NCBI RefSeq assembly: GCF_023238625.1
Contig: NZ_CP096670.1
Location: forward strand, 1,043,501-1,107,500
Direction of reading: 5' to 3'
Source: Agarivorans sp. TSD2052
Lineage (GTDB): Bacteria > Pseudomonadota > Gammaproteobacteria > Enterobacterales > Celerinatantimonadaceae
Length of the DNA stretch: 64,000 bases
The notes under the pieces were generated by a model. It saw only the letters and a program-made list of their open reading frames with translations. It was not told where the DNA came from and made no database searches. Positions 1-64,000 of the stretch are shown piece by piece. The stretch's first letter is position 1. Each line of letters starts with the position of its first letter. The position numbers and the translations under genes are program-made.

Positions 1-1756
1 GTAATAAACTAATGGTATACAAACTGACGCTGTTGGCTCCAATGCCAAAAGCGCGCTGGATATCTGTTTCTTGTTGGTGGCCAAAGTAGGCCAAACTTGA
101 TAATACCACTGCGAAAGGTTGGCTGATTTCTGGCAGACTGCTAAAAATGGGTTTACTGGGCGATACCTTTTCAAATTGATGAGCTAGATAATGTTTAATT
201 AAGTGGTATAAACACCATTCGTACATATCTACTTGCTGGTCGGCTTTGATTAAGCGGCGCAAGTTTGTCATAAAGCGTTGATATTGTTTGCCTGACATAC
301 ATTTTAGTGCTGGCAGTGACAGCTCTAGCAATGGCAGGCGGTAACTTTTATCTAGCGAAGTAATCCAATCCCAAGCTTGCAAGGTTTCGCTTATTCGCGA
401 GCTTTTACTTAAGTTGTCTTTAATATCATTGAGTTGCTTTTGTCTAAGATCGTTCTCTTCACTTAGCAGCAGCGCATACACCACGCTAATCACCCCACAG
501 GGCTCATGAGCCAAGCTGAGTAAACCATCAGGTAAATGAGCCAATTCACCACTGACCGTTAAGGTGTTTTGTGAAAGCGTATATTCAGCTTTGCTAGATT
601 TATTGCTTAGTGCATCAATGGCAGCCTCGGCTGCGGTGGCAACAAACACGGTTTTTTTCAATTGCTGTTGCTGGTTTTGCTGGGTGTTTCGCTGGCTGGT
701 TGTCGAGTAAATAGGCGCAGCCTTTTTCTTGATGTCTCGTTTAATTAGTTGGCCGTTCCAGCGGGGTAAAATGCGCTTAATACGTTGTTCTATCGCTGGG
801 TGGGTGGCAAAAAAGCTGCCCAAGCGGCGCGCATCACCAATAAACATGTGGCTGGCTTCTTGGCTAAGCGGCGCTCGCAATCCAGAGCCGGCATCATAGC
901 CGCCAATAATTTTTAGTGCGTCAGCAATGCCATTGGGATTACGAGTAAATTGCACCGCGGAAGCATCGGCTAAGTATTCACGTTGGCGGCTAATTGCGGC
1001 TTTAATCATATTGGCAAAAAAACAGCCAATCCAACCTAATGCCAGTAAACCAAAACCTGCGGCGGCAACTCTTGCGTCATTGCTCTCTATACGGTTAGAG
1101 CGCGATGAGCTGCTATAACGATGACTGTGCAGGACAAATTCACCCACATTAGATATAAATACAATGCCACTTAACAAAGCAATCAGTTGCATGTTTAAGC
1201 GCATGTCTCCATTTAGAATATGGCTAAACTCGTGCGCAACTACCCCTTGTAGTTGTTCACGGTTCAGTTGCTCTAATGCGCCTTGCGTGATGCCTATCAC
1301 CGCATCTGCTGGCGTATGCCCTGCGGCAAAAGCGTTAATACCTATTTCATTTTGGAGCAGATACACCGAGGGCACTGGCATACCTGAGGCGAGAGCCATT
1401 TCTTCTACAACATTAAGCATCTGTTGCTGTTCGGCTTGCTGGCTGTTGGGAAGGATCCGCTGCCCACCCAGTGACTCAGCAATACGACGGCCTCCATCAC
1501 GCAGCTGATACCATTTAAAGGTAATGGCAAACGCTATAATGCTGGTTACTAGCGCGCTAACAAAAAACAAAATATCTTGAGAGAAGAAGCGGCGATTAGC
1601 CGCAATACTAGTCTCGTTGCTTGACTGAAACATCCACAGCGAAGCGGCAATAATCACGTTACTTAAACCAATTAGAATAATTACCGCTACCACAAATAAT
1701 AGAATTAACCATTTACTGTTGCGGCGAGCATGGTCTTGTTCGGCAAAAAAATTCAT
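1..1756 (-). CDS. M48 family zinc metalloprotease (HtpX-like), C-terminus cut by window edge
   Basis: A membrane-bound peptidase of the M48 (HtpX/Ste24) family, probably acting in envelope protein quality control. About 585 residues are visible and the reading frame is still open at base 1. It begins with an ATG at 1756; two hydrophobic segments follow (about residues 17-40 and 60-85). The zinc motif HEFSH lies at residues 175-179, and a later REYLADASA stretch supplies the usual third zinc-ligand glutamate. More hydrophobic segments flank the catalytic core. The long region after about residue 330 has no recognised motif; it is acidic/polar and probably cytoplasmic. The gene sits 17 bp downstream of a lemA gene, a pairing common for M48 proteases, so the two are probably one operon. 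The family assignment is secure; the substrate is unknown. Confidence 0.9.
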   Translation of the reverse strand, partial: MNFFAEQDHARRNSKWLILLFVVAVIILIGLSNVIIAASLWMFQSSNETSIAANRRFFSQDILFFVSALVTSIIAFAITFKWYQLRDGGRRIAESLGGQRILPNSQQAEQQQMLNVVEEMALASGMPVPSVYLLQNEIGINAFAAGHTPADAVIGITQGALEQLNREQLQGVVAHEFSHILNGDMRLNMQLIALLSGIVFISNVGEFVLHSHRYSSSSRSNRIESNDARVAAAGFGLLALGWIGCFFANMIKAAISRQREYLADASAVQFTRNPNGIADALKIIGGYDAGSGLRAPLSQEASHMFIGDARRLGSFFATHPAIEQRIKRILPRWNGQLIKRDIKKKAAPIYSTTSQRNTQQNQQQQLKKTVFVATAAEAAIDALSNKSSKAEYTLSQNTLTVSGELAHLPDGLLSLAHEPCGVISVVYALLLSEENDLRQKQLNDIKDNLSKSSRISETLQAWDWITSLDKSYRLPLLELSLPALKCMSGKQYQRFMTNLRRLIKADQQVDMYEWCLYHLIKHYLAHQFEKVSPSKPIFSSLPEISQPFAVVLSSLAYFGHQQETDIQRAFGIGANSVSLYTISLL

Positions 1757-1773
1757 GAAGCAAACTCAGTTAA

Positions 1774-2367
1774 TTAGAATGAAACTTTAGGCGCGCTTTG
1801 GATCTCTGCGCTATCAGCAAACTCTAATAAATTGGCGTCTTTTTTGTGGCCAAACTGGGCTGCAAAAAACACCGGTGGAAACGATTGGCGATATTCGTTG
1901 TATTCGGTCACTGAGTCGTTAAAGGCTTGACGAGAAAAGGCGACGCGATTTTCGGTGGTGGTGAGCTCTTCTGTTAGCTGCATCATGTTGTCACTGGCTT
2001 TTAAGTCAGGGTAGCTTTCCATCACTATATTCATTTTGCTCATAGCACCTTGCAGTAAACCCTCTGCACTGGCTAATTTGCTTAAGGTGGCACCACTTGG
2101 ATCTTTTGCTGCGGCGCGCAATAGCGCACTGGCATCATTACGAGCGCTAATTACGGCTTCGAGGGTTTCTTTCTCATGGCTCATATAAGCTTTGGCTGTT
2201 TCGACAAGATTGGGAATAAGGTCGTAGCGACGTTTAAGCTGCACCTCTATCTGAGCAAAGGCATTCTGGTAGCGATTACGCAAACTCACTAAACGGTTAT
2301 AAATTCCTACAACATAAAAAATAGTCGCGGCGATAATCACTAAAATGACAATTAATGATACATCCAT
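1774..2367 (-). CDS. LemA family protein
   Basis: A 197-residue LemA-family protein. It has one N-terminal membrane anchor (about residues 4-22), followed by the family's highly conserved helical start (YNRLVSLRNRYQNAFAQIEV, then LKRRYDLIPNLVETAKAY). The rest is predicted alpha-helical and ends near PPVFFAA, also typical of the family. Length matches the usual 185-200 residues. It lies directly upstream of the M48 protease on the same strand, a conserved arrangement that suggests a joint role at the inner membrane. The biochemical function of LemA proteins is not established. Confidence 0.93.
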   Translation of the reverse strand: MDVSLIVILVIIAATIFYVVGIYNRLVSLRNRYQNAFAQIEVQLKRRYDLIPNLVETAKAYMSHEKETLEAVISARNDASALLRAAAKDPSGATLSKLASAEGLLQGAMSKMNIVMESYPDLKASDNMMQLTEELTTTENRVAFSRQAFNDSVTEYNEYRQSFPPVFFAAQFGHKKDANLLEFADSAEIQSAPKVSF

Positions 2368-2612
2368 GTCTCAAGTTCCCTAATTATTAAATACTTAATA
2401 TCAGCATGATACGGATTTACTCTAAGATTGCTATGCGCCAGTTAGCAGATTAATGGCAAACAACAGTGATGTGAAAAGGCGAGGCATAAGGGGGATACAA
2501 GCGCAATATAGTTTGTTAATTCGGGGGGGTATAGGCTATTTCACGGCGAAAATGTAATGGTGGTGTTATGGTTGTTATTGTTAGTTGAAACTCTAGATAA
2601 GCGAGTTAGTCA

Positions 2613-3257
2613 ATGCACGACCTTACAACCATGGCGGTAACCGTATTCATGGGCTTTTTTGCGATGATGAATCCGATTGCCAATACCGCAGTATTTGTTG
2701 GTATGACAGGTGAGCAAAGCGCAGCGCAGCGCAAAAGAACCGCGTTTAAAGCCTTAATAAGTGCCTTTTTTATCATCTCTGCCTTTTGCTTGTTAGGCAA
2801 AGCTATTTTTGAGCTATTTGGGATTACCTTACCCGCGCTGCGTTTAGCGGGCGGTATTTTGGTCTTTTTGGTGGGCTACCATATGCTGCAGGGGAGTAGC
2901 TCCAAATTGCACTCTCATATCCCGGGCGAAGTAGACGATGACGACGATAAAGACATTGCCATTTCTCCCTTAGCCTTACCCATATTAGCGGGCCCAGGCA
3001 CCATTGCCACGGCCATGAACTATTCGGCTTCAGGTGAAGTGCTCAACATCATCGTTACCATGTGTGCGTTTGCCCTACTGTGTGTTATTACGTTTGTTTG
3101 CTTTTTGTTTGGACCAAAGCTAATCGATAAAGTTGGCGCAAGTGGTATCAACATTACCACCCGTTTAATGGGCTTAATTCTAACGGTAATTGGCATGCAA
3201 ATGTTGATACAAGGGGTACATGATGCGTTTACTTTGTTTCAACATAGCGCGGTTTAG
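2613..3257 (+). CDS. MarC family integral membrane protein
   Basis: A 214-residue MarC/NAAT-family inner-membrane protein with about six hydrophobic segments. The start resembles the family (FFAMMNPIANTAVFVGMT, the first helix with the conserved N-P), and the second half repeats the pattern with LALPILAGPGTIATAM. Between them is a short acidic cytoplasmic loop with five consecutive aspartates (near residues 109-113). E. coli homologues are MarC, YhgN and YchE; transport of small neutral molecules has been proposed for the family but is not well proven. It stands alone on the plus strand and ends one base before the convergent gene at 3258. Confidence 0.9.
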   Translation: MHDLTTMAVTVFMGFFAMMNPIANTAVFVGMTGEQSAAQRKRTAFKALISAFFIISAFCLLGKAIFELFGITLPALRLAGGILVFLVGYHMLQGSSSKLHSHIPGEVDDDDDKDIAISPLALPILAGPGTIATAMNYSASGEVLNIIVTMCAFALLCVITFVCFLFGPKLIDKVGASGINITTRLMGLILTVIGMQMLIQGVHDAFTLFQHSAV

Positions 3258-3827
3258 TTATTGGGGGCGCGTTAATGCTTTGTTGCGCATAGCGATAAGC
3301 TCAGCAATTTTTGCAGGCTCGTCTGGATAACCATACATAGCGATTTTGTCCACCTCAGGATCGTTACATAGGCTAAAGTCTTTCACCCATGCATCAATGC
3401 TTACCGAGTTCATTAATAAGGTAAATGGTGGGCATGCTTGGTAGCTTTTTTGCTCTGCTAGGCTTTCCATATGCGACCTTTCTATATGCCTCCCTGGGAA
3501 AATGAACAAAAAGCCTATGATTGCAGCTGTAGCAAAAGCTTTTGTTGAGTAATGTTCTGATGATCGAGGCGGCTTTCCTTTATTAAGACAAATTAACTGC
3601 CACAGCATGAACATAGCTCCAGATAGAGCGATAATTCCCCCCGCGATAAACGTACTATATTCAATATTTATGTATATAACAGGGTAGTTGGCAGCCAATT
3701 GGAAATCTAAACGACCAAATCTACCCAAAATCTCCTTATCGAATAACGATTCAAATGGGGGGATTAATAATATGCAGAAAAAAACTAGACCGATTAAAGA
3801 CTTTTTTATAGTCATTGGTTTTGTCAT
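3258..3827 (-). CDS. Hypothetical inner-membrane protein, possible immunity partner of the upstream gene
   Basis: Not recognised with certainty. A 189-residue protein with an N-terminal hydrophobic segment (about 10-27), a second at about 58-80 and a third at about 95-110, then a soluble tail of some 75 residues containing two cysteines (one in YQACPPF, one in SLCNDPE). Such a small polytopic protein with a conserved-looking extracytoplasmic tail resembles membrane immunity proteins. It starts 9 bp after the stop of the 295-residue gene on the same strand, so the two are almost certainly co-transcribed. The DNA of the pair is more AT-rich than the neighbours, which suggests acquisition. The immunity role is inference from layout alone. 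Confidence 0.6.
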   Translation of the reverse strand: MTKPMTIKKSLIGLVFFCILLIPPFESLFDKEILGRFGRLDFQLAANYPVIYINIEYSTFIAGGIIALSGAMFMLWQLICLNKGKPPRSSEHYSTKAFATAAIIGFLFIFPGRHIERSHMESLAEQKSYQACPPFTLLMNSVSIDAWVKDFSLCNDPEVDKIAMYGYPDEPAKIAELIAMRNKALTRPQ

Positions 3828-3836
3828 TTTTTAGGC

Positions 3837-4724
3837 CTAAAAGAATTGGTAAGTTGAATGGTTCATGCTAGTTACAGCTTTGATTTGGTCTATTCTTCGT
3901 TTTAATAATTGCATATCTCGCTCAACTGATACTTGTGCAGACTGGTTGAGGCTTTCAACTAATCTTTCTTTAATTCTATAATGCGACTCATAATTATTTA
4001 GTTCCCCTTGCACGTAAAATGCTACAGCGAATCCAGCTAAAACTGGAACAACCACCACACTGATTGATGAGATAGCTAATGTTCCTACTACGTAGCCGAA
4101 GACTGCAGCTACAGAAGCAATCGTTATATCGGTCGCTACATCAACTACCCAATTGGTTATCAAATAGTCTTTTTTAAGTACCAATTCTAGCGTGTGGTGT
4201 GATACTGAAAACACCACAGTGATTAATACTCCGCCACGAGCGGATGCTTTTAGCCCTTGTTGACCTATGCCTAAAGTCAACATTTTAGTATTAGTAGATA
4301 GGTAGCGGGTGCCTTTAATTACTGTTCTTAGCTTGTGGTTCCCCTTAAAGCTAATGTAGCTTTTAGCACCTTTTTGAGTGATTTCGTATTTACCTAATAT
4401 GCTACCCCCTCGATGCATGTCTAGGGCTAAAATACCCATCGTCTTTACATCAATAACTTGCCCGCCAAATTGGTTCACCAAGCTTAGCGAGGTGACAAGT
4501 ACATTTTGTGCGAGTTCAGGTAAACCTAAACCTTCCAATTTTTGACTTATTGCACTTTGGGCAAATCCTTGGCTCTTTTGTTTGGCGACCCATAGTGAGA
4601 AAAGCTCAGGCCCATGCAATATATACAAATCAGCTTCAGGCATTGCTGAGGCTTTTAATTCTGTTAGGCATTTATCTCTTGTTTGCTTATGGCGTTGTGA
4701 TAAACACTGAAAATTATTTTTCAC
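3837..4724 (-). CDS. Hypothetical protein with long hydrophobic hairpin, possible membrane-acting effector
   Basis: No confident family. 295 residues: a hydrophilic N-terminus (1-100), a basic middle containing ISFKGNHKLRTVIKGTRYLS (about 128-147) and a glycine-rich segment, then a very hydrophobic stretch at about 195-235 that could form a membrane hairpin, then a charged helical tail. There is no signal peptide. I recall a similar KG-x(4)-LR-x(4)-GTRY region followed by a hydrophobic hairpin in proteins linked to bacterial competition systems, but this is memory rather than a search result. With the small polytopic membrane protein 9 bp downstream, the layout resembles a pore-forming effector followed by its immunity gene. 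Confidence 0.55.
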   Translation of the reverse strand: MKNNFQCLSQRHKQTRDKCLTELKASAMPEADLYILHGPELFSLWVAKQKSQGFAQSAISQKLEGLGLPELAQNVLVTSLSLVNQFGGQVIDVKTMGILALDMHRGGSILGKYEITQKGAKSYISFKGNHKLRTVIKGTRYLSTNTKMLTLGIGQQGLKASARGGVLITVVFSVSHHTLELVLKKDYLITNWVVDVATDITIASVAAVFGYVVGTLAISSISVVVVPVLAGFAVAFYVQGELNNYESHYRIKERLVESLNQSAQVSVERDMQLLKRRIDQIKAVTSMNHSTYQFF

Positions 4725-4836
4725 CAGGGAATTCTCTCCTTGTTTATGTTGATAGGATTGTAATTACCAATAATGATAAAGCAAACAATAGAGGGGGCTA
4801 TATCGGAGGTTTTACTGCGCTTATAAAAATGGCGGT

Positions 4837-4865
4837 AAAAAAAACCAAGTGGCTAGCACTTGGTT
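4837..4865 (-). terminator. Rho-independent terminator after the TIGR02647 gene
   Basis: Inverted repeat AACCAAGTG / CACTTGGTT (4843-4851 and 4857-4865) with a 5-nt loop. Read on the minus strand it is followed by a run of eight T, a standard intrinsic terminator for the gene ending at 4887. Confidence 0.85.
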
Positions 4866-4886
4866 AGTGAATAACAAATCCGGTTA

Positions 4887-5141
4887 TTAAGCGGCTACGT
4901 GTTCCGATTTTGTTGAAAGAATGGCTAATAATTTTTGCGCGTGTTCGGCGACTTCGATGCCTAAATCGGTGAGGTAACCACCGTCAGGGAGTGTGCTTAG
5001 CCCTTTGTCGAATAAGCTTTGTGCAGCGGCAATGATCTCAGGGGCTGCATCGTGGTGAACCTTAATCCCTGTTTGTAAACTACTCATATCAAATTGCAGC
5101 AGTAAATTGAGCTCGGCGATGTTATTGGGAATAAATTTCAT
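4887..5141 (-). CDS. TIGR02647 family small protein (putative DNA-binding)
   Basis: An 84-residue soluble protein that matches the small TIGR02647 family of gammaproteobacteria. Recognisable parts are the N-terminal ELNLLLQFDMSS region and the LPDGGYLTDLGIEVAEHAQK block, with the LLAIL end. The family is annotated as DNA-binding in some databases, but no function is established. It is a single-gene unit: its own terminator follows, and the plus-strand lysE gene is divergent from it. Start is the ATG at 5141, preceded by an AAGG-type ribosome-binding site. Confidence 0.8.
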   Translation of the reverse strand: MKFIPNNIAELNLLLQFDMSSLQTGIKVHHDAAPEIIAAAQSLFDKGLSTLPDGGYLTDLGIEVAEHAQKLLAILSTKSEHVAA

Positions 5142-5220
5142 TGTGCCTTCCTATATATTTTTGTTACCCCACATTAGAAAGCCCATAGCTATTGCGCAAG
5201 TCATCAGCTTGAGAAGTGAT

Positions 5221-5342
5221 ACCTAGCGCAACGTTTTCTTTATCTGATTTGTAGGACAAGGAACTCTCAATGATTTCGCGCAATTTTGTTCAATAAAATT
5301 TGCGACCTAGCGCATATAGTTAGATTTTCTGCAGAACAAGGA
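5221..5342 (+). repeat. Imperfect direct repeat upstream of the LysE gene
   Basis: The 10-mer ACCTAGCGCA occurs at 5221-5230 and again at 5305-5314. Each copy is followed about 25-30 bases later by ACAAGGA (5256-5262 and 5336-5342), the second of which serves as ribosome-binding site of the LysE gene. The region therefore looks like an eroded tandem duplication of about 80-84 bp, or a pair of regulator sites. Confidence 0.5.
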
Positions 5343-5346
5343 CATC

Positions 5347-5943
5347 GTGGTGAGCCTGTTTATATCAATGTTTGTATTTGCCTTAATTGGCGCAATATCG
5401 CCAGGGCCGGTTAACATCATCGCGACGGGGGCGGGCGCGAGCTTTGGCTTTCGGCTGGCCTTACCTCATGTTATTGGGGCCAGCGTAGGCTACTGCTTAG
5501 TGGTATTTATTGTGGGGGTAGGGCTAAATGAGATGGTGCAGTTGTTGCCAAAGCTAAGTGATATTCTTCAGTATTTTGGGGCGGCCTTCTTGTTGTATAT
5601 GGCTTTTAAAATAGCCGTAGCGCCAGTTAATCAGCAGCTGACGAAGGCTTTGGCAACACCTCCAAATTTCCTGCAGGGAACGTTAGCGCAAGGGCTAAAC
5701 CCCAAAGCGTGGATGGTGGCGATGTCGGGAGTAAGTTTATTTGTTTCTCCGCACCCATCAACACAGTATTATTTGTTGGTTTTCTGTACTATTTCGTTAC
5801 TGGTTTGCTTTATTGGTGTGGGCGTATGGGCTGCCATAGGCACATTTATTTCGCGCTATCTTCGTTCACCCGCTAGGATGCGCCGCTTTAATCATTTAAT
5901 GGCCTTGTTGCTAGCGGGCTCAGTGGTTTCGTTGTTTGTTTAG
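5347..5943 (+). CDS. LysE family amino-acid exporter
   Basis: A 198-residue LysE/RhtB-family inner-membrane exporter with about six hydrophobic segments. The N-terminal signature IGAISPGPVNIIATGAGASF contains the family's SPGP motif, and LAQGLNPKAWMVAMSG is the conserved NPKA region. Members export amino acids such as lysine, homoserine, threonine or cysteine; the substrate cannot be told from sequence. The start is a GTG at 5347, placed six bases after an AAGGA ribosome-binding site. The AraC regulator 11 bp downstream is probably co-transcribed and may control the exporter, a common pairing. Confidence 0.9.
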   Translation: MVSLFISMFVFALIGAISPGPVNIIATGAGASFGFRLALPHVIGASVGYCLVVFIVGVGLNEMVQLLPKLSDILQYFGAAFLLYMAFKIAVAPVNQQLTKALATPPNFLQGTLAQGLNPKAWMVAMSGVSLFVSPHPSTQYYLLVFCTISLLVCFIGVGVWAAIGTFISRYLRSPARMRRFNHLMALLLAGSVVSLFV

Positions 5944-5954
5944 CCAAGTGTTTA

Positions 5955-6797
5955 ATGGTTTTTTATGAGGACGGTAATGTGCATACTCAAGCCAAGGTGT
6001 TACTGAAAAGAAGTGCTAGTTTGCCTTTTGTTGAACTACGCCAAGCTGTGCATTCTGAAGCGTGTTACCACAGCCATTCTCATGATGAGTTTTCTTTTGG
6101 GCTTATTGACACAGGTGAAGCGGTGTATAAGAACATGCAACGGCACAATAGCATTAGTGCCGGCCACTGCGTGACCATTAACCCAGGAGACGTACATTCA
6201 TGTAACCCTAAGCAAGGTGCTTGGTCTTATCGGATGCTGTTCGTAGATACCGCGTGGCTTGGTCAGCTACAACAAGAGATGCTGGCAAAACCGGCGAGTG
6301 ATTATCGGCCATTTACCCACCAGTACTTAGATTGTTCTAGTACGTTTTCTTTATTAGATAAGTTGTTTTCTGCCGTCCACTTAGATCAAAGCAGCTTGCA
6401 GCAAGAGAGTTTATTGGTCAGTTTTTGCGAGCAACAATTTGGTCAACCACAGAACTTGCGTGCTGATGTAGCGTGTTTGGCTAAGCCACAAATAAAGCGA
6501 GTGCAAGAGTGTATTCAAGATCAGCTGGCTATGCCCTTAAGTTTGACTGAACTTGCAGACGTCGCAGGTTTAAGCCGTTACCACCTAGTGAGAAGCTTCA
6601 AGCGAATCTACGGTTTGTCGCCGCATGCTTTTCAACTTAATCAACGTATCAATCGGGCTAAAGCCTTGTTAAGAGATGGCGATAGTATTGCAAATACGGC
6701 TTTGGCGTTAGGTTTTGCTGACCAGAGCCATTTTCAACGTAATTTTAAGAAGCGCTTAGCACTAACGCCAAGGCAGTACCAAGGCTTCTTTGTATAG
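5955..6797 (+). CDS. AraC family transcriptional regulator
   Basis: A 280-residue AraC/XylS-type regulator. Residues 20-110 form a cupin-like sensing domain with histidines in YHSHSHDEFSFG and the segment INPGDVHSCNP. Residues about 175-280 are the double helix-turn-helix: first helix pair in LSLTELADVAGLSRYHLVRS, second in SIANTALALGFADQSHFQRN, ending with the family signature LTPRQYQ. The gene follows the LysE exporter by 11 bp and is likely its local regulator. Cupin-AraC proteins next to LysE exporters are widespread; the effector, presumably an amino acid or analogue, is unknown. Confidence 0.92.
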   Translation: MVFYEDGNVHTQAKVLLKRSASLPFVELRQAVHSEACYHSHSHDEFSFGLIDTGEAVYKNMQRHNSISAGHCVTINPGDVHSCNPKQGAWSYRMLFVDTAWLGQLQQEMLAKPASDYRPFTHQYLDCSSTFSLLDKLFSAVHLDQSSLQQESLLVSFCEQQFGQPQNLRADVACLAKPQIKRVQECIQDQLAMPLSLTELADVAGLSRYHLVRSFKRIYGLSPHAFQLNQRINRAKALLRDGDSIANTALALGFADQSHFQRNFKKRLALTPRQYQGFFV

Positions 6798-6805
6798 CTT
6801 AAAGC

Positions 6806-7456
6806 TTAGTTATTTAAAGACTTTAGTACTGGTAACAAATCACTAGGCTCTTGGCGTTTGGTGTAATCTGCGTCAATAAAGGCGCTGGCGATAGTACCGT
6901 CTTGAGCGACTACATAGGTTACGGCTAGCGGCAAGCCAAATTGACCTTCACCATTGTGCTGCTCTACCTCAATACCAAAAGAAGAATAGATAGGGCGCAA
7001 CTCCTCGGGTAAGGCAAATACAATATCTAAACTTTTTGCATAGTCTGCATTTGTGTCTGTTAATACCTGAAACTGTAATTCGTTCTTCTCGGTAGTGCTT
7101 AGTGAGGCGTCGGGTAACTCGGGAGTTATTGCCACTAAGTTAGCGCCTAAGGCTTTTATTTCCGGCAATATTTGCTGGTATGCACGCAGCTCTAAATTGC
7201 AATATGGACACCAACCGCCGCGGTAAAAAGTGATGATAAGCGGGCCTTTGGCTAACAAGCTGCTCAGTGACACCTGTTCACCGGTTTGGTTAGCTAGGGT
7301 AAAGTTAGGTAACACTTGGCCTGCTTGCGGTGCCTTTTTCGCTATTTCGCTTTCTGCTAAATTTTTAGTGGCTTGTTTCATTAGCTTTTGTACATCTAAT
7401 GGCGCTTTTTGGACAAATGAAGCGATGTAATCGGCGATTTCTGTTTGCAAACTCAT
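6806..7456 (-). CDS. Peroxiredoxin-like AhpC/TSA family protein
   Basis: A cytoplasmic thioredoxin-fold protein of the AhpC/TSA group, 216 residues from the chosen start. The redox centre is in FYRGGWCPYCNLELRAYQ, a CxxC rather than the single peroxidatic cysteine environment (PxxxTxxC) of classical peroxiredoxins, so it belongs to the peroxiredoxin-like subgroup. The open frame extends upstream to 7540, but the ATG at 7456 follows an AAAGGAA ribosome-binding site, and the upstream extension runs into the operator region, so 7456 is preferred. It is divergent from a TetR regulator, and a cluster of palindromes lies between them; control by that regulator is likely. The physiological oxidant is unknown. 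Confidence 0.87.
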   Translation of the reverse strand: MSLQTEIADYIASFVQKAPLDVQKLMKQATKNLAESEIAKKAPQAGQVLPNFTLANQTGEQVSLSSLLAKGPLIITFYRGGWCPYCNLELRAYQQILPEIKALGANLVAITPELPDASLSTTEKNELQFQVLTDTNADYAKSLDIVFALPEELRPIYSSFGIEVEQHNGEGQFGLPLAVTYVVAQDGTIASAFIDADYTKRQEPSDLLPVLKSLNN

Positions 7457-7489
7457 GACTATTCCTTTGGTTGTATGTTGAATACATTT

Positions 7490-7567
7490 CTTGAATGTTC
7501 GTTCAAGTTGGGTGTATTCAAACAGTTTTTGAATGTTCATTCAAGTTAATTTTGAACAAACATTCAA
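7490..7567. promoter_or_regulatory. Cluster of TetR-type palindromes in the divergent promoter
   Basis: Three related inverted repeats are visible: CTTGAATGTTCGTTCAAG (7490-7507), TTGAATGTTCATTCAA (7529-7544, a perfect 7+2+7 palindrome) and TTGAACAAACATTCAA (7552-7567). The shared core is TTGAA-N6-TTCAA. They sit between a peroxiredoxin-like gene and a tetR gene transcribed away from each other, the usual place for a TetR operator, so they probably mediate repression of both. The site assignment is inferred from position and symmetry. Confidence 0.7.
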
Positions 7568-7641
7568 AAAGCTGTCTAATCGTTGTAAGCAAGGTATAAT
7601 GCGGGTGTTAAACGCTAGAGAAGAAGGTAACGAGAATTCCC

Positions 7642-8220
7642 ATGGCAAAGGTGCAATTTCAACGAGAACAGGTATTAGAGCAGTCGACCAAATTATTTTG
7701 GCGTGTAGGTTATCACGCTGCGTCAATGCAACAGGTGTTTCAACAGACTGGTTTAAAACCGGGCAGTGTTTACTTGGCCTTTGGCAATAAACAAGCCTTG
7801 TTTAAAGAGTCTTTGGCGCATTATGCGCACACCACTCGACAGGGTATCCAGCAATGCTTAAGCGCTGCTAGTAGCATTGAGCTAGGTATATGCCAAATTC
7901 TCGATACTATGTTGCAGCAGTCGCTTAATAGTGATTATTGCAGCTGTTTTTTAGTGAAGAGCCAGTTGGAGTTTAGCAATGAGCCTGAACTACAAGGTTA
8001 TGTGAGTGAGCAACTGCAGCAAATTGAAGCCTTGTATGCTGAGTTTTTAATGTCGCTTTATGATGAACCCGAAGCAAAAGCCAAGGCGTGCAGCTTAATG
8101 CTACATATTTTTGGTATTCGGGTGTACAGCTACCACAACACTGGGGTTCAGCAAATGCGTCAAGCTGTAGAGGAGGGCTTATCGTGGCTACCTTGGCACA
8201 GTTTTAATACCCAGCATTAA
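7642..8220 (+). CDS. TetR/AcrR family transcriptional regulator
   Basis: A 192-residue TetR-family repressor. The N-terminal helix-turn-helix (about residues 8-55) is clear: FWRVGYHAASMQQVFQQTGL followed by KPGSVYLAFGNKQALF, the conserved recognition-helix and YxxFxxKxxL region. The C-terminal ligand domain is variable and contains a CSCFLVKSQLEF stretch, typical of the subgroup that includes many YcdC/CGMCC-like regulators of oxidoreductase genes. The start ATG at 7642 is preceded by GAAGAAGG. It is divergent from the peroxiredoxin-like gene with three palindromes in the shared promoter, so self-repression and control of that gene are likely. Confidence 0.92.
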   Translation: MAKVQFQREQVLEQSTKLFWRVGYHAASMQQVFQQTGLKPGSVYLAFGNKQALFKESLAHYAHTTRQGIQQCLSAASSIELGICQILDTMLQQSLNSDYCSCFLVKSQLEFSNEPELQGYVSEQLQQIEALYAEFLMSLYDEPEAKAKACSLMLHIFGIRVYSYHNTGVQQMRQAVEEGLSWLPWHSFNTQH

Positions 8221-8355
8221 GGCTGTCTCCTATTCAGTGGTCAGCTTTATTGGGGCTTAAATAGAGCCTAAGCGCTAGTCCAACGTGTCATTTGTACACC
8301 CTGTTGATGTCAGTTTTGGCTTGTGTTCATGGGTAATAATATGCGTATTCCTTTG

Positions 8356-9063
8356 CTACCACGCTATTTGTGTGCCATCCCAAGCCCAAAATTGTCCAGT
8401 GTGTTCGCTGGTTAACGTTGTTATTTTTTTCAATAAATAAGCGGCACTTTGTTCGCTGCTGAGTAGCTTAACCGCCGGAACATTTCGCTGAAATGGCTTC
8501 GATAACTCGGTGTTGGTAGTACCAGGATGCCAAGCGAGCACACATATTTTGGGATGGCTACGTTGCCACTCTATCGCAATGTTCTTCAACACCATATTCA
8601 GCGCCGCCTTTGAACTGCGGTAACTGTGCCAACCGCCTAAGCGGTTATCGGCAATGGAGCCTACTTTGGCAGAGATACTCACAAATACACCTGTTGTACT
8701 GGCTTTTATGGCGCTTGCTGCGTATTTGGCTAACATAAGGCTGGGCAAAGCATTGAGCTGCATACTTAACATGAAGTTGTCTGCTTGGCATTGGGCCAGG
8801 CTTTTTTCGGGCTTAAGTGTTGATGAGTGTAAAACCCCTACGCAGTTGATCAACCAATCTAGTTTATCTATTTGACTAAATAGTTGGGCAATACTCTGCT
8901 CGTTGCTTATATCAAGCGGTTGCCAATTAAGTTTAGGGTGTTGGAAGTGTTGAGGATTGACATGCCAAGTGGCAATGACTTGTTGTATATCTGATCGTTG
9001 GCAAAGTTGCTTGACTAACGCTAGGCCAATGCCACCGCTACCACCTACCACTAATACCTTCAT
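8356..9063 (-). CDS. SDR family oxidoreductase (C-factor-like)
   Basis: A 235-residue short-chain dehydrogenase/reductase. It opens with the nucleotide-binding motif VVGGSGGIGLALVKQL and has the NAG-equivalent LINCVG at about residue 80, the catalytic serine in VSISAKVGS and a YRSSK motif (catalytic Tyr and Lys). This resembles the CsgA/C-factor subgroup of SDRs. The open frame extends to 9084, but the ATG at 9063 begins exactly at the dinucleotide fold and has a GGGTA site upstream, so it is preferred. The gene stands alone on the minus strand; the substrate is unknown. Confidence 0.9.
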   Translation of the reverse strand: MKVLVVGGSGGIGLALVKQLCQRSDIQQVIATWHVNPQHFQHPKLNWQPLDISNEQSIAQLFSQIDKLDWLINCVGVLHSSTLKPEKSLAQCQADNFMLSMQLNALPSLMLAKYAASAIKASTTGVFVSISAKVGSIADNRLGGWHSYRSSKAALNMVLKNIAIEWQRSHPKICVLAWHPGTTNTELSKPFQRNVPAVKLLSSEQSAAYLLKKITTLTSEHTGQFWAWDGTQIAW

Positions 9064-9190
9064 TAAATGTACCCTGTTTGTCACTGTCGTTAATAGCTAT
9101 ACGCATAAACAGAGTCTGAAGTTTGCTGGCTGTGACAAGCATTAAGCAAAATAATGAGTGGGGTGAAGCAGAAGAGAACAGGAGGGAGTA

Positions 9191-9221
9191 ATAAAAGTGG
9201 CAAGCTGCAGGCTTGCCACTT
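9191..9221 (-). terminator. Intrinsic terminator after fadL
   Basis: Perfect 11-bp inverted repeat AAGTGGCAAGC / GCTTGCCACTT (9195-9205 and 9211-9221) with a 5-nt loop, followed on the minus strand by TTTTATT. It lies nine bases after the stop of the fadL gene. Confidence 0.85.
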
Positions 9222-9229
9222 AAGCCGGC

Positions 9230-10465
9230 TTAGAACAAGTGGCTGTATTGCATAGAGTAGTAAATAGCATCTGAGCGAGTGTGGCCAACTACTTCACCAA
9301 TTCCTGGAATACCACTCATTTCGCGTACTTCAACGTCTTCACCACGAACAAAGGCTAGGCCAAAGTCGATAGTCGCGTTTTTGTTTAAGTGGTAGCTTGC
9401 GCCTGCGGTGTACCAGTTACGATCTGAGTCTGGAATAGACAGTGAGCTAATCTCATCAACTACACCCTTGTCGTGCATGTAACCGGCACGGGCTGTCCAG
9501 GTATCGTTAATTTGGTAAGTACCACCAACACTAAACAACCATGAGTTTTGCCATTGGTAGCTTTTAACCGTAGCGTCTGGTGCTGAACCGGTAACGGTAA
9601 TATGTTCAAAATCACCCCAGCTAGTATGTTGCGCAGTGTAGTGAACCGCCCATTTAGGGCTGAGCTCATGGTAACCAGCAACTTGGAAAATGTTGGGAAG
9701 TGGAATGTGAATTTCGTCGTAGGCTTGGCCTTGATACTCTACTTTTCCGTCAGCCTTAAAAGTCGGGCTCATGCGGTAGCTGATACCTAAGCGGTTTTTA
9801 TCATTGATTTCGTAAGTGGCACCAACAATGCCGCCTAGGGCCCAACCGTCAGCTTCAACATCAACTAGCGTAGTCTCACTAAGTGGGTTGTCAGTAATTT
9901 GCCCATTACGTTTGAGTGTGCCTTCACCGTAAATCAGATCTAAACCCGCACCAATACTAAATTGTTGGTTAATGCGGTAAGACAGGCTTAGGTTAAGGTT
10001 AGAGGTAACGATTTCGGTTTTACCAAATAGGTCTACTGGGGTAATTGGTTTGCCGCTGTTATTTAGTGAGCTAATATCGGTACCCGTACCAAAGTTACTA
10101 AAGGCTGCCACACCCACCGCAAAGGCGTCGTTAATGGGGTGAATATAGTAGATGTTAGGAATGACTTTATTGTCGGCTGCGTCTGGTTCGCTTCCGTAGT
10201 CAATTGGACCGTAACTTACATCCTTAATGGTCACATCTACTTCAGCATAGGTTAAACCCAGCGATAAGGCTTTACGATCAAACATCGCCATGGCGGCAGG
10301 GTTACGTGACAATACCGAGGCATTATCAGCAATGACTGCATCACCAGAAAAAGCGCGGCCGATACCGGTTGCTGATTGGCTATTAAGTTGGAAGCCAGCC
10401 GCTAGGCTTTGGCCAGTGACTAGCGAAATGCTAAGGGCAAGTAGACTTAATTTACGTTTATTCAT
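9230..10465 (-). CDS. fadL: Long-chain fatty acid outer-membrane transporter FadL
   Basis: A 411-residue outer-membrane porin of the OmpP1/FadL family that imports long-chain fatty acids. A signal peptide of about 22 residues (ends SLAA) precedes the highly conserved FadL start GFQLNSQSATGIGRAFSGDA, with the NPA box in SVLSRNPAAMAMF, which forms the plugging N-terminal hatch. The remainder shows alternating beta-strands, ending in the C-terminal aromatic MQYSHLF typical of outer-membrane barrels. Length is near the usual 420-450. A FadR-like operator lies about 105 bp upstream, supporting a role in fatty-acid uptake under fatty-acid control. A second, more diverged FadL-family gene is at 16546. 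Confidence 0.92.
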   Translation of the reverse strand: MNKRKLSLLALSISLVTGQSLAAGFQLNSQSATGIGRAFSGDAVIADNASVLSRNPAAMAMFDRKALSLGLTYAEVDVTIKDVSYGPIDYGSEPDAADNKVIPNIYYIHPINDAFAVGVAAFSNFGTGTDISSLNNSGKPITPVDLFGKTEIVTSNLNLSLSYRINQQFSIGAGLDLIYGEGTLKRNGQITDNPLSETTLVDVEADGWALGGIVGATYEINDKNRLGISYRMSPTFKADGKVEYQGQAYDEIHIPLPNIFQVAGYHELSPKWAVHYTAQHTSWGDFEHITVTGSAPDATVKSYQWQNSWLFSVGGTYQINDTWTARAGYMHDKGVVDEISSLSIPDSDRNWYTAGASYHLNKNATIDFGLAFVRGEDVEVREMSGIPGIGEVVGHTRSDAIYYSMQYSHLF

Positions 10466-10967
10466 AACTGCTGGTCTCTAATATAGTTGCTTTCAGTCCG
10501 CTGGGCGTAACTGTATTGTTTTATTTTTGTAATAATCGAGGGCATCTTAGGTAACTGATCGGTCCTCTACAACTCCGACCAGAGCGAATATTCTAATATG
10601 AAAACTGTTAGTCGCAGTTAACTTGTGGCTGTTAAGCTAGATAAAACCTGAGTTTTCAGCTAATTATTTGGTTACTATTTGTTAACAAAAATGCAAACTA
10701 AGAGCGTTGTAGTAATTTGCTAAACTTTGATCTAGTAAGCAAAATCGCGAATTAACGCACCGAGCTTCGCTAAGGCTGACTGGCTCGTTATCGCATTAAA
10801 TCAGCTATCTATTTGAGCCAGTTTATTGCTATTTTGTTATTGATTAATGGAGTGGCCGATCATGTTTTATCAATGGTGCGGTTCCTAAGTGATAGTGTTT
10901 TTTGGGGTGTTTTATTGATAATTTTTGCTGCTTAAGCGGGTTCGTTCATCGATGTAGGCGCTCAGTG
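10466..10967. other. Intergenic region of about 500 bp between fadL and the next gene
   Basis: Contains the divergent promoters of fadL and the plus-strand genes. A FadR-like site lies at 10570-10586. Further right an 8-bp inverted repeat ACTGGCTC / GAGCCAGT (10779-10786 and 10815-10822), with a 28-nt loop and a following T-rich stretch, could be a terminator or the end of a small RNA. No supported coding frame is seen. Confidence 0.5.
10570..10586 (-). promoter_or_regulatory. Candidate FadR operator upstream of fadL
   Basis: Read on the minus strand the sequence CGCTCTGGTCGGAGTTG matches the FadR recognition pattern built around CTGGTCNGA followed by a T/G-rich half. It lies about 105 bp before the fadL start codon. 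FadR control of fadL is well known in Escherichia and Vibrio; here it is inferred from the site and the gene. A weaker related half-site (GATCGGTCC) is just to the left. Confidence 0.55.
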
Positions 10968-11342
10968 ATGCGCAAACAATACGGTTGTGCTTTGGGTATT
11001 TTGCTGGGGACGCTGATTAATGTTGCCTGTGCAGAACAAAGCCAGACCTTTCACGGTCATTTTGTCTGGGGGCATGAGGTGAGAGAATTCAGCCCCTGCA
11101 ATGGCGAGACTGTTTGGTGGCAAGGCGACTCCGGTTTAGTCGATGAGTTAGTCGATTACTATCAAGCAAATACTTCAAGCCCTTATCAAGCCATTTATGT
11201 GAGTTGGCGGGGGCAGTTATTACCTGCTGCTAAAGACGGTTTTGCGGCTGACTATCCAGCGGTATTGCAAGTGACCGAAGTGCTTAAATGGCAGCTTGCT
11301 ATTCCGCCCAGCTGCAAAGCGGGTATCACTCCATCAAGTTAA
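10968..11342 (+). CDS. Hypothetical exported protein
   Basis: A 124-residue protein with a clear N-terminal signal peptide (hydrophobic GCALGILLGTLINVACA, cleavage probably after the second alanine), so periplasmic or envelope. The mature part contains FHGHFVWGHEVREFSPCNG, a pattern of an HFxxGHExxxFxPC type seen in small COG3650-like or NlpE-related envelope domains, and a later cysteine that could form a disulfide with it. The frame is open from a TTG at 10902, but the ATG at 10968 begins the signal peptide and is preferred. It is followed 8 bp later by a small membrane-protein gene and then gloA2, probably one operon. Function unknown. Confidence 0.7.
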   Translation: MRKQYGCALGILLGTLINVACAEQSQTFHGHFVWGHEVREFSPCNGETVWWQGDSGLVDELVDYYQANTSSPYQAIYVSWRGQLLPAAKDGFAADYPAVLQVTEVLKWQLAIPPSCKAGITPSS

Positions 11343-11350
11343 GGATGACG

Positions 11351-11710
11351 ATGACGTCTATTTTGAAATGCTTATTTAGCCTTGTTACTGTGGCCGCGAG
11401 CCTTTCTAGTTTACTGGCGTTTGGTGTTAGCTGGTGGCCGCTATTGTTTATTGGCTTAGCCTTGTTTGTTGCTGCCTCAGTTTATTTTCAAAGCATTGAT
11501 TATATTGCTATTTTATTGGCTAGAGTTGGCGGCGTATTAGCGCTGCTGGGCTTGGCCTTATTGATGCTTGCGGCCACTGTTGGTGGTTCGTTTCATTTAT
11601 CTCCAAGCAATTGGTTAATGGCTGGCATGATGCTACTTATGGCTCTATTCGGCTTGAGTGGTTTTTTCTGGGGGGCTCGGGCTGCTGAAGCCATTTCTGA
11701 TAAGGATTAA
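11351..11710 (+). CDS. Hypothetical small integral membrane protein
   Basis: A 119-residue protein that is hydrophobic almost throughout, with about four membrane segments (roughly 5-25, 28-47, 55-78 and 85-108) and a short charged tail EAISDKD. I do not recognise the family. Two ATG codons lie close together (11345 and 11351); the second has an AAGG site at the better spacing and is chosen. It sits between an exported protein gene and gloA2, which begins two bases after its stop, so the three genes are likely co-transcribed. Confidence 0.65.
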   Translation: MTSILKCLFSLVTVAASLSSLLAFGVSWWPLLFIGLALFVAASVYFQSIDYIAILLARVGGVLALLGLALLMLAATVGGSFHLSPSNWLMAGMMLLMALFGLSGFFWGARAAEAISDKD

Positions 11711-11712
11711 CG

Positions 11713-12096
11713 ATGTTGAAAGCGATTCACCATGTGGCGATTATTTGTGCTGATTATGCTCGTGCGAAATATTTTTACACTGAAATATTGGGCTTAACGA
11801 TTGTGGCTGAGCATTATCGTCAGCAGCGAAATTCATACAAATTGGATTTAGCTTTGCCTAATGGTGAACAAATAGAATTGTTTTCTTTTGCCGAGGCTCC
11901 GCCTAGGCCTAGTTACCCTGAGGCACAAGGCTTACGCCATTTGGCTTTTGCTGTCGATGATATACAGCGGGTAGTGGCGTATTTAACGGGCAAGGGCATA
12001 GCGGTAGAGCCCATTCGGGTAGACCCTTATACCGGTAAACAATTCACTTTTTTCAATGACCCTGACGGTTTGCCCTTAGAGTTGTATCAGTTATAG
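11713..12096 (+). CDS. gloA2: VOC family protein, GloA2 (YaeR)-like
   Basis: A 127-residue vicinal-oxygen-chelate protein (glyoxalase/dioxygenase fold, two beta-alpha-beta-beta-beta repeats). It is very close to E. coli YaeR/GloA2 along its length: IHHVAIICADYARAKYFYTE at the start, QIELFSFAEAPPRPSYPEA in the middle, then GLRHLAFAVDD and FTFFNDPDGLPLELYQ at the end. Metal ligands are expected at the first histidine pair, the glutamate of IELFSF, the histidine of GLRHLAF and the final glutamate. The cellular substrate of GloA2 is not settled. It follows the preceding membrane protein by two bases. Confidence 0.9.
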   Translation: MLKAIHHVAIICADYARAKYFYTEILGLTIVAEHYRQQRNSYKLDLALPNGEQIELFSFAEAPPRPSYPEAQGLRHLAFAVDDIQRVVAYLTGKGIAVEPIRVDPYTGKQFTFFNDPDGLPLELYQL

Positions 12097-12229
12097 CTGT
12101 GTCTTGCTTTGGGCCTCTGTTACCGCCTTATGGGCTGTCCTTGTTACAATAGTCGCTCTTAATTTATTGATCCTTAACTTATTTTTTAACGTAGGCATAG
12201 GAATATAATAAGGTAGTAAAGGTTTTTTG

Positions 12230-13675
12230 ATGAGCAAGCAATTAGTATGGTTTCGAAATGATTTACGAACTAAAGACAACCAGGCCTTAACTACCGCAGT
12301 CGCTAGCGGTAAGCCGGTATTAGCGGTTTATCTTGTGTGCCGACATCAATGGAAACAACATCATTTAGCCCCCATTCAAGCTGATTTAATCATGCGTCGT
12401 TTGGCGCAACTTCAGCAAGATTTAGCCTTACTCAATATCCCATTATTGGTGGTTGAAATTGACAGTTTCAATCATGTGCCGCGGTGTTTAACCGAGCTTT
12501 GCCAGCAATACCAAATTAGCGATGTACACTGTCATTACCAATACGAACTTAATGAGCAGCAGCGCGACAATGCGGTATTGAGTGCCTTAAGTTCTAACAA
12601 CGTGAGTTTGCTGCAATATCATGGTGAATGTGTCATGCCGCCGGGCAGTGTGCTGACTAAAAACCGAGAAAATTTTAAGGTATTCACTCCCTTTCGAAAA
12701 ACGTGGGTGTCAGGCTTAACAGAACGAGAATTTAGTCCCATTGCTGCGCCTGCAGCGATTGATCAAGCGCTCCTTCCTGAAGCATTTTTAGCATTGTTGA
12801 AAAACAACTCGCCACTACCTTGTTCCTATGATCGAGCTGATAGCAGCAAATGGACTTGTGATGACCCCTCGATTATTCAACAGTTACGTGATTTTAGCGC
12901 CAGTAAAGCGGCCGATTATAAGCAAGATCGTGATTTCCCAGCCTTGGCTGCTACCAGTAACTTGTCCGCCTATTTAGCCTTGGGGATGTTGTCTCCACGC
13001 CAATGTTTAGCGCGGATTTATCTCGACCATCCTCACTGCTTAGACGCGCAAGAAGGAGGAGCGTTTACTTGGTTAAGTGAAATTGTTTGGCGAGAGTTTT
13101 ATCGCCACTTAATTGCGGTCAATCCCAGGTTATGTAAAGGCGAGGCCTTTTTGGCGTGGACTCAATCTATTGCTTGGCAACAAGACCTTCATCTATTACA
13201 AGCATGGCAACAAGGGCAAACGGGATACCCTATTATCGATGCGGCGATGCGCCAACTTAAATATACCGGTTGGATGCATAACCGCCTGCGTATGATTGTG
13301 GCCAGTTTTTTAACTAAAGATCTGTTGATTGATTGGCGCGAAGGCGAGCGCTGGTTTATGCAGCATTTAATTGATGGTGATTTTGCTTCCAACAACGGAG
13401 GATGGCAGTGGGCCGCATCAACAGGCACCGACGCTCAGCCTTATTTTCGTATATTTAACCCCACCACTCAGGCGCAACGTTTTGACCCCAATGGCGATTT
13501 TGTTCGCCATTGGGTTCCTGAGCTTAGCGACATTCCCGGTAAAAAAGTCCATCAACCGCATAGTTGGGCTGAAAAAAATGGGCACAGATTGGCTTATCCA
13601 CTGCCGATAGTGGATCACGCGATTCAGCGTAAATTAGCATTGAGCTTGTTTGAACAGGCTAAAAAAAGTACTTGA
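12230..13675 (+). CDS. phrB: Deoxyribodipyrimidine photolyase
   Basis: A 481-residue class I CPD photolyase that repairs UV-induced pyrimidine dimers using blue light. The N-terminal alpha/beta domain starts LVWFRNDLRTKDNQAL and binds the antenna cofactor. The FAD-binding helical domain includes FTWLSEIVWREFYRHL, GYPIIDAAMRQLKYTGWMHN and GDFASNNGGWQWAASTGTDA, all signature regions; the electron-transfer tryptophans lie in these. The length fits the family (470-490). The ATG at 12230 is chosen over a TTG three bases upstream. The stop codon overlaps the -35 element of the copA promoter. Confidence 0.96.
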   Translation: MSKQLVWFRNDLRTKDNQALTTAVASGKPVLAVYLVCRHQWKQHHLAPIQADLIMRRLAQLQQDLALLNIPLLVVEIDSFNHVPRCLTELCQQYQISDVHCHYQYELNEQQRDNAVLSALSSNNVSLLQYHGECVMPPGSVLTKNRENFKVFTPFRKTWVSGLTEREFSPIAAPAAIDQALLPEAFLALLKNNSPLPCSYDRADSSKWTCDDPSIIQQLRDFSASKAADYKQDRDFPALAATSNLSAYLALGMLSPRQCLARIYLDHPHCLDAQEGGAFTWLSEIVWREFYRHLIAVNPRLCKGEAFLAWTQSIAWQQDLHLLQAWQQGQTGYPIIDAAMRQLKYTGWMHNRLRMIVASFLTKDLLIDWREGERWFMQHLIDGDFASNNGGWQWAASTGTDAQPYFRIFNPTTQAQRFDPNGDFVRHWVPELSDIPGKKVHQPHSWAEKNGHRLAYPLPIVDHAIQRKLALSLFEQAKKST

Positions 13676-13702
13676 CCCTCCAGTTATAGGAGACTTTACA
13701 CT
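13672..13702 (+). promoter_or_regulatory. CueR-type (MerR family) promoter of copA
   Basis: TTGACC at 13672-13677 and TACACT at 13697-13702 are separated by 19 bp, the elongated spacer typical of MerR-family promoters, and the spacer contains the dyad CTCCAGTTATAGGAG. This is the expected operator for CueR, which is encoded just downstream of copA. The -35 element overlaps the stop codon of phrB. Confidence 0.82.
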
Positions 13703-13733
13703 ATACTCTGCATGCTGACTGGTGGAGTAAGTG

Positions 13734-16085
13734 ATGAGCATTACATTGGAGTTTCCTTTACAAGGGTTGCGCTGTGCTTCTTGTGTATCAAAAGTAGACG
13801 CTATCTTAAAACAACAAACCGCAGTGTTAGATAGCTCGGTAAACTTAGCCTTAAACAAGGTGCGCTTATCCACCAATCAAAGCGGGGTGCTGATTGCACT
13901 GCGGCAGCAGCTTAGCGATGCTGGCTTTGAGATACCCTTTGAGCAGCATACGCTGAAAATAGAAGGGCTAAATTGTGCCAGCTGTGTGGCCAAACTTGAA
14001 ACGGCACTGAACAAACTAGATGGCGTTGACAAGGTTGCGGTTAACCTAGCGCTCAATCAGCTCAGTGTTGAAGTCCTTCCTGATGCGCAGTATTTGGCAG
14101 CAGTGAAACAAGCGGTTGAACGCTGTGGTTTTAAAGTGGCTATGCAAAGCGAAAACATACCCAAAGCTCATGCCAAGGCCTTGCCTTGGCGGCTAATCAC
14201 CAGCCTTTTTTTGTCTATCCCACTAGTATTACCGATGTTGTTTAGCCAACTACATTTGCCAGCTGTATGGCAGTGGTTATTGGCTACGCCGGTACAGTTT
14301 TGGCTTGCTGCCCCTTTTTACCGGGGAGCTTGGCTAGCGCTAAAACATCGCACCAGCACCATGGATACCTTAGTGGTGATGGGAACATCCACCGCTTATT
14401 TGTACAGCCTGTATTTGTGGTTAAGTGGGGCGGGGGGGCATCTTTATTTTGAAGCCGCCGCAGTGATCATTAGTTTAGTATTGGTGGGTAAACACTTAGA
14501 GCAAAACGCCAAGCAGCAAGCCGCTAAAAATATTGCAGAACTGGTGAATTTAAGCCCTAAACTCGCTTCTCGAATTAACGCTCAAGGTATCGCCGAGTCA
14601 ATAGCCGTAGAGCGTTTAGCGCTAGGTGATCGATTATTGATTAAGCCTGGTGAAGTACTACCCGCTGATGGACAGGTGCACTGGGGAAGCAGTGAAGTGT
14701 CTGAAGCGGTGATCACTGGTGAAAGCAAACCCTTAACCAAGCAAGTAGGCGATAAAGTCTTGGCTGGCAGTTTGAATGGCTCAGGTTTATTGCAAGTCAC
14801 TGTGAGCGCCGAAAATAAAGACAGTACCCTTAATAAAATCATTCAATTGGTCAACGAGGCGCAATCAGGTAAAGCGCCTATTCAAGGTTTGGTTGATAAA
14901 ATAAGCCATTATTTTGTGCCGAGTATTTTGTTGATAGCCTTAAGCACGTTAGTGGTGTGGAGTATGCTGGGTGACTTTGCGCAAGGGATCGTGGCGGCGG
15001 TATCGGTATTGGTCATTGCTTGCCCTTGTGCTTTGGGCTTAGCGACGCCCACGGCATTAGTGGCGGGCACGGGAAGGGGCGCAAAGCTGGGTATTTTGTA
15101 TCGCAATATCGAAGCCTTAGAGCGCAGTCATCAAGTAACCAAAGTGGTGCTGGATAAAACAGGAACCCTTACTCAAGGCAAACCGAAACTGGTGAATATT
15201 CATAACGATAGTGCCCTGAGTGACGCGCAGTTGTTAGTGTTATGTGCTAGTGCTCAGCAGGGCAGTCAGCACCCTTTAGCCTCGGCAATGTTAGCCAAGG
15301 TCGACCCCGCTAAGCTATTACCTTTAGACCATTTTAATAGTTATCCTGGGGCAGGCATTGAAGCGCAAATCAGTGGTGAGCACGCAGGTTTACTATTTAT
15401 CGGAAACCAAGGCTTTATCGAGCAGCAAGACTTAGCGTTGAGTGAGCCGCAGTTGCAACTAGCTAAACAATGGCAACAACATGGTTTAACGGTTGTGTTT
15501 GTGGCGAAACCTGAAGCGGTCTTGGCGGTACTTGGTCTGGCTGATGTTGAGCGAGCCAATGCAAAAGCTACCGTAAAAGCCTTGCATCGATTAAAACTTG
15601 AAGTACATATGCTTAGTGGCGATGCCGAGGGCGTGACAGAAGACTTCGCCAATAAAATGGGGATTAGCGACTGGCAAGCTGAGTTACTCCCTGAACACAA
15701 GTTACAGCACGTTAAGCAGCTGCAAGGCAGCGGTGTGGTGATGATGGTCGGTGATGGTGTCAATGATGCGCCAGCCCTTGCGCAGGCTGATGTTGGTATC
15801 GCAATGGGCGGCGGAAGTGATATAGCCTTAAACAGCGCCGATGTAGTATTGATGCGTGATGATCCTTTGCTGATAGCGCAGGCGATTGCGCTAGCCAAGC
15901 GCACTTGGCAAACACTACAACAAAATTTGTTTTGGGCTTTTGTGTATAACCTGATAGGGGTGCCAATTGCGGCCATGGGCTTACTTAATCCCGCACTGGC
16001 CGGGGCTGCAATGGCTTTGAGCTCGGCCTGTGTAGTTAGTAATGCTGTACGTTTAAACTACTGGCAAGGGGAGCGTGATGTATAA
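13734..16085 (+). CDS. copA: Cu(I)-exporting P1B-type ATPase CopA
   Basis: A 783-residue heavy-metal P-type ATPase in the inner membrane that pumps Cu(I) out of the cytoplasm. Two N-terminal metal-binding domains carry GLRCASC (cysteines 14 and 17) and GLNCASC. Then follow eight membrane segments with the CPC metal site (residues 430-432, in VIACPCALGLATP), the actuator TGES motif, the phosphorylation motif DKTGTLTQG (Asp474) and the hinge MVGDGVNDAPALAQADVGIA. This CPC plus DKTGT pattern and the cueR gene downstream support copper specificity. A CueR-type promoter precedes it. The ATG at 13734 follows GGAG. Its last 8 bases overlap cueR. Confidence 0.96.
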   Translation: MSITLEFPLQGLRCASCVSKVDAILKQQTAVLDSSVNLALNKVRLSTNQSGVLIALRQQLSDAGFEIPFEQHTLKIEGLNCASCVAKLETALNKLDGVDKVAVNLALNQLSVEVLPDAQYLAAVKQAVERCGFKVAMQSENIPKAHAKALPWRLITSLFLSIPLVLPMLFSQLHLPAVWQWLLATPVQFWLAAPFYRGAWLALKHRTSTMDTLVVMGTSTAYLYSLYLWLSGAGGHLYFEAAAVIISLVLVGKHLEQNAKQQAAKNIAELVNLSPKLASRINAQGIAESIAVERLALGDRLLIKPGEVLPADGQVHWGSSEVSEAVITGESKPLTKQVGDKVLAGSLNGSGLLQVTVSAENKDSTLNKIIQLVNEAQSGKAPIQGLVDKISHYFVPSILLIALSTLVVWSMLGDFAQGIVAAVSVLVIACPCALGLATPTALVAGTGRGAKLGILYRNIEALERSHQVTKVVLDKTGTLTQGKPKLVNIHNDSALSDAQLLVLCASAQQGSQHPLASAMLAKVDPAKLLPLDHFNSYPGAGIEAQISGEHAGLLFIGNQGFIEQQDLALSEPQLQLAKQWQQHGLTVVFVAKPEAVLAVLGLADVERANAKATVKALHRLKLEVHMLSGDAEGVTEDFANKMGISDWQAELLPEHKLQHVKQLQGSGVVMMVGDGVNDAPALAQADVGIAMGGGSDIALNSADVVLMRDDPLLIAQAIALAKRTWQTLQQNLFWAFVYNLIGVPIAAMGLLNPALAGAAMALSSACVVSNAVRLNYWQGERDV

Positions 16086-16482
16086 AATTGGTGAAATGGC
16101 AAAGCGTTGTGGTTTGTCGGTAAAAACCGTGCGTTACTACCATGACATTGGTTTAGTCGAAGCCCTTAAGGCAGATAATGGCTACCGCTATTATCGCGCC
16201 GAGCAGATTGCCCATTTGCAATTTCTTGCCAATTGTCGGCAGTTAGGGTTTGGCCTACCCCAAAGCAAGCAGCTGTTGTCGTTGTATGTTGATAAACAAA
16301 GAAGTGCCGGAGAAGTAAAAAAGATTGCTCAGCAACATTTACTGGAAATAGAGCAGCGTATTGAACAATTACAGCAATTGCACCACAGTTTGGCGGTGGT
16401 GGTGGAGTGTTGTCAAGGTGGCCAACGGCCAGATTGTCCAATTATCGAAGGCTTAGCCAGTGGTCAAGGCTTAGAAAAATAG
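16078..16482 (+). CDS. cueR: Cu(I)-responsive transcriptional activator CueR
   Basis: A 134-residue MerR-family regulator that senses cytoplasmic Cu(I) and activates copA by untwisting a promoter with a long spacer. The winged helix-turn-helix starts YKIGEMAKRCGLSVKTVRYY, followed by a dimerisation helix. The metal loop has cysteines 112 and 120 in CQGGQRPDCP, exactly the spacing and numbering of the E. coli CueR ligands, and the tail IIEGLA also matches. It overlaps the end of copA by 8 bp, so it is expressed with its target and can feed back. The Cys-x7-Cys spacing supports monovalent copper (or silver/gold) rather than zinc. Confidence 0.94.
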   Translation: MYKIGEMAKRCGLSVKTVRYYHDIGLVEALKADNGYRYYRAEQIAHLQFLANCRQLGFGLPQSKQLLSLYVDKQRSAGEVKKIAQQHLLEIEQRIEQLQQLHHSLAVVVECCQGGQRPDCPIIEGLASGQGLEK

Positions 16483-16501
16483 TCTTAACATGCGGGCTTA
16501 G

Positions 16502-16540
16502 ATGAAACCTAGGGTAAGCGAGGGTTATCCTAGGTTTCAT
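16502..16540. terminator. Hairpin between convergent cueR and porin genes
   Basis: Perfect 12-bp inverted repeat ATGAAACCTAGG / CCTAGGTTTCAT (16502-16513 and 16529-16540) with possible further pairing of TAA/TTA inside the loop. It sits between the converging ends of cueR and the porin gene and could stop transcription from both sides, though no long T tract follows on either strand. Confidence 0.6.
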
Positions 16541-16545
16541 TATAG

Positions 16546-17733
16546 TTAGAAGCTCACCGCAAAGCCTAGGAAATGAAGATACATATCAAAATGACCATGT
16601 AGGTTGTTGCCTGGTAATAGTTGGTTGTCTTGGTTAATACCCGGGGTTCCTGCGTCAGAGTATTCGTAAAACAAGTCCACGGGCACTTGATTGATAGTCG
16701 TCCTCAGACCTACAGAATAACGAATTTGGCGATCTACTGGTAGATCTGGTGATTGAAATTGCGCTTCATCTAACGGTGACGTTTCGTAAGAAACGCCTAG
16801 CTTTAAGCGCCAGTTATCGTTGATTTGATAGTCTGTACCTAGTGCTAATGCCCAAGTATCTTGCCAGTTTCTGGCGATGCTTTGATCAGAAGAAGCGATG
16901 ATGATCTCGGTAGTGTAGAAATCACTCCACTGGTACCAAGATAGGGTGCTAAATACTCCCCATTGCGAATTAAGCTGATGGCTTAGATCTGCACGAGCAA
17001 AAGCAACGGCATCGATTCTCATTGAATAGTCGGCGACTTGATTGAGGTAACTCACACTGTCGTTAAATTGATGCTCTAACTTAGAGCGATAGCTTAAGCC
17101 TGCTATTGTGTCTTGGTTAAATTGATAGACTGCACCTAAATTGTAACCTAATGCCCAATCACTAGTGGGGGTCATTGCTAAGGGTTGCCCTATCAATTGA
17201 GTACTCATATCTACCGATGCGTAGTTGACCTGCATACCGGCAGCAAGTGATAGCTGATTATTAATTTTGTAACTCACTGAGGGGTTAATTTGAAATGTTA
17301 TTAAGCTTGTATCTACCACTTGAGTAGAGCCTTTCCAGCCCGAACCATAGTCTAATGCGGCACCGCCAATGGTCGTAATTGCTATGCCTGCAGCCCACTG
17401 TTCATTTAAGGTTTTATTATAAAATAAGCCGACAGCGCCTAGCCATCCACCAGAGTCCCTAGAGTTATCTGATGCGTTTTGGCTATCATAATAGGTATTA
17501 GATAGATTTAAGGCTAAGCCATTCACGGTAAATAGATCTTGTTCCATAAAGGACATAATGGCAGGGTTGGACCAAATAGCCGCCGCCGAATCTCGGTAGA
17601 CACCATCACCCGCGCCGGCGGTGCCTAAGTTGGCATATGCTGCCTGAGGTAGGTGAAAGCCGCCAGCAAAAAGATTCGCTGAAAAGCCGTTTAGCATTAA
17701 GCCAAACAGCACTATTTGGATAGTTTGTTTCAT
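16546..17733 (-). CDS. OmpP1/FadL family outer-membrane protein
   Basis: A 395-residue outer-membrane transporter of the OmpP1/FadL/TodX family. A signal peptide (about 22 residues, ends NLFAG) precedes GFHLPQAAYANLGTAGAG, the equivalent of the FadL hatch region, and SAAAIWSNPAIMSFM carries the NPA motif. The rest consists of alternating amphipathic strands ending in HFLGFAVSF, a C-terminal aromatic barrel signal. It differs clearly from the closer FadL at 9230, so it may carry other hydrophobic substrates. It is monocistronic; the promoter region upstream (17734-17900) shows no obvious operator. Confidence 0.88.
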   Translation of the reverse strand: MKQTIQIVLFGLMLNGFSANLFAGGFHLPQAAYANLGTAGAGDGVYRDSAAAIWSNPAIMSFMEQDLFTVNGLALNLSNTYYDSQNASDNSRDSGGWLGAVGLFYNKTLNEQWAAGIAITTIGGAALDYGSGWKGSTQVVDTSLITFQINPSVSYKINNQLSLAAGMQVNYASVDMSTQLIGQPLAMTPTSDWALGYNLGAVYQFNQDTIAGLSYRSKLEHQFNDSVSYLNQVADYSMRIDAVAFARADLSHQLNSQWGVFSTLSWYQWSDFYTTEIIIASSDQSIARNWQDTWALALGTDYQINDNWRLKLGVSYETSPLDEAQFQSPDLPVDRQIRYSVGLRTTINQVPVDLFYEYSDAGTPGINQDNQLLPGNNLHGHFDMYLHFLGFAVSF

Positions 17734-17900
17734 GAAATAGCCTTTACAATCGATAGTAATTTTGAAGTGCGCGGGGAGTGTAAAGGAATGAGATTTAGCA
17801 GTGCTTATTTATCACACAATGTATCAATAAATGGTAAAAAGTGATTTAAGTTGTCTTCTTGCGGCGGAGAAATAGTCAATGCTTAAAGAGAGTGAAGTGA

Positions 17901-18179
17901 TTAACTGCGGCGCAAGCGGACCACTTTCATTATTTCAAAATCAAAGCCCGCGCGTTTTTGTACGCTAGGATAGTAACTGAGGTTAACTCTAGCCCCAGTT
18001 AAGTCTTGATAACGTTGCTTACGTTTGTAAATGAACGGCACATCATGGCCGCTAATCATTAGGGTATGTAAGATCCAGTCCTGCTCTTCACGTTGAACAT
18101 GCGAGGACACCTTAATGTTTTCTGAATGAAACAATTGAGGGCGTTTTTTTAGCAGGGTCTCTGGATCTTTCTTCAACAT
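17901..18179 (-). CDS. Conserved hypothetical protein
   Basis: A 92-residue basic, soluble protein rich in lysine and arginine, with no signal peptide or membrane segment. I do not recognise the family. Its central WILHTLMISGHDVPFIYKRK and YQDLTGARVNLSYYPS segments look folded rather than random and it ends with VVRLRRS, so nucleic-acid contact is possible but unproven. It begins 6 bp after the ppnP stop on the same strand, so it is almost certainly co-transcribed with that nucleoside phosphorylase gene. Confidence 0.7.
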   Translation of the reverse strand: MLKKDPETLLKKRPQLFHSENIKVSSHVQREEQDWILHTLMISGHDVPFIYKRKQRYQDLTGARVNLSYYPSVQKRAGFDFEIMKVVRLRRS

Positions 18180-18185
18180 TTTGGT

Positions 18186-18467
18186 TTAGCCGTAGACGCA
18201 CAAATAAGCGGTTTCAGTGGGTACTTTTAATTGAAATTTAGCGTTGCCGGGGACATTAAATTGCTCACCGTCTTTATAGCTTGTCCAATCACTTTCACCG
18301 GGTAGCTTAACAATCAACTCACCGGCTACTACGACCATGAGTTCAGGTTCGGCGGTACCGAATTCATATTCGCCCGCGGCCATAACGCCAACCGATGATG
18401 GTTTTTCTCTACCTGCAAAACCGATAGATTTTACTTGTCCATTAAAGTACTCATTACTCTGTAACAT
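18186..18467 (-). CDS. ppnP: Pyrimidine/purine nucleoside phosphorylase PpnP
   Basis: A 93-residue cupin-fold enzyme of the PpnP (YaiE) family, which phosphorolyses diverse nucleosides to base and ribose-1-phosphate. The sequence follows the family over its whole length: [13 protein letters not shown] near the start, then [20 protein letters not shown], and [21 protein letters not shown] at the end. The length is normal for the family. The ATG at 18467 is preceded by AAGGAAA. It is the first gene of a probable two-gene unit with the small hypothetical gene at 17901. Confidence 0.93.
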
Positions 18468-18554
18468 CAAATTTCCTTGTTTGAAGTGATTGTAGAAAAG
18501 TGCAGGCTAGCATAATGTGACGCTATTTGGATCTATCTCTTGGTTGAATGCACA

Positions 18555-18812
18555 ATGAATGAGCACCCTATGAATGCTAATGAACCTTTCGATAAGGCAA
18601 TGTTACTTAAAGTCGCCCGCCATAAAATGCCTTTTGGTAAGTATTCGGGCCGAGCCATTATACTACTGCCTGAGGAGTATTTATTGTGGTTTGTTAATAA
18701 TGATGGTTTTCCCGCGGGTGAATTAGGTCAGTTGATGGCGCTCGCTTTAGAGATTCAAATTGCGGGTTTGGAAAAGATCATTTGGCCTCTAATGGACAAA
18801 AAAGAGCAGTAA
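18555..18812 (+). CDS. DUF3820 family protein
   Basis: An 85-residue soluble protein of the DUF3820 family. The core KMPFGKYSGRAIILLPEEYLLWF is the family hallmark (MPFGKYxG followed by a leucine-rich helix and the LLWF block). Homologues are common in Vibrio, Shewanella and Alteromonas, and similar short motifs occur in exonuclease-associated proteins, but no function is established. The start is uncertain: ATG codons at 18555 and 18570 are both in frame and neither has a strong ribosome-binding site; the first is listed. Confidence 0.83.
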   Translation: MNEHPMNANEPFDKAMLLKVARHKMPFGKYSGRAIILLPEEYLLWFVNNDGFPAGELGQLMALALEIQIAGLEKIIWPLMDKKEQ

Positions 18813-19084
18813 TTTTCGCCTATACCTGGTTGTTTTTCACACAGCTCTTTGCTAGCGTATTGTTTCTAAGTGCTTTTATTGAGAACTTTAATCAAAATTT
18901 AATATTAAATATATGATTAAGGGGTGAAATTACTGAGTATTTAGTAGATAGTATGAGTCGCTGTAGCAATGCTTGTTGATATTCCAAAGGTTTTGGCCTA
19001 TCTAGTTTTAGGTGTGGTTAACTTTTTGTCGCTGGCTTGCCTAGCTAATACGTTAATTTACACACGAAATATGAGAGGACGATA

Positions 19085-19297
19085 ATGTCAGGTCAGGGAT
19101 TATCAGGAACCGTTAAATGGTTCAATGACGAGAAAGGTTTTGGTTTTATTGCGCAAGAAAAAGGTCCAGATGTATTTGTTCACTTTCGCGCTATCAACGG
19201 TGACGGTCGTCGCACATTGGCTGAAGGCCAAGCGGTAACCTTCGACGTTGTACAGGGTCAGAAAGGCCCTCAAGCTGAAAATGTAACGCCTTTATAA
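19085..19297 (+). CDS. Cold-shock family protein (CspA/CspD type)
   Basis: A 70-residue cold-shock-domain protein, a single OB fold that binds single-stranded RNA and DNA. It has RNP1 as KGFGFI and RNP2 as VFVHF, within [20 protein letters not shown] and the [17 protein letters not shown] region, ending in [10 protein letters not shown]. The long, AT-rich upstream region (about 270 bp with no other gene) resembles the long leaders of cold-shock mRNAs, but a cold-shock box was not identified with confidence. A strong terminator follows. Whether it is cold-induced or stationary-phase cannot be told from the sequence. Confidence 0.95.
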
Positions 19298-19328
19298 GTT
19301 TTAGTTTCACCGTTTCACAGTTTCAGTC

Positions 19329-19363
19329 AAAAACGCGATCTGCACCAGATGGCGTTTTTTTTT
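19329..19363 (+). terminator. Intrinsic terminator of the cold-shock gene
   Basis: AAAAACGC / GCGTTTTT pair with an inner GATCTG / CAGAT stem (19329-19359), followed by a run of T. It is a typical strong terminator for the cold-shock gene ending at 19297. Confidence 0.9.
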
Positions 19364-19525
19364 CTTTACAGCTTAGACTAAGGTCCGATAGTGATGCTGT
19401 TGTCAGCGGCCTAGGGGCTTTGTTAAGCTGCTGACTCTTAAACTTAAATATTCTAGAAGCGTTCTATGTCGTCATAGCGCCAAATTAGCATGTTTTATTA
19501 AGTTTGCTGTGGAGTAACCTAGCTT

Positions 19526-19999
19526 GTGGTTTTAAATTCATCTTTAGTTCCGAGATTACAAAGTGTAGCGGATCGGTTTTGGCATTTCTCTAAGCAAGTT
19601 TATTCGGCCCCTGAGGTCAAAAAGCTATGTTTATGCTTACAAGATAAACACCACCGAAATGTGAACTTATTATTGTGGTTGAGTTTTTGCCAACAGCAAT
19701 CTTGGACGGTTAATTTAGAGCTTTTACTCACTCATATCCGCTGTAGCGAACATAAGCTAACAGCGTTTCGCTTGCATCGGCGAGCGATGAAACCTCACCT
19801 TAGTGATACTCAATATCAATTATTACTTAAACATGAATTAAAGTTAGAGCGTCGTCAGCAGCACTTACTAGTGCTAAGCCAACAACGCCACCCAGGCGGT
19901 CAATCTGCTGAGGCAGCCCTCAAAGACTACCTCGAACAAATAGATGCAGCCTCTCAATACCTAAACAGCATAAGCATGGCTAGCCAGCAGTCTGCTTAG
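19526..19999 (+). CDS. TIGR02444 (DUF2390) family protein
   Basis: A 157-residue soluble helical protein of the TIGR02444/DUF2390 family. The family pattern is visible in FWHFSKQVYSAPEVKKLCL, followed by LQDKHHRNVNLLLWLSFC, the conserved W and N positions, and the basic RHAFRLHRRAMKP-like region. Function is unknown, although homologues often lie beside ABC transporter or ATPase genes. Start is the GTG at 19526, with GGAG 11 bases upstream. Its end overlaps the end of the convergent ABC exporter gene by 4 bp. Confidence 0.83.
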   Translation: MVLNSSLVPRLQSVADRFWHFSKQVYSAPEVKKLCLCLQDKHHRNVNLLLWLSFCQQQSWTVNLELLLTHIRCSEHKLTAFRLHRRAMKPHLSDTQYQLLLKHELKLERRQQHLLVLSQQRHPGGQSAEAALKDYLEQIDAASQYLNSISMASQQSA

Positions 20000-21789
20000 T
20001 TTTGATGTTGATAAAGGGTTTTATATAGGCCTGCCTGTTCAATCAAGTCTTGGTGTTCGCCAACTTGACTAATTTCTCCGTCATCAAGTACATAAATTAA
20101 ATCGGCCTGTTTAATCGCACTTAAGCGATGGGCAATGATTAAAGTGCTGCGATTACTTAAAAAGCGCTGTAAATTGTGGTGTAACTTAGCTTCGGTGTCG
20201 GTATCTAACGCTGAGGTCGCTTCATCTAAAATCACCACTTGCGGTTTAGCTAAAATCATTCTGGCTATGGCTAAGCGTTGTTTTTGCCCCCCCGATAAAC
20301 GCACGCCACTGCGGCCAACGACTGTATCTAGTTGGTTTGGTAGCTTTTCAGTTGTTGCTTTAAGCTCGGCTGAGCTTAAAGCTTGCCACAATTCTTCATC
20401 GCTATGCTGTTTGCCCATATTAAGATTTTCTCTTATGGTGGTATTAAACAGGATCGGCTGTTGAAGCACGGTGGCAACATTGCTTCGAATAGCGGCATAG
20501 CCGACTTTTTCTATTGGCGTGCCATCAAGGAGTATTTGGCCACTGTCCTTTTGATAGAGGCCCAGCAATAAGTTAACCAGGGTAGATTTTCCGCCACCAC
20601 TTACTGAGACAATAGCTACCTTCTTACCCGCTGGTAGCACAAGGCTAATGTTCTTGAGTACTGGTGAGTCAGGGGTGTAGCTAAAATTGACGTCTTTAAA
20701 TTGAATATCAAAATTTTGCTTGCTGGCAAAAGGGTCGACTTCACAAGGGTAATGGGGCTCTTGTTTCAGCTCGAATAATTGGTTGAGCCTAGCCATGGCT
20801 GCATTGGCGCTAAAATAGCTGTATTGGATGCTGAGGATTTCTTGTACGGGACCCATCATAAACCATAGGTAGCCAAATACAGCAAAAATTTGCCCAACAG
20901 TTAAGTCTGAAAAAACCACCATTAACATGGCGATAGCGCGGAATATTTCGAAACCTACTAAAAAGATGGTAAAGCTTAAGCGGTTTACCGCATCGGTTTT
21001 CCAGTGCGACGAAATAGCGTGATCTTTTAACTCACTGGCAGCGCTGACGACGCGAGCAAAATAATGCCCTTCACGCTGAGTCGCTCGGAGCTGTTGGATA
21101 CTATCTAGCGTTTCAATCAGTGCTAGCTGGAAAGACTCAAAAGCAGCATTTTCTTTTTTCTTTAGCTCTTTAACATGCTTGCCAAACGATCGAGAGAAAT
21201 AAATAACCGCAGGGTTTAATAGCAGAATTATTAAACCTAACTGCCAGTCTATCCATAATAAAATGGCCGCGGTGCCGATAATGGTGAACAAAGCGACCAA
21301 AAACTTCGACAGGCTTTCACTGATAAATTTATCGAGGGTTTCAACATCAGTAATACAACGGGCACTGATCCCGCCAGACCCCTGAGTTTCATATTCTCGA
21401 AGTTCTACCTTGGGTAAATGCTCAACCAGGCGTTGGCGAATCAAGAAGCTGATTTGTTTGCCGATAAAAGTGAATTGTCGAGATTGCAGTACCCCGACTA
21501 TCAGTGACAACAAACGCAAACTAATTACCACCGCCAAGATGGTGAGAATGTAGCCGGTGGGTTTATGCCACACCTCTGGCAGTAGATTTTGCATCATTGC
21601 AATTGCATTGCCGGGTTGGTTAAGCAGTACTTCGTCTACCAATAGCGGCATCATTAATGGAATAGGTACACTGACTAAAGTCGCTAAAATGGCGATGAGG
21701 TGAGCGTATACCAAGGGTTTCTTATATTGAAAAATTTGTTGGCGAATAGTTGCCCAAGTAAAAGCGGGAGAGGCTGAGCCTGAGTTCAT
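19996..21789 (-). CDS. ABC exporter, fused permease and ATPase
   Basis: A 597-residue half-transporter of the type IV (MsbA/MdlB-like) exporter group: an N-terminal six-helix membrane domain (residues 20-320) and a C-terminal ATPase domain (about 355-597). The ATPase has the signature RLSGGQKQRLAIARM, Walker B VVILDEATSALD and the switch histidine in LIIAHRLS. The Walker A is unusual: SVSGGGKST, in which the usual first glycine is serine. Two copies would make the working transporter. Substrate is not clear; lipids or peptides are plausible for the type. Upstream and downstream genes are unrelated. Confidence 0.9.
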   Translation of the reverse strand: MNSGSASPAFTWATIRQQIFQYKKPLVYAHLIAILATLVSVPIPLMMPLLVDEVLLNQPGNAIAMMQNLLPEVWHKPTGYILTILAVVISLRLLSLIVGVLQSRQFTFIGKQISFLIRQRLVEHLPKVELREYETQGSGGISARCITDVETLDKFISESLSKFLVALFTIIGTAAILLWIDWQLGLIILLLNPAVIYFSRSFGKHVKELKKKENAAFESFQLALIETLDSIQQLRATQREGHYFARVVSAASELKDHAISSHWKTDAVNRLSFTIFLVGFEIFRAIAMLMVVFSDLTVGQIFAVFGYLWFMMGPVQEILSIQYSYFSANAAMARLNQLFELKQEPHYPCEVDPFASKQNFDIQFKDVNFSYTPDSPVLKNISLVLPAGKKVAIVSVSGGGKSTLVNLLLGLYQKDSGQILLDGTPIEKVGYAAIRSNVATVLQQPILFNTTIRENLNMGKQHSDEELWQALSSAELKATTEKLPNQLDTVVGRSGVRLSGGQKQRLAIARMILAKPQVVILDEATSALDTDTEAKLHHNLQRFLSNRSTLIIAHRLSAIKQADLIYVLDDGEISQVGEHQDLIEQAGLYKTLYQHQN

Positions 21790-21845
21790 AAGTTAAATAA
21801 GAATCTTTTTCATTTGCGATAAGCTAAGTCTACGAAGACTGACAT

Positions 21846-21886
21846 GAAAAAGCTAGCGTTGCCGCAGCTAATCGTTTAGCTGCGGC
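21846..21886 (-). terminator. Terminator after the DEAD-box helicase gene
   Basis: GCCGCAGCTAA / TTAGCTGCGGC (21861-21871 and 21876-21886), an 11-bp stem with a 4-nt loop, immediately after the helicase stop. On the minus strand a TTTTT tract follows nine bases later (21847-21851), so termination is probable though not canonical. Confidence 0.7.
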
Positions 21887-21893
21887 TTGAAGA

Positions 21894-23249
21894 TTATTCT
21901 TCGATGTCGTCGCTATCAATATCGATGGGATTGATGGCTTTCTTTTGGCGAACAATGGGGGCATCCCCCATATCTGTTCCAACGTCAAAGGTGCGGTTGG
22001 CTTTAACCGGCTTATCTTTTTTCACGCTGCTGCGCTTTTTGCTTTTGTTTGGTTTCGCTTTTAGCTGGGCTTGTTTTTTGGTAGGGGCGCGTAAGCCTTT
22101 GAACTTAGCCGCTAGGCCTTCACCTTCTAGTATTGTAAATTCGACTTTTTGTTCTAGTAAGGCCTCTAAGCTCTTAAAGCTATTCCAATCTTTTGGTCCA
22201 ACCAAGGAATAGGCTTTTCCAAGGTTTCCTGCTCGACCGGTTCTGCCAATGCGGTGCACATATTCTTCAACATGCTTGGGCATGTCGAAGTTAATCACGT
22301 GTGATACCTGAACAATGTCTAGCCCTCGCGAGGCTAAGTCGGTGGTAAACAAGACTTGTTGATGACCTCGACTAAACTCATCCATGATTTTGTTGCGAGC
22401 ACCTTGGCTTAAGTCTGCGTTAAGCGCTGAGCACGTTAAACCTTGCTGATTAAAGGCGTCGGCTAAACGCTGGGTATCGGCGCGAGTTGCGGTAAAAACA
22501 ATGGCTTGTTTCAGTTGATCTTGCTTTAGTAGTTGGCTCAACTGAAGCTGTTTTTGGTCTAAGTTATCACTGAGAACAAAGTGTTGGCTGATATCTTGAT
22601 GCTGAGTGAAACTAAAGCCTACAGCGATTCGTTCTGGTTCATTAAGTAACTTCAAAGCAAATGAGTTAATGGCGGCATCATCAAGGGTTGCTGAAAACAT
22701 CAAGGTTTGGCGTTTACGGTGATTTGCCGCTTGATTAACGATGTTAAGCTGTTCTGAGAAACCTAAATCTAGCATTCGGTCTGCTTCATCTAGGATCAGC
22801 AACTCTAAACCCTCAAGATATAAATGACGCTTACTTAGGTGATCAGCCAACCGGCCGGGAGTCGCAACAATGATGTGCGGGTCTTTACGTAACACCTTGC
22901 TTTGGTCGTTAAAGTTTTCGCCACCGCTAATTAAACAAGCGCGCGTCTGGGTATTGGCTACCAGCAGACGCAGTTGAGCAAACACTTGTTTTGCTAGCTC
23001 TCGGGTTGGCGTCAAAATAAGGGTTCGTGGGTCTCGCTTAGAGAGCGCTCGAGTTTTCAACATTCGCTGCATAGCGGGAAGCAGGTAAGCCAAGGTTTTG
23101 CCTGAGCCTGTTTTTGAAGACGCTAGCAGATCCTTGCCTGCCATTGCTGCCGGGATAGCTCTGGTTTGTATCTCGGTAGCTTCGGCGAAGCCAAAGTGTT
23201 CAATGGTTTTGTTTAAGCGAGGATCTAAGCCAAATTCAGAAAACTGCAA
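21894..23249 (-). CDS. DEAD-box ATP-dependent RNA helicase
   Basis: A 451-residue DEAD-box RNA helicase. Motifs in order are: Q motif region near FGFAEATEIQTRAIP, motif I ASKTGSGKT, PTRELA (Ia), TPGR (Ib), DEAD in ILDEADRMLDLGF, SAT, then the second lobe with TTDLASRGLDI (motif V) and HRIGRTGRAG (motif VI). A basic, low-complexity tail (about 385-451, with KKRSSVKKDK) probably helps RNA binding. It resembles the SrmB/RhlE-like group that assists ribosome assembly or RNA decay; I do not assign a symbol. It is monocistronic with its own terminator. Confidence 0.94.
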   Translation of the reverse strand: MQFSEFGLDPRLNKTIEHFGFAEATEIQTRAIPAAMAGKDLLASSKTGSGKTLAYLLPAMQRMLKTRALSKRDPRTLILTPTRELAKQVFAQLRLLVANTQTRACLISGGENFNDQSKVLRKDPHIIVATPGRLADHLSKRHLYLEGLELLILDEADRMLDLGFSEQLNIVNQAANHRKRQTLMFSATLDDAAINSFALKLLNEPERIAVGFSFTQHQDISQHFVLSDNLDQKQLQLSQLLKQDQLKQAIVFTATRADTQRLADAFNQQGLTCSALNADLSQGARNKIMDEFSRGHQQVLFTTDLASRGLDIVQVSHVINFDMPKHVEEYVHRIGRTGRAGNLGKAYSLVGPKDWNSFKSLEALLEQKVEFTILEGEGLAAKFKGLRAPTKKQAQLKAKPNKSKKRSSVKKDKPVKANRTFDVGTDMGDAPIVRQKKAINPIDIDSDDIEE

Positions 23250-23535
23250 GTTGTTACTCTCAAATGATAAATGTGACTCAGATTATAACCGTAAATGGCT
23301 ACGCTCACATTAAGGATTCAGGCTTAATTGCTTTTTAATCTTGGTTTCATGCCAATTGAAATGGTAAACCGTGTTATTCAGTGAAGACCCCCGTCAATGA
23401 CCAGCCTTACATGAGCATCATGGGCAGATCGACTTTAACGATGAAAGCTCAAGAAATAAACGTTTCCACTTGCCTATAAGGGTCTGTCTTGCCATAGTGA
23501 GATTATTAATATTAAGCATAATCAAAGGACTGGAA

Positions 23536-26457
23536 ATGGCTGATGTTTCAGAGGATAAGCTTAAATCAAAACGTAGGTTCTCTTTCCATCTTCATTTAGT
23601 CAGCGTGATGATCTTAATGCTTATCGCTAGTGGTTTGGTGATCGGCACCTTAAATTATCTCCATACCAGCGATATTGTTGCCAAGAACCAAGCGCGAGCT
23701 TTGCAACAAGTGGGGCGTGCAACGGTGTCTGAACTTGAAGGGATCATGTACCCTGCTCAGAACTTTGTGCATAGCTTGGCAACGATGAATCTATCTATGC
23801 AGCAGCTTGATAGTGAACAACATAGCTGGTTACCAATGCTCTATTCAGCCTTGAGCCAACAACGTAGTTTATCTGCGGTGTATATGGGTTATGCCGATGG
23901 GGATTTTTATCTAGTTAGGCCACTAAACACTGAAGCCAAAAGGGGGGTAGTGAACGCGCCCGAGGGGGCTGTAGTATTAGTCACTAAAGTGGTTGATGGT
24001 ATATCGAGCTACGACTTTTTCGATGAACAATTGAAGCCCTTAGTCGACCTTGTTTCGCGGGAGTATCAGCTGGACCCGCGAGAGCGCCCTTGGTACCAAT
24101 TGGCCATGGAACAGTCAGACTTAGTGGCTACCGACCCCTATGTTTTTTATACCACCAAAGAAGTTGGTGTTACCTTTGCCCACGCTAACAACGACCGCGA
24201 TATGGTGGTCGGCGCCGATATTACGCTTGCCAGCGTCTCCAAAAGTTTAAACAATAATTTAATTAGTCGCTCTTCTCAGTTAGTGATGTTTGATGAAGAC
24301 TATTCAGTTATCGCGCACCAAAATCCTTCTTGGATCGCTGAGCACCTGCAGATTGACGAACAAGGGGTGGTATTACCGCGTCTTGACCAACAAGATTTTG
24401 GTTTACTTTCTCAACTGGCTAGCCATACAGAAAGTGGCAATGCCGATAGTTTTATTATTGAGGGAAAGGAGGAGGATTGGATTGGCCAAATCATCAATCT
24501 GACCCTAGATGTCAAATCAGAACGTGAACATTTATCGCTAAATAGGCTTTACCTAGGCTTAGCCTCACCCGAGGATGAAATATTAATGGAAGCCAGAACG
24601 GCGCGGGATCAGTCGATAATTTTTAATATTTTTATTGTCTTAATTTCGATTCCTATTGCCTGGTACGTATCAAGACTTGTCGCTAAACCACTTCGAGAGT
24701 TAATGAATCAAAATGAAGCCATAATGGCCTTCGATTTTGACGCAACTAAGCCGGTTAATTCCATTGTATTAGAAGTGCATCAACTGAGTAAAATTACCGA
24801 AAAACTGAAGGTGACCATTCAGCAATTTGCAGATGTTTCAACGATGTTGGGCGAAGAAGATAACTTTAGCCGCTTATTAGAGAAAAGTGTTCAAGAGATG
24901 CAAACGGTCTTGGGGATGAGCAATGGTGCAATTTGGTTAGTGCACGATCAACAGTTTGTATTGCAAACGCCCTCGCCAGATGAACTTTCTTTGCCTAAAC
25001 AGTTTGTTGATAGTGATAGTTTATCTCAGCCTTTGTTGAAGCACCTTTTAGATGCTACTAGCACTGCCGAAACGAAGTTTAAGCAGTTTGAACATGAAGG
25101 CAAAAAACTCAACTTAGTTGTTTGCCCTATGATTAACCGCGATGGAAAACTGGTGGGGATGATCGCGAGCTTTAGCTTTGAAACTGTCACGGTGTCAGCA
25201 CGGATCATGTCGTTTATTGATGCCTTAAGCAGTGTGGTTACCATCGCGATTGAAAACCGACACCTCATTGAATCACAGAAACACCTACTGGAAGCATTCA
25301 TCAAACTGACCGCTGGTGCGATTGATGCTAAGTCACCCTATACGGGCGGACACTGCCAACGCGTACCTGAGCTCACTAAAATGCTGGCTAGCGCCGCGGT
25401 AGAGCAACAACATGGAGCATTTTCAGATTTCACCATGAGCGATGACCAGTGGGAAGAGCTCTATATTGCCAGTTGGTTGCATGATTGTGGCAAAGTGACT
25501 ACGCCTGAATATGTGGTTGATAAAGCGACCAAGTTAGAAACAATTTATGACCGGATCCATGAAGTGAGAATGCGTTTTGAAGTATTAAAACGCGACGCCC
25601 AGTTAAACTACTGGCAAGAAGTAGCCAAAGGCATTGATGAGGCGCAGCAGGCATCATTGCATGCAATTTTGGATGCGCACTTACGACAGCTAGATGAAGA
25701 GTTTGCCTTTGTAGCTCAATCTAATATAGGTGGTGAGTTTATGGGGCAAGCCGATATTGAGCGTTTACATGAAATAGCACAACGCACCTGGCTGCGAACC
25801 ATCGACGACCGCTTAGGTCTGTCACACATGGAGTTAGACCGCCGTAGCTCAGTGCAGCACACGCTGCCAATAGAAGAGAAACTGTTAGACGATAAGGCCG
25901 AGCATATTGTTTTTCGACGGGAAGATGAGAAGATTGCGGAGAATAACCCTTGGGGTTTCAAACTTAAGGTGCCGGAATATAAATATAATCGCGGTGAGTT
26001 GTATAACCTCAGTATTGCCCGTGGCACCTTAACTGAAGAAGAGCGTTATAAAATCAATGATCACATTGTGCAAACGATCATTATGTTAGATAAACTTCCC
26101 TTTCCCGACCATTTACGTAGAGTTCCTGAGATTGCAGGCGGGCACCATGAAAAAATGGATGGTAGTGGTTACCCAATGCAGCTGACTAAGGAACAAATGC
26201 CAGCTACGGCAAGAATGATGGCGGTTGCCGATATATTTGAAGCTTTAACGGCGGTAGATAGGCCTTACAAAAAAGGCAAGAGTTTAAGTCAGTCGCTAAA
26301 AATTATGCATTTTATGTGTAAGGACCAACATATCGATTCAGATATTTTCCGTTTGTTTTTACAGTCGGGGGTATATCTCGAATACGCCAATTTATATCTG
26401 AAACCGGAGCAAATAGATACGGTAAACATCGAGGACTATTTACCTGAAGAAGCTTAA
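23536..26457 (+). CDS. Membrane HD-GYP c-di-GMP phosphodiesterase with Cache and GAF domains
   Basis: A 973-residue signalling protein. Layout: membrane helix at about 20-42, large periplasmic Cache-type sensor (45-350; WYQLAMEQSD and TDPYVFYTTKEVGVT are typical), second membrane helix about 360-380, a HAMP-like linker, a GAF domain (about 440-600), then an HD-GYP phosphodiesterase. The HD pair is His649-Asp650 in HDCGKVTTPEY, and the GYP box is GSGYP (876-880) after the HHEKMDG motif. Between them lies an insertion of about 150 residues, longer than in classic HD-GYP enzymes. The ATG at 23536 follows AAAGGACT and is preferred over the upstream frame start. A diguanylate cyclase gene is convergent at 27815. 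Confidence 0.9.
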   Translation: MADVSEDKLKSKRRFSFHLHLVSVMILMLIASGLVIGTLNYLHTSDIVAKNQARALQQVGRATVSELEGIMYPAQNFVHSLATMNLSMQQLDSEQHSWLPMLYSALSQQRSLSAVYMGYADGDFYLVRPLNTEAKRGVVNAPEGAVVLVTKVVDGISSYDFFDEQLKPLVDLVSREYQLDPRERPWYQLAMEQSDLVATDPYVFYTTKEVGVTFAHANNDRDMVVGADITLASVSKSLNNNLISRSSQLVMFDEDYSVIAHQNPSWIAEHLQIDEQGVVLPRLDQQDFGLLSQLASHTESGNADSFIIEGKEEDWIGQIINLTLDVKSEREHLSLNRLYLGLASPEDEILMEARTARDQSIIFNIFIVLISIPIAWYVSRLVAKPLRELMNQNEAIMAFDFDATKPVNSIVLEVHQLSKITEKLKVTIQQFADVSTMLGEEDNFSRLLEKSVQEMQTVLGMSNGAIWLVHDQQFVLQTPSPDELSLPKQFVDSDSLSQPLLKHLLDATSTAETKFKQFEHEGKKLNLVVCPMINRDGKLVGMIASFSFETVTVSARIMSFIDALSSVVTIAIENRHLIESQKHLLEAFIKLTAGAIDAKSPYTGGHCQRVPELTKMLASAAVEQQHGAFSDFTMSDDQWEELYIASWLHDCGKVTTPEYVVDKATKLETIYDRIHEVRMRFEVLKRDAQLNYWQEVAKGIDEAQQASLHAILDAHLRQLDEEFAFVAQSNIGGEFMGQADIERLHEIAQRTWLRTIDDRLGLSHMELDRRSSVQHTLPIEEKLLDDKAEHIVFRREDEKIAENNPWGFKLKVPEYKYNRGELYNLSIARGTLTEEERYKINDHIVQTIIMLDKLPFPDHLRRVPEIAGGHHEKMDGSGYPMQLTKEQMPATARMMAVADIFEALTAVDRPYKKGKSLSQSLKIMHFMCKDQHIDSDIFRLFLQSGVYLEYANLYLKPEQIDTVNIEDYLPEEA

Positions 26458-26528
26458 GTGCGGTGACTATGCTGTTTATACCTAAGCCTTTATAGCCACA
26501 GCCTTTGGTGCTCTGTTTATGGGTTTAG

Positions 26529-26561
26529 TAAAGACTGTTCAGCAATATTTAGCAGTCTTTA
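26529..26561. terminator. Hairpin between convergent signalling genes
   Basis: TAAAGACTG / CAGTCTTTA (26529-26537 and 26553-26561), 9-bp stem, 15-nt loop, between the converging HD-GYP and GGDEF genes. Possible bidirectional terminator, without a strong T tract. Confidence 0.5.
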
Positions 26562-26570
26562 ACTAAAGCT

Positions 26571-27815
26571 TTAATCACCAACAACGATATTACGCCCTGC
26601 ACTTTTTGCGTTATACAGTCGCTCATCGGCATGGTGTAATTGGGCTTCTAGATGTTCTTGTAGTTGATTGGTTACGCCAATACTAACGCTGATAGATAGC
26701 GGTATATCATTATAGGTAAAGCGGGTCGCCGCCACTTTAGCTCGAAATGCATCGAGCAGTTGGTAAGCTTGCTCGTTATTTAAGCCGGCGAACGCTACAC
26801 TAAATTCTTCGCCGCCGGTTCTGGCAAATAAAAAGTTAGCTAAACCTAATTTCATCATTGCAGAAAAGTGGCTCAGAACGGCGTCTCCGGCTTCATGACC
26901 ATGTTGATCGTTAAAGTTTTTGAAATGATCAATATCCAGCACCGCCACGGCTAGTTGGCTATTTTTGTCGTGCGCCGTTTGGTGTAATTTTCGACCGTGC
27001 TCAACGAAGTAGCGGCGATTGGGTATTTTAGTTAGGTAATCTTGATAGGCTGCTTTTTCGAGTCTTTCTACTAGGGCTAGGGTATGTAAGCTGTGATTAA
27101 CTCGACATTGAAATTCTTCAATTGAGAAGGGTTTATGTAGGTAATCGTTTGCGCCATTCTTAATGAATTTGCTTGAAACAGTGGCATTATCGGCAGATGA
27201 CAGCCCTAAAATGCTCAGTCGACGCTGGCCCATTTCATGTCGTATTTTTTGGACTAATTCGAAACCATCCATATTTGGCATCTGGTAGTCACTGATTAAC
27301 AACTTAATCTCTGGGTCTTGTTGTAAGTATTGGTAAGCTTGAAGGCCATCAGTGGCTTCTATCACTTGAAACAAATGACGATGCAATAAACCACAAATGT
27401 GTTTTCTTGCGAGATCTGAGTCTTCAGCCACCAGTACTTTTGTATGGCGATTCTGATGGAGTTGATTGATGGAATCAAAAGCCAGTTCGTAAGAATATCG
27501 GCCTTCTTTCAATACGTAATCCACCACACCTTTGATGATCAATAGTGATTGAGTTTGTTCATCAAATGAACCGGACAGCACAACAGTAGGGAGGCCTTGC
27601 TCTAGCAAAAAATCGATTAACTCGCCATTGGGAGCATCGGGTAAATTGAAATCTGCGAGGGCTGCGAAGTAGTTATCGGGTTCTTCAAAATAGGCAAGCT
27701 TGGCTTGCGCTAAGCTAGAGGCAAATACGGGCTCTAAATCGTTCAGGCGTGAAGATAAATGGCTGAGAATTTTCAACACTGTAGGGCTGTCTTCGACGAT
27801 AAGAACTTTTTGCAT
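26571..27815 (-). CDS. Response regulator with two REC domains and GGDEF diguanylate cyclase
   Basis: A 414-residue soluble protein that probably makes c-di-GMP in response to phosphorylation. First receiver domain about 1-120 (VEDSPTVLKIL, LADFNLPDAPNGE), second about 125-245 (LVAEDSDLARKHICG, phospho-acceptor Asp in LLISDYQMPNMDGF, conserved KPFS), then GGDEF from about 260. The active site reads GGEEF in FARTGGEEFSVAF, compatible with cyclase activity; no clear RxxD inhibitory site is seen just upstream. The ATG at 27815 begins MQKVLIVEDSP and is preferred over the five-residue extension. No histidine kinase is adjacent. It converges on the HD-GYP phosphodiesterase gene. Confidence 0.92.
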   Translation of the reverse strand: MQKVLIVEDSPTVLKILSHLSSRLNDLEPVFASSLAQAKLAYFEEPDNYFAALADFNLPDAPNGELIDFLLEQGLPTVVLSGSFDEQTQSLLIIKGVVDYVLKEGRYSYELAFDSINQLHQNRHTKVLVAEDSDLARKHICGLLHRHLFQVIEATDGLQAYQYLQQDPEIKLLISDYQMPNMDGFELVQKIRHEMGQRRLSILGLSSADNATVSSKFIKNGANDYLHKPFSIEEFQCRVNHSLHTLALVERLEKAAYQDYLTKIPNRRYFVEHGRKLHQTAHDKNSQLAVAVLDIDHFKNFNDQHGHEAGDAVLSHFSAMMKLGLANFLFARTGGEEFSVAFAGLNNEQAYQLLDAFRAKVAATRFTYNDIPLSISVSIGVTNQLQEHLEAQLHHADERLYNAKSAGRNIVVGD

Positions 27816-28096
27816 ATAGTACTTTCCCAATTAGTCTCGTTTAATTGTAGAACAAAGGCTCACTTTAAGCTGAGGTATAAGCTCGATGAGTATTGCAAAT
27901 ATGGCTTAACTACTTTGATGGTAGCTATATCCTAGTCGTTAACTTATCGGCAGGTTTTAGATTAAATTTACGTGCTTAGTAATAAAATAGTTTTATGATT
28001 TATAACAAAATTACTATCGATTTTTATTTGCGCCAGAGTATTATAACTTTGCACTATGCTAAGACATAAAGGTTTGTTTTTTCAAGAGGGACATTG

Positions 28097-28723
28097 ATGT
28101 ATTGGGCTGAATTCTTAACCGTTATACTGGTACACCTATTGGCTGTGGCTTCACCCGGCCCAGACTTAGCTGTAGTGCTTAAAAATAGCGTATCCGTTGG
28201 CCGCAGAGCCGCTATCTTCACATCCTTAGGGGTCGGGAGTGGCATCATGGTACATGTTATTTATTGCTTGCTAGGGATTGGCTTGATTATCTCTCAATCT
28301 ATTTGGCTGTTTAACCTGATTAAATGGTTAGGCGCAGCTTACCTTGTTTGGATCGGCATCCAAGGCTTGCGGGCTAAACCTCAAAATGCTGACAATATTA
28401 CTGTGAGTAGAAACTTAGTTCTCAGTGATAAGGGGGCATTTTTAAGCGGCTTTATGACTAATGGTTTGAACCCAAAAGCCACGCTTTTTTTCTTGTCTTT
28501 ATTTACTGTAGTGATTAGCCCAAGTACCCCTACATTAGTGCAATTGGGCTATGGTATATATATGGTCGCCGCTACCGCTTTGTGGTTCATGATGGTTTCA
28601 TGGTTGTTTAGTACTCAACGTGTAAGAGCCAAGTTTTTGCAGATAGGCCATTGGTTTGACCGAACTATGGGTTTAGTTTTAGTGAGTTTGGGAATTCGTT
28701 TGCTATTTAGCAGTCAGAAGTAA
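28097..28723 (+). CDS. LysE family translocator
   Basis: A 208-residue LysE/RhtB-type exporter with about six hydrophobic segments. It begins WAEFLTVILVHLLAVASPGPDLAVV, with the SPGPD signature, then shows the conserved KWLGAAYLVWIGIQG region and FMTNGLNPKATLFFLSLFT with the NPKA motif. Export of homoserine, threonine or other amino acids is typical of this RhtB subgroup; the substrate is not known here. The ATG at 28097 follows AGAGGG and is preferred over the TTG three bases upstream. The DUF748 gene begins 30 bp after its stop on the same strand. Confidence 0.9.
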   Translation: MYWAEFLTVILVHLLAVASPGPDLAVVLKNSVSVGRRAAIFTSLGVGSGIMVHVIYCLLGIGLIISQSIWLFNLIKWLGAAYLVWIGIQGLRAKPQNADNITVSRNLVLSDKGAFLSGFMTNGLNPKATLFFLSLFTVVISPSTPTLVQLGYGIYMVAATALWFMMVSWLFSTQRVRAKFLQIGHWFDRTMGLVLVSLGIRLLFSSQK

Positions 28724-28753
28724 TATACAGCTGCATATTCTAAAGGGAGTGCT

Positions 28754-31700
28754 ATGAAAGCGGCCGCATGGTTCGGGCAAACAAAAACACGTTGGCTAGA
28801 CGTTAATCGCTGGCAAAAAGCTACGGTTTACTTGGTGGCGGTTTTCGTACTTTATATTATTTTGTCTTTAAGCTTGGTGCCCTGGCTGATAAAGCAACAG
28901 CTTGAGAAGCAACTCTCTGCTATCAGTGGCCACCCTGTGAGTGTGCAGCAAGTGGCATACCACCCATTAAAGCTTTCTTTGACCTTACGACAGCTTGCTA
29001 TTCGAGACATTGCTCCAGAGCAACACCAAGATCTTTTTAGCTTTGACCGCTTGTATGTAGATTTCACACTCAGTTCGTTATTTTACTGGAGTTGGAATTT
29101 TGAAAAACTTGAGTTAGATGGTTTGTTTTTTCATCTAAGCAGGCTGAAAGACGGCTCAATAAATACTGATAGTTTATTTCCCTCGGATGGCCAAGCAGCA
29201 CCAGTTGATAGTAACGATGACCAAGAGGCTAGCGTACCACGGCTGCGGATTGGCCTTTTTGTGCTTCGTGATGCCCAGTTTAAAGTGAGTGATTACTTAC
29301 CGGAAGACGCCGTTGATTTTACCATTTCTAACATCGATTTTTCACTGAGTGACTTTTATACCCAAAAGACAGGGGAAGCTGCTAATGGTTACAGTATCGA
29401 CGCGCAAGTGGGAGAGCAGGGTCGATTGTCTTGGAGTGGCAATGTAGATTTACCTGCCTCGTTAATCTCGGGCAATATCGCTTTAGAACAGTTCCCATTG
29501 CCTAACGCATTTGCTTTTATGCGCCCTTATACTGATTTACGTATTACTCAAGGTGCAGTGACGTTCAGCTCTAATTACCTGATTGACTTTAAAGAGCAGT
29601 TTCAGTTTTCAACTGATCAAGGTCATTTGTCGATTAGTGATTTTGAGGTTCAAGCAATGCAACAGACTCGAAGTGAGTTTGTTTTACTTGGGCTAGACAA
29701 TATCGCCTTCGACCTGCAGCAACAGATTCTTAACCTTGGTGATATTAGCTTGTCAGATGGCATGTTTAGCGCTGCTTTTGATGAACACTCCCAGCTTAAT
29801 TGGGCTTCTTGGTTTCACTTTGAAAAGTTACTTGCTGAAACTCAAAATACTGAGCAGTCTACCAATCAGCCTGCACAAGCTGGGGCGGTAGCTGACTCGG
29901 CCGAAGCGTCTAGCCCGCCTTGGGTTATTGCCCTAAATGGCTTTAGCGGAAAGCAGTTTGATTTACTGTTAAACGAGTCGTGGTTAGGCCAGAAAAAAAC
30001 TCACCCCTTGACCTTAGACTCTCTGCAAATTAGTGGCTTTTCTAGCGACATGCAGCAAACCACAGCATTATCTTTGCAGGCGCAACTGTATCAAGCCAGC
30101 CCGGTTCGCAGTGAACTAACGTTCAACGGCCCCGAGCAACGGTTACAAGGCACAGTAAGTCTTGATAATTTGGCCTTGAGTCAACTCAAAAAATGGTATG
30201 ACCCATTTGTACAACTACAGATTAACAGTGGCCAGTTAGCCTTAAGTAGTCAATTGGCTATGCATTTTGTTGATGATGCTTTTCAGCTTAGTTCGGAGCA
30301 GGGGGTGCTGCAATTATCTGAGCTGAGTTTGGTTGCTCCTGAGCAAGCCGAGCAGCCCGCTTGGTTGGAGGCTAAACAGCTCAAAGCTGAAGGCATTCGA
30401 TTTGAGTTAGCAAAGCAAGACCTGTCAATCGCCAGTATTTCTAGTGAGGGCTTGGCCCTTATCGCTAGTGTTGATGAAGCTGGCAAGCTAGATGTCATTG
30501 AGCAACTCCAATTGGCGGCCAGCGATGCCTCAATGGGGGCTGAGCAACCTTTACCGGATAGTACCGCTGCTGCTATTGAAACGGCAGTAGAATTACCTAA
30601 AGATAAGATCTCTGCTGAGCCTTTAGCTCCTAGCCAAGAGCTTGAAGCCAGTTGGCAGGTAAGCATTGATGCTTTAAAGGCCAGTAATTCAAGTTTTAGT
30701 TTAAGTGAGCCGTTCTCTGGGGAGCGATTAAATCATCAGTTATCCGCACCATTAATCACCGTGAACAATATTGAATCAAGCTTGAGTGCACCTATTAATA
30801 TTGCCCTGAACCTGCAAGCCCAGCAAGGGGGCGAAGTGAGTATTGAAGGAGAGCTAGCCATTGCCCAACATAAAGCAGAGTTAGCGCTAGTGGTTGAGCA
30901 ACTTGGATTGGCATTTTATCAGCCTTATCTGGCCCGTTATACAGAGCTTAAAATGGAGTCGGCTGATTTCTCTACTGAGCAACAGTTGCAGCTTAATTGG
31001 CAGCAAGGCTTTGATATCGCCATGCGTGGCCCATTAAGTATTGAACAATTGCATTTAAAAGATGCCCGTGCCCAGTCTGACTTACTTAAGTGGTCTGAAT
31101 TTAACTTAAGTCAATTGGACTTAGATACGGCTAAACAGCGATTAGTGTTGGGTGACCTCAATTTTATTCAGCCTTACTTTTTGATTCAAATATCTGAGGA
31201 TTTTTCTACAAACTTAGCGGGAATTGTTAAATCATCAACAGAATCAGAATCAGAATCAGAAACAGAAGTCGTGGACAGCGATGCGCCAAAACCCAGTGCT
31301 AAACCATGGCAGGTGAGTATCGCCAGCACCCAGTTTAGCCAAGGCTTGGTAGACTTTGCCGATTATTCTTTAAGTCCGAATTTTACCGCTAAAATTGAAA
31401 AAGTGGAGGGCAAAATCGGCACCTTGAGTCAAGATCCTACGCAGCCAGCCAAAGTCAGTTTAAGCGGTGAAGTTGATGGTTATGCGCCTGTAAAATTTGC
31501 CGGAGAAGTCGCTCCTCTCGCACCGCAACCCGCTTTTGATGCGGCCTTAGATTTTAAACATTTAGAGCTTACTCGCTTAAATGCGTATTCCGGCACTTAT
31601 GCCGGTTACGTGATAGAGCGCGGCCAAATGTCTTTGGCGCTGGCCTATAAACTCAATCAAAACCAATTGCAGGGTAGCAACAATGTGTACATTGAGCAGT

Positions 31701-32527
31701 TGCAGTTGGGCAAACGTACCGACAGTGATAAGGCGACTTCATTACCCGTAGAGTTGGCGATTGCATTGTTAGAAGATGACCAAGGGGTCATTGACCTAGG
31801 CCTTGAGGTAAGTGGTGATGTCAATGACCCTGATTTTAATGTTGCAGGATTGGTGTTTAAAGCGTTAGGTGGGGCCTTGAAAAAGATCATTACCTCTCCT
31901 TTTGCGTTAATTGGTTCGTTGATTGGTAGTGAAGAAACCCTTAATGAAGTGAGCTTTGTGGCTGGCAGCAGTGAGCTGGGTGACGAGCAACTCAAGCAAC
32001 TTTCTACCTTAGCAGTAGCGTTGCAAAAACGGCCTCAATTGAAACTTAGCTTACTAGGTTCTGTAGAACCGTCTCAAGATATTCCCGCCTTAAAGCGTCA
32101 ACAACTGGCCACAACATTAATTGCCAATTCTGGTCTAGATATGCCGGTTCAATCTGTTGATTTAAGTGCTGTGCTTGATAACCGTAGTTTGCGGACAGCA
32201 TTAGTTAATCTGGCTCAGCAGCAATTAGAGCAAGCAAGCAGAGATATAGACAAGCAACAAATCACTCTCAAGTTGACTGAGCAAGAAGCCTTAAGCCCTC
32301 AACAGTTAAACCTTGATTTGCACAGTCTTTGGTATCAACGCTTGGTGGATACCATCGAGTTAGCAGAGGGTGACGTGGCCAGCTTAGCCGAACAGCGAGC
32401 CGTTTCTGTAAAAGATGCGCTAACCGAGCAATATGGTTTGTCGATTGATCGTGCCTTTGTTGAGCGCCAAGCCCTTGAGAAGCAAGCGGACAAAATGCTA
32501 GTTACCATAAGTGTTATTGCAGAGTAA
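28754..32527 (+). CDS. DUF748 family AsmA-like envelope protein
   Basis: A 1257-residue protein with an N-terminal membrane anchor (about 27-47) and a very long periplasmic part. It belongs to the DUF748 family, related to the AsmA-like proteins that form elongated beta-structures and are thought to carry lipids between membranes. The family hallmarks are the repeated beta-strand blocks such as LRIGLFVLRDAQFKVSD and WQVSIASTQFSQGLVDFAD, and the C-terminal NEVSFVAGSSELGDEQLKQL with an OmpA-like arrangement. A Ser/Glu repeat lies near residues 829-838. A role in envelope lipid transport is family inference only. It may share a promoter with the upstream LysE gene. Confidence 0.86.
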   Translation: MKAAAWFGQTKTRWLDVNRWQKATVYLVAVFVLYIILSLSLVPWLIKQQLEKQLSAISGHPVSVQQVAYHPLKLSLTLRQLAIRDIAPEQHQDLFSFDRLYVDFTLSSLFYWSWNFEKLELDGLFFHLSRLKDGSINTDSLFPSDGQAAPVDSNDDQEASVPRLRIGLFVLRDAQFKVSDYLPEDAVDFTISNIDFSLSDFYTQKTGEAANGYSIDAQVGEQGRLSWSGNVDLPASLISGNIALEQFPLPNAFAFMRPYTDLRITQGAVTFSSNYLIDFKEQFQFSTDQGHLSISDFEVQAMQQTRSEFVLLGLDNIAFDLQQQILNLGDISLSDGMFSAAFDEHSQLNWASWFHFEKLLAETQNTEQSTNQPAQAGAVADSAEASSPPWVIALNGFSGKQFDLLLNESWLGQKKTHPLTLDSLQISGFSSDMQQTTALSLQAQLYQASPVRSELTFNGPEQRLQGTVSLDNLALSQLKKWYDPFVQLQINSGQLALSSQLAMHFVDDAFQLSSEQGVLQLSELSLVAPEQAEQPAWLEAKQLKAEGIRFELAKQDLSIASISSEGLALIASVDEAGKLDVIEQLQLAASDASMGAEQPLPDSTAAAIETAVELPKDKISAEPLAPSQELEASWQVSIDALKASNSSFSLSEPFSGERLNHQLSAPLITVNNIESSLSAPINIALNLQAQQGGEVSIEGELAIAQHKAELALVVEQLGLAFYQPYLARYTELKMESADFSTEQQLQLNWQQGFDIAMRGPLSIEQLHLKDARAQSDLLKWSEFNLSQLDLDTAKQRLVLGDLNFIQPYFLIQISEDFSTNLAGIVKSSTESESESETEVVDSDAPKPSAKPWQVSIASTQFSQGLVDFADYSLSPNFTAKIEKVEGKIGTLSQDPTQPAKVSLSGEVDGYAPVKFAGEVAPLAPQPAFDAALDFKHLELTRLNAYSGTYAGYVIERGQMSLALAYKLNQNQLQGSNNVYIEQLQLGKRTDSDKATSLPVELAIALLEDDQGVIDLGLEVSGDVNDPDFNVAGLVFKALGGALKKIITSPFALIGSLIGSEETLNEVSFVAGSSELGDEQLKQLSTLAVALQKRPQLKLSLLGSVEPSQDIPALKRQQLATTLIANSGLDMPVQSVDLSAVLDNRSLRTALVNLAQQQLEQASRDIDKQQITLKLTEQEALSPQQLNLDLHSLWYQRLVDTIELAEGDVASLAEQRAVSVKDALTEQYGLSIDRAFVERQALEKQADKMLVTISVIAE
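31238..31267 (+). repeat. Hexanucleotide tandem repeat within the DUF748 gene
   Basis: Five tandem units of WCAGAA (ACAGAA, three TCAGAA, ACAGAA) encode an acidic Ser/Thr-Glu run (TESESESETE). The unit is a multiple of three, so copy-number change keeps the frame. It lies in a probable flexible linker between two beta-structured blocks. Confidence 0.7.
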
Positions 32528-32594
32528 GCGTTATAGCTATTGCCTTAAGTGGAGCCTTACGGATAATGCCGGCATGTTGGTAAGGAATTAGATC

Positions 32595-33281
32595 ATGCAA
32601 ACCTTGAGTTTAGTGGCCGAAAGGCCTGATTTCATCGTAGTTAACAAGCCTGCTGGGGTTAATTTCCACACGGAAAACAATCAATTAGGTTTAGTTGAGC
32701 TAGCCCGAAAACAATTTGGCATTGAGTTATGGCCTGTACATCGTCTAGACAAACTGACTTCTGGTTTACTGATATTAGCTAAAACCAACACTGCGGCTGC
32801 GCAATTTCAGGTCTTGTTTAGTCAAGGGCAAATGGAGAAGTACTATTTGGCGATAGCAGTGGCCAAACCAAAGAAAAAGCAAGGCTTGGTTAAAGGGGAC
32901 ATGCTCAAAGCGCGCAATGGCAGCTGGAAATTGGGTCACAGTAGCAATAATCCCGCTGTCACCCAATTTTTTAGCTACTCGATTGTCCCTAAGCGTAGGT
33001 TGTTTCTATTAAAGCCTCTAACAGGGCGCACTCACCAGTTACGGGTCGCCTTAAAAAGCTTAGGCGCGCCTATTTTAGGGGATTTACGTTACGCAGGTGA
33101 ACCCGCAGACCGCGGTTACTTGCACGCTTATGGCCTGCGGTTTTTGTGGCAGGGTGAGCAACAAGAGTTTATTGCTAGCGATAACTTAGATGGGGAGTTT
33201 AGTCAGTATGACATCGCCCAAAAAATTGCTAGCTTAGCGCAACCTTGGTTAGCTAAGTTCCCCACGGTTGCTACAAAATAA
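32595..33281 (+). CDS. RluA-type pseudouridine synthase (TIGR01621 family)
   Basis: A 228-residue pseudouridine synthase of the RluA superfamily. The catalytic aspartate is in WPVHRLDKLTSGLLILAKT, the classical HRLD motif; PKRRLFLLKPLTGRTHQLRV is the second conserved region (GRTHQLR). There is no S4 domain. The shape and length fit TIGR01621, a group of RluA-like proteins of unspecified target. The RNA target (tRNA or rRNA) cannot be told. A terminator for the convergent CstA gene lies just after it. Confidence 0.88.
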   Translation: MQTLSLVAERPDFIVVNKPAGVNFHTENNQLGLVELARKQFGIELWPVHRLDKLTSGLLILAKTNTAAAQFQVLFSQGQMEKYYLAIAVAKPKKKQGLVKGDMLKARNGSWKLGHSSNNPAVTQFFSYSIVPKRRLFLLKPLTGRTHQLRVALKSLGAPILGDLRYAGEPADRGYLHAYGLRFLWQGEQQEFIASDNLDGEFSQYDIAQKIASLAQPWLAKFPTVATK

Positions 33282-33309
33282 GAAAAAAATAGAGCCGCAT
33301 CAGCGGCTC
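33282..33309 (-). terminator. Terminator of the CstA-type gene
   Basis: GAGCCGC / GCGGCTC (33292-33298 and 33303-33309), 4-nt loop, followed on the minus strand by TATTTTTTTC. It lies about 20 bases after the stop at 33329 and terminates transcription of the transporter gene. Confidence 0.9.
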
Positions 33310-33328
33310 AAAATCAACAATCTTTTGA

Positions 33329-34825
33329 TTAAACTTGCTTCACTGACTTAAGCTCAGCTTGCTCTTGGTCATCGTCACCATCTAAGTCGCTTTCGCCTAT
33401 CCCTTTCAGTTTTGTAATCATTAGGCCGGTAATCACTAAGGTCGTCATGCAGCCAGCAAGGGTTGAGATTGTCATTGGCAATCCAAAACCAAGGGTGCTT
33501 GAGTTTAAGATGAAAGTGATGACCACGGTAGTCATAAACATTGCCGGTACGGTGGTTATCCAGTGGAATTTATCATGACGTAATAAATAAGCGCTGGCTG
33601 TCCACAGCATCATCACCGCAGTGGTTTGGTTGGCAAAACCGAAGTAGCGCCAGATTACCCCAAAATCTACTTGGGTCAGAATGCCACCGATGATAAATAC
33701 CGGTAGGGCAATCATTAAGCGGTTTCTCACTGGCTTCTGTGAAAGGTTGAAGTATTCAGCCAAGATTAAGCGACTAGAACGGAAGGCTGTATCACCAGAA
33801 GTAATCGGTAAGATAACCACACCTAAGAATGCCAGAATACCACCAAACACGCCCAATAAACCAAACGATGCATCGTATACAACTTTGCCGGGGCCTCCGC
33901 TAGCAACCGCGGCTTGAAGCCCTTCCATTGAGTCAAAGAATGATAAGGCTATAGCACACCAAATTAGGGCTATCACACCTTCACCAATCATTGCTCCATA
34001 GAATACAAAGCGACCATTTTTTTCATTTTCAACGCAACGCGCCATTAGTGGTGATTGGGTCGCGTGGAAACCTGATATCGCCCCACAGGCAATGGTAATG
34101 AATAGTGCCGGCCATAATGGCAAATTATTTGGGTTCATGTTGCTAAACATTTGGCTGACTTCAAAGCTCCCCATCACTTGGTGCTCGCTAGAAAATGCCA
34201 CTGCAGTTATCAAGCCTACCGACATAAATATTAGTAGTGCGCCAAACAGTGGGTAGAAACGGCCAATGATCTTGTCAATTGGAACAATGGTAGCAATGAT
34301 GTAGTAAGCAAAAATAATGCAAACCATGGTGCCTAAACCGATGTTTACACCGGCTTGATCATTGATTAAATTAGTGAGCATGCCTGCAGGGGCTGAAACA
34401 AATACCACTCCCACTAATAGCAATAATACGATGGCAAAAACATTCATGAAGTGACGCGCGCTTTTACCTAAGTAGCGCCCAGAGAGGGCAGGAACAGAAG
34501 CGCCACCATTGCGCACCGATAACATACCTGAAAAATAGTCGTGGGTTGCGCCAGCAAAAATACATCCCACTACAATCCATAACATAGCGGCTGGGCCGTA
34601 TAAGGCTCCCATAATAGGGCCAAAAATAGGGCCTACGCCAGCAATGTTGAGTAGTTGGATTAAGTAGACTTTTTTCTTCGACATTGGCACAAAGTCGACG
34701 CCATCTTGCTTAGTGTATGCGGGTGTTTTTCGTTGCTCTTTGATGCCAAAAACCTTTTCGACAAAAGCGCCATAAATGAAGTAGCCGCCGAGCAGAGCTG
34801 CGACGCAAGTTAGAAACCAAAGCAT
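33329..34825 (-). CDS. CstA/BtsT family transporter (short form)
   Basis: A 498-residue inner-membrane transporter of the CstA/peptide-pyruvate carrier family, with about 14 hydrophobic segments. Recognisable blocks include PMSKKKVYLIQLLNIAGVGP, GPIFGPIMGALYGPAAMLW and GAISGFHATQSPLMARCVEN. E. coli CstA and BtsT are about 700 residues, while this form lacks the C-terminal extension; short ones are common in marine gammaproteobacteria. E. coli BtsT imports pyruvate and is controlled by BtsSR, whose homologues are the two genes upstream here. The direct repeats 75 to 123 bp before its start fit the same control. Substrate is therefore inferred to be pyruvate or a similar compound. Confidence 0.88.
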   Translation of the reverse strand: MLWFLTCVAALLGGYFIYGAFVEKVFGIKEQRKTPAYTKQDGVDFVPMSKKKVYLIQLLNIAGVGPIFGPIMGALYGPAAMLWIVVGCIFAGATHDYFSGMLSVRNGGASVPALSGRYLGKSARHFMNVFAIVLLLLVGVVFVSAPAGMLTNLINDQAGVNIGLGTMVCIIFAYYIIATIVPIDKIIGRFYPLFGALLIFMSVGLITAVAFSSEHQVMGSFEVSQMFSNMNPNNLPLWPALFITIACGAISGFHATQSPLMARCVENEKNGRFVFYGAMIGEGVIALIWCAIALSFFDSMEGLQAAVASGGPGKVVYDASFGLLGVFGGILAFLGVVILPITSGDTAFRSSRLILAEYFNLSQKPVRNRLMIALPVFIIGGILTQVDFGVIWRYFGFANQTTAVMMLWTASAYLLRHDKFHWITTVPAMFMTTVVITFILNSSTLGFGLPMTISTLAGCMTTLVITGLMITKLKGIGESDLDGDDDQEQAELKSVKQV

Positions 34826-34900
34826 GTGATCCTCTCAGTACTTAGTTGTAATCGAGAACAGTGTAAAACAGCCATTTAGGCTTAGCAGTTAGAGGATAAG

Positions 34901-34948
34901 CTAGCGGTAATATTTGGCCTTAAGCGGTTGCAATAGCCATTGAGTGGT
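34901..34948 (-). promoter_or_regulatory. Three phased direct repeats, probable BtsR-type (LytTR) operator
   Basis: On the minus strand ACCACTCA (34948-34941), ACCGCTTA (34928-34921) and ACCGCTAG (34908-34901) are spaced exactly 20 bp from one to the next (12-nt gaps). The first two fit ACC(G/A)CT(C/T)A, which I remember as the E. coli BtsR (YehT) motif, usually with a 13-nt gap. They lie in front of the transporter gene, after the btsR-like gene. Direct repeats two helical turns apart are typical of LytTR-domain regulators. Confidence 0.7.
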
Positions 34949-34979
34949 TATAAGGCTTTGGTTGTCAAAGCGCTTATAT

Positions 34980-35729
34980 TTATAAACCAAAATGATCTTT
35001 AATCGCTTTAAAGTAGCGGCGGCTAACGGGTAGCTGAGCCCCACTTTTGGTAAATAATACCGCGCCGCCATTTTCTTCTAGAGATATTTCTAAAATGGCG
35101 TCAACATTTACCAGGTGTTGGCGGTGACAGCGTAGCAATGGAGATTTTTCCTCTAGTACTTTTAAGGTGAGCTGGGTATGGTTTATACCCTGTTCGGTGG
35201 CAACATGTACGCCGCTTAAATCGCTTGAGGCATATTCAATATCTTCGAGGCGGATCAACTTGACTCGCTGGTTAAAATAACAAGGGATTAAACGTAATTG
35301 TTGGTTCTGCAGCATGTCTTGATAGTTATGATTAACTCGCTGCTCTTGGTGTAGCTCAGTGGTGGGAGTGTTAGGAAAACGCTCTTGTAAGCGGACAATC
35401 GATTTTGCTAAGCGTTTTTCATCGATAGGTTTAAGCAGATAATCTACTGCGTTTTGTTCAAACGCGTCCAGCGCAAACTGATCGTAGGCAGTAACAAACA
35501 CAATCGCTGGGGCGGAATCAGTATCTAGCATGTTAGCAAGTTCTAAGCCGCTAATTTGCGGCATCTCGATATCTAAAAAAAGCACATCAGCCTGTAATGA
35601 CTTTAGGTGCTTTAAGCACTCGATGGCATTACCAAATTGGGCTACTACTTCAATGCTTGAAAATTGTTCTAATATCTCTAGCAGTTCTTCACGCGCTAAG
35701 GGTTCATCATCGACAATGATGGCTCTCAT
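34980..35729 (-). CDS. btsR: LytTR-type response regulator, BtsR-like
   Basis: A 249-residue response regulator. The receiver domain (1-120) has the acidic pocket in IIVDDEPLARE, the phosphorylated aspartate in DVLFLDIEMPQISGLEL, and the conserved lysine in LLKPIDEKRL. The C-terminal domain (about 145-249) is a LytTR DNA-binding domain, with LIRLEDIEYASSDLSGVHVA, LLRCHRQHLVNVDAILEI and LPVSRRYFKAIKDHFGL. The sensor kinase gene overlaps its start by 4 bp (ATGA), so the two are translationally coupled. Its likely target is the adjacent CstA/BtsT-type gene, in front of which the three repeats lie. The symbol is assigned by family and context. Confidence 0.88.
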   Translation of the reverse strand: MRAIIVDDEPLAREELLEILEQFSSIEVVAQFGNAIECLKHLKSLQADVLFLDIEMPQISGLELANMLDTDSAPAIVFVTAYDQFALDAFEQNAVDYLLKPIDEKRLAKSIVRLQERFPNTPTTELHQEQRVNHNYQDMLQNQQLRLIPCYFNQRVKLIRLEDIEYASSDLSGVHVATEQGINHTQLTLKVLEEKSPLLRCHRQHLVNVDAILEISLEENGGAVLFTKSGAQLPVSRRYFKAIKDHFGL

Positions 35730-37423
35730 AGGTGTGTCTCCTGAGGAATGGATATGATGACGCGAGTATATTGATTAAGTAAGCATTCAACTTTTAAGGC
35801 ATAAGCTGAGCCAAAGGCATTGCGTAAGCGAGTATCCACAATGTGCATGCCTAGCCCCTCGCTGGTGGCCTGTTCAGGCTTTTGGTATAAACCGGCATTG
35901 TCTTCTACAACAATTTGCTTCAAGCCCTCTTTAATACGGCTATAAATGGTTATTTCTCCTGTATCTAGCAGGTGAGACGTTCCGTGTTTAATGGCATTTT
36001 CTACTAAGGGTTGTAAGGTGAAAGTAGGTAGCTCTAAGTCAAAAAAATCTGCCGCAATATCTTGCTTTATGACCAAGCGGTCGGCGAAGCGAACCTGCTC
36101 TATGTGTAAGTAAGCATTTACATGTTCGAGTTCAACACTGACTAAGCTAGTTTGGCTATTTCGCTTTAAATTAATGCGCAAAAATAGGGCTAAATCGGCA
36201 ATGAGTTCTCGGGCTGAACCGGCATCTTTTTTTACTACTGCGCTAATCGTATTCAGCGCGTTAAACAGAAAGTGGGGGTTAATCTGAGCCCTAGCCAGCT
36301 TTAGCTCTGCTTCGGTAAGTAATTGCTGTTGTTGCTGAACGTGACTGTCTCGTAACTGCTCGGCGATAACTTTAGCGATGCCTTCGCCTAAGGCGCGATT
36401 AATGTGCAGAAATAAACGCCGTTTAGACTCATACAGTTTTACCGTGCCAATTACTTCATTGTCACTGCCGCGAATCGGCACCACTAAGGCTGAGCCTAAG
36501 GGGCATTTATCGCTAGAGCTGCATTGGTAAGGCTCTTCTACGCCATCAGCAAACACTACACGGTTTTCACTGATAGCCTGATAGGTTTGTTTTGATGAGA
36601 TGGGCCTACCGGCTTGATGATGGTCACTCCCCAAGCCTTTGTATGCCAATACTTCTTGGGTATTGGTAATTGCGACGGCTGAAACGCCCGTTTCCTCGTG
36701 GATAATATTGGCGATACGTACAGCGTCTTCTTGTTTAAAGCCTTGGTGAAAAACACCTACCATGCGCTGGGCTAAATTGAGCGCCTTAGCGGAAGAGTGG
36801 CTGCTAAATTTATCGTATAAACGACGACGGTCGCGAATCATCATCATGAACAACGCGGCGCCGACAGAATTTGCCAGTACCATCGGTAGAGCAATTTTTT
36901 CGACCAAGTCTAATGCTTGGTCAAAAGGTTTAGCTATCGCTAAGATGATTAGCATCTGCATGGTTTCGGCAAGCAAGGTAGCAATAAATGCAATGCTAGG
37001 TGAAAACAAGTGTTCGTTATGGTGACTGCGTCGGCGGATCCATAGGTGGAATAAGCCGCCTACTAAGCCTTCTAAAGTGGTGGATATTGCACAGGCTACA
37101 TCGGTAAACCCTCCCATCGAGTAACGGTGCATCCCTCCGGTAAAACCAACCAATACCCCCAACACCGGCCCCCCAAATATACCGCCAAGCACAGCCCCAA
37201 CTGCGCGGGTATTCGCGATAGCATCGTCTATGGCTAAACCAAAAAATGAGCCTAGGATACAAAAGCCTGAAAATAAACAATAAATGGTTAGGGTGTTGGG
37301 TAAGCGAGGCGATAAATTAGTGAGAGGTAAAAAAGCGGGAGTTTTACTCAGTAAATAAGCAATCACCAGAAAAACGCTCATCTGTTGAGCTAAAGACAAT
37401 AGTAAAGAAAAATCACTTATCAT
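35726..37423 (-). CDS. btsS: LytS-type sensor histidine kinase, BtsS-like
   Basis: A 565-residue membrane sensor kinase of the LytS/YehU group. The N-terminal 5TMR-LYT domain (about 10-195) has several membrane helices; a GAF domain follows (about 230-345, with the CSSSDKCPLGSALVVPI segment). The kinase core is the His_kinase type, with the phosphorylated histidine in INPHFLFNALNTISAVVKKD and an ATP-binding lobe containing LVENAIKHG and EGLGMHIVDTRL. In E. coli the homologue BtsS binds pyruvate with high affinity. The downstream gene btsR overlaps by 4 bp. That this kinase also senses pyruvate is inference from the family and the linked transporter. Confidence 0.88.
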   Translation of the reverse strand: MISDFSLLLSLAQQMSVFLVIAYLLSKTPAFLPLTNLSPRLPNTLTIYCLFSGFCILGSFFGLAIDDAIANTRAVGAVLGGIFGGPVLGVLVGFTGGMHRYSMGGFTDVACAISTTLEGLVGGLFHLWIRRRSHHNEHLFSPSIAFIATLLAETMQMLIILAIAKPFDQALDLVEKIALPMVLANSVGAALFMMMIRDRRRLYDKFSSHSSAKALNLAQRMVGVFHQGFKQEDAVRIANIIHEETGVSAVAITNTQEVLAYKGLGSDHHQAGRPISSKQTYQAISENRVVFADGVEEPYQCSSSDKCPLGSALVVPIRGSDNEVIGTVKLYESKRRLFLHINRALGEGIAKVIAEQLRDSHVQQQQQLLTEAELKLARAQINPHFLFNALNTISAVVKKDAGSARELIADLALFLRINLKRNSQTSLVSVELEHVNAYLHIEQVRFADRLVIKQDIAADFFDLELPTFTLQPLVENAIKHGTSHLLDTGEITIYSRIKEGLKQIVVEDNAGLYQKPEQATSEGLGMHIVDTRLRNAFGSAYALKVECLLNQYTRVIISIPQETHL

Positions 37424-37671
37424 CAGCTATTAAAGCCTCGCAAGTTGGCGACATGATATCTGGTTTTCGATGATGTTAGCCGGATATTAGCATACAGTTT
37501 ACGCCAACTAATAGGACTTACCAAACGAAGGAATAAAGCTTGTAACAAGCTGGTAACGCTTGTCTGCTTGCAAATGGCGTTAGCGCTGGTATTGTGATGG
37601 GTTTCTATAATAATTAATCCCTTAAGGGAATGGAAAGTGTGGTGAAAAACACCACCGGAGTAAAAGAGCAA

Positions 37672-38745
37672 ATGCAAAAAGATCCAATTAACGATATTCA
37701 TATCTCGTCAGAACAAGTTCTAATCACCCCTGAGCAATTACGTGAAAAACTTCCCGCTTCAGACGACGCGCTGGAGTTTGTACTTAAATCACGTAAAACC
37801 ATTGCAGACATTTGTCATCATCGTGATTCGCGCTTACTGGTTATTACAGGCCCTTGTTCAATCCACGATTTGGAACAAGCGAAAGAGTACGCCACGCGAC
37901 TAAAAAAACTTCACGACCAATATAGCGATCGCTTGTTTATTGTAATGCGTGTTTACTTCGAAAAACCTCGTACAACCGTCGGTTGGAAAGGTTTTATTAA
38001 TGATCCGCACATGGATAACTCATTTGACGTAGAGACGGGCTTACATAACGCTCGTGAATTACTTACCTGGACCGCTGAATTAGGTTTACCGGTAGCCACT
38101 GAAGCACTAGACCCAATTAGCCCACAGTACTTATCAGAATTGTTCTCTTGGGCAGCGATTGGTGCGCGTACTACTGAATCACAGACTCACCGTGAAATGG
38201 CCAGTGGTTTGTCTATGCCTGTTGGTTTTAAAAATGGTACTGACGGTAATTTGGGTACGGCTATTAATGCGATGCAGTCTGCTGCCCATTCACACCGTTT
38301 CATGGGGATTAATCAACAAGGTCAAGTTTCTTTGTTGCAAACCCAAGGCAACCCTGACGGCCACGTGATTTTACGTGGTGGTAAACAGCCTAACTACGAT
38401 TCAGTAAACGTAGCTTTGGCCGAACAGGCAATGCAAAAAGCCGGTCTAGAGCCGAAGTTAGTGGTTGACTGTAGTCATGCTAACTCAAGCAAAAACCATG
38501 AACTTCAGCCGCTGGTTGCCGCTAACGTGATTAATCAAATTGAAGAAGGCAATAAATCAATTATTGGTTTAATGTTAGAAAGTAACTTGGAAGCAGGTAA
38601 TCAGCCAAGTGAAGCTCCTAAATCAGATCTTAAATACGGCGTATCTGTGACTGATGCCTGTATTGATTGGACATCTACTGCGACGCTACTTGATAAGATG
38701 TTTAACGATCTTGGTGATAGCTTAGCTAAACGCTTGGCAGAATAA
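37672..38745 (+). CDS. aroF: 3-deoxy-7-phosphoheptulonate synthase (AroF type)
   Basis: A 357-residue class I DAHP synthase, the first enzyme of the shikimate pathway, joining phosphoenolpyruvate and erythrose-4-phosphate. The start [20 protein letters not shown] aligns with E. coli AroF (MQKDALN...), so the ATG at 37672 is preferred over the upstream ATG at 37630; GGAG precedes it. Hallmarks include [30 protein letters not shown] and [13 protein letters not shown]. The closeness to AroF and the tyrA gene 13 bp downstream suggest the tyrosine-sensitive isozyme. No convincing TyrR box was seen upstream. Confidence 0.94.
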
Positions 38746-38758
38746 TAACGGAAGCAAC

Positions 38759-39883
38759 ATGGTTCAAGCTCTTAATCTCTTGCGTGACCAAATCGATGAA
38801 GTGGATCAGCAACTTCTTGATTTGCTACAACAACGTATTCAGCTAGTACACAAAGTTGGCGAAGTAAAAACGCAACATGGTTTGCCTATTTATGCCCCTG
38901 ACCGCGAAGCTGCAATGTTGGCTAAACGTCGCGCCGAAGCTGAAAATAAAGGTGTTCCGCCAGCACTGATTGAAGATGTGTTACGCAGAGTGATGCGTGA
39001 ATCTTATACCAGTGAAAAAGACAGTGGCTTTAAAACTATAAAGCCAGAACTGGGCAATATTGTAGTGATAGGCGGGCGTGGCCAACTGGGCCGTTTATTT
39101 GTGCAAATGTTTAGCTTGTCGGGTTACCAAGTCGATGTTTTAGGCAAAGAAGATTGGGACAAAGCCCCTGAGTTGTTTGCGAACGCAGGCTTGGTGCTGG
39201 TATCGGTGCCGATTAACCTCACCGAACAAGTTATTACGCAGCTAGATCACTTACCTGAAAATTGTGTGTTGGCTGATATTACCAGTATTAAAGCTGCACC
39301 CTTGAGTAAGATGCTAGAAGTGCATAAAGGTCCTGTGGTGGGGTTGCATCCGATGTTTGGCCCTGATGTTCCCAGCCTGGCGAAACAAGTGATTGTTTAT
39401 GCTGATGGCCGCGGCAGTGAACAGTATCAATGGTTACTGCAGCAAATGGGGATTTGGGGAGCACGTTTACATTCAGTTGAAGCTGAAAGCCATGATAAAG
39501 CGATGACTTTGATTCAGTCTTTGCGTCACTTTACCTCGTTTGCCTATGGTATGCATTTAGCGCAAGAAGATGCAGACTTAAAGCTGTTGCTTAACCTAAG
39601 CTCGCCAATCTATCGTTTGGAATTAGCCATGGTGGGGCGTTTGTTTGCTCAATCGCCGGATTTGTATGCTGATATTATTATGGCTTCAGATCAAAGCACC
39701 GCCATGATCAAGCGCTATCACCAACACTTTGGCGAATTGGTTACACTGATCGAGAATAAAGACCGTGCTGGATTTATTGAATCTTTTGAGCGAGTCAGTG
39801 ACTGGTTTGGAGATTACTCGCAAGAGTTCTTAGAAGAAAGCCGTAGTTTGCTGCAACAAGCCAACGATAGTCGACGCACCTAG
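38759..39883 (+). CDS. tyrA: Bifunctional chorismate mutase / prephenate dehydrogenase
   Basis: A 374-residue bifunctional enzyme of tyrosine synthesis. The N-terminal chorismate mutase (1-90) has [19 protein letters not shown] and VRGEVKTQ-like residues, with the active-site Arg and Lys of the AroQ class. The dehydrogenase domain begins with the NAD-binding [18 protein letters not shown], then [15 protein letters not shown] (catalytic His) and [17 protein letters not shown]. It follows aroF by 13 bp, the classic aroF-tyrA operon, and is followed by a strong terminator. Length agrees with E. coli TyrA (373). Confidence 0.96.
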
Positions 39884-39902
39884 CGTAGTACTATCTACTA
39901 TC

Positions 39903-39932
39903 AAAAAAGCCAGTCATTTGATTGGCTTTTTT
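39903..39932 (+). terminator. Terminator of the aroF-tyrA operon
   Basis: AAAAAAGCCA / TGGCTTTTTT with an inner TCA/TGA pair, ending in a T run (39903-39932). The symmetry of A and T tracts allows it to serve also the convergent gene ending at 39943. Confidence 0.92.
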
Positions 39933-39942
39933 ATTGGCTAAT

Positions 39943-40371
39943 TTAGGATGATTTGGCTGACTCTAGTGTTGGCTTATATACCGCTATTTGTTGTTGTAAC
40001 CATTCGAGGGCTGCTTCGCGTTCAATAAATATTTCTACGGTCTCTCCAGCGCGGACATAAATCTGACTTAAGTGCCATTTGGCTAACTCTGGCACGCTGG
40101 CATGGGTCAGTATCAACGCGGTGGCTACTCGGCCACGTTGTTTTTCAAGCTTTAGCCACTCTATCAGTTGGTCTGCAGCATCTTCAGTATAAAAGGCGTC
40201 ACCATGAAAGGTCGCTAACACCGCCCATGGTGAATCGAGCAGTTGATTTATAAGCGGAGCGGCGGCGTCGCCGCTTTGTTCCATTTGTTGGAGGTTCCAA
40301 GGGCCTGTTCCTTCTAGCTCCATGATTTGACCGTTCAATGCGAACTCAATAGTGCCGTGTGCTTCTCGCAA
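39943..40371 (-). CDS. Conserved hypothetical protein, STAS/SpoIIAA-like fold possible
   Basis: A 142-residue soluble acidic protein without signal peptide or membrane segment. The alternation of strands and helices (GTIEFALNGQIMELEGTGPW, WAVLATFHGDAFYTEDAADQ, VATALILTHASVPELAKW, VEIFIEREAALEWLQQQ) suggests an alpha/beta fold, perhaps a SpoIIAA-like STAS domain; that is a shape argument, not a match. Start is a TTG at 40371, well supported by AGGAGA about six bases upstream. It is convergent with tyrA, so it is a single-gene unit on the minus strand. Function not recognised. Confidence 0.72.
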   Translation of the reverse strand: MREAHGTIEFALNGQIMELEGTGPWNLQQMEQSGDAAAPLINQLLDSPWAVLATFHGDAFYTEDAADQLIEWLKLEKQRGRVATALILTHASVPELAKWHLSQIYVRAGETVEIFIEREAALEWLQQQIAVYKPTLESAKSS

Positions 40372-40533
40372 TGCTGTCTCCTGAAAAACTCATCAATCAG
40401 AATATCTTTTTGTTTACTCTTTCAAGTTAACGCGAGATCTTTAGTTCGGCAAGTTTCAAGTGACAATTTCGACTAAATTGAGCACCAATATTTAGATTAA
40501 GGCGTAATCGTCATTGTGAAGTGAGGCCCTTTC

Positions 40534-41760
40534 TCAAGGCACGGTGAAAAGATTGTTGTATTGCTGAGCAGAACCTTTGAGCAATAGTAAATTCGTTTGG
40601 TTTTTATAGAGGTGATTATTGCTAATTTCAATGGATGTCGCTTCAGCAAAATCTACTAAAATACCTGCGCGTTTGTTGGCATGAATGTGGTTATCAAAAA
40701 TACGTATGTCGCTGACTAAACCGCTACCTTTGGGATGTTGATAAATTAAAATGCCGTCTTCGTCCGTATCATAAAATTGGTTGTTGTAGATGTGTATATC
40801 GCTTATAGAGCCGTCACCCTCAGTCATCAACGCCATGGCGCCAGCTCCTTCAAATATGCGCTCACCCGTTTGTTTATCGAAGGCTTCGCGAATGTTATAT
40901 ACCTGATTGTCATGAATGAGGATGTTCTTAACAAAGGGCGGAGTGAAGCCCAATAAGCCGCCAGCGTCTAAATAAATACCACGACGATGTAAGTTATAAA
41001 TATGGTTGTGATGAATGCTGCCATCTTTAACCCCTTCTTTTAAATCGATGCCTTCGCCGCCAACACGAGGATTACCACCATCAAAAACGTGGTTATTTCT
41101 AATTTCAAATTGGTGCACGCCGTTGGCGATGGTGATAGCTTCGTTATAACCGTTACTTGTGTGCCCATCGCTTCCGACACAAGCTTGCTGGATAAGATTT
41201 CCTTCAATCAGCAGGTGGCTTAAGTTTTGATAGTTGTGAGGGTTTTGTTGCCAAGCAACCCCCCATACTGCAATGCCCGACTGAACCGTTTGAAAGGTAT
41301 GGTTATTACGAAGAGTGATATGACTAACTGGTTTGCTGGCTGAGCCTTCAATGTAAATACCGTTAAACGCCTGGCGAATGGTAAAACCTTGAATCGTAAT
41401 ATGGCTTTGCTGTTTAACCGAGAAGCCTGCGCCCACCAATACGGTATTGGCCCGCTCTCCCGGTAAACTGCTCATTACTATCGGCTGGTTGGGCTGTCCA
41501 GATTGATTAACTTGCAGTGGTTTATCTAACTGATACGTTCCGGGTTTTACCCATAAATGATCGCCAGCCTTTAGCTGCTCAATAGCAAATTGTAGCTGAG
41601 TCCAGGGGCGCTCTTGGCTGCCTGTTGCTTCACTAAACGGTAACTGATTATCACTGGTGTTATCGACGTAATAATCGGCGGCAAAGATGCTAGTGTGATG
41701 CATCATCAAAACAAAGGCATAAAATGGCAAAACAAGTTGTTTAGATAAACATGCAAGCAT
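40534..41760 (-). CDS. Secreted right-handed parallel beta-helix protein
   Basis: A 408-residue exported protein with a signal peptide (about 27 residues, ends SIFA). It starts with a DUF1565-like part (YYVDNTSDNQLPFSEATGSQ, then PWTQLQFAIEQLKAGDHLWV, followed by KPGTYQL), followed by a series of about 22-residue parallel beta-helix coils with repeated NN and DN turns (ITLRNNHTF, FEIRNNHVF, IHHNHIYNL, IHIYNNQFY, IRIFDNHIH, IEISNNHLY). The fold is that of pectate-lyase-like or polysaccharide-processing proteins. No catalytic motif is assigned, so polysaccharide lyase, hydrolase or adhesin are all possible. It is monocistronic. Confidence 0.85.
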   Translation of the reverse strand: MLACLSKQLVLPFYAFVLMMHHTSIFAADYYVDNTSDNQLPFSEATGSQERPWTQLQFAIEQLKAGDHLWVKPGTYQLDKPLQVNQSGQPNQPIVMSSLPGERANTVLVGAGFSVKQQSHITIQGFTIRQAFNGIYIEGSASKPVSHITLRNNHTFQTVQSGIAVWGVAWQQNPHNYQNLSHLLIEGNLIQQACVGSDGHTSNGYNEAITIANGVHQFEIRNNHVFDGGNPRVGGEGIDLKEGVKDGSIHHNHIYNLHRRGIYLDAGGLLGFTPPFVKNILIHDNQVYNIREAFDKQTGERIFEGAGAMALMTEGDGSISDIHIYNNQFYDTDEDGILIYQHPKGSGLVSDIRIFDNHIHANKRAGILVDFAEATSIEISNNHLYKNQTNLLLLKGSAQQYNNLFTVP

Positions 41761-42075
41761 AGTGCTAAAGAGATCTGCTTAAGTAATTGCTGGCGAGTAG
41801 TTTAACTGAAAGTGAAAATATTCAGCTGCTTAGCATTATAGGTTTGAGAGGCTTAACACAGTATAAGAACGTGGCTTGGTGTGAGAGGTAATAGCGGTCA
41901 GCGTTTTGTGAATAGCTATTTATAGGCTGCAATTTGCTACAACGGTGAAGGTTTAATCCAATCAATATAAAAAAAGTCGCTTATTTCGTGTATTCCTTGT
42001 CACAAGCTATGTTTATTCGAGGCTATATTGGTTAAAATTGCGCGTTTTTGGTACATCAACGCAGGTTTTTACACG
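41761..42075. other. Intergenic region of about 315 bp before prfB
   Basis: Separates the divergent beta-helix gene and prfB and must contain both promoters. No convincing -35/-10 pair with a normal spacer, operator or small gene was found; AT-rich stretches near 41970-42060 are the likely prfB promoter zone. Confidence 0.4.
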
Positions 42076-43174
42076 ATGTTTGAAATTAATTCGGTTAACA
42101 ATTCTCTAGCTGATATTAAAGAGCGCACCCAAGTGCTCCGGGGGTATCTTTGACTACGATGCAAAAGCAGAGCAGTTAGAAGAAGTTAGTCGTGAATTAG
42201 AGCAACCAGAAATTTGGAACGATCCTGCACGGGCTCAAGCCCTAGGTAAAGAGCGCTCGGCCTTAGAGTTGGTGGTGAATACCATTGATAACCTCACTCA
42301 AGGCATTGAAGATGTGGCTGGATTGGTTGAGCTGGCGGTTGAAGAAGAAGATGAAGAAACCTTTAACGAAGCACAAGCTGAAGCCGAAGAGCTGCTTAAG
42401 CAATTAGAAAAGTTAGAGTTTCGCCGTATGTTTGCAGGCGAAATGGACGAAAGCGATTGCTATATTGATATCCAATCTGGCTCTGGTGGTACAGAAGCGC
42501 AAGATTGGGCCAACATGATGTTACGCATGTACTTGCGTTGGTGTGAAGCGCATCAGTTCAAAGCTGAGCTGGTGGAAGTGTCTGATGGTGATGTTGCCGG
42601 TATTAAAGGCGCCACCATTAAAGTTAGCGGCGAGTATGCTTATGGCTGGTTACGCACCGAAACTGGGGTGCATCGCTTGGTACGTAAATCGCCCTTTGAT
42701 TCAAGCGGGCGTCGCCATACGTCGTTTGCCTCTGCATTTATCTATCCAGAAATAGATGACAGCATTGAGGTTGACATTGACCCAGGTGATTTACGCATTG
42801 ACGTTTATCGCGCCTCGGGAGCGGGTGGTCAGCACGTAAACAAAACAGAGTCGGCAGTACGAATTACTCACTTGCCGACCAACACAGTTGTACAGTGTCA
42901 AAGTGGCCGTTCGCAACACAAGAATAAAGATGAAGCAATGAAGCAACTCAAAGCTAAGTTGTTTGAATTAGAGTTACAAAAACAAAATGCCGAGAAAAAA
43001 GTGGCAGAAGACAACAAGTCAGATATTGGCTGGGGCAGTCAAATTCGCTCTTATGTGTTAGATGATTCACGAATTAAAGACCTTCGCACCGGAATTGAGA
43101 ACCGTAATACTCAAGCCGTGCTAGATGGTGATTTAGATAAATTTATAGAAGCTAGCCTTAAATCAGGGCTGTAA
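42076..43174 (+). CDS. prfB: Peptide chain release factor 2, with programmed +1 frameshift
   Basis: RF2, which ends translation at UGA and UAA. The gene starts with the ATG at 42076 and reads 25 codons to an in-frame TGA at 42151, where +1 slippage on CTTTGA continues in the second frame from GAC at 42152. The total is 365 residues, the same as E. coli RF2. Landmarks are the SPF tripeptide (stop-codon recognition) in [14 protein letters not shown] and the GGQ motif in [17 protein letters not shown]. The two frames are not a mutation: this is the standard autoregulatory system. lysS follows 16 bp later, the usual prfB-lysS operon. Confidence 0.97.
42138..42155 (+). promoter_or_regulatory. RF2 programmed frameshift site
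   Basis: GGGGGTATCTTTGAC around 42140-42154: a Shine-Dalgarno-like G-rich element three bases before the slippery CTT codon, then the in-frame TGA followed by C. Low RF2 lets the ribosome slip +1 into the long frame, giving autoregulation. It matches the conserved element of prfB in most bacteria. Confidence 0.95.
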
Positions 43175-43190
43175 CGAGCAAGGTTTTCAC

Positions 43191-44696
43191 ATGTCGGAAC
43201 AAACAGAACAAAGTCTGGAACAAGCAGCACAAGAAGAAAATAAACTGATCGCAGAGCGTCGCGCTAAGTTAGACAAAATTCGCGAAACTTGCTCGGCCAA
43301 CGGCCACCCTAATGACTTTAAACGTGAGCACCTAGCTGACGATTTACAGCAACAATTTGGAGAGCAGTCTAAAGAAGATTTGGAAGCAGCAGGCAATATT
43401 GCGGCGATAGCTGGCCGTATTATGGCCAAGCGTGGTCCATTCTTGGTGATTCAAGATGTTTCTGGTCGTATCCAAGCTTATGCGCCTAAACAAGTGCAGA
43501 AAGATCTTAAAGAGATCGGCGGCTTAGACATTGGTGACATTATTGGTGTTAAAGGTGCGTTGCATAAATCAGGTAAGGGTGACCTCTACGTGAATATGGA
43601 CGAATACACATTGCTGACTAAAGCATTGCGTCCTTTGCCAGAAAAATTCCACGGTTTAACTGACCAAGAACAACGTTACCGCCAGCGTTATGTTGACCTG
43701 ATCATGAACCAAGATTCGCGTACTACTTTTATGATCCGCTCTAAGATCATTAATGCTATTCGCCAGTTCATGACCCAACGTGACTTTATGGAAGTTGAAA
43801 CGCCAATGATGCAGGTGATTCCTGGTGGTGCTGCAGCGCGTCCATTTGTTACGCATCATAACGCCTTAGACCAAGAAATGTTCTTGCGTATTGCCCCTGA
43901 ACTTTATTTGAAGCGTTTGGTAGTAGGTGGTTTTGAGCGAGTATTCGAAATTAACCGTAACTTCCGTAACGAAGGTTTATCGCCACGCCATAACCCTGAG
44001 TTCACTATGATGGAATTCTACATGGCTTACGCCAACTTCGAAGACCTCATGGATTTAACTGAAGAAATGCTACGCACCGTTACTCAAGAAGTATTGGGAA
44101 GCAGCGTAGTGGCTTATGGTGACGAACAGTTTGATTTTGGTCGTACTTACCAGCGTATTCCAATGAAACAGTCTGTTTTAGACTACAACGCGGATGTAAC
44201 CGCTGAGCAACTAGAATCGCTGGAAGCTGCCAGTGCAGTAGCCAAAAAGCTGGGCATTGAAGTACAAGCAAGCTGGGGTCTTGGTAAAGTGATTACCGAA
44301 ATCTTTGAAGAGACGGTTGAACATCGTTTAATTCAGCCTACCTTCATTACCGAATACCCTGCAGAAGTCTCACCATTGGCTCGTCGTAACGATAATGACC
44401 CATTCATTACCGACCGTTTCGAGTTCTTCGTTGGTGGCCGTGAAATCGCTAACGGTTTCTCAGAGTTAAATGACGCGCAAGATCAAGACCAGCGCTTTAA
44501 AGACCAAGTCTCTCAAAAAGATGCGGGTGATGACGAAGCAATGTTCTACGATGCAGACTATATTACTGCTCTAGAGCACGGCTTAGCGCCAACCGCTGGG
44601 CAAGGTATCGGTATCGACCGCTTAGTGATGTTATTTACCGATAGCCACACTATTCGTGACGTAATTTTATTCCCAGCGATGCGCCCACAAGCCTAG
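43191..44696 (+). CDS. lysS: Lysyl-tRNA synthetase
   Basis: A 501-residue class IIb lysyl-tRNA synthetase. The N-terminal OB-fold anticodon-binding domain (about 60-150) contains [18 protein letters not shown]. Catalytic class II motifs are motif 1 near [20 protein letters not shown], motif 2 [20 protein letters not shown], and motif 3 [18 protein letters not shown]. The lysine-site block [18 protein letters not shown] is also present. Length is normal (E. coli LysS 505). It is co-transcribed with prfB and ends in a strong terminator. Confidence 0.97.
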
Positions 44697-44715
44697 TCGC
44701 TGAAAAAAAATGGTT

Positions 44716-44753
44716 AAAGCCATGCACTTTTTTAAGTGTGTGGCTTTTTTTTT
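44716..44753 (+). terminator. Terminator of the prfB-lysS operon
   Basis: AAAGCCATGCACTT pairs with AAGTGTGTGGCTTT (one mismatch), followed by a run of T at 44744-44753. It is a strong intrinsic terminator. Confidence 0.92.
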
Positions 44754-44809
44754 ACCTTTTTTGGTTATAGTAGCAGCTATTATAATTGCAACGGCTTTGG
44801 AGAAGGATA

Positions 44810-45265
44810 ATGAAAATGCTAGTGTGGGGATTAGTCATCGTATTGTTGGTGGTGCCGGGGGCTATGGTATATAAAAACCTCAATACCCCTGATAACTTAG
44901 GCTTACAAAATGGCCGCTTAGCACCGTTAGCAAGCTCGCCAAATGGTGTATCAAGTTTTGCTGAAGAAGCGGACAAAAAAGTAGCCGCCCTGCCATTTAA
45001 AGCAGATTTAAAAGCCACTCAGTTAGCAGCGCTTCGCGCCTTTGCACATATGCCAAATAACAAAGTTATTTCCCGCAATGGTGAGTATGTTCATGTGGTT
45101 TTTTTCAGCCCAACCGTGGGGTATCGTGATGACGTTGAACTCCTTTTTGATGAAGCTAATCAGCAGCTGCACTTTCGCTCTCAATCACGCGTCGGCTACT
45201 CAGACATGGGTATAAATAAGCAGCGATATCAAGAGTTTGTTAAATTGTATAACGAAGCGGATTAA
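44810..45265 (+). CDS. DUF1499 family exported or membrane-anchored protein
   Basis: A 151-residue DUF1499 protein. A hydrophobic N-terminus (MLVWGLVIVLLVVPGAMVY) acts as signal peptide or anchor. The family pattern is seen in LGLQNGRLAPLASSPNGVSS, then DVELLFDEANQQLHFRSQSR with the conserved RSxSRxGYSDxG continuation (VGYSDMGINKQRY). No activity is known for the family. The upstream frame opens at a CTG/ATG-poor stretch, but the ATG at 44810 has GAAGGA five bases before it and starts the hydrophobic region, so it is used. Confidence 0.87.
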   Translation: MKMLVWGLVIVLLVVPGAMVYKNLNTPDNLGLQNGRLAPLASSPNGVSSFAEEADKKVAALPFKADLKATQLAALRAFAHMPNNKVISRNGEYVHVVFFSPTVGYRDDVELLFDEANQQLHFRSQSRVGYSDMGINKQRYQEFVKLYNEAD

Positions 45266-45279
45266 TTCGAAAAAGCGTG

Positions 45280-45310
45280 AGCTAAGTTGCAGTTAGCGCA
45301 GCTTAGCTTT
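45280..45310 (+). terminator. Probable terminator after the DUF1499 gene
   Basis: AGCTAAG-T-TGC / GCA-G-CTTAGCT (45280-45308), 7 nt in the loop, followed by only a short T stretch. Position fits termination of the gene ending at 45265. Confidence 0.6.
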
Positions 45311-45368
45311 ACCTAGCGCGTTTTATTGTCTTAGCTTACAGTTATCCAGTGCTTGATTTGGTGAAGCT

Positions 45369-46361
45369 GTGAAAGTATTCCTCGTTTGTTTTTTTGTTCT
45401 GATTAGTAGTCAAGTATCGGCTAACGAATCGAGTAAACCTCGTTACTTGGTGGTCCCTAAAGCTGTCAGTAATCCCTTTTTTGATGATGTAGAGAAAGGC
45501 TGCTTGCAAGCCGCCGCTGAGCTAAATGTTGAGTGTATTTACATCGGGCCGGAAGAAGCCGATGCTCGCTATCAAGATCAAATTATTACTCAACAAATCG
45601 AAAAGGGCGTAAACGGTATTTCGGTGTCGGTGATTAACTCTCGAGTGCTTACACACCGCAGTATGCTGTTAGCTCAGCAGAACAATATTCCCATTGTTAC
45701 CTTTGATTCTGACTTCTCAGATAAAGCTTTGGAGCAGAATCCAAGGTTGCGTCACAGCTACATTGGTACCGACAACTTTCAGTTTGGCTTTCAGTTGGGC
45801 CGGCTAACTCAAGCGCTTAAGCCGCAAGGTGGAGCCTTTTGTATACTAACTGGCAATAAAAGCGCAGCCAACTTAATAGAGAGGATTAACGGTGTATATG
45901 CCGGTTTAGGTTTTACTGGTAGCGACAACAGCGACAACAGTGACTTATGGGAGGAACATACACGTTGTCCGATTTATGCCGATGACGATGCTCAGCGCAC
46001 GTTAAACAACTTAGACAGGATGATACAGCTCCATAAATACGAGCCTAGGTTATTAGATGTTATTATTACCGTAGGGGCTTGGCCACAAACATTAGACGCT
46101 CAATATACCGAGCTGGTTAGCCCGCATATCGATGTGCTTTCTTCACAAAATTTGCTGCTAATTTTCGGCGATACTTTAGCGGTACAAAAAAGACTGCTGG
46201 CGCAGGGCTTAGCTCACGGCAATGTGGGACAGTCTCCTTATGATATGGGGTATCAGTCGATTTACACCTTACATAATATTCACCAAGGTAAAGCGGTAGA
46301 GCCCATCATCCATACCAAATTAGAGCGCTGTGTTTATGGGCTGCAGCCAATGTGCCAATAG
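45369..46361 (+). CDS. Orphan periplasmic sugar-binding-type protein
   Basis: A 330-residue periplasmic binding protein of the LacI/RbsB-like (Peripla_BP_4) class, with a cleavable signal peptide (ends QVSA). The first lobe has YLVVPKAVSNPFFDDVEKGC, IEKGVNGISVSVIN and IPIVTFDSDFSD; the second domain starts at the conserved SYIGTDNFQFGFQLGR and contains GNVGQSPYDMGYQSIYTL. No permease or ATPase gene is nearby on either strand, so it may serve a distant transporter or act as a sensor co-receptor, as TorT and LuxP do. The AraC-CBM21 regulator and amylase genes follow on the same strand, so a sugar ligand is plausible but unproven. Confidence 0.82.
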   Translation: MKVFLVCFFVLISSQVSANESSKPRYLVVPKAVSNPFFDDVEKGCLQAAAELNVECIYIGPEEADARYQDQIITQQIEKGVNGISVSVINSRVLTHRSMLLAQQNNIPIVTFDSDFSDKALEQNPRLRHSYIGTDNFQFGFQLGRLTQALKPQGGAFCILTGNKSAANLIERINGVYAGLGFTGSDNSDNSDLWEEHTRCPIYADDDAQRTLNNLDRMIQLHKYEPRLLDVIITVGAWPQTLDAQYTELVSPHIDVLSSQNLLLIFGDTLAVQKRLLAQGLAHGNVGQSPYDMGYQSIYTLHNIHQGKAVEPIIHTKLERCVYGLQPMCQ

Positions 46362-46665
46362 TGGCGTTCTTTTTGCTTGTTAACGACGCATGCAAATCAA
46401 TCGACAGCTGAACGTTGCATTTTGTATGAGGGCTAATGCCCTCATTAGGTGTGTTGACTGAGATGCGGAAAAATCGGATAAATAGAAAAGTGATCAAGTT
46501 ATTGCCGTTTAGGCCTGCTCACTGCGCTGGCAACCGCTGCCCTGTGAAATGTTTGTGCTAAGACAAAACATTATTGATTGCTTGCTCAATTTTATTATAG
46601 CTTGGTTGTCTATTGGTCTTTATTGTAAGAAAATGCATCAATATTTCATCTCCTTGTTATGAATT
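46362..46665 (+). other. Intergenic region of about 300 bp with a perfect hairpin
   Basis: Contains ATGAGGGC-TAAT-GCCCTCAT (46426-46445), an 8-bp perfect stem with a 4-nt loop and no T tract on the plus strand. It may be a weak terminator for the binding-protein gene or an operator. The rest, AT-rich at 46560-46660, is the likely promoter region of the following AraC-family gene. No small gene is supported. Confidence 0.5.
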
Positions 46666-48090
46666 TTGAATCAATCTGCGGATATTTCGATACTTGCTAA
46701 AAAGCTCGGTCACTCGCACCTTCGCGTGGCAGGAGAGTACTGGCATCTCAGCGACTTATTGCGCTTACAAGCTATGTTGCTAGAGCACGCTGAGTCACTA
46801 AGAGAGGGCTTGATTTGGTGGAGCAAGAGTATCTCTTTACTCGATCGTCAGGTCTATATTGAGGTGAGTGAATCGGCTGATAGTTTTTTACTCTCATTAT
46901 ATTCTCGCGAGCAACAGGCTCTGCCGGCTTGGAGCAAACTCCGGCTAGAGCAATTACAACAGCAGCTCAATCATCTTAGCTTCGCCACGCTCTCCAGCAA
47001 AAACAATCAACTTGCTTTGCAATTCCCGAGTAAAGGACTAACGCAAAGTGTCGAGCCTAATGCTGCTATTCATAGCTTTGCTCAAAAGGTGTATCACTTA
47101 CTACAACACCAGACGATAAGCTTGCCTGATATACACTCGCAGCTTAAAAATATTATCAAACAACACTTAGTCGAGCCTCTCAGTATTAATGATGTGGCGA
47201 AAAAAATGGGCCTATCAACCCGCACGTTACAGCGGCGTTTACGCGACAAACAGCTTAATTTTTCTCAGTTAATCGAAGACGAAAAGAAAACCTTGGCGCT
47301 TAATCTGTTAGCCGATACACCGATGCCTATTGCCAGTATTGCTTTGCGTTTAGGGTACGACGACCCGTCTAATTTTCATCGCTCATTTCGCCGTTGGTTT
47401 CGCTTTACACCAAGTTTTTTTCGCCAGCAATGCCTGCAAAATCGCGCTGAACGAAAAGATCAACCGGTGCGCCTGCATTATGCGCGAGGACCGGTGGGCG
47501 GAGAAGGGGAGTTACATACCCAAGAGGGTCAAGTACGGCTAGAAGTAGACAATATTGCATTTGAAAAAGTGGTAACGGTTGAGTGTAAAGACCAAGATGG
47601 TGTGTGGCGCCATTATCCTGCTTTTTTTGACGACTTCTTATGTGATGGGACCGAACTGTGGTCGACCGCTAACTTGCCTGTAGCGCAGCCTTTGCAGTTT
47701 AGGTTATGTTATGAAGTCGACGGTGAAAAGTATATTGATGACAACCAGCAGCGTGATTACAAAGTAAACGAACGTTTGTTATTTGGCTCACCCGCTTATA
47801 TTGTGCCGACCTTAAATATCATTAAAACCGGCTTTGCTTTTCAGTTGTTTGTTGAGCTTGCCTGCCAACTAGACGCTGTGGCTAAAGTGCTATGTTATGT
47901 CGGTGAAAATATAGAGCCGCTGGCCTTACAGAAAGTGAGTTCTAACCAACAATATACGGTTTGGACCTTGTCTAGTCCGTTCCCTGCCTTGGTGAAACAG
48001 TGCCAGTTTCGTTTGTTCGACCAGCAAAACCAAGAGTTAGCGACTCAGCATTACCCCCAAAGTTATCAGTTTATTTCACCGCTTCTATAG
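46666..48090 (+). CDS. AraC-family regulator with C-terminal CBM21-like carbohydrate-binding domain
   Basis: A 474-residue protein with an unusual layout. Residues 1-150 form an unknown N-terminal domain. Residues about 153-256 are an AraC double helix-turn-helix: LSINDVAKKMGLSTRTLQRR and IASIALRLGYDDPSNFHRSF, ending FTPSFFRQ. After it, where AraC proteins normally stop, come about 220 more residues. Residues 286-368 resemble a CBM21 starch/glycogen-binding module: VRLEVDNIAFEKVVTVECKD at the front and RLCYEVDGEKYIDDNQQRDY at the back (the CY-x2-DG-x2-YIDDN part resembles the family's Y-x3-G-x2-YWDNN). Residues 369-474 look like a second beta-sandwich. The start is a TTG, since an in-frame TGA lies just upstream. 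The amylase gene follows 175 bp later. Confidence 0.85.
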   Translation: MNQSADISILAKKLGHSHLRVAGEYWHLSDLLRLQAMLLEHAESLREGLIWWSKSISLLDRQVYIEVSESADSFLLSLYSREQQALPAWSKLRLEQLQQQLNHLSFATLSSKNNQLALQFPSKGLTQSVEPNAAIHSFAQKVYHLLQHQTISLPDIHSQLKNIIKQHLVEPLSINDVAKKMGLSTRTLQRRLRDKQLNFSQLIEDEKKTLALNLLADTPMPIASIALRLGYDDPSNFHRSFRRWFRFTPSFFRQQCLQNRAERKDQPVRLHYARGPVGGEGELHTQEGQVRLEVDNIAFEKVVTVECKDQDGVWRHYPAFFDDFLCDGTELWSTANLPVAQPLQFRLCYEVDGEKYIDDNQQRDYKVNERLLFGSPAYIVPTLNIIKTGFAFQLFVELACQLDAVAKVLCYVGENIEPLALQKVSSNQQYTVWTLSSPFPALVKQCQFRLFDQQNQELATQHYPQSYQFISPLL

Positions 48091-48193
48091 GCACTGTGTA
48101 ATCGGTGTAATGGTTAGCCTAACCGTTGGCGTCAATAACTGCTAACTTGCTCACGTAATCATTAAGCTGGCATCCAACTACCAATATTTTGGC

Positions 48194-48205
48194 GTGTCAT
48201 GACAC
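48194..48205. promoter_or_regulatory. Perfect 12-bp palindrome upstream of the amylase gene
   Basis: GTGTCATGACAC is self-complementary and lies 60 bp before the amylase start codon, in the 175-bp gap after the AraC-CBM21 gene. It is a candidate operator; AraC proteins usually bind direct repeats, so another regulator is possible. Confidence 0.4.
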
Positions 48206-48265
48206 TAAATTAACCTGGCTATTCCTTTATTGTTTGGCGAAACATAAAAGATAAAGGAATGCAGT

Positions 48266-50920
48266 ATGTTGTTATTCAATAGTCATATATTGAAACCCAT
48301 TAATATTTTGTCATTTTCTGTGGTTTTAGCTCTGTCTGGCTGTAACTCTGACGACGAAGTAAGTCAGCAGGCAGGTAGTCATGTGTCGTCACCTGAATGG
48401 CAGGATCAGATTATTTACTTTTTGATGATCGACCGATTCAACAATGGTGATCCCAGCTTGAGTGACCAAGGTTATGGTGAATATGATCCAAGCTCTGATA
48501 AGAAATTCAGTGGTGGAGACTTGCTGGGCGTGAGCGACAAACTCGATTATATTCAGCAGTTGGGCGCGACTTCTGTTTGGATTACACCTCCTGTGGCGAA
48601 CCAGTGGTGGGATAACCAGCAAAATTATGGCGGCTACCACGGGTATTGGGCGCGAGACTTTCAAAAGGTAGATGAGCATTTTGGTAATTTAGCCAGCTAT
48701 CAACACCTCGCGAGTGAAGTTCATAGCCGCAGTATGTATTTGATTCAGGACATTGTGACTAACCATGTTGGCAATTATTTTACCTATGATAAGCCTTGGG
48801 AATATGATGCTTCTATACCTTGTGAAGGCTTTCGCTTAATCGAAAAACCACTTGCCGATGGGCAGACACTCCCTTTTCCGCTAAACCAAAATACTTGCCA
48901 AGACGATGGTTCGGGTAGCTTCCATTGGACTCCAAGCATTACCGACCATAACGATCCTGTTCAGGAAAAAAACTGGCAGTTATCTGATTTAGATGATTTA
49001 AATACTAGCGACCCAGCCGTGCGAGCTTACTTGAAAGATAGCTATCGCAAATGGATTAGGGAAGTGGGGGTTGATGCCTTTAGGATCGACACGGTTAAGT
49101 TTGTAGACCACGATTTCTGGACTGATTTTTTGCATGCGGATGATGGCGTCATCTCGCAGGCGGAACAAACTGGGCGGCAGAACTTTTTAACCTTTGGCGA
49201 AGTATTTGAAAGCTCAAGTGCCTATAACACCGAAGGTGAACAGAAAATGCTGAGCTACTTGGGTGAAGGAGATGATAAGCAGCTTGGCTCCTTACTTAAC
49301 TTCCCTATGCAAACCACAATGACACGGGTATTTGCTTCTGGCCAACCTACCGATTACTTGCGCTTTCGGATAGAGAAGATGATGGAGTTATTTCCAAACC
49401 CTTACATCATGCCTAACTTTATCGACAATCATGACATGCCGCGGTTTTTGTCTCAAGCTAGCCAAGCTGACTTAAAACAAGCACTCATGACGATGTTAAG
49501 TATTCCCGGTATTCCGGTTATTTATCAAGGTACCGAGCAAGCTATGAGCGCTAGCCGCGACGCTATGTTTGAAGGCGGTTATAGAGAAGATGCCAGTTCA
49601 AAAGACTCCTTTGACAGTACTAGCGAGATGTACTTATTCATTCAAGATCTCGCCAAGTTACGTAGTGAAAATCCAGTGATGACCCGTGGTGACATTAAGG
49701 TGATTGCCAGTGATAAATCGGGCGCTGGAGTGTTTAGTTTTACCCGTCATTTAGCCGACGAAGATGTGTTGGTGGTGATGAACACAGCGAACGTCCCGAT
49801 GTTGCTTAATCGCCTAGATGTAGAGCAAGCGGAAGGCACCGTATTTGAGCAGAAAATTCAAGCCAATTGGCTACAAGCACCAGCAGGCTTAGTCGCCGAT
49901 GGCAACGGGGAAATAAGTTTAGAGCTACCAGCAAAATCTGCAGTAATTTACTTCAAAACCGCGACTAGTACTGCGGTAGACACCCCCGACTTAGGCATCA
50001 GCCTAGACGGTGATTGGAGCGACAGCACAGTGACTCAAGATACCTTGATTACTGGCCAAGCCGAGCCAAATGCAGAGCTACAGTTGGTGGTTAATGGTAA
50101 TTTAAGCACCGCCACGAATATCGAGGTAGACAGCAACGGTGATTGGTCTGCACTTTTGTCTACTCGCCACTTTGCCATCGGTGAGCAACAGCATCGTTTC
50201 GCGATTTACTCACCCAGTGAGCAAGCAGGTTTAGCCGATGTACATTTCACCTCTGACTTAGCATGGTCTAGTGTGCCTGATATCGCTATTGATGATAGTG
50301 CTGATGTGCAACAAGGGAGCGGAGGGCCAAACGGCACTTACTCGTTACCGGAAGATCCCAGCTTTGACAAAGTAAACAGCCAACTGGCAGTAAATCAGCT
50401 CGAAGTTTACTCGGTGGGCAGCAATGTTCGTTTAAAAATGGTGATGGATAAACTGACCGATACTTGGTTACCACCCAATGGCTTTGATCATGTTGGTTTC
50501 TCAATCTTTATTGATTTACCTGAAGACCAAGGCAGTACTCAAACGGTATTACCAAAAATAAACGCCACAATGCCGGATGGCACCTGGAACCGAAATGCGG
50601 TGGTATTTGGCTGGCAGAGCTCGATTTATAATGCTGAGGGTGCTGATGCTAGCAATTGGGGGGAAGCAGTCACGCCGGCACCCAAAGTTACCGTAGATAA
50701 AGAAAATCAAATTATATATTTGGATTTTGCCAGCGAAGCTTTGGGTAGACCAGAAAGCCTAAATGGTATTCGCTTCTATGTGAGCACGTGGGATTTAGAT
50801 GGACTGTCTGCGGTATATCGCCCGTTAGCGGCTGATGCCGGCCCATGGAACTTTTCGGGTGGCGACGCTGATGAAGCCAAAATTTGGGATGAATTACCTA
50901 TTCTCAGCTTAAGTGAATAA
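48266..50920 (+). CDS. Alpha-amylase family (GH13) lipoprotein with C-terminal glucodextranase-type domain
   Basis: An 884-residue surface-type alpha-glucan hydrolase. A lipoprotein signal (lipobox LSGC, cysteine 26) precedes a GH13 barrel at about 45-480. Catalytic regions are DIVTNHVG (Asp162, His167), GVDAFRIDTVKFVD (nucleophile Asp275), FLTFGEVFES (acid/base Glu312) and FIDNHDMPRF (His389, Asp390). A GH13 C-domain follows, then an Ig-like segment (about 572-672, LITGQAEPNAELQLVVNG) and a C-terminal domain at 676-884 resembling the C-terminal binding module of glucodextranase (NGTYSLPEDPSF, FDHVGFSIFIDLPE, VVFGWQSSIY). Anchored in the outer membrane, it would cut starch or glycogen outside the cytoplasm. 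Start ATG has AAAGGAA upstream. Confidence 0.93.
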   Translation: MLLFNSHILKPINILSFSVVLALSGCNSDDEVSQQAGSHVSSPEWQDQIIYFLMIDRFNNGDPSLSDQGYGEYDPSSDKKFSGGDLLGVSDKLDYIQQLGATSVWITPPVANQWWDNQQNYGGYHGYWARDFQKVDEHFGNLASYQHLASEVHSRSMYLIQDIVTNHVGNYFTYDKPWEYDASIPCEGFRLIEKPLADGQTLPFPLNQNTCQDDGSGSFHWTPSITDHNDPVQEKNWQLSDLDDLNTSDPAVRAYLKDSYRKWIREVGVDAFRIDTVKFVDHDFWTDFLHADDGVISQAEQTGRQNFLTFGEVFESSSAYNTEGEQKMLSYLGEGDDKQLGSLLNFPMQTTMTRVFASGQPTDYLRFRIEKMMELFPNPYIMPNFIDNHDMPRFLSQASQADLKQALMTMLSIPGIPVIYQGTEQAMSASRDAMFEGGYREDASSKDSFDSTSEMYLFIQDLAKLRSENPVMTRGDIKVIASDKSGAGVFSFTRHLADEDVLVVMNTANVPMLLNRLDVEQAEGTVFEQKIQANWLQAPAGLVADGNGEISLELPAKSAVIYFKTATSTAVDTPDLGISLDGDWSDSTVTQDTLITGQAEPNAELQLVVNGNLSTATNIEVDSNGDWSALLSTRHFAIGEQQHRFAIYSPSEQAGLADVHFTSDLAWSSVPDIAIDDSADVQQGSGGPNGTYSLPEDPSFDKVNSQLAVNQLEVYSVGSNVRLKMVMDKLTDTWLPPNGFDHVGFSIFIDLPEDQGSTQTVLPKINATMPDGTWNRNAVVFGWQSSIYNAEGADASNWGEAVTPAPKVTVDKENQIIYLDFASEALGRPESLNGIRFYVSTWDLDGLSAVYRPLAADAGPWNFSGGDADEAKIWDELPILSLSE

Positions 50921-50945
50921 ATGTAACGATATAGTTTAAATATTT

Positions 50946-50970
50946 AGCCTTACTGTGTAAGGCTTTTTTG
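50946..50970 (+). terminator. Terminator of the amylase gene
   Basis: AGCCTTAC-TGT-GTAAGGCT followed by TTTTTTG (50946-50970), a compact, strong intrinsic terminator 26 bases after the stop codon. Confidence 0.92.
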
Positions 50971-51013
50971 TTTTATAAGCATTTTATATTTCTATATTGA
51001 TCTTTATATCACT

Positions 51014-51040
51014 AAGGTGGTAAAACCTATTTACCACCTT
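51014..51040. promoter_or_regulatory. Perfect 11-bp inverted repeat before the carbonic anhydrase gene
   Basis: AAGGTGGTAAA-ACCTA-TTTACCACCTT, without a T tract. It lies 78 bp before the carbonic anhydrase start, so it could be an operator or a leader hairpin rather than a second terminator. Confidence 0.5.
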
Positions 51041-51118
51041 TGATTGGTGCGCAGCCTTACTTGAAAATGGCGAGTAAGGATTTGTTTTGCTTTGTTAAGT
51101 AGTTAAAGGAAAAACACA

Positions 51119-51865
51119 ATGAACCGCCAAAAGATTCAAAGCTCTTTGTTAGTTTATCTTACTTGTTTCTCTGCTTTGGCAGCTAGCGATAGCGCTGAAC
51201 CTTGGGGATATTCCGGTCACCAAGGGCCCGAGCATTGGGGCGAATTAGCACCAGAATTTGCCCGCTGTTCAAGCGGAAAAAATCAATCGCCTATCGATAT
51301 TAGTCAAACCACTAAAGGCGATCTTGCTAAGCTTGAAGCAAATTATGAAGTGGCTGGCGAGAAAATACTCAATAATGGCCATAGCATTCAAGTGAATTAT
51401 GCGCCTGGTAGCTATGTTAGCTTGGCCGGACAGCAGTTCGAGCTAAAACAATTTCACTTTCACTCTCCTAGCGAAAATACGGTTAAAGGACAGTCTTTTC
51501 CCTTGGAAGCGCATTTTGTACATGCTGATGCACAAGGTCAGCTAGCGGTGGTAGCCTTAATGTTTACCCAAGGTGAGGCTAATAAAGAATTGGCTAAAGC
51601 GTGGGCTCAGCTACCACTTGAGGCTGGTGATAAAGCCACATTAACAGCGCCGGTTAGTGCTGCAGCACTGTGGCCTGCCAATCAAGACTACTACCGCTTT
51701 AATGGCTCGTTAACCACACCACCTTGTAGCGAAGGGGTAACTTGGTTAGTACTTAAAACACCTGTCAGCGCTTCAAAGCAGCAAATTGTTGATTTTACTG
51801 CAGTAATGGGACATAACAATAACCGCCCTGTACAGCCGCTTAATGCCCGTTTAATTGTGGAGTAG
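51119..51865 (+). CDS. cah: Alpha-type carbonic anhydrase
   Basis: A 248-residue exported alpha-carbonic anhydrase, interconverting CO2 and bicarbonate in the periplasm. A signal peptide (about 21 residues, ends AALAA) precedes WGYSGHQGPEHWGELAPEFA and QSPIDISQTT. Zinc ligands are the two histidines of QFHFHSPSENTVKG and the histidine of PLEAHFVHAD. The substrate-binding threonine lies in NGSLTTPPCSEGVTWLVL. Two conserved cysteines (in ARCSSGKN and PPCSEG) should form the disulfide of this class. It has its own promoter region with an inverted repeat, and a terminator-like hairpin follows. Confidence 0.95.
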   Translation: MNRQKIQSSLLVYLTCFSALAASDSAEPWGYSGHQGPEHWGELAPEFARCSSGKNQSPIDISQTTKGDLAKLEANYEVAGEKILNNGHSIQVNYAPGSYVSLAGQQFELKQFHFHSPSENTVKGQSFPLEAHFVHADAQGQLAVVALMFTQGEANKELAKAWAQLPLEAGDKATLTAPVSAAALWPANQDYYRFNGSLTTPPCSEGVTWLVLKTPVSASKQQIVDFTAVMGHNNNRPVQPLNARLIVE

Positions 51866-51885
51866 TCGGTTCTCTTTTTTGAAGC

Positions 51886-51920
51886 GAAAAAGCAGCAAGC
51901 CCTGTCATGCATGGCTTGCT
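51886..51920 (-). terminator. Terminator of the yajL-panE-vanZ unit
   Basis: AGCAAGCC / GGCTTGCT (51894-51901 and 51913-51920), loop 11 nt; on the minus strand a TTTTT tract follows at 51890-51886. It serves the minus-strand genes ending at 51940. Confidence 0.75.
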
Positions 51921-51939
51921 ATTGTAGGTTGTTGATCAA

Positions 51940-52500
51940 TTAAGCCAGCACCATCGGCGTAGCTACCGACTCAGCGCAAGCTTTACCTTTAAGTTGTTCT
52001 ATTAAGGCTAAGCTAAACTCAATAGCGGTACCAGGACCTTGGCTGGTAATTAACTGGTTGGTGCTATCAATCACGACTCGCTGGTTTGACAATTGTGCAG
52101 GGGGTAACTGATGTTGAAATGCGGGGTGGCAAGTTACTTGGGCATTGGCTAATAAATGATGGTGAGCCAACACCACTGCGGGGGCTGCACAAATAGCGGC
52201 TAACCACTGCTGAGTACTGCGTTGCTTAATAATTTCAATCAGTTGTGGGGAGTCGCGAAATACTTCGCTGCCCGGTACTCCGCCAGGTAATACTAGCATG
52301 CCATAGCTAGCGGCTGTAATGTGACTTAACGGATAGTCAGCCACGAGTTTTACCCCGCGCGAGGCAATCACCTCTAGTTTTCCTTGTGGGCAAATGCTTA
52401 CAACATCCACCTCAATGTCTGCTCGGCGCAGTACATCAATAATGGTAACGGCTTCGATTTCTTCGCTACCGGGTGCAATGGCCACCATCACTTTATTCAT
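51940..52500 (-). CDS. yajL: DJ-1/PfpI family protein YajL
   Basis: A 186-residue DJ-1-superfamily protein of the YajL (ThiJ) type, linked in E. coli to protection against oxidative and carbonyl damage. Hallmarks are the nucleotide-like start VMVAIAPGSEEIEAVTIIDV with the conserved glutamate, the segment YGMLVLPGGVPGSEVFRDS and the nucleophilic elbow WLAAICAAPAVVLAHH containing the reactive cysteine. Then GPGTAIEFSLALIEQL is the typical C-terminal helix. It overlaps the end of panE by 8 bp, forming part of an operon vanZ-panE-yajL. Confidence 0.93.
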   Translation of the reverse strand: MNKVMVAIAPGSEEIEAVTIIDVLRRADIEVDVVSICPQGKLEVIASRGVKLVADYPLSHITAASYGMLVLPGGVPGSEVFRDSPQLIEIIKQRSTQQWLAAICAAPAVVLAHHHLLANAQVTCHPAFQHQLPPAQLSNQRVVIDSTNQLITSQGPGTAIEFSLALIEQLKGKACAESVATPMVLA

Positions 52501-53392
52501 ATTGCTTCTCCAATAACTTTATTTGCTGTACTAAGGCAACATTGTGTCGACAAACCGCGTGGTGAGTTTTCGCTAAGCTCACCACATATCCATTAATGTA
52601 GTCTATTTCAGTGTGTCTTTGGTGGCTTATGTCTTGCTGCATTGATGAATAATTTTCGGCGGTGTTGAAGGCGACCTCTCGCACTGTGCTGAGCAGTAAT
52701 GCTGAATTCAGAACAACGCCATCTAACAAGGCTATTTGGCTTAACTCTTGGCATAAGGCTTTAAGCTTAGCTTGGTAGTTTGGTTGAAGTAGTTCTCCAT
52801 TTTTACAGTTGTTTAATGCAGTTAAAGGATTGATGCAGCAGTTAATCACAAGCTTTAGCCATAAAGCTTGATAAATATCAGGGTGCCAATGCAGTGGCGG
52901 CAGAGAGGCTTGTAAACTGGCTAGTTCGGCTGGAGGGTATTGCTGTTTATTGAACGCCCCTACATCGATTTTACCTAAACCGGTATGTTCAACGCTCAAT
53001 ACGCTTGAACTTTTAAGGTTAACTAATGCACCGTGGGTATTACTGGCTAAATACAAGCGATGCTCATCGACATGTTTTAATACTTGATGATGTGAACCCA
53101 TGCCATTCACCATCAGTAAAATATTGGTGGCGGGCGAGAGATCCAAGCTTTGTATGGCGGCGTCTACTTGATGGGCTTTAACGCAAATAATCAACCATTG
53201 GCAGCGAGGCACATCTGGTAGTATTGCTAGCTCAAAAACAATCTTCCCTTGGCTTAAGCTGTTAACCTTAATTGTGCATTGGGCCGGCTGAGCGATTCTT
53301 GAGTCAATAAAACAAACGGTTTGCTGTTGGCCTAGGTGACTCGCTAACAAGCCACCCACCGCACCTGCACCAATTATTGCGCAGTGATACAT
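52493..53392 (-). CDS. panE: 2-dehydropantoate 2-reductase
   Basis: A 299-residue NADPH-dependent ketopantoate reductase of pantothenate (coenzyme A) synthesis. N-terminal Rossmann motif CAIIGAGAVGGLLASHLGQQ, then the KAHQVDAAIQSL segment with the catalytic lysine region, and the C-terminal domain with WLKLVINCCINPLTALNNCKNG, where the NxxxN-type arrangement and second catalytic residue lie. The length matches E. coli PanE (303). ATG at 53392 has AAGGTGA upstream. It overlaps vanZ by 19 bp at one end and yajL by 8 bp at the other, so the three are translated from one message. Confidence 0.92.
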   Translation of the reverse strand: MYHCAIIGAGAVGGLLASHLGQQQTVCFIDSRIAQPAQCTIKVNSLSQGKIVFELAILPDVPRCQWLIICVKAHQVDAAIQSLDLSPATNILLMVNGMGSHHQVLKHVDEHRLYLASNTHGALVNLKSSSVLSVEHTGLGKIDVGAFNKQQYPPAELASLQASLPPLHWHPDIYQALWLKLVINCCINPLTALNNCKNGELLQPNYQAKLKALCQELSQIALLDGVVLNSALLLSTVREVAFNTAENYSSMQQDISHQRHTEIDYINGYVVSLAKTHHAVCRHNVALVQQIKLLEKQYE

Positions 53393-53733
53393 CGATTCAC
53401 CTTTTGAAATGTAGAGTTAAAGCTCAAAGCCAAATAACAGATAGTGCCTAATACGTCAGCGAGCAAGTCTAACCACGAAGCTTGTCGATAGCTGCTAAGG
53501 CCCTGAGCGAGCTCTATGCTTATGCCGAAAACAAGCAGTAGCCCAAAGCTATGCCAACGGCTAAACGCGGCTAATTGTGACAACCAAGCCAACATAAAAA
53601 AGCATAAAAAATGCAGGCCTTTATCGGTGTGCACCACGGGGCCTTGAATACTCAAAGGCCAAAGGGCTAGTACTAATACCACCAATAAGCTGGCATAAAA
53701 CAACCAGCGAAAGATTAATCCGCCTTTACTCAT
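53374..53733 (-). CDS. VanZ-like family membrane protein
   Basis: A 119-residue membrane protein of the VanZ-like family, with about four hydrophobic segments and the typical VVHTDKGLHFLCFFMLAWLS (family DKxxHF motif) and GISIELAQGLSSYRQASWLD with the glutamate and the D of LDLLAD. The start ATG at 53733 follows the frame opening at 53787 by 18 residues and begins the predicted first cytoplasmic stretch; the longer frame begins in an unlikely basic/hydrophilic segment. It is the first gene of the vanZ-panE-yajL overlap series. The role of VanZ-like proteins outside glycopeptide resistance is unknown. Confidence 0.8.
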   Translation of the reverse strand: MSKGGLIFRWLFYASLLVVLVLALWPLSIQGPVVHTDKGLHFLCFFMLAWLSQLAAFSRWHSFGLLLVFGISIELAQGLSSYRQASWLDLLADVLGTICYLALSFNSTFQKVNRCITAQ

Positions 53734-53814
53734 CACTCGACAATACTCTTTTGGCCACAAAGGGATATAATGCAAACATTTTCGCATACGGAAAAAATTT
53801 AGGGGAGATAAAAC

Positions 53815-54297
53815 ATGCCTTCATTTGATATTGTTTCAGAGATAGACGCTAACGAAGTTCGCCATGCTTGTGATAACGCCATTCGTCAACTTGATACGCG
53901 TTTTGATTTTCGTGGAGTAGAAGCGAGCTTCGAATACAAAGACGAATCGATTAAAATGACCGCTGAAACTGAGTTTCAGCTAGACCAATTGCTAAATATT
54001 TTGCGCAGCGCGTTGGTTAAGCGCTCTATAGACGCTAAGTCTATCGACTTAGCCAAGGTAACTCGCAGTGGTAAAACCCATTCTCAGGTGGTTAATTTTA
54101 AAAATGGTATAGAACAAGCCACGGCTAAAAAAGTGGTCAAGCAAATTAAAGACGCCAAGCTAAAAGTACAAGCCTCTATTCAAGGTGAACAAGTGCGTGT
54201 TACCGGTAAGAAGCGTGATGACTTACAGGGGGCGATGGCCTTGGTTCGCAGCGGTGAATATGACCAACCATTTCAGTTTGAGAACTTTCGCGATTAA
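53815..54297 (+). CDS. yajQ: YajQ family nucleotide-binding protein
   Basis: A 160-residue protein of the YajQ family, cytoplasmic, with two ferredoxin-like repeats. It begins [20 protein letters not shown], matching the family almost exactly, then has [20 protein letters not shown] and the second-half [20 protein letters not shown] followed by DDLQGAM. Homologues bind c-di-GMP in Xanthomonas and Pseudomonas, and act as regulators; others are described as nucleic-acid binding. A standard-looking GGGGAGAT site precedes the ATG at 53815. It is monocistronic and ends in a terminator. Confidence 0.95.
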
Positions 54298-54323
54298 CTA
54301 TTGTTTAGCGTATTAGTTGTTGT

Positions 54324-54349
54324 AAAGCCGCGTAGAGCGGCTTTTTTTA
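54324..54349 (+). terminator. Terminator of yajQ
   Basis: AAAGCCGC-GTAGA-GCGGCTTT followed by more T (54324-54349). Its end overlaps the stop of the convergent transporter gene. Confidence 0.9.
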
Positions 54350-55330
54350 TGCGCGAGTTAAGGTGTAATGTTTGATATAGCAAGCCGCTACATATAGCAC
54401 CATGCTTGTTGCGATAATTAACTCTAAGTTGGGCAAAACGTTTGCTAATATTTGCCAACGAGAACCACTCACTTGCTCTTGTAGAAAACCCTTAAGACTA
54501 AATAAAGCAGTAGCGCTTACCACTAGTGGGAAAGTAAAAGCCGCATAACTAGGACTAAAGGGTAATTTCAGCAGGGATAGCAAAGCAAAGTAAACGGCGA
54601 TTGTCATCACCAAGGCCAATAAGGTAAGCGGAGCCATTAAGGTGATTGTTAAAGGTAAACCTGAAACCAAAAAGCCCAACAAGATTAAACTGGCGGGGGT
54701 TGCCATAATCGCCAAAAGGGGTTTTAACTCTGCGGGTATAGGGTAAGTGTAAAGTCGGTAAACAATTAGCGGCAATAACATTAAGTAAGCGATGAGCGCG
54801 CCATACAAAATAATCGCCTTTAAGGTTTGTGGTAAAGCGATAGGCGCTACCACCACAAATAACGCCAAACCTATTGGAGGGATGAACCAACAAGGGATTA
54901 GTTGAGTTAATTGAAAGTCTTGGTAGCGTTGATAGCTAAAGGCCACAAACAGCGCAATTTGAATCACGAAGGCTGAAAAGCTGACAACTACTGCTAAGTT
55001 TTGCTCAATATCTGCCAATGACTTGGCCATTACCATAATACTCATGGTGATGACCGGTAGCATAGCTCCAGCAACGGGATGAGCGAGCTCTTTAAAAAAC
55101 AGTGAAGGCTTAAGTACAAACTTAATTAATATTGGCAGTAACAATAGGCTGGCGATTATCGCGGTAGCATGCTGTATCGCACCATTCCACTCAAGCAAGC
55201 CTTCCCAAGTTAGCCCTAAACTGGCTATTGCCAGCGCTAAACCCGCCAGTGCAGTAGGGTAAGACAAAATTTTTGCGGTTATCAATGACACCCTAGATAG
55301 CTCTCCAAATGGTCGCGCAGAATGAGACAT
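54347..55330 (-). CDS. TehA/SLAC1-like (TDT family) transporter
   Basis: A 327-residue integral membrane protein with ten hydrophobic segments and no soluble domain, as in the tellurite-resistance/dicarboxylate transporter (TDT, SLAC1-like) family. The N-terminus has LSRVSLITAKILSYPTALAG with the family's conserved proline early, and later FSPSYAAFTFPLVVSATALF, where the FxFP segment lies. Substrate could be small organic acids, nitrate, sulfite or chloride. It is convergent with yajQ (their ends share the terminator) and divergent from the DGPF/ECF pair. Confidence 0.85.
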   Translation of the reverse strand: MSHSARPFGELSRVSLITAKILSYPTALAGLALAIASLGLTWEGLLEWNGAIQHATAIIASLLLLPILIKFVLKPSLFFKELAHPVAGAMLPVITMSIMVMAKSLADIEQNLAVVVSFSAFVIQIALFVAFSYQRYQDFQLTQLIPCWFIPPIGLALFVVVAPIALPQTLKAIILYGALIAYLMLLPLIVYRLYTYPIPAELKPLLAIMATPASLILLGFLVSGLPLTITLMAPLTLLALVMTIAVYFALLSLLKLPFSPSYAAFTFPLVVSATALFSLKGFLQEQVSGSRWQILANVLPNLELIIATSMVLYVAACYIKHYTLTRA

Positions 55331-55512
55331 GTGTTTGGCCTAATCAATGTACTTACCAGCCAGTGGCTATTTTACATGAAAATACTTGAAAGCTTTTTGT
55401 CATTTTCTCTAAGCTTAATAAATCATCATTAACGACAGTGAGTAGGCTTAATGCTCTAGATTGTTTTTATCTGGTATCACGGCTTAGGTTTAGTGCGTTT
55501 TTTTTATGTATC

Positions 55513-55539
55513 TGTCCAACTTATTAACGCCCAGGCGTC
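55513..55539 (+). promoter_or_regulatory. Candidate ECF sigma promoter for the DGPF-sigma pair
   Basis: TGTCCA (55513-55518), 17-bp spacer, CGTC (55536-55539), followed by 60 bases to the DGPF gene. ECF42 promoters in other bacteria have a TGTCGA-like -35 and a CGTC/CGA-like -10 element, so this could be the site read by the adjacent sigma factor. Confidence 0.5.
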
Positions 55540-55599
55540 ATTAATGTGTCAGAGGCGTTTAACTGGCTGACTGAACATAACATTTAAAGGAGTTAAATT

Positions 55600-55941
55600 A
55601 TGAGCAATAAACAATATATGTGTCTTCTGCGCAGTAGTTCTGGTGGTTGTGAAAAGCCTTCTCCAGCGGACATGGAGTTGATGTTTGCTAAGTATCAGGC
55701 TTGGCAGGAACAGTTTGCCGACAATATTTTAGATATGGGGAGCAAGCTGGGGGCGAGTGGAGCGGTGGTGCAGCAGGATAGTTTAAAAGATGGCCCTTTT
55801 ATGGAAGTAAAAGAAATTATCGGAGGTTATATGACATTAAGTGCCGAAAGTTTGGAGCAGGCTATAGCCGTCATACAAGCTAGCCCAATGGTCGGTAATG
55901 AAGGAACCAGTATTGAGATTAGAGAAATTTGTCGCCTTTGA
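55600..55941 (+). CDS. YCII/DGPF domain protein
   Basis: A 113-residue protein of the YCII-related/DGPF type: YMCLLRSSSGGCEK at the start and, as hallmark, LKDGPFMEVKEIIGGYMTLS with the DGPF motif, then AIAVIQASPMVGNEGTSIEI. Such proteins are regularly encoded just before ECF42-type sigma factors, as here: the sigma gene starts at the stop codon (TTGA overlap). Its activity is unknown; in other bacteria DGPF genes are the target of the partner sigma factor, not anti-sigma factors. AAAGGAG lies 8 bp before the ATG. Confidence 0.92.
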   Translation: MSNKQYMCLLRSSSGGCEKPSPADMELMFAKYQAWQEQFADNILDMGSKLGASGAVVQQDSLKDGPFMEVKEIIGGYMTLSAESLEQAIAVIQASPMVGNEGTSIEIREICRL

Positions 55942-57185
55942 GCCACATTTCAAAAATAGACCACTTATTTCGTCATGAGTATGGACAACTTGTGGCGTTA
56001 TTAGTGCGTCGATTTGGAATAGCGGGTGTCGAGTTGATTGAAGATGCTGTGCAGTGGTCAATGGTGCAAGCGATAGATCATTGGCATAAAGATGGAATAC
56101 CCGATAACCCTTCAGCATGGCTGTATAAGGTCGCTCATCGCTTTCTATTGTCTGAGTTTCGTTCGAGGCAGCGTCAAGCAGACAAACAGTCGGCTTTTTC
56201 TATCAGCATTGAAAATCTTCAAGAAGAGTTTCCAGAACCACCACTAGCCGGAGAGTTAAGTGACGCATTGTTACGCATGTTGTTCGTAACCTGTAACGAT
56301 GCAATACCCCCTGAATCACAGTTAGTGTTTACCCTAAAAAGCCTATGTGGGTTTAGCATCAAAGAGGCTTCGATACGTTTGTATATAAGTGAAGACAATG
56401 CCTATAAACGTTTCAGCCGCGCAAAGCTGTATCTGAAAAACCAAGCGATAGATGTAGACCATTTGAGCGAACAAGACATGAAGGCTAGGTTAAACAACGT
56501 ATACCGTGTGTTATACCTGATGTTTACTGAAGGTTATTTGTCATCTCATGTCGATCACACTATTCGCCAAGATTTGTGTGAAGAAGCAACCCGTTTACTT
56601 GGCTTACTCGCTGACAGTCGAGTGGGAGATAAACCTGATAGTTATGCCTTGTTAGCTTTGATGTATTTTAATCTCGCCAGACTGAATGCTCGGCAAGATG
56701 ATTCGGGGTTATTATTGCTGGCCGAGCAAGATAGAGGCCTATGGAGTCAATCGCAAATAAGCCTAGCGGTTGCTTATCTACAACAGTCGGCGCAAGGTGA
56801 GCGACTATCCCGTTATCATCTGGAGGCGAGTATTGCAGCCGAGCATTGTCTGGCCGGCTCTTTCGAGCAAACTCGTTGGCATAAGATTGTCGATTGCTAC
56901 CAACTTTTAGAGCAGCTCGCACCATCGCCAATGCATAGTTTGAATAAGGCGATAGCATTGGCCGAGTGGCAGGGCGCAGCAGCAGGCTTACAAGCCCTGC
57001 AATTGGCCGATATTCCTAGTTGGTTGGCGCAGTCTTATCATTGGTATGCGGTAGTTGCTGATTTGCAATACCGCTGCGGGGATAACGCATCCGCTGCTAG
57101 AAATGCCAAACTGGCAATACAAGCAGCACCTAGCCACAGTATTAGGCAGTTGTTACGCAGGCGCTTGCAGCCCAACAAAACTTAA
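55938..57185 (+). CDS. ECF42-type RNA polymerase sigma factor with C-terminal extension
   Basis: An ECF sigma factor of about 415 residues, more than twice the usual 180-200. Sigma2 region (about 10-75): YGQLVALLVRRFGIAGVELI and the DAVQWSMVQAIDHW segment, then the sigma4 region (about 110-165) with FTLKSLCGFSIKEASIRLYI. The C-terminal 250 residues are helical with TPR-like repeats, exactly the ECF42 layout, and ECF42 genes are accompanied by DGPF genes as here. TTG at 55938 overlaps the DGPF stop (TTGA), giving translational coupling; a longer frame from 55929 is also possible. It has no anti-sigma gene. Confidence 0.92.
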   Translation: MSHISKIDHLFRHEYGQLVALLVRRFGIAGVELIEDAVQWSMVQAIDHWHKDGIPDNPSAWLYKVAHRFLLSEFRSRQRQADKQSAFSISIENLQEEFPEPPLAGELSDALLRMLFVTCNDAIPPESQLVFTLKSLCGFSIKEASIRLYISEDNAYKRFSRAKLYLKNQAIDVDHLSEQDMKARLNNVYRVLYLMFTEGYLSSHVDHTIRQDLCEEATRLLGLLADSRVGDKPDSYALLALMYFNLARLNARQDDSGLLLLAEQDRGLWSQSQISLAVAYLQQSAQGERLSRYHLEASIAAEHCLAGSFEQTRWHKIVDCYQLLEQLAPSPMHSLNKAIALAEWQGAAAGLQALQLADIPSWLAQSYHWYAVVADLQYRCGDNASAARNAKLAIQAAPSHSIRQLLRRRLQPNKT

Positions 57186-57191
57186 AGCCGG

Positions 57192-58553
57192 TTAAGCGTT
57201 CCGTTTACTGTCTTCGTTATGCTGCAATATTTTAGTGAAGTAACCACGCAAGCTTATTAGCATGATTAGACTTGGAATCACCATCACCGCTGTCAGTATG
57301 AAAAATAGCGGCCACGACTCCAAATAATCGGCTAAGCTGCCACTGAAAGAAGCCAGCGTTGTTCGTCCTAGGTTTCCTAAACTCGCCAGCAGTGCATATT
57401 GCGTTGCTGAAAAGGCTTGGCCTGTAAGAACGGTTAAAAATGACACAAAGGCCACTGTAGCAAATGCGCTGGTAAAGTTGTCTACGATAATAGTGGCTAA
57501 AAATAGCTGTTCGTTAGGGCCTGTTGAGGCTATCCAGGCAAACATTAAATTACTGGCAGACATTGCCACGCCACCAATAATTAGACCTTTGATTATACCA
57601 AAGCGCACGTTAAAGGCGCTGCCGATTAAGGTGAATAATACGGTTGCTCCCCAGCCTATTAGTTTTGAGTAATAGCCGATTTGCTCATTACTAAAGCCCA
57701 CTTCACGGTAAAAGGTGATCGACATTCTTCCCAAGAAGGCTTCGCCAATTTTGAACAAAAAGACGAATAACAGCAGGGTAATGGCTACGCGTACCCCATT
57801 GCGACGGAAAAAGTCGAGAAAGGGTTCGGCTACGGTTACGGTTAGCCAAGCGACTAAGGGGGATTTAGTTCCAAGGTATTCGGCATGGCGAGCTTCGGCT
57901 AGTTGCTGCAGCGCGTCACGGTTAGTAACGGGTTCTTTAACTAATACTGTAAACAGCATTAACAGCGCCACGATAAAACACATGCCTAGGTACACGCCGT
58001 TCCAGCCAATTTGATCGGCATTGACAAAGGCAAGGTAGCCGGGCAGCGAATAACCGGTCCACCAACCAATAACTGCCATCGCTGAGGCTTGTGGGAGTTG
58101 ATGTGAGTCACCATTAGAGAAAGTGTCGATTCGGTATGCGTCAATGGCAATGTCTTGAGTAGAAGATGCCGTGGCGATGCATAGGGCCAATAAAGACGTA
58201 AACATCAAGCTATTGGCAGGGTCGAACTGGGCTATGCCAAAGGTACAGATTAATACAATGGCCTGACAGAGGAAGATCCAACTGCGGCGTTGACCGAGCC
58301 AAGCATGTAATACGGGAAGCTTTACTCTATCAACTAAGGGGGCCCATAAAAAATTAATGGCGTAAACCGTAAATACCGAGCCGAAGAAGCCGATAGCTGA
58401 GCGGGATAAACCTGCATCGGTGAGCCAGCCTGACATATTGGAACCAATGAGTACCCACGGAAATCCGCTGGCACAACCGAGCATAAATACCCAAAGCAAT
58501 CTCTTATCTAAATAAGAACGTAAGGTTTGTGACCAATTTAGCGATGAGTTCAT
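57192..58553 (-). CDS. ampG: AmpG family muropeptide permease
   Basis: A 453-residue major-facilitator transporter of the AmpG family, which takes up anhydro-muropeptides for cell-wall recycling and thus influences beta-lactamase induction. It starts YLDKRLLWVFMLGCASGFPW and has FLWAPLVDRVKLPVLHAWLG, then QDIAIDAYRID and IGEAFLGRMSITFYREVGFS. The family's usual twelve membrane segments fit its length. It is the last gene of the minus-strand unit rlmG-yajG-ppi-ampG, the same association seen in Vibrio and, without the isomerase, in E. coli. Confidence 0.92.
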   Translation of the reverse strand: MNSSLNWSQTLRSYLDKRLLWVFMLGCASGFPWVLIGSNMSGWLTDAGLSRSAIGFFGSVFTVYAINFLWAPLVDRVKLPVLHAWLGQRRSWIFLCQAIVLICTFGIAQFDPANSLMFTSLLALCIATASSTQDIAIDAYRIDTFSNGDSHQLPQASAMAVIGWWTGYSLPGYLAFVNADQIGWNGVYLGMCFIVALLMLFTVLVKEPVTNRDALQQLAEARHAEYLGTKSPLVAWLTVTVAEPFLDFFRRNGVRVAITLLLFVFLFKIGEAFLGRMSITFYREVGFSNEQIGYYSKLIGWGATVLFTLIGSAFNVRFGIIKGLIIGGVAMSASNLMFAWIASTGPNEQLFLATIIVDNFTSAFATVAFVSFLTVLTGQAFSATQYALLASLGNLGRTTLASFSGSLADYLESWPLFFILTAVMVIPSLIMLISLRGYFTKILQHNEDSKRNA

Positions 58554-58582
58554 TTATTACTCGGTTTGATTTAGGGACGGGG

Positions 58583-59161
58583 TTAAGGCTGTTCTGCGCC
58601 AACCACTACAACATCTTCGATAATGACTTTTTCCATGGGAACATTACGCATTCCAGGGATAGGACCAGTTTTTGTAGGTTGGTTTACAATTTTATCAACG
58701 ATGTCCATACCTGACGTTATCTCGGCAAATACGGTATAGCCAAACTTATTAGGGCTGCCATCAAGATAGGCATTGTCGATGACGTTGATGAAAAACTGGC
58801 GAGTTGCAGTATGAGGCGCGTTGGTTCTGGCCATGGCGACGGTGCCTCGTTTATTGCTCAAGCCATTTTTCGATTCATTTTCAATTTGATTGTATACATC
58901 AATTTGCTCGTAATTGATCGAGTAGCCACCCGCTTGCGCCATAAAATTGGGGATAGTGCGATGAAATAAAGTCCCTTTATAACTGCCGTCTTCAACATAA
59001 CGTAGAAAATTAGCGACTGTTTTTGGGGCAGCTTCTGCGTTTAGCGCCATTTCAAACTCACCTTGGTTAGTCACAAACTTTATCGTTTGCGCCAAGCTAG
59101 GAAGACTTGCTAGGCCTAAACATAAAGATATAAAGGTACTGCGAATTAGACGCCAATTCAT
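58583..59161 (-). CDS. Exported cyclophilin-type peptidyl-prolyl isomerase
   Basis: A 192-residue periplasmic cyclophilin. A signal peptide (about 24 residues, ends SLAQ) precedes a cyclophilin domain of about 165 residues. Conserved parts are FEMALNAEAAPKTVANFLRY, FHRTIPNFMAQAGGYS with the catalytic Arg (FHR), ARTNAPHTATRQFFINVIDN and FGYTVFAEITSGMDIVDKIV. It resembles PpiA/PpiB. The start overlaps the end of yajG by 4 bp (ATGA), so the two are translationally coupled, and ampG follows 29 bp later. Confidence 0.92.
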   Translation of the reverse strand: MNWRLIRSTFISLCLGLASLPSLAQTIKFVTNQGEFEMALNAEAAPKTVANFLRYVEDGSYKGTLFHRTIPNFMAQAGGYSINYEQIDVYNQIENESKNGLSNKRGTVAMARTNAPHTATRQFFINVIDNAYLDGSPNKFGYTVFAEITSGMDIVDKIVNQPTKTGPIPGMRNVPMEKVIIEDVVVVGAEQP

Positions 59162-59748
59162 TTTTGATACTCCAAAACTTCAATTAGTTGGGGGTCGTTG
59201 ACTATTTGAGTCAGTAATTCAGAAAGCTGTTGGCTCATGGCTACTGCTTGTTTATTTACATTAACCGAGAACGCGCCTTCGTTGGTGTGGGTAGAACGAA
59301 ACTGTTTGGCCAAGGTTTTATGCGGCGTATCAACGGTGACCTTAAGCCGCATGGTAGAGCTTGCTGTATGTTTTACGCTGCTTTCTTCGACTTCGCTAGC
59401 CAGTTCGAGTATGTCGATAGTGATGGTGTTTGGCGATTCAGGTACAAAACCCAAGCCTTGCTGCTGCCAAGCAGCGGATAATTGTAGCTCGATCGTTTGA
59501 CGCAGATTATCACCACTGGCGATCAGCTCAGCTTGTTCTTCACCCTGTTGATGAATGCTGATTAAAAAGCGATTAGGACGAAGATCTTGTGATTTGATGG
59601 CTGCAATAATTGAATGTTGCGGCACGCTATCGAGTTGAATTTGCGGGGTTAACTGCACTTGCTGGGGCGTACTGCTGCAGGCGCTAAGCCCTAATAATCC
59701 GCCTAGCAACAGGGCTGGCAATAATAATTGCTTGTTCAAGTAGTCCAC
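59158..59748 (-). CDS. yajG: YajG family lipoprotein
   Basis: A 196-residue outer-membrane-directed lipoprotein of the YajG family. The lipobox is LSAC (cysteine 24) after a hydrophobic stretch LLLPALLLGGLLG. The mature protein contains QVQLTPQIQLDSVPQ and EEVSSVKHTASSTMRLKV-like residues, typical of the family. No activity is known; the gene is linked to ampG and bolA in many gammaproteobacteria, suggesting a cell-wall role. It starts 13 bp after rlmG on the same strand. Confidence 0.9.
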   Translation of the reverse strand: MDYLNKQLLLPALLLGGLLGLSACSSTPQQVQLTPQIQLDSVPQHSIIAAIKSQDLRPNRFLISIHQQGEEQAELIASGDNLRQTIELQLSAAWQQQGLGFVPESPNTITIDILELASEVEESSVKHTASSTMRLKVTVDTPHKTLAKQFRSTHTNEGAFSVNVNKQAVAMSQQLSELLTQIVNDPQLIEVLEYQK

Positions 59749-59761
59749 CTTAATGGGTTGT

Positions 59762-60904
59762 TTAACGCTTAGTGCTGCTCAGAATAACAAATTTGTTATT
59801 GCTCGCCAGCAACTTATAACCGCCAAAGTAAGATTTTAGTAGTGGGTGATAGCCTAAGTGTCGATTGGCGACCACAATCAGCTTGCCGCCGGAGCGTAAA
59901 CAACGTTTGGCATCTTTAAACATTTGCTGAGCGATATGGCTTGAAATAGTGTTTTGTTGATGGAAGGGGGGATTGCACAGCACCAAATCGGCACTTTGGT
60001 CGGCTTGATGTTGCAGCGCATTATCATGATTAAATGAGCAACGTTCAAGTTGCTCTGGTAGGTTTAGGTTTATGTTGTTTTTTGCCGATGCTAGCGCCAT
60101 CAGAGATTCATCGCAAAAGCTGACAGTAGCCCTTGGGTATAGGCTTAGAGCGCGTAAACCTAATAAACCATTGCCGCAACCTAGGTCGATGACCGATTCA
60201 AATTCGCCTTGTGGCAAATTTTCCAGCATAAAACGTGTACCTATATCCAGTTTGCCAAAGCAAAACACATTAGCGTGATCATTGAGTTGCCATTGATAAT
60301 CGGCAATTTGCCAACGTTTAGGATAGGGCGATGTTGATTGTACACCAGTGTAGTGACCAAATAGTAAGCGGGCTTTCTTTTTAGCCAGAGAAGTACTGAC
60401 GTTACCGATGTGTTTTTCAAATAAACCAAATACCGATTTTGGCAGGCCTTTCAACATCGCCCCACAAGCAAATTGTGACTCTGCGGACAAGCTGGCTTGT
60501 AGGCCAATGAGCTGTTGTTCTAGATAGTTCAGGCTTTTTGGTAAGCGCATTAACACCAAATCAGCTTTTGGCATAGCGCTGGTACTAGCAAGGATTGTTA
60601 AACGCTGATCGCTGTTTAGTTGGTTAGCTTGCAGGTTTTGCGTCAGTGCTTGCCGGGCAACAAATGAATCACTTAGCCAGTATATGTTCGACTTGGCAAA
60701 ACGATAATGGGCCATTAGGGCGCAGGCCAAAGCGCCAAATTCGTCGTTAAGCAGCAAAATAGTTGCCGGCGCTTCATCCAAGTTATCTATAAACTCTACC
60801 AGTAATTCGTCGGCAGCATTCCAAGCTCGTAAATCGCTAGAGGCTGCTTGGGGGTAGCGAGAGAGCTGTAAATTGAGCGTGTTTATTTGCAAATTTTGAC
60901 TCAT
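59762..60904 (-). CDS. rlmG: 23S rRNA (guanine1835-N2)-methyltransferase RlmG
   Basis: A 380-residue methyltransferase with duplicated Rossmann-like domains, as in RlmG and RsmC. The C-terminal catalytic domain has the SAM motif FESVIDLGCGNGLLGLRALS and the base-amino methyltransferase motif LVLCNPPFHQQ (NPPF), which marks modification of an exocyclic amino group. The N-terminal domain is degenerate. The combination and the position next to yajG match RlmG. It is the first gene of the minus-strand unit; the AlkB-like gene is divergent. Confidence 0.9.
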   Translation of the reverse strand: MSQNLQINTLNLQLSRYPQAASSDLRAWNAADELLVEFIDNLDEAPATILLLNDEFGALACALMAHYRFAKSNIYWLSDSFVARQALTQNLQANQLNSDQRLTILASTSAMPKADLVLMRLPKSLNYLEQQLIGLQASLSAESQFACGAMLKGLPKSVFGLFEKHIGNVSTSLAKKKARLLFGHYTGVQSTSPYPKRWQIADYQWQLNDHANVFCFGKLDIGTRFMLENLPQGEFESVIDLGCGNGLLGLRALSLYPRATVSFCDESLMALASAKNNINLNLPEQLERCSFNHDNALQHQADQSADLVLCNPPFHQQNTISSHIAQQMFKDAKRCLRSGGKLIVVANRHLGYHPLLKSYFGGYKLLASNNKFVILSSTKR

Positions 60905-61003
60905 AGTGGATTTGTAAGATACGGACCTTGAATAGTGGCTGCAGTGTAACTAAGTTGAAGGCTAAACTAAAGTAACACCCATGTAGAATCTAGGTTGTGG
61001 TAA

Positions 61004-61591
61004 GTGGCGCTAACAGAAGACATTGCAACAAAACAGCTGGTTCATTACCAGCATTGGCTGCGCGCCGAGAGTGCCGCTTTGGTTTATCAAAAGATGCGTC
61101 AACAACTGCCATGGCAACAACACAGCATCAAGATGTTTGGTAAATCTTGCTTAGAGCCGCGTTTATCGCTTTGGGTAGGGGACGCTGATACAGCCTATCG
61201 TTATTCTGGCGAATGGCGTAAACCTTTGCCTTGGCCCAGCTTTTTGTTGCCAATAAAGTTAGCGGTACAACAAAAAGCAAAGCAACCGTTCAACAGCGTG
61301 CTGCTCAACTACTACCGTGATGGTAGCGACTACATGGGGTGGCATAGCGACAATGAAAAACAGCTAGGAACAAGACCGATAATCGCCTCTTTGAGTATAG
61401 GGGCATCGCGACGCTTTTTGTTTCGCCATAGAGCGGATAAGCAAAAAATAGAGTATCAATTGGAGAGTGGTGATCTATTGCTTATGAACCGATTATGCCA
61501 ACAGCAGTGGCAGCATTGTTTGCCCAAAGCCTTGCGAGTGAAACAGCCAAGGATCAATTTTACGTTTCGTTATACAATGCCAGTGAGCTAA
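61004..61591 (+). CDS. AlkB-like 2-oxoglutarate/Fe(II) dioxygenase
   Basis: A 195-residue dioxygenase of the AlkB (ALKBH2-like) family that repairs alkylated bases in DNA or RNA by oxidative demethylation. Iron ligands are the His and Asp of WHSDNEKQ (H-x-D) and the distal histidine of QHCLPK; the 2-oxoglutarate-binding arginine lies in PRINFTFR. The substrate-facing start has the typical LPWQQHSIKMFGKSCLEPRL. The start is a GTG at 61004; no ATG fits. bolA follows 18 bp later, so the two may be co-transcribed. Confidence 0.92.
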   Translation: MALTEDIATKQLVHYQHWLRAESAALVYQKMRQQLPWQQHSIKMFGKSCLEPRLSLWVGDADTAYRYSGEWRKPLPWPSFLLPIKLAVQQKAKQPFNSVLLNYYRDGSDYMGWHSDNEKQLGTRPIIASLSIGASRRFLFRHRADKQKIEYQLESGDLLLMNRLCQQQWQHCLPKALRVKQPRINFTFRYTMPVS

Positions 61592-61609
61592 ATATTACAG
61601 GGACAAACT

Positions 61610-61915
61610 ATGCGTGTTGAAACACTCATCAATGAAAAGCTACAGCAACAATTTTCACCTCGCTATCTCGAGGTGAAAAACGAAAGTCACATGCATAACG
61701 TGCCCGCTGGATCTGAAAGTCATTTCAAAGTTACGATTGTCAGCGATGAATTTGAGGGTAAGCGATTGTTGCAGCGCCACCGAGCTGTCAATCAAGTTTT
61801 AGCCGAAGAGTTAAAAAATGACATTCATGCTTTAGCTATGCACACTTACACTTCAAGCCAATGGGCAGAGCAACAACAGACACCAGACTCACCGCAATGT
61901 CGCGGAGGCAGCTAA
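61610..61915 (+). CDS. bolA: BolA family protein
   Basis: A 101-residue BolA-family protein with the class II KH-like fold. Conserved parts are [20 protein letters not shown], with the invariant histidine region, and [20 protein letters not shown] followed by MHTYTSSQW. In E. coli BolA acts in morphology and gene regulation and interacts with monothiol glutaredoxins through iron-sulfur clusters. The gene position, opposite yajG-ampG, is the conserved one. An extra 14-residue tail after the family end ([14 protein letters not shown]) is noted. Confidence 0.94.
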
Positions 61916-61965
61916 ACTAATAGCTGAAGCTACACACAATTGCTGCATCAAATAAGGAATGTTTA

Positions 61966-63036
61966 ATGCGGGTATATGTAAAGGTTGTTCTGCTTAGTGT
62001 ATTTTTAAGTGCTTGCAATGATCGCCAAGGTATCGATTCACAACAGCAATCCGCTGATTTTACTTGGACCTTAGTTACGTCTTGGCCCAAGCATTTACCG
62101 GGTTTGGGATCTGCCCCGGACCGCTTCGCTGAAGAAGTGAACGCCATGAGTAACGGTCGCCTAGCGATAAATGTTTATGGCGCGGGTGAATTATATCCTG
62201 CACTGGATGTTTTTAACGTGGTATCGGCAGGCGAGGCCGAAATGGGGCATAGTGCTGCTTATTATTGGCAGGATCAGCTACCCTCTACGGTTTTTTTTAG
62301 TTCGGTACCTTTTGGCATGCGGGCCAAAGAGCTAAATGCCTGGCTATATTTAGGCGGTGGCTTAGAGCTATGGCGCGAATTATACGCCCCGCACAATCTG
62401 ATACCCTTTCCAGGTGGCAATACCGATGCGCAAATGGGGGGGTGGTACAACAAAAAAATCACCACCATTAGTGATTTTAAAAGCCTAAAAATGCGTTTGC
62501 CGGGTCTAGGCGGAAAGGTGCTGGAGTTGGCAGGAGGGCAGGCTGTCAATTTGCCCGCAGGACAATTGTATACAGCGTTACAATCGGGTGAGTTAGATGC
62601 TGTAGAGTGGGTGGGCCCTTACAATGACTTAGCCTTTGGTTTTCATAAGGTGGCTCAATACTATTATTATCCCGGTTGGCATGAGCCTAGCACTACCTTA
62701 GAGTTTATTATTAATAGCAAGGCGATGGCTTCATTGCCTGCTGACTTGCAAAGAATTGTGGAAAATGCCACTAAAGTGGTCAATCAAGCTACGCTAAATG
62801 AGTATGTTGCCTACAATATTGAAGCATTAGATGTACTGGCAAATGAACACGGCGTTGAACTGTTGCCGTTCTCTCCACAAATATTGCAGGAGCTTAAAGG
62901 CTTCAGTAATACTGTGCTGGAACAGCTGGCGGCAAAGGATCCATTTTTTGAGAAAGTTTTAAATAGTTACCAGCGTTTTCAATTCGGCGTTAAAAAATAT
63001 AACCAAATTGAATTGCTACCGGCCGCCATAGAATAG
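61966..63036 (+). CDS. TRAP-type solute-binding protein (DctP family), lipoprotein
   Basis: A 356-residue solute-binding protein of the TRAP transporter family. A lipoprotein signal precedes lipobox LSAC (cysteine 17), unusual since most DctP proteins of gram-negative bacteria are soluble. The body has WTLVTSWPKHLPGLGSAPDR, MRLPGLGGKVLELAGGQAVN with the conserved substrate-binding arginine, LQSGELDAVEWVGPYNDLAF and TTLEFIINSKAMASLP. It resembles the subgroup with TAXI-like or alpha-keto acid binding. No DctQ or DctM membrane gene is adjacent, so it is an orphan that could serve another system. Confidence 0.9.
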   Translation: MRVYVKVVLLSVFLSACNDRQGIDSQQQSADFTWTLVTSWPKHLPGLGSAPDRFAEEVNAMSNGRLAINVYGAGELYPALDVFNVVSAGEAEMGHSAAYYWQDQLPSTVFFSSVPFGMRAKELNAWLYLGGGLELWRELYAPHNLIPFPGGNTDAQMGGWYNKKITTISDFKSLKMRLPGLGGKVLELAGGQAVNLPAGQLYTALQSGELDAVEWVGPYNDLAFGFHKVAQYYYYPGWHEPSTTLEFIINSKAMASLPADLQRIVENATKVVNQATLNEYVAYNIEALDVLANEHGVELLPFSPQILQELKGFSNTVLEQLAAKDPFFEKVLNSYQRFQFGVKKYNQIELLPAAIE

Positions 63037-63321
63037 GCTGGGTGTAGTGATTAAAAATGACAATTAGACTTAAGGTTGGTTTGCTCAATAGTTAGCTGAT
63101 GGTTTAACTCTGTTAACAAACCTCTAACACTTAAGTCGAATAGGTTATATTTTTGGCCTTTTTCTTTGGAGAAATAGGTTTAATTGGTGCTAGAATACAC
63201 ACGATTTCTGTGGCTTGTTAGCTAATTGTCTATGACTTGTTAGTTGAGTACTTATTTTTTAGTGCAAAAGTTAAACGGAAATCATCGCTCGTCTTCCGAC
63301 CCAACACATGTGTAAGAGAGT

Positions 63322-64000
63322 ATGATTACAATAAAAAAAGGATTAGATCTGCCTATTAAAGGCGGTCCCATACAGCAAATAGTAGACGCGTCTATTGTTA
63401 CCAGAGTGGCTGTACTCGGCGAAGATTATGTGGGCATGCGCCCAACTATGAAAGTGCGAGTGGGTGATGTGGTAAGCCAAGGCCAGGCGTTGTTCGAAGA
63501 TAAGAAGAACCCCGGAGTGGTGTTTACAGCACCTAGCGCTGGCGTTGTTCAAGAAATTAACCGTGGTGCCCAACGTGTATTGCAGTCTGTTGTTATTGAA
63601 AAACAAACAGGCGATAGCATAGATTTTGGCGCTTTAAGCGATGCAGAAATCGATAGCGCTGAGCGCTCAACGATTGTGGACAAGTTAGTGAAGTCTGGCC
63701 AATGGGTTGGCTTTAGAACTCGTCCTTATAGCAAAGTACCTGCTGTAGGCTCAACACCTTCAGCTATCTTTGTTACCGCCATCGATACTAACCCCCTTGC
63801 GGCTGATCCTAAAGTGATTATTGAGCAAAACGAAAGCGCTTATCTTAGCGGCTTACGTGTTTTGTCTCGCTTAACTGATGGTGAGGTCTTCGTTTGTAAA
63901 GGTGACTACAGTTTACCTCAGTCAGACGCTGCTCGAGTAGAGGAACATGTATTTGCAGGCCCTCACCCAGCGGGTTTAGCCGGCACCCACATCCATACTC
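63322..64000 (+). CDS. nqrA: Na+-translocating NADH:quinone reductase subunit A, 3' end cut by window edge
   Basis: The first 226 residues of NqrA, a soluble subunit of the sodium-pumping respiratory NADH dehydrogenase (Na+-NQR). The start [20 protein letters not shown] is almost invariant in the family, followed by [40 protein letters not shown], and [16 protein letters not shown]. The full protein is about 447 residues and nqrBCDEF normally follow to the right. ATG at 63322 follows GAGAG. The 285-bp leader upstream has no other gene and probably holds the operon promoter. Confidence 0.95.

Follow-up and report, generated by a model that had tools for sequence, protein, structure and literature searches.

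An AraC/XylS-type regulator with a C-terminal CBM21 domain, encoded next to a GH13 amylase in Agarivorans

Introduction

In AraC proteins the DNA-binding domain normally forms the C-terminal end. The regulator discussed here, from Agarivorans sp. TSD2052, runs on well beyond it, and the question is what the additional residues are for. Bacterial carbohydrate regulators are mostly known for reading small sugars, or polymers from outside the membrane, and the RsgI anti-sigma factors of Clostridium thermocellum bear carbohydrate-binding modules. The gene is located in a stretch of 64,000 nucleotides (the window), to which all positions below refer. An earlier note on this DNA suggested that the extension contains a starch- and glycogen-binding CBM21 domain, through which the regulator senses α-glucan and controls the amylase gene that follows.

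Results

The open reading frames of the regulator and of the amylase 175 bp downstream on the same strand were both confirmed. The regulator gene (46666..48090, + strand) encodes 474 residues from a TTG start, and relatives are present in 23 distinct loci, counting that of the window. The protein consists of an N-terminal domain (residues 1-152, 46666..47121), an AraC-type DNA-binding domain (153-256, 47122..47433), a CBM21 core (286-368, 47521..47769) and a second predicted all-β domain (374-474, 47785..48087), all on the + strand. The DNA-binding domain is assigned by Pfam, with HTH_18 at residues 178-255 of the window protein (E 1e-18), and both HTH_18 and HTH_AraC are matched by all 22 family members.

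The N-terminal domain is distantly similar to Arabinose_bd (PF12625): of 11 members, two match it at E<=1, the better one with 2.3e-4 and the window protein not among them, and of 22 members one does so at E<=0.01. Foldseek with the full-length model (pLDDT 77.6, pTM 0.41) gave CdpR (5chh) as the top match, with AraC chains matching the middle part. No clear membrane segment was seen by hydropathy window, which was the sole test. The maximum of 1.55, from residue 394 onwards, is close to the usual limit of 1.6 for a membrane segment, and falls in a stretch modelled as β strands. A tblastn search for the C-terminal half on plasmids gave no match.

The CBM21 assignment depends on the family. With the window protein alone, Pfam CBM_21 matches residues 338-368 with E 8.7e-5 and 23.2 bits, below the cut-off of 28.9; a separate PF03370 search gave 18.9 bits (E 0.005), and a PF03370 search over the whole genome returned nothing at E<=0.001. 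These scores are too weak to be used on their own, and family profiles were used for that reason. The profile check proposed in the earlier note thus fell short for the window protein but succeeded for its family, in which 19 of the 22 members (window protein counted) match CBM_21 at E<=0.01. A domain profile of 22 sequences, including the window protein, was searched against PDB sequences, and found the starch-binding domain of Rhizopus glucoamylase (2djm, E 1.3e-7) and the PP1 glycogen-targeting subunits 3B and 3C (2eef, E 7.1e-5; 7qf7, E 7.5e-5). In an hhalign comparison with the CBM21 domains that six proteins in related genomes carry, the probability was 99.3% over 101 columns; four of these six were scanned against PF03370 and gave 58-121 bits. 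It is this family evidence that decides for CBM21, and residues 286-368, where the earlier note had placed the domain, are by sequence a CBM21 domain.

Structure comparison did not bear out the assignment in the same way. No CBM21 chain occurs among the best 50 of 1775 Foldseek matches for the full-length model or the best 50 of 1684 for the C-terminal model, and the matches listed for the β domains are mostly antibody and T-cell-receptor chains, together with the Pyrococcus amylase 4aef. The fold evidence therefore reaches only as far as "all-β". The C-terminal half could be a generic Ig-like β sandwich whose resemblance to CBM21 is convergent or due to chance, as the dominance of immune receptors among the matches listed for the C-terminal model and the low Pfam score of the window protein might suggest. 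This is very improbable given the E value of 1.3e-7 to the Rhizopus domain, the hhalign result with CBM21 domains of related genomes, and the matching site II residues described below.

The last 100 residues are harder to place. AlphaFold2 predicts residues 267-474 to be all-β (mean pLDDT 88.4, pTM 0.84), in agreement with the second β sandwich proposed at residues 369-474, but no profile identifies this part, and the PDB sequence matches include no carbohydrate-binding module. Three divergent relatives have CBM21-like DDNxGxxY sequences at their C-terminal ends, which prompted the idea of a second CBM21 domain at residues 374-474. For this possible second CBM21 the profile comparisons are weak, hhalign giving 33% against the first domain and 11% against other CBM21 domains.

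The sugar-contact residues were mapped by hand from sequence alignments. The primary glycogen site of PTG is described as N177, F180, E181, K182, Y203 and D214 (PMC9582199). The N-x-x-F-E-K pattern plus aromatic is kept in the regulator family (N296, F299, E300, K301 and F321 in the window protein): the equivalent positions of this site II hold N in 21/22, F in 22/22, E in 20/22, K in 22/22, F in 22/22, and E at the D214 position in 22/22. Site I is altered. W314 is still present in 21/22 members and Y317 in 22/22, but residue 357, which corresponds to PTG W246 and Rhizopus Y94, is I in 18 members, V in 2, S in 1 and E in 1, and the position of PTG C235 and Rhizopus Y83 is R, K or T, leaving the aromatic set incomplete. 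The position of PTG N248 and Rhizopus N96 (residue 359) is D in 14 and N in 8, and the R187 position is E, L or M. The aromatic binding residues, whose loss would have spoken against the proposal, are thus retained at site II and partly lost at site I. In the same source, PP1 GM is reported to bind at site II alone (PMC9582199), which suggests that site I is not required of the CBM21 family.

The pattern of conservation bears on whether the domain still binds sugar. Mean pairwise identity is 0.67 in the CBM21 core, 0.54 in the DNA-binding domain and 0.36 in the N-terminal domain, making the core the most conserved region of the regulator and the N-terminal domain among the least. The CBM21 fold might have lost its sugar and serve as a structural or protein-contact domain, for dimerization or for contact with RNA polymerase, with sensing left to the N-terminal domain. 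The altered site I would fit this, as would the Arabinose_bd-like N-terminal domain and the invariant residues around W314 (D309, D311, G312, R315 and Y317), which could make a contact surface. We consider it rather unlikely, because site II, the primary sugar site, hardly varies, whereas the supposed sensor is one of the least conserved parts. The N-terminal domain could nevertheless be the real sensor; since it is still present, the CBM21 domain may supplement another input rather than replace it.

The downstream gene (48266..50920, + strand, 884 residues) was correctly recognized as a GH13 α-amylase (Alpha-amylase PF00128, E 1.6e-53), and also contains a Glucodextran_C domain (E 2.9e-18). 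It begins with an LSGC lipoprotein-type signal, and a lipobox-like motif is found in all 22 amylases examined, suggesting a location on the cell surface. The expected linkage of homologues to GH13 genes was found throughout: a homologous amylase gene lies directly downstream on the same strand in 23/23 distinct regulator loci, making the amylase the probable target. In searches of 295 genomes of the order each, the amylase is present in 10/10 genomes with the regulator and in 7/285 others.

A promoter scan found no sigma-70-type promoter at the amylase. The gap does contain a conserved candidate operator (48168..48205, + strand), composed of TGGCAT at 48168 and TGGCGTGTCATGACAC at 48190-48205, with starts 22 bp apart. 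The downstream half, as the exact pattern TGGCR-N4-RTGACAC (TGGCRNNNNRTGACAC) on the coding strand, is present in 20/23 regulator-amylase gaps; the exact pattern is absent from the gaps of the three divergent loci. Allowing up to one mismatch, the pattern has one sole match in the window, against a chance mean of 0.71. A genome-wide search covered 11 genomes and gave 25 matches, 8 of them in the gaps of the 8 genomes with the regulator; the other 17 compare with 18 for a reversed control pattern. A wider regulon was rejected on these grounds, as outside the gaps the pattern is not above the control, and no further target is seen in the 11 genomes at that stringency.

Discussion

The CBM21 homology, with its conserved site II, suggests that the regulator may read α-glucans itself. 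We think it fairly probable that it is a dedicated regulator of the surface amylase, sensing α-1,4-glucan, either imported maltodextrin or glycogen, via the CBM21 domain. It would be a soluble cytoplasmic protein of AraC/XylS type, binding the glucan at site II and controlling a single gene, that of the adjoining surface lipoprotein amylase, through the tandem-like site in the gap. Most likely, basal amylase would release maltodextrins, which would enter the cell via maltoporin; binding by CBM21 would then switch the regulator on, and amylase would rise, so that the control would be activation and not repression. The earlier proposal of a glucan-sensing regulator of the amylase is favoured by the CBM21 domain, site II, the complete linkage and the AraC-like candidate site, and is qualified by the presence of the N-terminal domain.

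Gene content does not discriminate between the two ligands. The LamB and glycogen synthase families occur in 13/13 genomes, so both sources are possible, but these include three genus mates that lack the regulator. A more tentative and rather doubtful reading is that a one-component transcription factor takes its signal directly from glycogen inside the cell or from long maltodextrin, coupling the status of the polymer reserve to production of surface amylase; by analogy, it would do so with a glycogen-binding module of the PP1-targeting-subunit kind. Those subunits, which are among the solved relatives, are themselves tethered, and the module might likewise hold the regulator on glycogen particles, sequestering it when glycogen is full and freeing it to switch on the amylase when glycogen is depleted. 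Glycogen synthase in all 13 genomes would allow this. It is improbable, however, since the same family occurs in genomes without the regulator, and site I, hypothesized to aid binding of long polymers (PMC9582199), is degraded.

For dedicated sensing of α-1,4-glucan, the closest parallels differ in where the module is placed. In Rhizopus oryzae glucoamylase, PTG/PPP1R3C and PPP1R3B, the CBM21 domain is homologous in sequence and shares the primary site II residues, but its host is an enzyme or a phosphatase-targeting subunit and not a DNA-binding protein, and site I is altered in the regulator. RsgI of C. thermocellum and the ECF52/53 proteins also tie a carbohydrate-binding domain to transcription control of glycan-degrading genes. 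RsgI is a membrane protein with proteolytic signalling, whereas the Agarivorans DNA-binding protein carries the module itself. In ECF52/53 proteins the carbohydrate-binding domains are predicted only (PMC10766802). No described regulator with an AraC plus CBM21 layout was found in the literature searched. If the proposal is true, α-glucan would be sensed in a new way, by a DNA-binding protein that has a starch- or glycogen-binding module of its own. The two-gene unit with its single conserved candidate operator lends itself directly to a reporter test in E. coli, and could find use as a biosensor for maltodextrin or starch.

The remainder of the regulator resembles the Arabinose_bd-type AraC/XylS regulators CdpR (5chh) and QhpR (NCBIfam model), which similarly have an N-terminal domain followed by the AraC double helix-turn-helix, and a local target gene; the Agarivorans protein differs in continuing for about 200 residues, with CBM21, past the DNA-binding domain. 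The QhpR model matches residues 100-253 of the window regulator with E 6.9e-28, far below the model's own cut-off.

The regulator–amylase pair and its distribution

The regulator is encoded on the forward strand at 46666-48090 (474 aa, TTG start). Its AraC-type DNA-binding domain (HTH_18, residues 178-255, Pfam E 1e-18) is followed by a further 210 or so residues. The GH13 amylase (48266-50920, 884 aa), which has a Glucodextran_C domain and an LSGC lipoprotein-type signal, starts 175 bp downstream on the same strand. The arrangement of AraC-type regulator with CBM21 and adjacent amylase observed in the earlier note is confirmed. The N-terminal domain (residues 1-152) bears a distant likeness to Arabinose_bd: 2 of 11 members matched at E≤1 (best 2.3e-4) and 1 of 22 at E≤0.01, and the same Pfam scans gave no match for the window regulator itself. 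The best Foldseek match of the full-length model is CdpR. Directly upstream is a periplasmic sugar-binding-type protein (Peripla_BP_4, 45369-46361, E 1.7e-43), which has a counterpart in one of the 18 loci described next, the Agarivorans one.

A pattern-seeded scan of 84,980 species, one genome each, returned 49 stretches, of which 18 were confirmed as regulator loci: Vibrio 8 (Vibrio sp. CAU 1672 twice), Photobacterium 5, Psychromonas 3, Agarivorans 1 and a Vibrionaceae MAG 1. This is a lower bound, because the scan overlooked divergent relatives, for example in genomes G030 and G118. In all 18, the next same-strand ORF of at least 100 aa encodes a homologue of the amylase in the window, with identities of 67-82% except in L042 (40.6%). 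Addition of the window and of loci L062, L063, L064 and L065 (their amylases 46-83% identical) gives the pair in 23/23 distinct loci, so that the survey of homologues proposed earlier bears out the linkage. The surrounding genes are not the same outside Agarivorans, where the pair is all that matched among the window ORFs at 36-58 kb, except for a single 34% match in L034. Distances between regulators correlate with those between amylases (r 0.90, 22 loci; r 0.92 for 19 loci without the divergent L042, L062 and L063, with 0/2000 permutations as high), to which shared species descent contributes. Vibrio sp. CAU 1672 has two pairs, one close (L028:9137-13414) and one divergent (L042:9131-14225; regulator 32% and amylase 41% identical to the window's).

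Among 295 genomes of the order, the amylase was matched at E≤1e-60 in 17, a count that may be low since at most four candidates were scored per genome. These include all 10 with the regulator; in the other seven there are just pieces or enzymes of 42-55% identity. Two amylase homologues lack a regulator (L055:3350-4723 and L058:1-1356), and the ORFs beside them presumably resemble tryptophan-halogenase-type proteins. The C-terminal half of the regulator was matched in 12 of the 295, comprising the 10 with the regulator and two with only another CBM21 protein; in the window's own genome the regulator is the sole match. In the class sample the CBM21 profile matched 1/369 genomes, namely the window's own. 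In the phylum sample none of 398 genomes passed the cut-off of Pfam CBM_21, and at E≤0.01 the window's own was again the sole match.

Identity of the C-terminal domains

The profile search suggested in the earlier note is weak for the window regulator alone, with CBM_21 at E 8.7e-5 (23.2 bits, below the 28.9 cut-off). In a phmmer search of PDB sequences it matched the starch-binding domain of Rhizopus glucoamylase (2djm, E 0.0069) and PP1 subunit 3B (E 0.17). For the family the result is firm: CBM_21 is found at E≤0.01 in 19/22 members, window included, and a family profile of the first C-terminal domain matches 2djm (1.3e-7), PPP1R3B (7.1e-5) and PPP1R3C (7.5e-5). CBM21 also occurs in proteins that, judging by their N-termini, are probably secreted; they are encoded in related genomes, from the genus or the order (whole loci L016, L017 and L019-L024). 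Six such proteins were used, of which the four scanned gave 58 to 121 bits (E 1.3e-15 to 3e-35). A profile built from the domains of the six aligned to that of the regulator at 99.3% probability, across 101 columns. We regard CBM21 homology as nearly certain.

In the structure comparison proposed earlier for the C-terminal half, antibody and T-cell-receptor chains rank highest in Foldseek against the PDB, with no CBM21 chain among the best 50 matches listed, and this outcome for the predicted model does not help the CBM21 reading. In the region of the proposed second β-sandwich, residues 374-474 are all-β in the model, with good confidence, but no profile comparison gave them an identity.

Putative sugar-binding residues

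Binding residues were transferred by hand from printed alignments. The source papers give, for PTG (PPP1R3C), the primary site II as N177, F180, E181, K182, D214 and Y203 and site I as R187, W193, Y196, C235, W246, N248 and N253 (PMC9582199), and for Rhizopus CBM21, Y32 as the major binding residue in site II and W47, Y83 and Y94 as site I (PMC3511584). In the regulator family (n=22) site II is kept: N296 21/22, F299 22/22, E300 20/22, K301 22/22, F321 22/22 and E330 22/22. The mapped residues show the ancillary site I to be altered, so that the loss of binding aromatics, named earlier as evidence against a CBM21, is only partial. W314 (21/22) and Y317 (22/22) remain, while residue 357 (W246/Y94) is I/V/S/E and residue 346 (C235/Y83) is R/K/T. 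Residue 306 (PTG R187) is E/L/M, residue 359 (N248) is D in 14 and N in 8, and residue 364 (N253) is D, N, G or P.

Mean pairwise identity over the 22 sequences is 0.67 for the CBM21 core (286-368), 0.54 for the DNA-binding domain and 0.36 for both the N-terminal and last domains. The CBM21 module is thus conserved more strictly than the DNA-binding domain, which argues for its function. The Psychromonas aquimarina regulator (L011:610-2130) has a tandem LQRR expansion in its DNA-binding domain (20 extra residues), either slippage or an assembly artefact.

A candidate operator

The exact sequence TGGCRNNNNRTGACAC occurs on the coding strand of the gap between the two genes in 20/23 loci. Counted from start to start, 18 of these 20 gaps have a TGRCA 22 bp upstream of it, the other two being L038, with TGTCA at that position, and L065, with TGGCG. 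A partly conserved AT-rich element, approximately TTAttGT, follows. The exact pattern is absent from the divergent gaps, where the best matches have 4 (L042), 2 (L062) and 3 (L063) mismatches. Eleven whole genomes contain 25 matches, eight of which are the gaps of the eight regulator-bearing genomes; the 17 outside gaps compare with 18 for a reversed control pattern. In genomes G248, G196 and G216 the gap match is the sole occurrence, and the window's own genome has three matches against five for the control. At the stringency searched, these pattern counts point to a regulator dedicated to one gene. It is very probable that the amylase is regulated by it. In Caldicellulosiruptor bescii, tandem-repeat AraC-family sites upstream of promoters were taken to indicate activation (PMC8579813), and by analogy the regulator would activate the amylase.

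Ligand and related systems

No clear membrane segment is found in the regulator by hydropathy alone (maximum 1.55), and the ligand is therefore most likely cytoplasmic. All 13 genomes examined, three of which lack the regulator, encode members of the maltoporin and glycogen synthase families. The simplest account is that imported maltodextrin, a product of the controlled amylase itself, would bind CBM21 site II and cause induction; a bolder alternative has the regulator tethered to glycogen. That the module senses α-glucan is reasonably likely; that it senses polymer in particular is doubtful.

A full-text literature search, with most subscription journals outside its scope, turned up no account of a protein combining AraC and CBM21; the four papers that mention both terms, each term once, were on other subjects, going by titles and the start of abstracts. 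Within the literature covered, the nearest ideas are the RsgI anti-sigma factors, which have carbohydrate-binding modules, and the ECF52/53 proteins, whose carbohydrate-binding domains are predicted.
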